Below, piece after piece: positions 1 through 27,091 of a stretch of DNA of 27,091 nucleotides; within the stretch, counting starts at the first letter, position 1; each line of letters begins with the position of its first letter. The notes under the pieces were generated by a model. The model saw only the letters and a list, made by a program, of their open reading frames with translations, searched no databases and was not told the origin of the DNA. The stretch is from IMG/VR virus record IMGVR_UViG_3300013233_000230, positions 1 through 27,091 of that record. One strand, written 5' to 3'. This DNA is from a virus. The position numbers and the translations under genes are program-made.

Positions 1-219
1 CACACACACTCACTACATATATACATGGGGGGTCTGCAATCTGGAGCGTAGGGGATTTTAGGGGGAGCTGTTAGGCCATGGCTGGTTCGGAACGGAAACG
101 GCGGAACACCAACGCGAACGGAACACGACGCTCAGGCTACGAATTTGGACAGTTGATGCTCTTAGGCATTCTGCGGACGTAAAAAAGGGGTGACAAGTTT
201 CCCTGCCACCCCGTGGGTG
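1..219. other. Non-coding left edge
   Basis: No supported gene enters from the left edge: all three rightward frames are closed by stops within the first 85 bases, and the leftward strand has only very short frames without a ribosome binding site. The first 25 bases are a CA/TA-rich simple stretch. At 88-126 the hexamer CGGAAC occurs three times (88, 102, 119), two of the copies extending to CGGAACAC 17 bases apart, with a GGAAAC variant between them. The terminator of the leftward gene lies at 181-212. Otherwise nothing is recognised here. Confidence 0.6.
181..212 (-). terminator. Rho-independent terminator of the leftward gene
   Basis: Read on the minus strand, a 9-bp stem (GGGGTGGCA paired with TGTCACCCC, one G-U pair; plus-strand arms 204-212 and 187-195) encloses an 8-base loop and is followed by six T residues (plus-strand A run 181-186). 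It begins 7 bases past the stop codon of the gene at 220-672, the expected place for an intrinsic terminator. Confidence 0.85.
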
Positions 220-672
220 CTATAGTTCTAGCTTGGGTGCGTCGGCCGCGATGGCTTCAGCGCGTTGTAACTGCATTTTCGCGTGTGCGAGCTTCACCGT
301 TGGGTGTTTCTTTGTGGCTTTTCGTGTAGCCTCGTCCATTTCGTTCCATTTCGCAAGGCACAGGGCGTATTCCTTACCCGTGGCTTCGGCTAATGCCTCA
401 ACCCATAGGCCGCCCGTCGAGCCTCCACCGGCACGATTCCAAGAACCTTGCTCGATGCTCGCTAGGGATGCATAGAATGCCTCCTTCGCTGTCGCAAGGC
501 TTTCCGCTCCACTATAGCTATCGCCTAGTTTCTGCGCTAAGCCATGCACTGCGGCACGTTGCACCATATCCTCGGGTAGATCATTCAAATAGACAATCTG
601 TTCCGCTCCATCAACAAAGTTAAAACGTACGAAGTTCGCGCCTTGGGTCTTGCCAGCTATTTTTGTAGCCAT
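220..672 (-). CDS. Conserved phage hypothetical protein (150 aa)
   Basis: The only leftward gene in the window. It starts at ATG with a good ribosome binding site (AAGGA about 8 bases upstream) and ends just before a strong terminator, so it forms its own transcription unit. I recognise the general pattern of a small protein common in podoviruses: an N-terminal beta-like part ending in a 'LPE-x-hydrophobic' stretch, then H-G-L-x-Q-K-L-x-D-S-Y-S-G-A (about residues 43-56), a glycine-rich turn followed by WVEALA (about 82-95), and a helical, Ala/Lys-rich C-terminal half. No catalytic motif, signal peptide or membrane segment is visible. The function is unknown. Being soluble, small and separately transcribed away from the structural block, it might be an early or regulatory protein, but that is inference. 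Confidence 0.8.
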   Translation of the reverse strand: MATKIAGKTQGANFVRFNFVDGAEQIVYLNDLPEDMVQRAAVHGLAQKLGDSYSGAESLATAKEAFYASLASIEQGSWNRAGGGSTGGLWVEALAEATGKEYALCLAKWNEMDEATRKATKKHPTVKLAHAKMQLQRAEAIAADAPKLEL

Positions 673-691
673 AATAATATTCCTTCTCAGT

Positions 692-713
692 GGCGAGGGG
701 ATCGCGCCTCGCC
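692..713 (-). repeat. Perfect 7-bp hairpin in the leader of the leftward gene
   Basis: GGCGAGG (692-698) and CCTCGCC (707-713) form a perfect inverted repeat with an 8-base loop, just upstream of the ribosome binding site of the gene at 220-672. It could be an operator or a 5' leader hairpin that influences translation or RNA stability. No run of T follows on either strand, so it is not a terminator. Confidence 0.5.
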
Positions 714-847
714 TTCGCGTGTATTAGTATATTCGCATATTGTAAAATAACGTCAGATCGGGGAACGCCCTATCTATAAAACAGAGCTTACGCGCATTCG
801 CAAACAATGTCCACAACTATCTCGTTAAAAATGCAAAAAGATTTCCA

Positions 848-889
848 CCCCACATAATCAGCACCCCACCATCACCCCCACGCCACCCC
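848..889 (-). other. Four G-runs on the minus strand (possible G-quadruplex)
   Basis: The plus strand has C-runs at 848-851, 864-867, 875-879 and 886-889. On the minus strand these are four runs of at least four G, separated by 6, 7 and 12 bases. This fits a G-quadruplex motif except that one loop is longer than the usual 7-base limit. There is almost no G on the plus strand through this stretch. Confidence 0.4.
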
Positions 890-943
890 TGCATTTCGTC
901 TATATCTATGTCCACTAGTCTGATCGCGTGAATTTCAAATTTA

Positions 944-978
944 AATGCTTGCATTATGCTTTTCAAAACGCAAGCATT
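944..978. repeat. 9-bp inverted repeat upstream of the late promoter
   Basis: AATGCTTGC (944-952) is repeated inverted as GCAAGCATT (970-978) with a 17-base spacer; the left arm itself continues to GCATT (951-955), giving an extra AATGC/GCATT palindrome. It lies about 40 bases upstream of the -35 box at 1018. The spacing fits a binding site for a dimeric regulator or terminase, which is inference. Confidence 0.45.
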
Positions 979-1017
979 CGCCGAACACCCGACACCCGAC
1001 AACTCAGCGCTTTTTCC

Positions 1018-1046
1018 TTGACACCTGCGCGGGCGCGTGATAGAGT
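1018..1046 (+). promoter_or_regulatory. Sigma70-type promoter for the structural block
   Basis: A perfect -35 box TTGACA (1018-1023) is followed by a 17-base spacer and TAGAGT (1041-1046, four of six matches to TATAAT), with TG one base before it (1038-1039), an extended -10 element. The start point would be near 1053, giving a leader of about 25 bases with AAGGGAG (1064-1070) 7 bases before the terminase small-subunit start. The spacer contains the GC-rich GCGCGGGCGCG. Confidence 0.75.
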
Positions 1047-1077
1047 CCCGGCATATTAAACACAAGGGAGTCGCCCG

Positions 1078-1710
1078 ATGAGCAGCCACAAACAGCATTA
1101 CATTACCAGTTCCGCCATGCGGTACAACGAGATTGCCGACTGGCTTATCATGAATCCGCACAAGGGGAACAAGCGTGAGTGTGCGATCCGGTTCGACATC
1201 TCGCAGGCCTGGCTTTCCACCGTGATCAACACGGATGCGTTTCGTGCCCTGATGGAAATGAAGCAAGAGGCGCTGTTCACCGAGGTGGTCGTTCCCGTCA
1301 AAGAGAAACTCATGGGGCTGGCCGACCGCGGCGTGGAGCGTCTAGGCGAAGTGCTGGATGAAACCACGGACGAGCGCCTAGTGCACGACATCACCAAGAC
1401 CAGCCTGTCCTTACTCGGCTTTGGTGCATCGAAGGCCACCGAGGTCAACATTAATAACAACGTCCAGACCAACACAGTCAACGTGAATGCGGACGCCCTA
1501 GCCGATGCAAGAGCTCGACGCACAACGCACTACCAGGAGAAGCAAATTGAAGATACAAGTGGCACCCCTGCCCTGCAAGACCAATCCCTGCCCAAAGGGC
1601 TTTCGCACGATATCGAATCTGGAATGGGCGAAACCCGCGATGTCCGTACCCTCGATGTTCACAGCGCCACGACGTTACACGGGACTGAGAAAGAAGGGAG
1701 TGGTGTATGA
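1078..1710 (+). CDS. Terminase small subunit-like DNA-binding protein
   Basis: First gene of the rightward block, 210 aa, with a strong ribosome binding site (AAGGGAG, 7-base spacing). Residues about 15-50 look like a helix-turn-helix: an R-Y-N-E-I-A-D-W-L helix, then K-R-E-C-A-I-R-F-D-I-S and W-L-S-T-V-I-N as the recognition helix. This is the usual arrangement of podoviral small terminases that bind the packaging site. A helical middle follows, then an Asn/Val-rich segment and a low-complexity hydrophilic tail. The last 71 bases overlap the next gene in another frame, which may explain the unstructured tail. The role is packaging-site recognition and stimulation of the large subunit. The identification rests on the HTH, size and position two genes before the large subunit; the motif match alone would not prove it. 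Confidence 0.7.
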   Translation: MSSHKQHYITSSAMRYNEIADWLIMNPHKGNKRECAIRFDISQAWLSTVINTDAFRALMEMKQEALFTEVVVPVKEKLMGLADRGVERLGEVLDETTDERLVHDITKTSLSLLGFGASKATEVNINNNVQTNTVNVNADALADARARRTTHYQEKQIEDTSGTPALQDQSLPKGLSHDIESGMGETRDVRTLDVHSATTLHGTEKEGSGV

Positions 1711-2080
1711 GGAGCGGGCACAAAAGTACCTTAGCCATCGGCATGGTCAGGCCTACGTACCCAGCCCCTGGTTCCAGTACAAAGAAACAAATGAGACTCG
1801 GGTTCGCTATTGCCAGCCTGATGGTCTTTTATTCAGCAAGGATCTCAGCGTTATCACGATTGTGGAAGTCAAGCTTAAGCACACTGCGAAAGCCTGGTGG
1901 CAACTTAAGCACAAGTATCTGCAAGTGGTGCGTTATTGCTATCCTTGGGCTACTATCCATTTTGTTGAACTGGTCAAATGGTACGACATCTCAATACCCT
2001 TCCCCGAGGAAGTCGCATTGCGTGCGGACTTACGAGACGCTCAAGGCTCTCAAATTCAGGTAACAATATGGAAACCCTAA
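1640..2080 (+). CDS. PD-(D/E)XK superfamily nuclease between the terminase genes
   Basis: About 146 aa from ATG 1640 (ATG 1655 is an alternative; the open frame continues back to 1505 but only within the small terminase gene). The fold signature is clear: Q-P-D-G-L-L-F, a short beta-turn, then I-V-E-V-K, which is the PD...(E)xK core of the restriction-endonuclease-like nucleases, followed by a Trp-rich helix (AWWQLKHKYLQ) and another hydrophobic strand. The N-terminus has a basic R-R-Y-T-G-L-R-K-K patch followed by V-Y-E-E-R-A-Q-K-Y-L, where a Glu may complete the active site. It overlaps the small terminase gene by 71 bases and the large terminase gene by 13 bases. Likely roles are trimming or resolving replicating DNA for packaging, or host DNA degradation; which one is unknown. 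The start is uncertain because neither ATG has a strong ribosome binding site (GGAATGGG lies 11 bases before 1640). Confidence 0.7.
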   Translation: MSVPSMFTAPRRYTGLRKKGVVYEERAQKYLSHRHGQAYVPSPWFQYKETNETRVRYCQPDGLLFSKDLSVITIVEVKLKHTAKAWWQLKHKYLQVVRYCYPWATIHFVELVKWYDISIPFPEEVALRADLRDAQGSQIQVTIWKP

Positions 2081-3561
2081 ACGAAACACAGGAACTACTG
2101 AATCTCGGCGCAACCGACGGAGAGTTTTACTGCCGTCAATGGTTCCCCCGAGCCTTCCGTGACACCTCGCCCCCAATGCACCGCGAGGTGTGGGATGCCC
2201 TCGAAGGCATGAACCGTTATGTGAGTGTCGAGATGTTCCGTGGGGCGGCCAAAACGACACTCCTCCGTGCGTTCGCATCAAAGCGGATCGCATACGCTGA
2301 GTCTCGTACGATCCTGTATGTCTCGGAAACGCAGGATCACGCCAAGCGATCTGTACGCTGGATCAAGCGACAGATACTACACAACACCGCGTGGGCTAAC
2401 TTCTTTCAGCTATCCCTCGGAACTAAGAAAACAGATGAATGGCTTGAAATACACCACGGAGTGGAAGACACTCCAATCACTATACTCGCCGTTGGAATCA
2501 CAGGTCAAACTCGTGGAATTAACTTGGACGATTATCGACCCGACCTTATCATCGTCGACGATCCGTGTGACGAGGAGAACACTCATACAGCAGAGCAACG
2601 TAAGAAGATTAGCGATCTCTTCTTCGGAGCTCTTGGCAAAAGTCTTGCACCTCCAACAGAAGCGGACAATGCACTTATGTGCTTACTTCAGACGCCGCTC
2701 CACGCGGAAGATCTGATCTCGTCCTGTGGAAAGGATCCGCAGTGGGTGAGCAAGAAGTTCAGCTGCTTTGACGCGGAAGGAGAGTCCCTCTGGCCTCAGC
2801 GTTTCCCTACAAAGTTTCTCGCGGATGAAAAGGCGGCACATGCAGCCCGGAATCAGATGCCCCTGTGGTTACGTGAGATGGAATGTAAGATAGTGGATGA
2901 AGCGACCTCGGCCTTTCGCGAGAAGTGGTTGAAGCCGATCCCCCCTGAGATAGATGTACACGACCTGCTTAACGAGGGCGGTAAAGCCTTCCTTTGGATC
3001 GACCCTGTGCCGCCACCATCCGAGCGTGAAATCGCCAATGGTCTAAAGGGTAAGGACTTTGAGTGCCTTGCCGTGGTGGTGAAGTATCGAAACGCTGTCT
3101 ATTTAGCCGACTACTCGATGAACCGAGGGCATGATCCCGATTGGACTGTCATGGAATTTTGGAGGCTCGTCGATACCTGGAGGGTCACTAAATTCGGAGT
3201 AGAGACAGTGAACTACCAGCGTACGCTTAAATGGCTTATCGAAAAGTCCATGAAACAGCGTGGGCGTTACATACAATGTTACATCCCTGATAAGCAGGAT
3301 CGGCGCAAGAAGTCTTACCGCATTATCGACTCACTGACTGGGATAACCTCACAAGGCCAGTTTTATGTATCCTTTACACAGCACCCTGAGTTCGTGGAAC
3401 AGTTTATATCATACCCGAGTGTAGCACACGACGATGTGATAGAGGCTGTTTCCGAGGCCACACGCATAGCGCAGGAATCCCTTTTGCTCGACGACCTATC
3501 AGATCGTTACGACGACGACGAAGAGCTTGAATACTTAGATTACAATGGAGGTTGCCCGTGA
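2068..3561 (+). CDS. terL: Terminase large subunit (packaging ATPase-nuclease)
   Basis: 497 aa from ATG 2068, which has AGG 7 bases upstream; an upstream in-frame start at 1978 lies inside the nuclease gene and is less likely. The N-terminal ATPase shows a deviant Walker A (F-R-G-A-A-K-T-T, residues 57-64, Lys62), a coupling-like S-E-T-Q-D (86-90) and Walker B L-I-I-V-D-D (160-165) followed by acidic residues. The C-terminal RNase H-like nuclease has W-I-D-P (310-313, Asp312), G-V-E-T (377-380, Glu379) and H-D-D-V-I-E-A (454-460), the usual three acidic positions. An acidic tail ends the protein. It cuts concatemeric DNA and drives it through the portal encoded directly downstream, with which its stop codon overlaps (GTGA). 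Confidence 0.95.
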   Translation: METLNETQELLNLGATDGEFYCRQWFPRAFRDTSPPMHREVWDALEGMNRYVSVEMFRGAAKTTLLRAFASKRIAYAESRTILYVSETQDHAKRSVRWIKRQILHNTAWANFFQLSLGTKKTDEWLEIHHGVEDTPITILAVGITGQTRGINLDDYRPDLIIVDDPCDEENTHTAEQRKKISDLFFGALGKSLAPPTEADNALMCLLQTPLHAEDLISSCGKDPQWVSKKFSCFDAEGESLWPQRFPTKFLADEKAAHAARNQMPLWLREMECKIVDEATSAFREKWLKPIPPEIDVHDLLNEGGKAFLWIDPVPPPSEREIANGLKGKDFECLAVVVKYRNAVYLADYSMNRGHDPDWTVMEFWRLVDTWRVTKFGVETVNYQRTLKWLIEKSMKQRGRYIQCYIPDKQDRRKKSYRIIDSLTGITSQGQFYVSFTQHPEFVEQFISYPSVAHDDVIEAVSEATRIAQESLLLDDLSDRYDDDEELEYLDYNGGCP

Positions 3562-5576
3562 GCAACATAACACTTAAATACGGTTCAGAAAAACATAAGA
3601 AACTACTAGACGCACTTAAGAATAGAAAGCGTCTTTGGTACAAGGACACGGCCACAAAGCGTGAGCGCTGGAAAAAGGACTTAGAAACGCACAGGGCCTA
3701 CGTGCACGAGTCGACTGATGACGCCATGCGCAAGAACAAGGCAGGGCAAACGAACGTGGGCGAGTACACACAGATCACAGTGCCTTACTCTTACGGCTTA
3801 GTTATGGCGTTCCACACGTACCTATCCTCCGTGTTCCTTGCGCGTAGCCCTGTGTTACAGTACCAGGAGCGTCATGGTTCCTCGGACACGAACGTCCAGG
3901 CTGTTGAAGCTATTATGGACTACCAGACTAACATCGGTGGGCATCTTGTACCATATTACGTCTGGCTGATGGATGCAACGAAACACGGGCTTGGCGTCGT
4001 CGGTACGTACTGGGAGGACGAAATGATACGTGTGTCGAAGATCATTGAGGAGAAACCTAGCTTCGGTGGCTTCGAAATCCCAGGTGTAGCGGCTCGAAAG
4101 GTCAAGCGTACTATAGAAGTTCCTGGCTATAAGGGCAACAAACTGTTCAACGTACGACCTCATGACTTTATCTTCGACACACGCGTCTCACTCAACCAGT
4201 TTCAAACAGGGGAGTTTGCAGGGCGTATGCTGGATCTCTCGTGGTTGGACGTACTTGACGGTGCAGAAGCTGGACGTTACATCAACATACGTGAGCTTAA
4301 GCGTATGTCCCGTAAGGGCGGTGGTACTTATGACGAGCACCGCGATTACGACGAAGGTATCGTGGATCTACCTCGTGGCGAAAACGATAACGTGGGCTAT
4401 GACCCTACTGAGGAAATGAACATTCCCGAAACTGGGAGACTTGAGGGCTACGAGCTCTTCATTCGCTTGGTGCCAAGCAACTGGGGCTTAGGTAAGTCGA
4501 ACAAGAGCGAGAAGTGGGTGTTCACCGTTGCGAATGACGTGATTATCGAGGCGCGTCCGTTCGGGGAGCTGCACGATAAGTTTCCGTACGGCGTGATAGA
4601 AACTGAGATTGATGGGCATACGCTTTTCAAACGCTCAATGCTTGAAATCAGTGAGCCGCTTAACAATGTGCTATCGTGGCTTATTAACACCCACTTCTTC
4701 AACATTCGCAAGACGCTGAATAACTCGTTTGTGGCAGATCCGAGCCGCATCGTCATGAAGGATTTCAAGAATCAAGAACAGGGCATGATGATTCGTATGC
4801 GACCTGAGGCTTATGGGCAGCCTATTGCAAGTATGGTACACCAGTTTCAAACGCAGGACGTTACAGGGACGCACATGCAGGACACGAAGGTTATTACAGA
4901 GCTTATGCAACAGATAACTGGTGTGAATTCCCAGCTTATGGGAATGCTTACGGGCGGAGGTCGCAAGACCGCAACGGAAGTACGTGGCTCAACAGGCTTT
5001 TCGATGAACAGGCTCAAGACGCAGGCGGAGTACATCAGCGCTATGGGTTTTGCTCCACTGTCGCAAATGATGGTACAGTCCACGCAGCAGCATCTCGACA
5101 TCGAAAGGCGTTACAAGCTAACGGGGGATCTTATGCCCTCAGGTCAACGTGACGTTATGGTTTCGCCCGAGTCGATTACAGGCTTTTGGGACTATATAGC
5201 TGTAGATGGCACGATGCCTGTCGACAAGCTTGCGCAAGCGAACCTGTGGAAGGAGCTTATGATGGGTATGGGGCAGAACGAGCAGCTTATGCAGGAGTAC
5301 GATATAGGCTCCGTGTTCGCATACACCGCGCAGTTAAGTGGCGCAAAGAATATCGGACGATTTAAAGTCCAAGCTATGCAAGATGAACAGCTTCAATCTG
5401 AGGTTGAGAAAGGCAACATGATACCAACGGGAGAATCCAATGGAAACACCACAGTCTCAGACGAGACCTTCACCCCAAGACAGCGCTCTGGAAGACTTGA
5501 CGACGGAAGACTTGAAGATACAGCTAACCGCATTAACGAATCTAAGCAACTCCCAGGGGTGGGACCACTATCGTAA
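3558..5576 (+). CDS. Portal protein (head-tail connector)
   Basis: 672 aa from GTG 3558, chosen because a perfect GGAGG (3547-3551) lies 6 bases upstream; an in-frame TTG at 3552 is too close to it. The start overlaps the terL stop as GTGA. Size, position between terL and scaffold, and sequence character fit a podoviral portal: a basic helical N-terminus, a Tyr-rich helical segment (PYSYGLVMAFHTY near residue 80) leading into a membrane-free mixed alpha/beta clip/stem region, the conserved-looking stretch with GLGVVGTYWE (about 149-158), and a Gln/Met-rich helical C-terminal barrel-like portion. Twelve copies would form the DNA channel at one capsid vertex. Its last 137 bases also encode the start of the next gene in another frame. 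Confidence 0.85.
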   Translation: MSNITLKYGSEKHKKLLDALKNRKRLWYKDTATKRERWKKDLETHRAYVHESTDDAMRKNKAGQTNVGEYTQITVPYSYGLVMAFHTYLSSVFLARSPVLQYQERHGSSDTNVQAVEAIMDYQTNIGGHLVPYYVWLMDATKHGLGVVGTYWEDEMIRVSKIIEEKPSFGGFEIPGVAARKVKRTIEVPGYKGNKLFNVRPHDFIFDTRVSLNQFQTGEFAGRMLDLSWLDVLDGAEAGRYINIRELKRMSRKGGGTYDEHRDYDEGIVDLPRGENDNVGYDPTEEMNIPETGRLEGYELFIRLVPSNWGLGKSNKSEKWVFTVANDVIIEARPFGELHDKFPYGVIETEIDGHTLFKRSMLEISEPLNNVLSWLINTHFFNIRKTLNNSFVADPSRIVMKDFKNQEQGMMIRMRPEAYGQPIASMVHQFQTQDVTGTHMQDTKVITELMQQITGVNSQLMGMLTGGGRKTATEVRGSTGFSMNRLKTQAEYISAMGFAPLSQMMVQSTQQHLDIERRYKLTGDLMPSGQRDVMVSPESITGFWDYIAVDGTMPVDKLAQANLWKELMMGMGQNEQLMQEYDIGSVFAYTAQLSGAKNIGRFKVQAMQDEQLQSEVEKGNMIPTGESNGNTTVSDETFTPRQRSGRLDDGRLEDTANRINESKQLPGVGPLS

Positions 5577-5787
5577 CACGCTGAAGTCGCAAGTTGAGAC
5601 ACGCAAGAACACTGTGTGTTTCAGCCCATGTACCTCTGTAGACCAGGCTATGGCTGCAGAGTTTATCAAAGGGGAAGTGTCTGGGTTCTACCAGACCATG
5701 AACCTCTTGGAGTTAATTATCGAGGCGATAGACGCTGAGGTAGAAAGTCGCAAATTAAATACTGAGGAGCTTGACAATGAAGATTAA
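5440..5787 (+). CDS. Small conserved head-region protein overlapping the portal gene
   Basis: 115 aa. ATG 5440 has a good ribosome binding site (GGGAG, 6-base spacing) inside the portal gene, so 137 bases are read in two frames. The N-terminal third (the overlapped part) is polar and acidic; the rest is helical with W-D-H-Y-R-N-T-L-K-S-Q-V-E-T-R (about 42-56) and a C-terminal amphipathic helix. Similar small proteins with a Trp-containing helix often sit between portal and scaffold genes in podoviruses, but I cannot name a function. The end overlaps the scaffold gene start by 11 bases. Confidence 0.75.
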   Translation: METPQSQTRPSPQDSALEDLTTEDLKIQLTALTNLSNSQGWDHYRNTLKSQVETRKNTVCFSPCTSVDQAMAAEFIKGEVSGFYQTMNLLELIIEAIDAEVESRKLNTEELDNED

Positions 5788-6727
5788 TTATGTTTATATA
5801 GGCAAATACCGTGAACAAGAGGAGGGTGGAATACCTCCAGCAGGTGGTGGTAACAAAGGAGCCGAGGGAGCAGCTCCGCAAGAGACACCCCCTGAAGATC
5901 ACGGTAACGACACTGTCCCAGATGAGATCAGTCCTTGGGATGCACTAAACAAGGACTTTGAAACTGACGACTCAGATGATGACGAATTTGCTTTAGACAT
6001 ACCTGAGGAAATACCTCCTGTAGTGCCCGAAGAAATTACTCCTGTTGAGCCTGAGGCTGTGGAAGTGTCGAATGATCCTGAGGAAATACCGACGGAGACT
6101 CCTGCACCAACGCCCCCTGAAGAACAACCGACCGAAGATGTAAAACCGCAGGTTCCGGAAACGACACCTGCCCCGACGAATGAGGAAATTGAAGTTCAGC
6201 GCAAGCAAATGCTTGATGGGCTTGAAAAGCAATTCCAACTTTCTGAGGAAGAATCTCTGCAGATGGTCACTGACCCAGCAAAGGTTATGCCGAAGTTAAT
6301 GGCTAGACAGTTCGCGGATATGTATGAATCAGTAATGGGTTCACTCCGACAACATCTACCTGCAGCTATACAGCATAATATACAGACTACGAAAGCTCAG
6401 GCCTCCAAAGCCGATCAGTTTTTCACAGCCTGGCCTAAGCTAGATCGAGTGGCACATGGGGCTGACATCGCGAATGTTTCGCAGATGTATTCACAGCTAA
6501 ACCCTGGCGCTACAGAGGAACAGGTTATACAGAACGTTGGTTTACAGGTTATGTTGCATCATGGGATTACACCCGAGGCGCTCGCACCACAAGCTAACGC
6601 TCCAGTACCGCCTGCCCCTCCAAGGCAGCCAGCATCTGTTCACGGTGGTAGTCTTACACCTCAGCAGTCGGGCAATGAATGGGCGTCTATGGCAGACGAA
6701 CTTCTTGTTGACGATTCAGACTTTTAA
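5777..6727 (+). CDS. Capsid scaffolding protein
   Basis: 316 aa from ATG 5777, with GAGGAG 7 bases upstream (a TTG two codons earlier is less likely). Residues about 15-130 are extremely rich in Glu, Asp, Pro and Thr, with repeated P-E-E-I/T-P units. The C-terminal half is helical with Gln/Ala/Met and ends in a short Pro-rich linker and an acidic W-A-S-M-A-D-E-L-L-V-D-D-S segment. This acidic-disordered plus helical-C-terminus build, and the position directly before the major capsid gene, are typical of podoviral scaffolds, whose C-terminus binds the capsid protein and which leave or are degraded during packaging. No protease motif is visible. Confidence 0.85.
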   Translation: MKINYVYIGKYREQEEGGIPPAGGGNKGAEGAAPQETPPEDHGNDTVPDEISPWDALNKDFETDDSDDDEFALDIPEEIPPVVPEEITPVEPEAVEVSNDPEEIPTETPAPTPPEEQPTEDVKPQVPETTPAPTNEEIEVQRKQMLDGLEKQFQLSEEESLQMVTDPAKVMPKLMARQFADMYESVMGSLRQHLPAAIQHNIQTTKAQASKADQFFTAWPKLDRVAHGADIANVSQMYSQLNPGATEEQVIQNVGLQVMLHHGITPEALAPQANAPVPPAPPRQPASVHGGSLTPQQSGNEWASMADELLVDDSDF

Positions 6728-6745
6728 ATTTATTGGAGTAATATT

Positions 6746-7924
6746 ATGGCTTTTGCAGGCTTACGTGGTACAGGCGATTGGGGAGTGGATGAACGTCCAA
6801 AGAACTTTCGCGAAATGATCCTTTGGAGAAATCCTAACGGACAAGCACCTTTGACGGCTTTGATGTCAAAAATGAAAACTGAGAAAACAGATGATCCTGA
6901 ATTCTCATGGTGGGAAGAGGAGCTTAATGCCGTTCAGGTTATTAACTCAGGCATCTCAGCAGCAGCAGATGCGAACATCGAGTTAGTGTCAGGTGGAGCT
7001 TTGCTTGTACCTGGTGATTTATTGCTAATATCTAAGACGGAAGTTGCGGCTTATGACAACGAGATCATCGAAGTCGTGACAGTTACTGACGATACTAACA
7101 TCGTTGTGGTGCGTGGCGCTGCCGGTACTACAGCAGCAGCAACTGTTGACTTGGCGACACTGACTAAGATCGGTAACGTATATGCGGAAGGCAGCAGCTC
7201 TCCGCAAGTTACAGGCAATAACCCTAACAAACTATCTAACTTTACGCAGATCTTTAAGACTGCTTACGAGTTAACTGGTACGGTACAGGTTACTAATGCA
7301 CGTACAGGCGATCCGCTGAAGAATGACAAGAAACGTAAGATGTTTGCACACTCAAGCGCTTTGGAATTCGCATTCATGTTCGGCAAGGCGTTCGAGGGTA
7401 CTGGTTCTAATGGTAAACCTAAGCGTTATACTGGTGGCTTACGTGAGTTTATCAAGACTCATGCGAAGGTTTATACAGCGGCAGCTACTGAAGATACGTT
7501 ACTTGACGATATCTATAAGGTATTTGATTACGATGCAGGCAACGCAGGCAACGAAAGACTTGTTTTCGCAGGCAACGGTTTCTTGAATAACCTTAATAAG
7601 CTAGCACGTAACTCAAGCTCAACCCGCATCAACTTTGATGGTACGGTTAAGGCTTACGGCATGGAACTTCAAAAGTGGATTTTCCCACAAGGTACTATGT
7701 ATGTGCGCACGCACCCTCTAATGAACACACACCCTGTTTACACTAACAGTGCGTTCGTTATTGATCCTTCAGCAATTATCTACCGTCCATTACGCGACAC
7801 GAAAGCTCAGGATAATATCCAAGCTAACGATGCAGATACTCGCAAAGGGCAGTGGATGACTGAGGCAGGTATCGAAGTACGTCATGAGAAGACTATGGCT
7901 TACTTAGGTAACTTCAACATCTAA
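6746..7924 (+). CDS. Major capsid protein, SU10-like
   Basis: 392 aa, ATG with GGAG 8 bases upstream. The N-terminus contains R-P-K-N-F-R-E-M-I-L-W and N-G-Q-A-P-L-T-A-L followed by D-P-E-F-S-W-W-E-E, the pattern I associate with the SU10 / DUF5309 family of major capsid proteins (HK97 fold). Residues about 80-140 form a Val/Ala-rich beta section, probably the E-loop/insertion, and the C-terminus ends with a compact segment (R-H-E-K-T-M-A-Y-L-G-N). The gene is preceded by the scaffold and followed by an intrinsic terminator, as expected for the most heavily expressed gene of the block. The high use of AAC, GCA and CGT codons is consistent with strong expression. Confidence 0.92.
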   Translation: MAFAGLRGTGDWGVDERPKNFREMILWRNPNGQAPLTALMSKMKTEKTDDPEFSWWEEELNAVQVINSGISAAADANIELVSGGALLVPGDLLLISKTEVAAYDNEIIEVVTVTDDTNIVVVRGAAGTTAAATVDLATLTKIGNVYAEGSSSPQVTGNNPNKLSNFTQIFKTAYELTGTVQVTNARTGDPLKNDKKRKMFAHSSALEFAFMFGKAFEGTGSNGKPKRYTGGLREFIKTHAKVYTAAATEDTLLDDIYKVFDYDAGNAGNERLVFAGNGFLNNLNKLARNSSSTRINFDGTVKAYGMELQKWIFPQGTMYVRTHPLMNTHPVYTNSAFVIDPSAIIYRPLRDTKAQDNIQANDADTRKGQWMTEAGIEVRHEKTMAYLGNFNI

Positions 7925-7931
7925 ACAGACT

Positions 7932-7955
7932 GGGGGCGTAGTGCCCCCTTTCTTT
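7932..7955 (+). terminator. Intrinsic terminator after the major capsid gene
   Basis: GGGGGC (7932-7937), a 5-base loop and GCCCCC (7943-7948) form a perfect 6-bp GC stem, followed directly by TTTCTTT (7949-7955). It starts 8 bases after the capsid stop codon and ends 15 bases before the next start. Since no obvious promoter follows, it probably lets part of the transcripts through and sets capsid mRNA levels. Confidence 0.85.
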
Positions 7956-7970
7956 CACCTGGAGAATAAA

Positions 7971-8246
7971 ATGGCAACACACGAAATAGCAACACCTACC
8001 ATTGAGTCCGAGAATGTTACTGCTGACGCAGGACATCGTGTCTATCTACCTGTATCTAAGGAGATAGCCGAGGCTTTAAAACTTGACGAAACAGCTCACG
8101 TGAGCTTTGAAGGCGTTGTCAAAGAAGTTAGCGCAGGCTACGACGACACAGATGACTACAGCGTAACGCTGAACATCCGCTCGGTTACAATCGAGAACGA
8201 GAACGAGTTTGAGCAGATGGCTCGCGAAGAGGAGGACGATGGTTAA
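7971..8246 (+). CDS. Small capsid-associated protein (91 aa), function unknown
   Basis: ATG 7971 follows CTGGAG with 6-base spacing; an in-frame GTG upstream lies inside the terminator stem and is unlikely. The protein is acidic, with predicted beta strands (A-G-H-R-V-Y-L-P-V and V-T-L-N-I-R-S-V-T-I) and a charged C-terminal tail of Glu/Asp. The position right after the major capsid gene suggests a decoration, head-vertex or capsid-completion protein, but no family is recognised. The acidic tail is written with purine-rich codons that also create a GGAGG next to the following gene. Confidence 0.75.
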   Translation: MATHEIATPTIESENVTADAGHRVYLPVSKEIAEALKLDETAHVSFEGVVKEVSAGYDDTDDYSVTLNIRSVTIENENEFEQMAREEEDDG

Positions 8247-8249
8247 TTA

Positions 8250-8531
8250 TTGCATTATCAAAAGCAATATACAATCATTCAACTTATGGCTTATTACATG
8301 GTACACAAGCGCAACCCTTACTTTAGAACGGGTACACAGATTGAGCTCTTCACGCATGGCTTTGAGGCTTGCCTTACTGAGGTGAAGAATAATATAGTGA
8401 CAGTTATCGGCAACACGGGTTTTATATACCCAGAAGCTGACGTTAAACCTTACTGTATTAAGATGCTCCGCAAAGGCTTTGATAAGCCTGGACTACGTAC
8501 GGAGAAAAGCTCCGTGGTAGCTATGCCATGA
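8250..8531 (+). CDS. Hypothetical phage protein (start uncertain)
   Basis: Open from TTG 8250 (93 aa), ATG 8286 (81 aa) or ATG 8298 (77 aa); none has a properly spaced ribosome binding site, although GGAGG (8231-8235) sits 14 bases before the TTG. The conserved-looking part is in the second half: T-Q-I-E-L-F-T-H-G-F-E-A, then a V-T-V-I-G-N-T-G strand-turn and Y-P-E-A-D-V-K-P-Y, a small beta-rich domain. The stop overlaps the next start (ATGA). A competing frame from ATG 8239 ends after about 48 codons and looks like a shadow. Function unknown; the place between capsid and tail genes suggests a virion or assembly role. Confidence 0.65.
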   Translation: MHYQKQYTIIQLMAYYMVHKRNPYFRTGTQIELFTHGFEACLTEVKNNIVTVIGNTGFIYPEADVKPYCIKMLRKGFDKPGLRTEKSSVVAMP

Positions 8532-8827
8532 GCACTGAGGCTGACATTCTGCTACAGGGTCGTGGTGTGCATCAGAATGCAGGCCAGGGCTCTGCGTGGG
8601 TTCAGGACATGGGGGTCTACCAGCGTAAGGTGGAACTCCGGACTGTAGATAGTGTGACTACAATTTATAAGGGTTGGGCTGCTTATGGTAGTGCTACCGC
8701 GGACGCGACTTGGCTAATACAGCGGATCATCTTGGACGATAGCCAAGGACTCGATGTTCAGGATCAAAGTGCGGGTTTAGATTTTACACAGGTTTGGGAT
8801 TCGCGAGCATCCCTTACTTATACATAG
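8528..8827 (+). CDS. Conserved phage structural-region protein (99 aa)
   Basis: The ATG overlaps the preceding stop (ATGA). The protein is a small beta-rich domain with W-V-Q-D-M-G, a V-T-T-I-Y-K-G-W-A-A-Y-G-S-A-T strand pair, W-L-I-Q-R-I-I, and an ending F-T-Q-V-W-D-S-R-A-S-L-T-Y. The pattern 'Y-x-G-x-A-x-x-G-S-A-T...W-x-I-x-R-I...W-D-x-R-A-S-L-x-Y' is one I have seen in many phage genomes near tail-fibre and head-closure genes, without an assigned function. It ends just before the A+T-rich accessory region. Confidence 0.75.
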   Translation: MSTEADILLQGRGVHQNAGQGSAWVQDMGVYQRKVELRTVDSVTTIYKGWAAYGSATADATWLIQRIILDDSQGLDVQDQSAGLDFTQVWDSRASLTYT

Positions 8828-8835
8828 GTGCGGAA

Positions 8836-9051
8836 ATGAAACAGTATTTTTGGAATATCCTAATCAGTTTAGACCAATTCGCTAACACGCTATTAATGGG
8901 AAACCCTGATGAAACATTAAGCTCCAGAATGGGTAAGAAGATAGAAAAAGGCGAGTGTTTCGGGTGTATGGTTATTTGCCGAATACTGTCCTTCATCGAC
9001 CCGACCACAGAACGTCATTGCTTAGACTCAATCGAAAGAGATGAAGCGTGA
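8836..9051 (+). CDS. Small conserved phage protein with LDQ...PDETxSSR motif (71 aa)
   Basis: ATG 8836 is preceded by AGGTGCGGAA; a TTG at 8794 lies within the previous gene. The protein starts with a hydrophobic/aromatic helix (Y-F-W-N-I-L-I-S-L-D-Q-F-A-N), then G-N-P-D-E-T-L-S-S-R-M-G-K and a Cys-rich end (C-F-G-C-M-V-I-C, H-C-L-D-S-I). This pattern occurs in small proteins of many prophages close to lysis genes; the function is not known to me. It could be membrane-associated. The stop overlaps the next start (GTGA). Base composition is lower in G+C than in the genes to the left. Confidence 0.7.
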   Translation: MKQYFWNILISLDQFANTLLMGNPDETLSSRMGKKIEKGECFGCMVICRILSFIDPTTERHCLDSIERDEA

Positions 9052-9530
9052 CTGATTCACAAAAACCTATTGAAATACTGGGCACAATGCACGAAGTGCT
9101 TGAGCTAATGCAAAAACAGTCTAACGACCAAGCGGATAAGCTAAAACAAGCCAATGAAGCTTTACGTGTCGAGCCTGAGAAGTCATGGCATTTGGATAAG
9201 AAAACACCACAAGGTTTAATATTTAGTTTAATAGTTTTGGCATTAGGCGGTGCATACAACATAAGCACAGCCGATGGCAATATTAAAGCCAACACTGTAG
9301 CAATTAATAATTTAAAGACAGATGTTATCACGCGTGAAAGCGTCAACCAATTAATACAAATTCAAGATATAAAGATGGGTGCGTTTGGCGACTCGATCAG
9401 TGAAATAAGAGCAAGGCAAAAAGAACAAAACCAAGACTTAAAAGATGCGCGGTTAGAACGTGCCGACATTATCAGCAATATGAATAAAGGATTTAGCGAA
9501 CTAAAAACGCTATTAATCAGCCGCCAATGA
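9048..9530 (+). CDS. Membrane-anchored coiled-coil protein (160 aa)
   Basis: GTG start in a GTGA overlap with the previous stop. Residues 1-50 are polar and helical (Gln/Lys-rich coiled coil), residues about 56-71 are a single membrane segment (G-L-I-F-S-L-I-V-L-A-L-G-G-A-Y), and residues 75-160 are a long charged helix. One membrane helix between two coiled coils resembles several phage membrane proteins, including inner-membrane spanins and superinfection or lysis accessories. The N-terminal 50 residues before the membrane segment argue against a typical spanin. The following gene is a second coiled-coil protein that starts in an ATGA overlap, so the two may act together. Confidence 0.7.
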   Translation: MTDSQKPIEILGTMHEVLELMQKQSNDQADKLKQANEALRVEPEKSWHLDKKTPQGLIFSLIVLALGGAYNISTADGNIKANTVAINNLKTDVITRESVNQLIQIQDIKMGAFGDSISEIRARQKEQNQDLKDARLERADIISNMNKGFSELKTLLISRQ

Positions 9531-9769
9531 GTGACTCACTAGAAACCTTAGAGCTACAGATGGCTCACTGTATTGAAGTACAAGAGGGCTTAGCTCTACA
9601 AATGTCAGCAAACAATGAAATACAAGAAGGTTTGGTTTTGCAAGTAGCAGCAAGTAATGACATATCACGTGAACAAAACGCATCACTTAAAGCCAATACA
9701 AAAATGATGAACATAGTGTATGACAAATTGAATAGACGCGTGACAGACGTTAAACGAGTAGATATGTAA
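9527..9769 (+). CDS. Small coiled-coil protein with internal repeat (80 aa)
   Basis: ATGA overlap with the preceding gene. The sequence repeats a unit of about 14 residues: I-E-V-Q-E-G-L-A-L-Q-M-S-A-N-N, then E-I-Q-E-G-L-V-L-Q-V-A-A-S-N, then a degenerate third copy (D-I-S-R-E-Q-N-A-S-L). It is helical and soluble and ends in a basic tail. No family is recognised. The repeat and coupling suggest an oligomeric partner of the upstream membrane protein. The stop and the next small gene's start share an A (TAATG). Confidence 0.65.
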   Translation: MSDSLETLELQMAHCIEVQEGLALQMSANNEIQEGLVLQVAASNDISREQNASLKANTKMMNIVYDKLNRRVTDVKRVDM

Positions 9770-9867
9770 TGGATTGGTTCTACTTCACAATATTCACAGC
9801 CTTAGCATGTGCAGAATGCTTAGTAATGGCTTTTGTCAAAAGCACTAACAAATTTAGGAATAACTAA
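9769..9867 (+). CDS. 32-residue membrane peptide
   Basis: A short frame coupled on both sides: its ATG overlaps the previous stop (TAATG at 9767-9771) and its stop overlaps the next start (TAATG at 9865-9869). The product begins M-D-W-F-Y-F-T-I-F-T-A and continues with hydrophobic residues including two Cys to about residue 23, then a short positive tail (K-S-T-N-K-F-R). It is a single predicted membrane helix with a cytoplasm-facing basic end. It could be a tiny holin or antiholin, or a regulator of the neighbouring membrane protein. The two-sided coupling is the main evidence that it is translated. Confidence 0.55.
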   Translation: MDWFYFTIFTALACAECLVMAFVKSTNKFRNN

Positions 9868-11303
9868 TGGCTGATTATTATATTGATGTATCACAAGCGT
9901 TTAACGGTGATGGTACAAGTAGTGCAGCCGCTTCGGTTGATGGTGGTGTCGGTGCAGCTAATAGTTTTATAGAGGTTTCGACAGGTGTTCATGCGACTAT
10001 TGGCGTATTAGCAGGAGGGGATAACGTCTATATCCGTACCGCTGATGGTAGCGGAGATTTGAGTGAGACTTTAACGGCTACTACGACAGTTAATACGACA
10101 GCAAGTGATGCAAGCAGAGTAACCTTTATATTTGATAAAGGTGTTAAATGGGCTGAGTCAGGTGTGTTTATTCTTGTATTCGGTACTGCGGCAACCCCTA
10201 GAACCTTTACTTGGGATAGAGGAGTCGATGTTGACGCAGATGGTGCTAACCACAGATTAAAACTTAAAACGGTCAATACAGGGAATTCTAATAACTGGTG
10301 TAAGTTCGTAGGACAGTCTGACTACAGTGGTGTAGAGGTTGATTTTACAGGGGGTGGTCTGGTTTATGGTGGGTCTTGGAACGTTTCAAGCGAAACCACT
10401 AATAACTTCTATAACTTTAAATTTACAACAACAGTAATGAGGACAAACTTTGGTGGTTACGCTGCTTTGGGTAGTACTGGTAATTCATGTGTAGTAAATC
10501 ATACAGACATGGAGATAGACTACACAACTAATGTAAGTTCCATCGCGGATGTTATTTTTGACACATTTGGCTATAGAGGTGTCTTAAATATAAACGGTTT
10601 AAAAATTACCAACGCTATTGCAGGAATGCTAGTGGTTAAAGCTGGAAGTGGTAACGCAGCTCACACTGTGAACATATCTAACATTAATAGACTATCTAAC
10701 TATGGGGCAATTTTTAACAAAACAATCTTAGACGTATCCAAGTCTAATTTGACAAAATACAGTGCATTAGGTGGTGAAAACTTGTATGACTATGAGGTTT
10801 TTAATGACTACTGTATGGTTGATTTTGTTGATAATGATAGCTTTCCTTTTCTCAATGCAACACTACCTGATGGGAGAGGGTGGTCTTTAAGGGTTGACCC
10901 ATTAAGGGCATCACTCAACCATGTAGCTAAAACACCACCTGTAAGAAAACTATACAATGCTGCATCTAGTATTAGAACGATTGATTTAGAGCTTCAACTA
11001 CTGGCGACAGAGACAGAATACGATACCAGTAATTTATGGATTGACGTAACTTACGTTGATGATGTTACTGGTGTTGTTAAATTTATAAGCTCTAAAGCAA
11101 TCATAGGATTGTCTTTAGCTTCAGGCTCTTCGGGTTGGTCAGCTAATACATTTGGTGTAGATAGCTACACACCTTTAAAACTAGCTATCACTACACCCAC
11201 AAGCGTAAAAAAAGACAGTTATATAACGGCTGTTCTTTGTAGTAACCTATCAAAACCTGATGACTCTTATATGTTCTACTGTCCTGATGTAGTGATAACA
11301 TGA
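9867..11303 (+). CDS. Beta-helix-like surface/tail protein (478 aa)
   Basis: The start is ATG in a TAATG overlap, with AGGA 7 bases upstream. The protein opens with A-D-Y-Y-I-D-V-S-Q-A-F-N-G-D-G-T, a start seen in phage beta-helix adhesins, then has many short strands with Gly/Asn turns (to about residue 320) that fit a right-handed parallel beta-helix, and a C-terminal beta-sandwich-like part from about 350. It has no catalytic signature I can identify and no signal peptide. It is probably a virion surface or receptor-binding component, translationally coupled (ATGA) to the 961-residue gene that follows, which is likely its partner. Composition is A+T-rich compared with the capsid genes. Confidence 0.65.
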   Translation: MADYYIDVSQAFNGDGTSSAAASVDGGVGAANSFIEVSTGVHATIGVLAGGDNVYIRTADGSGDLSETLTATTTVNTTASDASRVTFIFDKGVKWAESGVFILVFGTAATPRTFTWDRGVDVDADGANHRLKLKTVNTGNSNNWCKFVGQSDYSGVEVDFTGGGLVYGGSWNVSSETTNNFYNFKFTTTVMRTNFGGYAALGSTGNSCVVNHTDMEIDYTTNVSSIADVIFDTFGYRGVLNINGLKITNAIAGMLVVKAGSGNAAHTVNISNINRLSNYGAIFNKTILDVSKSNLTKYSALGGENLYDYEVFNDYCMVDFVDNDSFPFLNATLPDGRGWSLRVDPLRASLNHVAKTPPVRKLYNAASSIRTIDLELQLLATETEYDTSNLWIDVTYVDDVTGVVKFISSKAIIGLSLASGSSGWSANTFGVDSYTPLKLAITTPTSVKKDSYITAVLCSNLSKPDDSYMFYCPDVVIT

Positions 11304-14185
11304 GTTTAGTCACACCTAGTTTTAATGGCATTACCGCAGGGCTTTCAACATCCCAAGCGTACCCTGATGTTTTAGAGTGTATAAGCTATCAAAGACTGCC
11401 AACCGACCCAGTTTACACATCAAAGCTAAAACTCGTCAGCTTACAAACTGGCTTTGGTTATGTGGTTTACGACAAAGATAATCTATTCGTAACCAGTGGT
11501 GACTACACAGCAAACCCTATTTATTACAGTTCGGTTCTTGCTTATAGCAATGCTGATGCTATTACGGTTTATTTTTTAAAGTACGGTAACAGTTACAAGA
11601 AAAGCACCTTCGCCATTACCAACATAGAAACACTCATGTTCATGGCGCAAGAGGCCAATGTAAACACCACGCTTTCAGCCGTAGCCGTAGCAGCCTTAAC
11701 AGGTATTGCGGTTGATAAAGCAGCTAAGACAATCACCGTATCAACACCACATTCACAAGCTGATGTGTACGATTATTTACAATACTATCAATCACAAGTC
11801 GCTAATGTCGATTTACTGCCAAGCGGTGAAATATTTAGCACCGTACTGGGTACAAACTACACCCTTAAATCTGCTTGGAGTTTAATCTTTACGGCAGCAC
11901 CGACAGGTATTTGGAATATTCAAGGCAACGTAACGTTTAACGCTCAGTTTGATATAGCTAATTTTAATGTTAGTGGCACAGTGTTCTTTGATGCACCTAG
12001 CATACTAACTGCCTTAGATTCACAGATCGGTTCACTGGATACAGTGACAGGTGATGAGACAGTAAGCTATACACCCACAGGCACAAGTAACACACCGACT
12101 AATTTAGATGCGGTGAATATTACCATTGAGGTAGCACCCACTTACACAGGCTTAGACTTCACTGGCTTAGTAACAGGCTCACAAGTTGTTATCTACCAGA
12201 ACGGTACAACCACAGAGATTCAGCGCAATAACTCAACGACCACACAAGAAACATGGAATGAGTTATACAGCGTAGATCAGTTAGTCGATTACACGATATT
12301 AAAGGCAGGTTATGATCCTATTCGAGTTAATAACATTAACGCTAGTAATACTATTCAGTCTGTTGCTGTACAACAGAAAGTAGCTAGAGCATACCAAAGT
12401 GGCTTAACCTTTGTGTATGGTACAGACGGTGCTTATGATGCAGTGACTAAGATATTCACAGTCGCTAAGGCACTCACCGTTCAGCAGTATTATAGCTGTA
12501 TGATTGATGCGTTTATCGCTCAGTCGTCATTGAGAAACGTAGCGTTCTGTATTACACCCAACGGCTCAAACTCATTCAGTTTAGATGAATGCACCATTGA
12601 GCCTACAGATATTACATGGCTCTATCGTGATGGTATGCGAGAGACAGTCAGCGGTGTAGTCACACGTAAATGGGCAGCCGTTTGGTCAAGTGGTAGCGTC
12701 GGCACAGACATCGCAGAGATTCAACAAGCAGCAGGAGCAACACCGATTAAAGGGTGGAATGCACCGACTCAATTAAGCAGTGGCAATGTTGATATGCTAT
12801 TGAAAGTTTACGACTCAGCATTGAGTTTAGATTATCAATCTTACTTAGTGGTTGAGTATGCCAAAGCAGGAAAGTATCAAGGCCGTATCGTAGCGCATGA
12901 TGTTTATCCAACGATTGAAGATGATTTATATGTGGTAGCGGTAGAGCCTACAAGCTCACCCATCACAGCAGCAGACCCAGTATTAGCTAATCCACCAACC
13001 ATCACACTAGAGCTAACACCTGTTACGTGGAACGGTAAAGCGTTCTCGATTACGATTAAAGATAGCGTAGCAGGTAATACAGGCACAGCGATTGCTCAGT
13101 GGATTAACTGGAATATCAGAGAAGAAAACGACTCACTATTTCAAACACTCGACCCGATGAACTGGTACGACATGGTGCTTGATAGCGCATCATCATGGGA
13201 GACAGCACAAGGCATTGTATTAGGTCAATTCTCAGAGGCATTAGTCGGTGTGAGGGTGGTACTGAATGACGGTACAACAGAACATCCTGACTTTATAAGA
13301 CACCAAGCAGATGATGGGACGTATTGGGTTAAGCCGATAACCGCTCAAGGCAGTATCACAGGTATCTTTGCAGGAAGTCGATTACGCATAGTGAATGAGA
13401 CGAAAGCAACAGAAACCTATAATGACATCGTAGCAGGTACAAGCTATTCAGAAAGCTACTCAGACGGTACGACATACGCCTCTGGTGACATTCTATCGCT
13501 TTATCTAGCGTATCAGTCAGGCACAACCGCCAAGCAGTTACAGAAGATTACAACCGTAGCAACCTCAAGCGGTTGGAGTGCTTTAGCCAGTCAAGGTGAT
13601 GATGGCGTTTATAACGTCAATGCAATAGATGGCACACTGGTTACTGGCTACTCAGCAGATTACGTTGCCGATGCCGATGGTTTGAATATTGACATCACCA
13701 TCACTGGCTCAACTTTCAATATCAAGGAAGGTTACGCGTGGTATTCAGCTAACTTAATGACCGCTAACGGATTAGCTTTATTCGCTAATGTAATGAGCGC
13801 AAAGGACGTAGGTAACTATGAGTTTAATACCAGTATTGCAGATATTCACTTAGACAATATTGGCACACAGAATCTACTTGAAACATCCCTTGCTACCTTA
13901 ACAAGAAGTGATGGCACAGACCCACGATTAAACCCTCCCACAGGTGGCTTCGGTATCTCTATGAACGTAGGCAATGTGCTAGTGGCTAACGTAGGTGGCA
14001 GTGCTTTAACAGCTAGTGAGAGTGCTGCACTCTCAGCGATTGATGGCAGAACAACAGGTTTGTCGTTCACCAAGCCTAACGAACTTGATGTGAATGTTGT
14101 GACCAATTCAACTGCCGGCAGCGGCAGCGGTGCTACACCAGACGAGGTCTTGATAGCTGCACTTAAAGCTAACTTGTTGAGTTAA
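11300..14185 (+). CDS. Large multidomain beta-rich tail/adhesion protein (961 aa)
   Basis: Starts in an ATGA overlap with the beta-helix gene. The N-terminal 160 residues are a mixed domain ending in a helical A-D-V-Y-D-Y-L-Q-Y-Y segment. Strand-rich regions follow with many Thr, Ser, Asn and Gly residues. Two regions (about 290-345 and 688-760) look alike: G-S-(Q/R)-x-x-I, a Thr-rich T-T-x-T-E stretch, then a hydrophobic strand, suggesting a duplicated domain. The C-terminus has a Gly-Ser linker (G-S-G-S-G-A-T-P) and a final helix A-A-L-K-A-N-L-L. It is most likely a fibre or baseplate-associated protein recognising the host surface. The precise role is unknown. Confidence 0.6.
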   Translation: MSLVTPSFNGITAGLSTSQAYPDVLECISYQRLPTDPVYTSKLKLVSLQTGFGYVVYDKDNLFVTSGDYTANPIYYSSVLAYSNADAITVYFLKYGNSYKKSTFAITNIETLMFMAQEANVNTTLSAVAVAALTGIAVDKAAKTITVSTPHSQADVYDYLQYYQSQVANVDLLPSGEIFSTVLGTNYTLKSAWSLIFTAAPTGIWNIQGNVTFNAQFDIANFNVSGTVFFDAPSILTALDSQIGSLDTVTGDETVSYTPTGTSNTPTNLDAVNITIEVAPTYTGLDFTGLVTGSQVVIYQNGTTTEIQRNNSTTTQETWNELYSVDQLVDYTILKAGYDPIRVNNINASNTIQSVAVQQKVARAYQSGLTFVYGTDGAYDAVTKIFTVAKALTVQQYYSCMIDAFIAQSSLRNVAFCITPNGSNSFSLDECTIEPTDITWLYRDGMRETVSGVVTRKWAAVWSSGSVGTDIAEIQQAAGATPIKGWNAPTQLSSGNVDMLLKVYDSALSLDYQSYLVVEYAKAGKYQGRIVAHDVYPTIEDDLYVVAVEPTSSPITAADPVLANPPTITLELTPVTWNGKAFSITIKDSVAGNTGTAIAQWINWNIREENDSLFQTLDPMNWYDMVLDSASSWETAQGIVLGQFSEALVGVRVVLNDGTTEHPDFIRHQADDGTYWVKPITAQGSITGIFAGSRLRIVNETKATETYNDIVAGTSYSESYSDGTTYASGDILSLYLAYQSGTTAKQLQKITTVATSSGWSALASQGDDGVYNVNAIDGTLVTGYSADYVADADGLNIDITITGSTFNIKEGYAWYSANLMTANGLALFANVMSAKDVGNYEFNTSIADIHLDNIGTQNLLETSLATLTRSDGTDPRLNPPTGGFGISMNVGNVLVANVGGSALTASESAALSAIDGRTTGLSFTKPNELDVNVVTNSTAGSGSGATPDEVLIAALKANLLS

Positions 14186-14192
14186 AAAGCTT

Positions 14193-14606
14193 ATGAAACT
14201 TTACAGATATGCAGCATCCGATCAGGGCACGTTTGGTGTCTTGGTGTTCGGCTCCCAGTTTATTTACACTGGCGAACTACCTTGGAGGGGCAATGCCCCA
14301 TACTGGTCGTGCATACCAGAAGGTAAATACACAGTTCGCTTGCGTTCAAGTCCAAAGTATGGTAACGTGTACGAAGTTACAAACGTAGAGGGGCGCACTT
14401 ATATACTCATGCACCAGGGTAACTATTGCGGAGACAGTCGTCTTGGCTTCAAAACAAATGTCCAAGGGTGCATACTCTTAGGATTAAAGACTGGAAGGCT
14501 TAACGGTCAGAAGGTTGTCCTCGACTCACGTACTGCACGACGTAGGCTTGAGTCTTATATGAAATTTGAAACTTTTGAACTGGAGATTATTAATGGAATG
14601 GTTTAG
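14193..14606 (+). CDS. DUF5675 family protein (lysis-region protein)
   Basis: 137 aa. Motifs fit DUF5675: G-T-F-G-V-L (12-17), Y-T-G-E-L-P-W-R-G-N (25-34), S-C-I-P-E-G-K-Y (39-46), I-L-M-H-Q-G-N (71-77) and Q-G-C-I-L-L-G (91-97). This family is common in phage lysis regions next to holins, as here. Its biochemical activity is not established to my knowledge; the spaced His (74) and Cys (93) in H-x-G-N and G-C-I resemble the arrangement in L,D-transpeptidases, so a peptidoglycan-related role is a reasonable guess. No classical lysozyme, amidase or transglycosylase is seen elsewhere in the window. The ribosome binding site is weak, and the stop overlaps the next gene by 14 bases. Confidence 0.8.
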   Translation: MKLYRYAASDQGTFGVLVFGSQFIYTGELPWRGNAPYWSCIPEGKYTVRLRSSPKYGNVYEVTNVEGRTYILMHQGNYCGDSRLGFKTNVQGCILLGLKTGRLNGQKVVLDSRTARRRLESYMKFETFELEIINGMV

Positions 14607-15015
14607 CTTAATTACGAGTGCCGCCGGTGGTGGTATCCTTGGACTGATCGGCACAGGCGCTAAGATGTATATGGCGCACAAAGAGCAAGAGCAGAAGGAT
14701 GCGCACGAGATTGCCATGGCTGTGGAGTCCCGCCAAAACATGCAGATGGAGCTTAACCTCCTGAAGCAGAAGGGTGAGATGCAGCTGTCTATCGACGAGA
14801 ACAACAACGATGCTAAGAACCTCACGGCTGCGATCTCTGCGGAGCGTGACATCACTGGTACGTCGCAATGGGTGGCGGATCTTCGGGGTGCAACGCGTCC
14901 GTTCCTGACTTTCGGCTTAGTCATCTTGTCGGCGTTCAAGCCCACGGATGACTATATCTTCATGGCGACAACTGCTGTAACCTTTTGGTTCGGCGACAGA
15001 CCGAGGAAGAAGTAA
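14593..15015 (+). CDS. Holin-like membrane protein (3TM holin family-like)
   Basis: 140 aa from ATG 14593, with GGAG 7 bases upstream (an upstream in-frame start lies inside the previous gene). A membrane segment with many small residues sits near the N-terminus (about 5-22: S-L-I-T-S-A-A-G-G-G-I-L-G-L-I-G), followed by a long charged coiled coil (about 28-90) and two hydrophobic segments at the C-terminus (103-115 and 121-134), ending W-F-G-D-R-P-R-K-K. The R-P-x-L...F-W-F-G-D-R pattern is that of the three-segment holins described from gene-transfer agents and many phages. The likely role is timed permeabilisation of the inner membrane at lysis, together with the DUF5675 protein upstream. 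Confidence 0.7.
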   Translation: MEWFSLITSAAGGGILGLIGTGAKMYMAHKEQEQKDAHEIAMAVESRQNMQMELNLLKQKGEMQLSIDENNNDAKNLTAAISAERDITGTSQWVADLRGATRPFLTFGLVILSAFKPTDDYIFMATTAVTFWFGDRPRKK

Positions 15016-15161
15016 TGCCTTGGACACGCGAAGAGGTGGAGCTAGGTCTAGACCTAGACAAGACCTTAACCTTTGACGACCTTACAACTGAAATCTTTGC
15101 TGACCTGAAGGGTGTGTACACCGCACCGGATTGGACAGCAGAAACACCTTTAGGAGACTAG
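15015..15161 (+). CDS. 48-residue acidic peptide before the fibre gene
   Basis: A short frame starting in a TAATG overlap with the holin-like gene and ending two bases before the next ATG. The product is acidic (M-P-W-T-R-E-E-V-E-L-G-L-D-L-D, then T-F-D-D-L-T-T-E-I-F-A-D) with a Pro/Trp-containing C-terminus and no membrane segment. There is no database family I can name. Two-sided coupling and the clean codon use support it as a real gene; it might be a fibre assembly helper or simply a coupling element. Confidence 0.5.
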   Translation: MPWTREEVELGLDLDKTLTFDDLTTEIFADLKGVYTAPDWTAETPLGD

Positions 15162-15162
15162 A

Positions 15163-16626
15163 ATGCCTATAGAAAGCTCGACCTACCTTAGCGACCTTGA
15201 TGCCGCTAACCCAACCTCTTCCGATTTAGTACGTGAGGCTGATGATCACATACGCTTAATCAAGAGCACCTTACTTAACACCTTTCCTAATGTAGCAGGT
15301 CAGGTTACTGCGGACTCCGCAGAGCTTAACCTGCTACGTGGGCGCGTAGGTTTCGACTTCGTGCCGAACAGCGACCGAGGTGTTGGCGATGGCGTAGCGC
15401 CACTTGATGTGAATGCTAAAGTGCCCCTTGCCAATATGCCCGACACAGGTTTTATAGGAATCTCACCTACTTATGTTGTGCAGGACGTAGCGGCGCGGCT
15501 AGCTCTCACGGGCATTAATGCTGGCGATAAGGCTTTTCAGCAGGATAGTAGCGCTTTTTACGTTAACCTTACGGGGAACACATCTGCCGAAGCTGACTGG
15601 TCTTTTGTGAGTGGTGGTGGTCAGCTTTCGAGTATACAGTCTCCCGACGTAACTTATACAGTAGGAGCAACTGGCGACTACGCTAATCTTCAGTCCGCGC
15701 TTATGGCTATGGCGAACCTTTACTCTCCACGTGTTGATGCCGCAGGCGAGGCTATTGGTACGCCCTTCGTGACGTTAGAGGTGCAGGCTGGGGAAAGCCT
15801 TAATGAAACAATAGCCTTTCGCAGCCTTGACCTGAGCTTCATTAAGATAACAGCGGTTGATGCCACGCTCTTTTATAATAATGATGGCCAGCCTGGTGCT
15901 TACTTTATGCGCTTTGATAACTGTCGACTACCTCATTTTGATTTAACTATGCGAGATAACAGCGTTACAAACACTCGTGCCTTTATTGGACTGTTTGCTG
16001 GAAGCGTGATGCACAACACCAGCCTGCTTTATTGGACTAATGGAACAACAAGCCTTGCGCCTATGTTTCTGTATGCTGAGTATAGTTCTTTAGAGTTATC
16101 GACTGGGGCGAATCTTACAATCTTTAACAGCTCCGGTGTGGGCTCTCACCTAACTATACACATGAAGCATTGCCGTATAGACACAGAAGCTTATATTAAA
16201 TGCAATGATGGCGGTGGTGTGCTTTTAGAGCATACACTCTGTGCTATACGTTTTACACTCACTGTCGACGATATGCCTAATGGTGGGACTAAGCCTATAG
16301 ACTTACAATTCTGTACAGGTATAGTAACATTATCGGTCTCAGGTACGCCGCAGATTGTAACAAACGGCACCTGCATTGACGTCCTTGGTTGTTATCTCCT
16401 GGGGGATTTCTCTATTTCACAGGACAACTTTCAGTCGGACAGGCTTTTAATTCGTGATGGTAGTAGTGTTTATATGCGCGGAGGTGATATACGTTTTGGG
16501 GTAGTGGCTGATGTGAAGGATGTTACGCTGTACCCAGGCGCCACCTTCGTCAATAGCACTACACTGGTCTTTGGGACGAACGTAACCAAGAATATAGTTG
16601 CAGCAGCTATGTACAGGGGACTCTAA
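15163..16626 (+). CDS. Tail fibre/spike protein with beta-helix (487 aa)
   Basis: ATG 15163 with AGGAGA 7-10 bases upstream. The N-terminal ~60 residues carry Y-L-S-D-L-D-A-A-N-P, A-D-D-H-I-R-L-I-K and T-F-P-N...A-E-L-N-L-L, a virion-attachment type module found at the start of many phage fibres, and shared with the gene at 17286. A collagen-like-free linker follows (to about 160). From about 165 the sequence begins V-T-Y-T-V-G-A-T-G-D-Y-A-N-L-Q-S-A-L, typical of the entry to a right-handed parallel beta-helix, and runs as short strands to the end. It is likely the receptor-binding fibre or spike; no hydrolase active site can be assigned by eye. Confidence 0.75.
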   Translation: MPIESSTYLSDLDAANPTSSDLVREADDHIRLIKSTLLNTFPNVAGQVTADSAELNLLRGRVGFDFVPNSDRGVGDGVAPLDVNAKVPLANMPDTGFIGISPTYVVQDVAARLALTGINAGDKAFQQDSSAFYVNLTGNTSAEADWSFVSGGGQLSSIQSPDVTYTVGATGDYANLQSALMAMANLYSPRVDAAGEAIGTPFVTLEVQAGESLNETIAFRSLDLSFIKITAVDATLFYNNDGQPGAYFMRFDNCRLPHFDLTMRDNSVTNTRAFIGLFAGSVMHNTSLLYWTNGTTSLAPMFLYAEYSSLELSTGANLTIFNSSGVGSHLTIHMKHCRIDTEAYIKCNDGGGVLLEHTLCAIRFTLTVDDMPNGGTKPIDLQFCTGIVTLSVSGTPQIVTNGTCIDVLGCYLLGDFSISQDNFQSDRLLIRDGSSVYMRGGDIRFGVVADVKDVTLYPGATFVNSTTLVFGTNVTKNIVAAAMYRGL

Positions 16627-16627
16627 A

Positions 16628-17284
16628 ATGAAACGTGATGACTTTGTAGATACGCTTATGCGCCGCCTCGGTAACAATCAGGATGCAACGCTCCGTGAGG
16701 ATATTATAGCTGAAATGGTTATTGCTCAGGGGCAGTTGCTGGAGCAAGATGTTTTCAAACCTTGGTTCCTTATCTCTGAGGAAAGCAGTTCAGCTACTAT
16801 TGTTGCAGACGAGCGGGTTCTACTTCCTGTAGACTTCTTGTCCTTTTGGGAAGAGAGCCCCGTGTATCGTTATGATACAGAACTCGCAGATCCTTACATA
16901 GCTATGCCGCGTGAGGATTGGGGTGACATTACGTCCAACCTAGATTACTCAGGAACGCCTACCCATTTTGATATGGCAGGCCGTTACCTTATGATGCGTC
17001 CAGTACCTGATGCTATTTACCCTTTGCGTTTTTGGTATTACAAACGTGGCTCGGATCTGACAGGCGCTTACGGTGATAGCAATAACATTGAGAACGTTTG
17101 GTTGGAGCATGCTAACGATTGGCTGATGGGTGAGGTTGGTTTTGTTATAGCCTCACAGTATTTACAAATGAAAGACAACGCCGCCGCCCTGTTTACTTCA
17201 CAAGCAACTCGGGCGCGTAATCGTGTTATGTCCTTAAACATAGCGCAACAAGAAATACTTAAAGAACGTATTATCGGAGGATAA
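16628..17284 (+). CDS. Head-tail adaptor protein (SU10 adaptor-like)
   Basis: 218 aa from ATG 16628 with AGGGGA 7 bases upstream; the frame extends back to 16598 inside the fibre gene. It begins with an acidic/basic helix (M-K-R-D-D-F-V-D-T-L), then L-E-Q-D-V-F-K-P-W-F-L-I-S-E-E, V-L-L-P-V-D-F-L-S-F-W-E-E and a Trp/Tyr-rich strand pair (L-R-F-W-Y-Y-K-R-G). The L-P-x-D-F-L-x-F-W-E pattern and size match the adaptors of SU10-type podoviruses (functional counterpart of T7 gp11 and P22 gp4), which bind below the portal. Finding it beside the nozzle-like gene (18912) supports this. The name rests on recalled pattern and context. Confidence 0.7.
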   Translation: MKRDDFVDTLMRRLGNNQDATLREDIIAEMVIAQGQLLEQDVFKPWFLISEESSSATIVADERVLLPVDFLSFWEESPVYRYDTELADPYIAMPREDWGDITSNLDYSGTPTHFDMAGRYLMMRPVPDAIYPLRFWYYKRGSDLTGAYGDSNNIENVWLEHANDWLMGEVGFVIASQYLQMKDNAAALFTSQATRARNRVMSLNIAQQEILKERIIGG

Positions 17285-17285
17285 C

Positions 17286-17906
17286 GTGGGATTAGAAAAC
17301 TTAACAGGTAATAAATATATATCGGATTTGGATAGTACGAATCCAGTAGGTGCTACGGATTTCATCAGTACAGCTGACGATCACCTTCGTGGTATTAAGA
17401 ATGTACTAAAGCAAACGTTTCCGAACCTTAATGCTGCGGTCAGCTTAACACCTGCGGAACTGAATCTTCTTGCAGGACTCATAGATCTTAACTTTTTGCA
17501 CCAGGCAACAGGTGGTGTGGTTGGCGGCGCAGTGGTTCTGTCTGGCGCAGTAACCTTTAGCCAACAAGGCCCGGAGGTTCATTTTGAAAAGAACGTGAGT
17601 CAGGCTTACTCTGCCGCCAATGCGACTGGTGTTGTGTCCGTGGACACAGCCTCTGCCTCTTGGTTTAACTATACATTCCAGGGTGTGACTACTTTTAGTT
17701 TTGATAACCCTCCAACAGCGGGTGTACGAAATTTCACAATGGAGATGCTCAACGCGGCGGGATTTCCCCCCGTGTGGCCGGCCTCCGTGAAGTGGGCAGG
17801 TGGCGTTGAGCCAATCTGGTCAGCGGGAACTGATATAGTCTCGTTTGTGTCAAAGGATCAGGGTACATCTTGGTATGCTTTTCCAGGCGGATTCAACTTT
17901 GCTTAG
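17286..17906 (+). CDS. Short fibre protein sharing the N-terminal module (206 aa)
   Basis: GTG 17286 with CGGAGG 5 bases upstream. Residues 8-70 repeat the module of the gene at 15163: Y-I-S-D-L-D-S-T-N-P, A-D-D-H-L-R-G-I-K, T-F-P-N and A-E-L-N-L-L. The C-terminal part is a compact beta-rich domain with W-F-N-Y-T-F-Q-G-V-T-T-F, P-P-V-W-P-A-S-V-K-W-A-G-G and D-Q-G-T-S-W-Y-A-F-P-G-G, a pattern common in phage receptor-side or tail-side domains. It could be a second, shorter tail fibre or an adaptor onto which another fibre part mounts. It overlaps the next gene by 32 bases. Confidence 0.7.
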   Translation: MGLENLTGNKYISDLDSTNPVGATDFISTADDHLRGIKNVLKQTFPNLNAAVSLTPAELNLLAGLIDLNFLHQATGGVVGGAVVLSGAVTFSQQGPEVHFEKNVSQAYSAANATGVVSVDTASASWFNYTFQGVTTFSFDNPPTAGVRNFTMEMLNAAGFPPVWPASVKWAGGVEPIWSAGTDIVSFVSKDQGTSWYAFPGGFNFA

Positions 17907-18912
17907 CGCTAGCCTCTGTGTGCAGCAATCTAGCGAGACTCGTGCGGCGGCGTTTGGCGCTCCACTAGCTACCGTAGGTACCTCAGGTCTACGTTACCTG
18001 CAGACTGTAGGCGATTGGCTCGTTGTGACTGAGGTCGCTAGTAACAAGGCGCACTTCTCACAGGATGGAATCTCCTGGTTCGAGAAAGACTTTGGGGCGT
18101 ACACGCCAGGTCAGATGGCTTTCGGTAATGGTAAATTCCTTGTGGCCGCTAATGAGTATAATGCTGTGGCGAACACAGACACAGCAGCTTTTCTCTCGTG
18201 TGGAGCTGACCCGACAGGAACCTGGACTTACTTCGCTCAGCCTGTTGGTGCGCCCTCCACATTCCCTCGGTGTACAGCCTGCTTGTTTAAAGATGGCTAC
18301 TTCTTTCTCATGGGGAAGAATACCGCAGGACTCTCCTTCGTTGCAAGTAGTCCCGACACGATAACCTGGATTGGTGATGTGGGCGACACCTCAGCGCCAA
18401 GCGCTAACGTGGGTGTACGTGCTAACTATAATCCTGGTAAAGTACATTTTGAAGAGGCCGTCTCGGGTTTTAACTACACGCGTGCTACGAACTATACAGA
18501 CAGTCTTGGCTTTGTTGTAGGGCAAGAATCCTCCAGTCTTTCTGTAGTTAGGAGTCCTAACTTAAAAGCGTACGCTGTAGCGCCTGAGGCTAATGATGCT
18601 ATACAGGTTACGGACGATAGTTTAGCTACAGTTTGGGGTCGACGTGTCCTAGACAACCTGACTATCTCGGAGCTAAGTGTACCGTATGTTAAGGTTAACG
18701 GCGAGTACTCCTTGGGTGTTGCAGCAGCGGCAGACAAAGTGCTGCTCACCACGACGCTTGGTTATTGTGAGTCTTTGACTTCTGATATAAGCAATTTCAC
18801 ACAGCCTGCCGATGGTGTCAGCTTTACTAACCATGCCATCTCGATGTTTCGAAACGCCTTCTTTATACTCAATCAGAGTACTGGCGAACTACGCAAGAGG
18901 ATTTACAGCTAA
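17875..18912 (+). CDS. Propeller-like tail-region protein (345 aa)
   Basis: ATG 17875 overlaps the end of the previous gene; an earlier TTG (17845) is less likely. Repeated strands with the pattern of sialidase/Asp-box-like propellers are visible: S-Q-D-G-I-S-W (about 64), M-A-F-G-N-G-K-F-L-V-A-A, L-F-K-D-G-Y-F-F-L-M and S-S-P-D-T-I-T-W. The 'SxDGxxW' units fall at the start of blades, with 'F-x-x-G-x-F-x-V' strands between. No catalytic residues are assigned. The position between a short fibre and the nozzle gene suggests a fibre component that continues the preceding protein's job; the overlap fits a single fibre split into two polypeptides. Confidence 0.6.
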   Translation: MLFQADSTLLSASLCVQQSSETRAAAFGAPLATVGTSGLRYLQTVGDWLVVTEVASNKAHFSQDGISWFEKDFGAYTPGQMAFGNGKFLVAANEYNAVANTDTAAFLSCGADPTGTWTYFAQPVGAPSTFPRCTACLFKDGYFFLMGKNTAGLSFVASSPDTITWIGDVGDTSAPSANVGVRANYNPGKVHFEEAVSGFNYTRATNYTDSLGFVVGQESSSLSVVRSPNLKAYAVAPEANDAIQVTDDSLATVWGRRVLDNLTISELSVPYVKVNGEYSLGVAAAADKVLLTTTLGYCESLTSDISNFTQPADGVSFTNHAISMFRNAFFILNQSTGELRKRIYS

Positions 18913-20513
18913 TGCCCTTAGTCCACATAGATAATGTAAACAAGTATGGGGTCGTGACTGACCTCGAGTCTTACGACCTACCGCCTGAGGCTTGGTCGCT
19001 TGTGCAGAACGTACGCTTCACCAAGCGTGGGGCTGAAAAGTTTCATGGTCATGAAGAGTTCCTTGGGGGTTGGACGTTTTCCCCCTACTGGCTGACTGCG
19101 TTTTACACTAGCGCCAGCTACCACTGGGTTTATGCGGGACTGACAAGGCTTGGCATGACGACAGGTGCTGCCCATGTAGATGTAAGCCGGTATACCAGCG
19201 TGCTGGGTGATGCGGACTATAACTTCCCTCTAGGTACAAACTTCTCTTTTGCACAGCTTGGGGAGTTGCCCCTTGTCTTTGCCGATGGGAATTCTGAACC
19301 GCCCCAAAGTTGGAATGCCACGAACTTACGCTTTGAGGATTTGCCCAACTGGCAGGCGGACACCTTTGCGGATATCGCCACTGTAGTAGATCGGCATGTG
19401 GTCGTCATGCGAGTTAAGAAGTCGGGCGTTGCGTTTAACCCTCGTATGGTCAAGTGGAGTCAACCTGCTGATCCAGGCACATACCCAAGTAGCTGGGATG
19501 AAACGGATCCTGCAAATACAGCAGGTGAAGTTACCCTTGCGGAAACACCTGGGGCGATTGTTGCCAGTGCACAGTTGGGCAACTCAATGCTTATCTACAA
19601 AGAGGACTCGATCATCTCCATGCGTTATGTGGGCGGGCAGTCTATCTTCCGTTTCGATACCGTGTTCTCCGAGTTTGGTGCCATCGGTAGGAATGCCGTG
19701 GGTGTGCTGGAAAACGCGCACGTGGTCGTCACGCTTAACGATATCTTCATGCACAACGGCTCAACCTTCGAGAGTGTTATTGACGCGAAGAATCGGGATC
19801 TTTTCTTTGAGGCGCTTGATGCGGATTACTTAGATAAGCTTAATGTGCAGGTGCTTAATGTTGCCTCTGAGGTTTGGTTTAGCTTTCCAGGTGTAGGTAG
19901 CGATGGGACGCTTAACACCGCATGGGTTTGGAATTATAAACTGAATGTCTGGTCGCGTAGGGACTTACAGGACTTTGACTTTATGGCAGTAGGCTTCATT
20001 GATACCTCTAGTGTGTCGCTAGTCATGGACACGCAGAACCTTACTTTTAATGAAGGCTCAGACACTTTTGATAAACTTTCGACGGAACCTGTACTTGAAG
20101 ACTTTGCGGCTATACGTGCAGCGGATTCAAAGCTTTTTAAGCTTAACAGCAGTGACGCTTTTGATGGTGGGGCTTTCACGTCTAGGCTTGAGCGCACCGG
20201 TCTTGCCCTGGTTGGGCGTGATCGGCAGGACGAGTGGCTTATAGATATGGATAGCCGCAAGTTTATCAGGCGCATACATCCTAGACTAAAAGCAAGTGGG
20301 CCTGTGAAAATCTATGTGGGTGGTCAAGAGCACCTAGACGGTGTGATCAACTGGACAGGCCCATTTAGTTTTGACCCGAACACTCAGACGCATTTAGACT
20401 GTCGTGTGAACGCGAGGTTCTTCGCGTTCCGCATTGAAACAACTACGGATCTTTCCTGGGAGTTGCTGGGTTATAGCCTGGATCTTGATGTTATAGGGAG
20501 GGCGCAGCGATGA
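18912..20513 (+). CDS. Tail nozzle/hub protein (podovirus tail stabilisation type)
   Basis: 533 aa, ATG in a TAATG overlap. The N-terminus has a short strand and N-V-R-F-T-K-R-G-A-E-K-F-H-G-H, and the body is a run of beta strands with many Trp/Phe, e.g. W-V-Y-A-G-L, L-P-L-V-F-A-D-G, M-L-I-Y-K-E-D-S-I and W-V-W-N-Y-K-L-N-V-W-S-R-R-D. Propeller-like nozzle proteins of this size and build are found in podoviruses (counterparts of P22 gp10 and T7 gp12), where they form the tail tip below the adaptor and hold fibres. The neighbours (adaptor 16628, fibres) fit that role. The start of the next gene overlaps its stop (ATGA). Confidence 0.7.
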   Translation: MPLVHIDNVNKYGVVTDLESYDLPPEAWSLVQNVRFTKRGAEKFHGHEEFLGGWTFSPYWLTAFYTSASYHWVYAGLTRLGMTTGAAHVDVSRYTSVLGDADYNFPLGTNFSFAQLGELPLVFADGNSEPPQSWNATNLRFEDLPNWQADTFADIATVVDRHVVVMRVKKSGVAFNPRMVKWSQPADPGTYPSSWDETDPANTAGEVTLAETPGAIVASAQLGNSMLIYKEDSIISMRYVGGQSIFRFDTVFSEFGAIGRNAVGVLENAHVVVTLNDIFMHNGSTFESVIDAKNRDLFFEALDADYLDKLNVQVLNVASEVWFSFPGVGSDGTLNTAWVWNYKLNVWSRRDLQDFDFMAVGFIDTSSVSLVMDTQNLTFNEGSDTFDKLSTEPVLEDFAAIRAADSKLFKLNSSDAFDGGAFTSRLERTGLALVGRDRQDEWLIDMDSRKFIRRIHPRLKASGPVKIYVGGQEHLDGVINWTGPFSFDPNTQTHLDCRVNARFFAFRIETTTDLSWELLGYSLDLDVIGRAQR

Positions 20514-20746
20514 GCTTTGTACGTGGGTTTATACCTCAACATGTGGAAGGTGTCCTCGTTTACCTCGAGGAGCTTGGCCTTCGTTTAGAGCAGGCGTTTG
20601 TTGAGCCTTATGAAATCCTGACATCGGAACCTTTAGCTAGCAGCCCTGGGCTCGTAGTCTACGCCGATGGTGTCTCCTGGAACCCAGGTAGTGGGGAAGG
20701 CCTGTACAGAAGATCACTCGCACGAACTTGGGTGTTTATAGGCTGA
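20510..20746 (+). CDS. Small hypothetical phage protein (78 aa)
   Basis: ATGA overlap with the nozzle gene and an AGGGAGG ribosome binding site about 7 bases upstream. The N-terminal half is helical (V-E-G-V-L-V-Y-L-E-E-L-G-L-R-L-E-Q-A-F), followed by a strand/turn part with G-L-V-V-Y-A-D-G-V-S-W-N-P-G-S-G-E-G-L-Y and W-V-F-I-G. The second half, ending a beta hairpin, resembles short C-terminal domains that finish structural proteins. No function is assigned. A 67-base gap follows, the widest between 15163 and the window end. Confidence 0.65.
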   Translation: MSFVRGFIPQHVEGVLVYLEELGLRLEQAFVEPYEILTSEPLASSPGLVVYADGVSWNPGSGEGLYRRSLARTWVFIG

Positions 20747-20813
20747 ACGCCTTGCAAGCTTAAGCCTTCTGTGGTAAGGTATTGTTTTAAATTATTGTAT
20801 TATGGGATCGAAC

Positions 20814-21566
20814 ATGCAAGCATTGAAAGAGAGTAGCATCGACAAGATCAAACAGCTTGAGGCAGTCATGCTTGACATGCCGCAGTACGAGGCTGAAATC
20901 AAACACTACCACGCTAATGGTTTTTACGCTCGCGAGATGCGTATACCTGCAGGCGTGGTTCTCGTTGGCAAGACTCACGCAAGTGAGCATCTTTGCTTTA
21001 TATCGCAGGGCAAGTGTCTTGTGGTCTCGGAAGAGTTCACAGGTGAGGTCTCCGCACCCTATACTTACGTGTCGAAGCCTGGGGCAAAGCGTGCTATCAC
21101 GGCGCTTGAGGATCTGGTGTGGACTACGGTTCACAGGACGGAGTTGTCAGACTTGGATGCGCTTGAAGCTGAACTGATCGTATCAGACCAAATAACGCTG
21201 GATAAGCTTGATCACGTATCCTTCTTGCAGGAGGCCGGCGTAACTGAGGGGCAATCGCGCTTGATCTCAGAGCACGGTATGCTGGACTTAGAGCTCGGGC
21301 TCGCCTCTTATGGCTTGCGCTTAGCGGACTCACTACGTCAGGGCAAGGGCATATTTGCGGCTAAGCAGCTAGAGGCTCATGTGCGAGCTGCCCCCATGAC
21401 GGATGGGCTCAAGCGTACAACAGTCGGGCGTTACACGAATCACTCAGCTCAACCTAATTGTAGGGTTGTGAAAGCTGACGGTGATTTTTATTTAGAAACA
21501 CTTGATGCTATCGCGAAAGGCGATGAGCTGGTGATTGATTACAGATACATACTTAGGAGTATATAA
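20814..21566 (+). CDS. Cupin–SET domain fusion protein
   Basis: 250 aa from ATG 20814 (an ATG at 20802 adds four residues; both have weak ribosome binding sites). Residues about 35-110 form a cupin-like barrel: R-I-P-A-G-V-V-L-V-G-K-T-H, E-H-L-C-F-I-S-Q-G (cupin motif 1 with His/Glu/His-type residues) and P-G-A-K-R-A-I...W-T-T-V-H (motif 2). Residues about 175-248 have SET-domain hallmarks: G-K-G-I-F-A (SAM-binding GxG entry), G-R-Y-T-N-H-S-A-Q-P-N-C (the NHSxxPNC motif) and G-D-E-L-V-I-D-Y (the GEELxxDY motif with catalytic Tyr). The SET is very compact; the usual central insertion is missing. SET proteins methylate lysines, mostly in eukaryotes; here a virion or host protein would be the target (inference). 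Confidence 0.75.
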   Translation: MQALKESSIDKIKQLEAVMLDMPQYEAEIKHYHANGFYAREMRIPAGVVLVGKTHASEHLCFISQGKCLVVSEEFTGEVSAPYTYVSKPGAKRAITALEDLVWTTVHRTELSDLDALEAELIVSDQITLDKLDHVSFLQEAGVTEGQSRLISEHGMLDLELGLASYGLRLADSLRQGKGIFAAKQLEAHVRAAPMTDGLKRTTVGRYTNHSAQPNCRVVKADGDFYLETLDAIAKGDELVIDYRYILRSI

Positions 21567-21567
21567 C

Positions 21568-22512
21568 ATGAGTTGGGTAGCAGTAGCAACAATTGGTGGG
21601 GCGTTACTTTCGAGTAGTAGCGCATCTAAAACGAACAAGTCGAACGAGCGTATAGCGCAGCAACAGGCGAATGCGACACCGAAGTTTAACACGACACTTC
21701 AGCCCGAGATTGAAAAGAATCTTGGTACGACCTCAGGTAGTCCTTATTCCGCGTTTCAAGGTCAGGACGTTGCTGGTTTTTCTACACAGCAGAACCAGGC
21801 GCTTGGCAATGGTGGGGCTGTGGCGCAGGGACTGAACGCGAACGCAGGGACTGCCTCGGAGGGCTTTAACGCGTTCGCCTCAGGTCAGTTCCGTGATGCA
21901 GGGAATCCGCAGATGCAGGCTATGGTTGCAAGTCTACAACAGAACGCTCAGGATAACTTTCAAAGGAACACTAACCCTGCTATACAGAACACTGCGGTGC
22001 AGGATGGTGGTATCGGGGGGAGTCGTCAGGGCATAGCGCAAGGCCTAGCGATCTCGGATATGAACAAACAACTGATTAACGCTGAGGCCGATATGCGTGG
22101 CAACCAGTACAACCAGGATATGAGTAATCAACTTAGCGCCCTGCAGAATCAGGGTTCTATCTTGAGTGGCCAGACGGCTGGTGATAACTACTTGATGCAG
22201 CAAGGTGGGCTTGTCCAAGCGTTACAGCAGGCTAACCTCGACTCAGGTAAAGCCAAGTTTCTTGACAAGGCGAATGGTCAGTACAATCGCGATAAGGATA
22301 TGTTGTCGTTGTTGCTGGGTACGCCGACAAGTTCTGGACAATTCCAGGCTCCGGTTCGTACCGATCCTATGGCGGCAGGTTTTGGTGGGGCGCTCACCGC
22401 GTACCAATTAGCACAGGGTTACGGTGGTGGTAATACGACGCCAGCGCCTGTGCCGACTTGGCAGACTGGTGGTGGAATGAATCCAAATAACTTTGAATAC
22501 ACAGGACCTTAA
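21568..22512 (+). CDS. Candidate internal virion/DNA-ejection protein 1 (314 aa)
   Basis: ATG 21568 with AGGAG 8 bases upstream; the frame runs back into the previous gene. The N-terminus is hydrophobic and signal-like (M-S-W-V-A-V-A-T-I-G-G-A-L-L-S-S-S-S-A), followed by a Gln/Asn/Ala/Gly-rich helical body with few aromatic residues. This composition and a hydrophobic N-terminus are usual for podoviral ejection proteins (counterparts of P22 gp7 and T7 gp14), which leave the capsid and cross the host envelope. It is followed by two more polar proteins and a giant protein, a typical ejection-gene order. Confidence 0.65.
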   Translation: MSWVAVATIGGALLSSSSASKTNKSNERIAQQQANATPKFNTTLQPEIEKNLGTTSGSPYSAFQGQDVAGFSTQQNQALGNGGAVAQGLNANAGTASEGFNAFASGQFRDAGNPQMQAMVASLQQNAQDNFQRNTNPAIQNTAVQDGGIGGSRQGIAQGLAISDMNKQLINAEADMRGNQYNQDMSNQLSALQNQGSILSGQTAGDNYLMQQGGLVQALQQANLDSGKAKFLDKANGQYNRDKDMLSLLLGTPTSSGQFQAPVRTDPMAAGFGGALTAYQLAQGYGGGNTTPAPVPTWQTGGGMNPNNFEYTGP

Positions 22513-22514
22513 TT

Positions 22515-22742
22515 ATGTCACAAGAATTAATGCAAGCTCTTATGGGTATGAACACGGGGGTTCCTGTACCGCAGGGGCAGCCGATCCAACCCTCTATGAA
22601 CCCTATGATGCAGATGCAACAGGCTGGGGCTATTTCCCCAGCAAGTACGCCTGCGCCACAGCAAACTTATAACTCAGCTCCTCAGGCGAAAAGCCTTGAG
22701 GAATTACTTTTCGGAATGGGAGCAAAACCTTATGGAAACTAA
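22515..22742 (+). CDS. Met/Gln/Pro-rich small protein (75 aa)
   Basis: ATG 22515 with AGGA 8 bases upstream, two bases after the previous stop. It begins with a helix (Q-E-L-M-Q-A-L-M-G-M), then a long low-complexity part rich in Pro, Gln and Met, and ends in S-L-E-E-L-L-F-G-M-G-A-K. No known domain. The last 11 bases overlap the start of the next gene. Probably a small partner of the ejection proteins. Confidence 0.6.
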   Translation: MSQELMQALMGMNTGVPVPQGQPIQPSMNPMMQMQQAGAISPASTPAPQQTYNSAPQAKSLEELLFGMGAKPYGN

Positions 22743-23778
22743 TCAATTAATACAAGGTCTACAACAGCCACAAGCTGTAGCCGAGCCTACACAATTCAAC
22801 GCCTTGCAGAGTCTTGGCATCTTCAATGGGCGTAATGTTGAGGATCGTGATAGCGCGCTCTTACGTGCGGGTCTAGCTATGATGCAGCCCACACAAACGG
22901 GCGGCTTGCTCGAGGGCCTTACTGGCGGAATCAATGCGGGGCTTGCCGATCTGGATCGGACGAAGGCTGCGGGTACGGCTGAGGAACAGCGTTTGTTTCA
23001 GAACGAGATTACTCAACAGAAAGCGGACAGTGGTACGATAAATGCTGACGCTAGCGCTACCAGTGCTGGTGCGAGTGTTACTAACGCTAGTGCGAATGTG
23101 CAGAATGCTGACACGAATGAAATCAGTGCTGCGACGGATCAATCGCGCGTTAAGCTTGCTGGCGAGCAACACCAGTTCACAATTGAGAAGTTTGACCAGG
23201 AATGGGAAAAGCGTATAACGGCGGCTGACTTAGATCGTGCTAATGCCGAGTGGTTGCGTCGTCGTCATGATGGTACGCCTGCTGAGGCTTCGGCTGCGGC
23301 AGGCGGCAGGGGTCTGACCTCCGCGGATCTGAACAGTGACCTTATCAAAGCGCGTGCTCGTAACCTATTAACGGCTGCGTTAGAGAATGGCGACCTTACT
23401 TTTATGCAGATGAGCAATGGTGTGTACATAAAGGATGAGAACGGTAACTATGTTCCTGACACAGATGCGCTTATGACGGCGGCAGTCGGTGGGCATTATG
23501 CGGACGTGAATGCCGCGGAGAATCCCGGCATTGCAGTGCTTGCCTCGAAACCAGCAGCGGCAACAGAGATGCGTCAAGGTATGGCGAACTTCTCGCAGGG
23601 TAGCCCCTCCGCTCGTGGTCGTACCGACATGAAGGCGCAGTACCTCGCTATGACGCCGCAGCAGTGGGCGGCGGTTGAGGCTCTGCCTGACGGTAGTGCC
23701 GTCAAGACTCGTGCGTTAGAGGCTGTGTTAAGTGATCCACAAGTTAAAGCGGCATATGCTGCAGCAATAGGTAAGTAA
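22732..23778 (+). CDS. Candidate internal virion/DNA-ejection protein 2 (348 aa)
   Basis: ATG 22732 with GGGAG 9 bases upstream, within the previous gene. The N-terminal third resembles a helical capsid-internal protein (N-G-R-N-V-E-D-R-D-S-A-L-L-R-A-G-L-A-M-M). Around residues 100-140 there is a repetitive Ala/Asn/Ser/Asp stretch (N-A-D-A-S-A-T-S-A-G-A, T-N-A-S-A-N-V-Q-N-A-D) that reads like a coiled coil or helical repeat. The rest is charged and helical. The composition and location match podoviral ejection proteins; no enzyme motif is visible. Confidence 0.6.
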   Translation: METNQLIQGLQQPQAVAEPTQFNALQSLGIFNGRNVEDRDSALLRAGLAMMQPTQTGGLLEGLTGGINAGLADLDRTKAAGTAEEQRLFQNEITQQKADSGTINADASATSAGASVTNASANVQNADTNEISAATDQSRVKLAGEQHQFTIEKFDQEWEKRITAADLDRANAEWLRRRHDGTPAEASAAAGGRGLTSADLNSDLIKARARNLLTAALENGDLTFMQMSNGVYIKDENGNYVPDTDALMTAAVGGHYADVNAAENPGIAVLASKPAAATEMRQGMANFSQGSPSARGRTDMKAQYLAMTPQQWAAVEALPDGSAVKTRALEAVLSDPQVKAAYAAAIGK

Positions 23779-23780
23779 TT

Positions 23781-26700
23781 ATGAAAGATCTAGGAGCCCC
23801 ACTCGAGTTAGGTTTAGGCACAGGCCAATCCCTGAATATTGCATCAAGTGTACCTGTGTTCAAGAAGTCTGTTGGCTTTTCGGATGTACGTGAGAGCCTC
23901 GGTGCGGAGCCCCTAGCTGTTGCGCCTCAGGCTACTAGCTTTGCGGATGTACGCGCTGACTTAAAGATGAATCCTGTAGAGCAACTGGATGTTGAGGCGC
24001 AGCCCTCCCCCGTGGATGCTGCACAACAAGCTTGGGAGGACGAGACTCCTTGGCTTGAAAGGCAGGCGGTGCGTCTTGGGCGTGGTTACGCAACCAAGCA
24101 GGCTAATGATCTTAACTCAAAGCTGGAGGAACGTGCTATCAATCTGAAGAAGATGGAGGCAGGTGACTTCGGTGGGGGCAATGCTTTCTTCGAGCCTGGT
24201 GAATATGGGGAGTTTGGTGGGCTGTATGAGGCTCGCCGTATCGAGTCTATGGATCCTGAAACTAAGGTTCGTTTCAACAAGGCTCGTATACAGCGCGCTA
24301 AGCGGTTTTACACTAAGGACGCCATGGAGCTCACGATCGCACGTGATGCGGCAGCTCATCCAATTGTGGATCGCGAGGATGGTAAGACTTTCGAGTACAA
24401 GCCGAACCCTGTAATGCAGGCGTTGCAAGCGGCGCAGGCTAAGGGCGACACGGATCAGGTGGATAAGTTAATCTTTGATAACTTGCTGACCATTGGTGGT
24501 GAAGCGGGTTTGACCAGTGTCTCGCAGGCAGGTTTCGGCCAGCTGCTTATTCCTGGCTTTTTAGGGGCGCTTGGTAAGTGGGCGCTTGGAACTAAGACAG
24601 CGGCGCGTGTCGGCTATCTCACGGGCACGGGTGCTCAAAGCGGCACAGTGGAATACAATGCGAGTATCGCTACGTTTCTCGAACGCGAGAAGATCGACCT
24701 TAATAATGTTGAGTCCGTGAAGAAAGCCTTCAGGGATCCTGAGCTTTTGAAGAAGGCGAAGAGTTATGCGCTTGATCGTTCTATACCTATCGCCGTGATA
24801 GATGCCCTCAGTGGTGGTCTCGCCACGTATAAGCTTATTCCGCCGAATCTTGAAAATAAGATTGCGCAGAATGTAGTGAACGCTGTGGCGCAGGTCGTAC
24901 AGGGTGTGTCCTCCGGGGGTATTGGTGAGGCTGCGGCGCAGTTCAATTCGGGCGAGAAGTTTAATAGCCTGGATGTCAAACTTGAAATGGCAGGTGAGAT
25001 CGTGCCGTCTATCAGTGAGCCTGTAGTGTTCGCACTTGCGGATAAGCTTGGAACCAAGGCTCCGATGTCCCCTAACGAGGTGTTGGATTTGTGGGCTAAG
25101 AATCCTGATATGACGGAGGCCGAGTTAATCGAGGCTATGTCTGAAACTTCACCTACGGGCGCAACATCTATGGAAGTTAAGCAGATGTTGCGTGAGGCTG
25201 GCTTTAGCCCCACCGAGGTTATCGGCATAGTGGGTGATACGCACAGCACTGGTGCTTACGCGCAGGGCTCAAAGGAGCGGGATGCGATAGATCAAGAGGG
25301 TTTCCAGCATGATGATGGCACGTACGTCACTGGCGCTGAGCTTATGGATGGTTCGGCAGGTTCGGCAGGCGTTTACTGGAGAACTCCGCAGGATGAAACG
25401 ATGGCGGATACTTCGCAGAATAAGCTGATTGCGGCTCAACAGAATATAGCTATGCTTCAGCAAGATGTTGATGTGGCGCTGGCGCAGGGTGTGGATAGCT
25501 CGTACTTGCAGGCCAAACAGTTTGATTTAGACGCGGCAAAGGCTGACCAAAAACGCCTAGTGCGGACGCAGGAACGTATGCAGCAACTTCGTCCTCGGAT
25601 GCAGACTTTGCTTAACGCCTTGGTTAATACTTATATGCCTGGAACTAACTTGCTTGTCATCGAGGATGACCATTCCTTTGATGCTGGAACGTTTGAGCAG
25701 ACTGGGCATAACAGCGAGAACGTGCTTGGCTCGATGGGTACGGTCGCGGACGCTAAGGTGGATACCGCCGTGATGCACATAAACACTGAACGCCTGATGG
25801 ACTTGGCGGAGGATCGGGGCAACACGCGTAAAAAGCTAGGCTTGCAAACCGAGGGCGGAAAGCAGAACACTCTACAAGCTGGGCGGATGAACAACGTCAT
25901 GCTTCACGAGTTCGGTCATGCTATCTTTCAGAACATGGTAGGTCGGATCCCAGCGCCTGTGCTCGAAGCGCTTAAGGCTGAGCATAGACAGTTCCTTACT
26001 GCGCAGGTGAAAAGCAAAGGTAAGGTTTTTACAGCGGAGGAGCTTAGGGCGCATCCTATCATGGGAACAGATGGCGTGAATGATACCTCGATGGCGAAGG
26101 CTGAGTTCGCATACAAGCCGTATCACTTAAGCTTCAACGAGTTTGTTGCTGACCAGATCGCTAAGTTGGGATCAACGCCAGGTGATGTGAACACCGAAGT
26201 GAAGAAGAACATAGCTCCCGTGGCACGGTTACTCGAGCACTTTTATAATCGGAATAAGCCGGCCTTGGATTCGAGTAAGACGTTTGGCCTCTTCATGGAT
26301 TACGTGAAACTTAAGAACAGGCAGAAGGTTGCTGAGGCTTTGAGCCAAGAGCTTGGCGCCAAAGGTGACGCACCGATCTCCGACGCCTCGGCTGTTGCGA
26401 GCTTGATTGAGAGTTCTGAATTGAACTTGCCTAAGGATCTTAAAGATAGTATAATGCATGACCTTGATCGGCACAACTTTCGAATCAAGCATGGCTATAC
26501 GCTGTTGCAACTTGCTCGTGCGAATCCGCACATCCAGGGGCTGCAGGATTACGTGAAGGCGGTGAAGGAGCACCATATGACAAAGAGTAACTGGAATGAT
26601 CAGGCGATGCAGAGCCTTGAAGCCTGGCGTAGTCTTGGGCATAGTGCGGCGACAGCGCTAGGGAACTTCATGCTTGAGCTCACGTTGGCCTCGGATGCTA

Positions 26701-27091
26701 AAGGTCGAAAGCTGACCAACGAGGAAACGCAACAACTTATTAAGCAGAAGGGTCTCAACTTTGGGAAAGACCCGCAGGCGGTATGGGCTGTGTATGAGCG
26801 TATCACGTCGGATCTACATAACACCTTGGATGCGATGAAGCAGGTAGAGGTTGCTCGACTTAACAAAGATTACATTGACGACCAGCCTGCCTTGAAGGAG
26901 AAGATGATCGAGCTAGAGCAGACGTTCGCCAAGCTTAAGAATAGGAACTACTTTCCGTTGAGCCGTTTCGGCAAGTACACGCTGACCGTGAAGTCTGCGC
27001 GCAACCACATTGGCAAGGATGGTATCCTGCAGCGTAAGGGCAAGGCCGTGCTCGTGCAGTTCTTCGAGACAGAGCGTCAACGGAATAAGGC
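23781..27091 (+). CDS. Giant polyvalent ejection protein with metallopeptidase and PLxRFG motifs (partial)
   Basis: Open from ATG 23781 to the window end, at least 1,103 codons with no stop; the true end lies outside. The N-terminus has a two-copy repeat (F-S-D-V-R-E-S-L, 33-40; F-A-D-V-R-A-D-L, 54-61). A hydrophobic segment (about 253-268, L-L-I-P-G-F-L-G-A-L-G) may contact a membrane. H-E-F-G-H at 709-713, with F-N-E-F-V-A-D (Glu787) later, matches the HExxH...E zinc-binding set of gluzincin-type metallopeptidases. Y-F-P-L-S-R-F-G (PLSRFG, 1059-1064) is the PLxRFG motif known from very large podoviral and 'polyvalent' proteins. Such proteins are packaged and injected with the DNA. The following residues look like a further domain, cut by the window edge. 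Confidence 0.8.
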   Translation, partial: MKDLGAPLELGLGTGQSLNIASSVPVFKKSVGFSDVRESLGAEPLAVAPQATSFADVRADLKMNPVEQLDVEAQPSPVDAAQQAWEDETPWLERQAVRLGRGYATKQANDLNSKLEERAINLKKMEAGDFGGGNAFFEPGEYGEFGGLYEARRIESMDPETKVRFNKARIQRAKRFYTKDAMELTIARDAAAHPIVDREDGKTFEYKPNPVMQALQAAQAKGDTDQVDKLIFDNLLTIGGEAGLTSVSQAGFGQLLIPGFLGALGKWALGTKTAARVGYLTGTGAQSGTVEYNASIATFLEREKIDLNNVESVKKAFRDPELLKKAKSYALDRSIPIAVIDALSGGLATYKLIPPNLENKIAQNVVNAVAQVVQGVSSGGIGEAAAQFNSGEKFNSLDVKLEMAGEIVPSISEPVVFALADKLGTKAPMSPNEVLDLWAKNPDMTEAELIEAMSETSPTGATSMEVKQMLREAGFSPTEVIGIVGDTHSTGAYAQGSKERDAIDQEGFQHDDGTYVTGAELMDGSAGSAGVYWRTPQDETMADTSQNKLIAAQQNIAMLQQDVDVALAQGVDSSYLQAKQFDLDAAKADQKRLVRTQERMQQLRPRMQTLLNALVNTYMPGTNLLVIEDDHSFDAGTFEQTGHNSENVLGSMGTVADAKVDTAVMHINTERLMDLAEDRGNTRKKLGLQTEGGKQNTLQAGRMNNVMLHEFGHAIFQNMVGRIPAPVLEALKAEHRQFLTAQVKSKGKVFTAEELRAHPIMGTDGVNDTSMAKAEFAYKPYHLSFNEFVADQIAKLGSTPGDVNTEVKKNIAPVARLLEHFYNRNKPALDSSKTFGLFMDYVKLKNRQKVAEALSQELGAKGDAPISDASAVASLIESSELNLPKDLKDSIMHDLDRHNFRIKHGYTLLQLARANPHIQGLQDYVKAVKEHHMTKSNWNDQAMQSLEAWRSLGHSAATALGNFMLELTLASDAKGRKLTNEETQQLIKQKGLNFGKDPQAVWAVYERITSDLHNTLDAMKQVEVARLNKDYIDDQPALKEKMIELEQTFAKLKNRNYFPLSRFGKYTLTVKSARNHIGKDGILQRKGKAVLVQFFETERQRNK

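Follow-up and report, generated by a model that had tools for sequence, protein, structure and literature searches.

What is a SET domain, the fold that eukaryotes use for histone methylation, doing in a gene set among the virion genes of a short-tailed phage, and might it still act there as an enzyme? To our knowledge, SET enzymes have been studied almost exclusively as eukaryotic chromatin writers. The locus lies in a 27,091-base virus record, analysed here over its whole length (the window), which carries terminase, portal, major capsid, tail, gp10-like, cupin-SET and ejection genes, all on the plus strand. The cupin-SET gene is an open frame at 20814..21566 (+) that encodes 250 residues, residue 1 corresponding to window position 20814; an alternative in-frame ATG is found 12 nt upstream, at 20802. 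Its upstream neighbour encodes a gp10-like virion structural protein (18912..20513, +; phrog_3287, 2.4e-105), a 78-residue ORF without assigned function (20510..20746, +) sits between the two, and a DNA ejection protein (21568..22512, +; phrog_4287) follows. The ATG of the ejection gene starts 1 nt past the cupin-SET stop and its AGGAG falls within the 3' end of the cupin-SET gene; the two genes are probably translationally coupled. An earlier note on this DNA had given the reading frame, three motifs (GKGIFA, NHSAQPNC and GDELVIDY) and a location between tail and ejection genes. All of these proved accurate, and adjacency to ejection genes extends across the family.

From N to C terminus the protein consists of a cupin fold, a linker of helices and a SET domain. 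The cupin, or jelly-roll, domain spans residues 6-131 (20829..21206, +), as delimited by a PHROG match over these residues, by Foldseek matches to cupins and by strands between residues 28 and 108. The linker occupies residues 132-165 (21207..21308, +), a region for which the model has helices at 126-140, 145-153 and 163-166. The minimal SET domain, devoid of the SET-I insert, covers residues 166-247 (21309..21554, +; its start falls at about 161-166) and is defined by a Pfam match and by VIA-align Z scores of up to 12.9. Three plus-strand motifs mark it out: GKGIFA, the SET N-terminal motif, at residues 177-182 (21342..21359), where G177 and G179 are invariant; RTTVGRYTNHSAQPN at residues 201-215 (21414..21458), which aligns with ARFINHSCEPN of MLL1 and includes NHSAQPNC (residues 209-216); and GDELVIDY at residues 236-243 (21519..21542), where E238 and Y243, the latter at the catalytic position, are invariant.

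Profile searches assign the C-terminal half to the SET superfamily. Pfam SET (PF00856) matches with E = 4e-8, scoring 34.1 bits where the gathering cut-off is 22.4, all 44 of the aligned relatives match this profile too (E up to 1, best 9.4e-10), and the best matches among solved-structure profiles are MLL1 SET domains (2e-10). The GxG, (R)xxNHSxxPN and GEELxxDY motifs are present in that order. Among PHROGs, the whole length matches phrog_34170, whose function is not annotated, and the last third matches phrog_28741; an NCBIfam search with the protein gave no match.

Structure prediction points the same way. AlphaFold2, run on a 44-row alignment (A3) made up of the window protein and IMG/VR sequences only, returned a model with a mean pLDDT of 90.5 and a pTM of 0.61, so the individual domains are confident and their relative orientation is not. 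VIA-align places the C-terminal part on EZH2 (Z 12.9), on MLL1 with SAH (7u5v; Z 12.7, 1.5 A over 77 residues), on vSET (3kma; Z 12.1, rmsd 2.1, 81 residues aligned), on SET7/9 (Z 11.7) and on SET8 (Z 11.4). Judged by the ends of the aligned ranges, which presumes that the last residues are free of gaps, Y243 falls on MLL1 3944, vSET 105, SET7/9 335 and SET8 336, the catalytic tyrosines of these enzymes. The MLL1 profile alignment agrees residue by residue, with Y243 on 3944 and the NH pair on that of MLL1. Both segments of the C-terminal pseudoknot are likewise covered in register by the structural alignment of the model, a correspondence at the level of alignment and not of topology. The expectation of the earlier note that a catalytic Tyr and an Asn-His pair would lie at the active site of a SET domain is thus borne out by both alignments. 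Chance resemblance of motifs is ruled out by the Pfam match, its recurrence in all aligned relatives and the structural alignment. Together, profiles and model show the C-terminal half to be a genuine SET domain, one that appears reduced to the part holding S-adenosylmethionine and the catalytic Tyr.

What sets the domain apart is what it has dropped. In 83 of 84 fused proteins only 28-29 residues separate GxG from NHS, compared with 64 in MLL1 (counted on the profile alignment to NH) and commonly 62-72 in bacterial SET hits, a few of whose counts are unreliable where the motif search picked another GxG. Loss of SET-I, suspected from the single sequence as a missing central region, is therefore a trait of the whole family. 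In its normal place stands an RT-x-x-GRY-x-NH signature, an invariant Arg-Thr followed by GRY. In characterised SET enzymes the lysine channel has SET-I as one of its walls, so in the absence of SET-I substrate binding must either differ or not occur. The cupin-SET protein is accordingly a member of the SET superfamily, and not a canonical lysine methyltransferase of SET-N/SET-I/SET-C build.

Other phages encode a comparable reduction in stand-alone form. Mini-SETs of about 100 residues with an RTPLGGF-x-NHS signature occur in the cyanophages P-SSM7 and P-RSM6 and in the pelagiphage Kolga; they match Pfam SET, and profile-profile comparison relates them to the fused family with a probability of 98.8% (E 1e-16). 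Relatives of the mini-SETs are encoded at 444 or more IMG/VR loci. PSSM7_204 of P-SSM7, CPXG_00131 of P-RSM6 and gp27 of Kolga resemble the cupin-SET protein in this signature and in lacking SET-I, but they have no cupin, end in KY rather than DY and lie outside the ejection operon. The mini-SET loci that we collected are L145:2477-2776, L146:3058-3357 and L008:6082-6390; the P-RSM6 gene directly precedes a gp25-like baseplate gene, and that of P-SSM7 lies near nrdB. From their sequences, phage SETs without SET-I may be regarded as forming a separate SET subclass, a grouping drawn from shared signature and spacing and not from a rooted tree.

The family is large. Although no relatives came up when IMG/VR was scanned with the single sequence, an alignment-based scan found them at 587 loci or more, and both halves are present in the majority of the top 80; the view in the earlier note that SET domains are rare in phages does not hold for this family. 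From IMG/VR, phage records and a genome scan we collected 87 ORFs with both halves (the window's copy being counted twice, as window and as L001), 19 with the cupin alone and 39 with SET alone, these last mostly ordinary bacterial SET proteins. The full fusion occurs in the phage records zth2-2, MW202744, Rhodoferax phage P26218, MW202655/MW202557 and Pseudoalteromonas phage PH1, while most of the remaining matching phage records match the cupin half only. Prophages of Paraburkholderia also encode both halves. A Paraburkholderia MAG, for instance, has a pair of cupin-SET genes, separated by about 83 kb, on the 369-kb contig NZ_SCRP01000034 (L092, L096), as well as a second contig with a copy of the cupin alone; these copies probably represent several related prophages. 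Cupin-SET genes on short MAG contigs binned as Bathyarchaeota, Anaerolineae and Bacillota (L094, L098, L103) probably sit on phage contigs whose host labels are unreliable.

The two halves also occur apart. In Paraburkholderia ferrariae (L100:7629-9109) the cupin and the linker plus SET are two adjacent genes in different frames, and Comamonadaceae ALPHA2B has a linker-plus-SET gene alone, shortly before an ejection-like gene. Where the halves are separate genes the helical linker stays with SET, the split and stand-alone SET genes matching model positions 141-279 and 149-277, and the linker therefore belongs to the SET unit. This makes it a candidate replacement for SET-I. On the best cupin tree the SET half changes between presence and absence six times; the tree may fit a single gain of the SET half or several losses.

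Despite this breadth, with relatives only about 31-38% identical to the window protein, the residues expected to matter for catalysis hold firm. Seven positions of the SET half (R201, T202, G205, N209, H210, E238 and Y243) never vary in a 62-row alignment, Y243 being present in 62 of 62 rows. In A3, 15 columns are invariant, and 11 of them lie in the SET half: these same seven together with S173, G177, G179 and N215. Both halves are under strong purifying selection, the median dN/dS being 0.03 in each (Nei-Gojobori, 76 partly overlapping pairs of related fused genes, the window lineage having no close relative).

The cupin-like fold suggested at first reading for the N-terminal half is confirmed by Foldseek, which ranks small cupins first among its PDB matches (E about 5e-6, target TM about 0.6), and by matches to PHROG families of 'short tail fiber' (phrog_12032, 2.5e-40) and 'tail fiber adhesin' (1.3e-26). 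At position 55, a putative metal ligand (P0001 numbering), all 19 of the stand-alone copies have His, but 44 of the 86 fused copies have Gln, a pattern that would fit a cupin pocket relaxed or altered after joining SET; of the other putative ligand positions in fused cupins, H59 is mostly retained and position 53 is variable. A different architecture, with the cupin C-terminal to some 220-265 extra residues, is seen in IMG/VR podoviruses (L025:2669-3856, L027:4481-5671, L061:5323-6390).

Gene order across the family, for which neighbours were classed by PHROGs and the window's own neighbours were too divergent to serve as probes, ties both forms of the cupin to one region of the genome. At 55 loci the gene that follows the cupin, whether fused or alone, falls mostly into families of DNA-ejection or internal virion proteins (phrog_598 in 37, phrog_21132 in 9), and the upstream genes, more scattered, belong to head-closure, gp10-like or tail families. 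The typical site of the cupin-SET gene is immediately before the first DNA-ejection gene, and stand-alone cupins often occupy the same site in other podoviruses. For example, BPP-1 has the stand-alone cupin Bbp23 at the cupin-SET position; in Alteromonas phage R8W the stand-alone cupin follows the RNA polymerase gene, at a different site of the structural module. These podovirus proteins (phrog_12032, Bbp23) are homologous to the N-terminal half but lack SET. Homology and gene position together suggest that the cupin half is a component of the podovirus tail/ejection module that many phages make alone.

How, then, might the two halves work together? Since the key catalytic residues are kept, these phages are predicted to carry out protein methylation, either as they assemble or as they infect. 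The reading that we favour, and to which we give about an even chance, is that the gene encodes a tail-module component of a short-tailed phage: a minimal protein methyltransferase that is active, depends on SAM and is linked to the tail/ejection module. The cupin would hold the putative enzyme in that module, and the SET half would N-methylate a protein kept near by the cupin and the helical linker. The most likely substrate would be the cupin-SET protein itself or, at the assembly stage, one of the tail or ejection proteins of the phage; a host protein met at entry is a less likely one. Association with the virion, catalytic activity and lysine as the target are all steps that we infer. The neighbouring ejection protein was considered as a general lysine substrate and rejected, there being no signal in lysine content (2.3% at fused loci vs 2.4% at cupin-only loci) or in conserved lysines; at one fused locus, L032, the 300-residue ejection-protein neighbour contains no lysine at all.

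A rather improbable alternative is that methyl transfer has been lost and the beta-clip fold persists as a module for tail building or SAM sensing. The family-wide absence of the SET-I substrate wall would suit such a role, as would the grouping of the gene with virion genes and a cupin partner that appears structural. A merely structural beta-clip, however, need not retain a catalytic Tyr, and the positions for SAM binding and catalysis (GxG, NH and Y243) are the most strictly conserved of all in proteins that have otherwise diverged widely; their invariance would go unexplained, and the strong purifying selection on the SET half also speaks against this account. An active enzyme could instead be directed at the host, delivered with the ejection proteins and methylating an envelope, nucleoid or transcription protein, for example, at the start of infection. 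The gene does adjoin the first ejection gene, with which it is probably coupled, and vSET of PBCV-1, a close structural match, is packaged and acts on host chromatin. Yet relatives of the cupin-SET protein are found in phages and prophages of varied hosts, which do not point to one host target, and we think this course of events unlikely. The proposal in the earlier note that the cupin might act as a demethylase, making writer and eraser of one chain, fares worst and is highly improbable: both folds are present, but no JmjC or other 2-oxoglutarate oxygenase profile in Pfam matched at E up to 1, the putative ligand position 55 is Gln in about half of the fused cupins and position 53 varies, the cupin belongs with tail-protein families, and it stands alone, often at the same site, in phages without SET.

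Among known systems, the nearest in kind is vSET (A612L) of PBCV-1, a minimal, stand-alone viral SET histone H3K27 methyltransferase from an algal virus. The cupin-SET protein resembles it as a small viral SET, with a profile match of 3.6e-6 and Y243 in register, but differs in its shorter GxG-to-NHS spacing of about 28 residues, its added RT signature and the cupin fused in front. The MLL/KMT2 and SET8/KMT5A enzymes provide the best sequence and near-best structural matches, with the NHS..PN and DY motifs in register, but they possess SET-I and act on histones. Full-length sequence matches identify phrog_34170, UOF81456.1 and gp30 of Rhodoferax phage P26218 as the same cupin-SET protein, and a fold search does so for the uncultured phage protein A0A6J5PTS6. 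Database labels for these members range from unknown function and tail-fibre-like to 'SET domain containing protein' and 'PBCV-1 H3K27 methyltransferase structure', so identification as SET proteins predates this analysis. In the open-access literature that we searched there was no paper on the cupin-SET family, and matches for SET or cupin in phages concerned unrelated subjects ('I-set', 'C2-set', chromatin).

The wider proposal, which we put forward only tentatively, is that a SET-I-less phage subclass bearing RT-x-x-GRY-x-NH resides in the tail/ejection module of many environmental podoviruses, where it would carry out tail-borne protein methylation with an exceptionally small active SET domain, the cupin and linker serving as substrate platform in place of SET-I. 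That a widespread phage family keeps the catalytic residues and drops the whole substrate-recognition insert turns the size of the smallest working SET domain into a testable question; another is whether tailed phages methylate their own virion, or the host during entry. Such tests are practical, as the protein is encoded by cultured Rhodoferax phage P26218 and Pseudoalteromonas phage PH1 and, in split form, by a cultured Paraburkholderia.

The structural region of the window holds further proteins of note. Two long frames, at 11300-14185 (961 residues) and 9867-11303 (478 residues), have no Pfam or PHROG match, and a DUF5675 protein (PF18925, 2e-26) is encoded amid the structural genes at 14193-14606.
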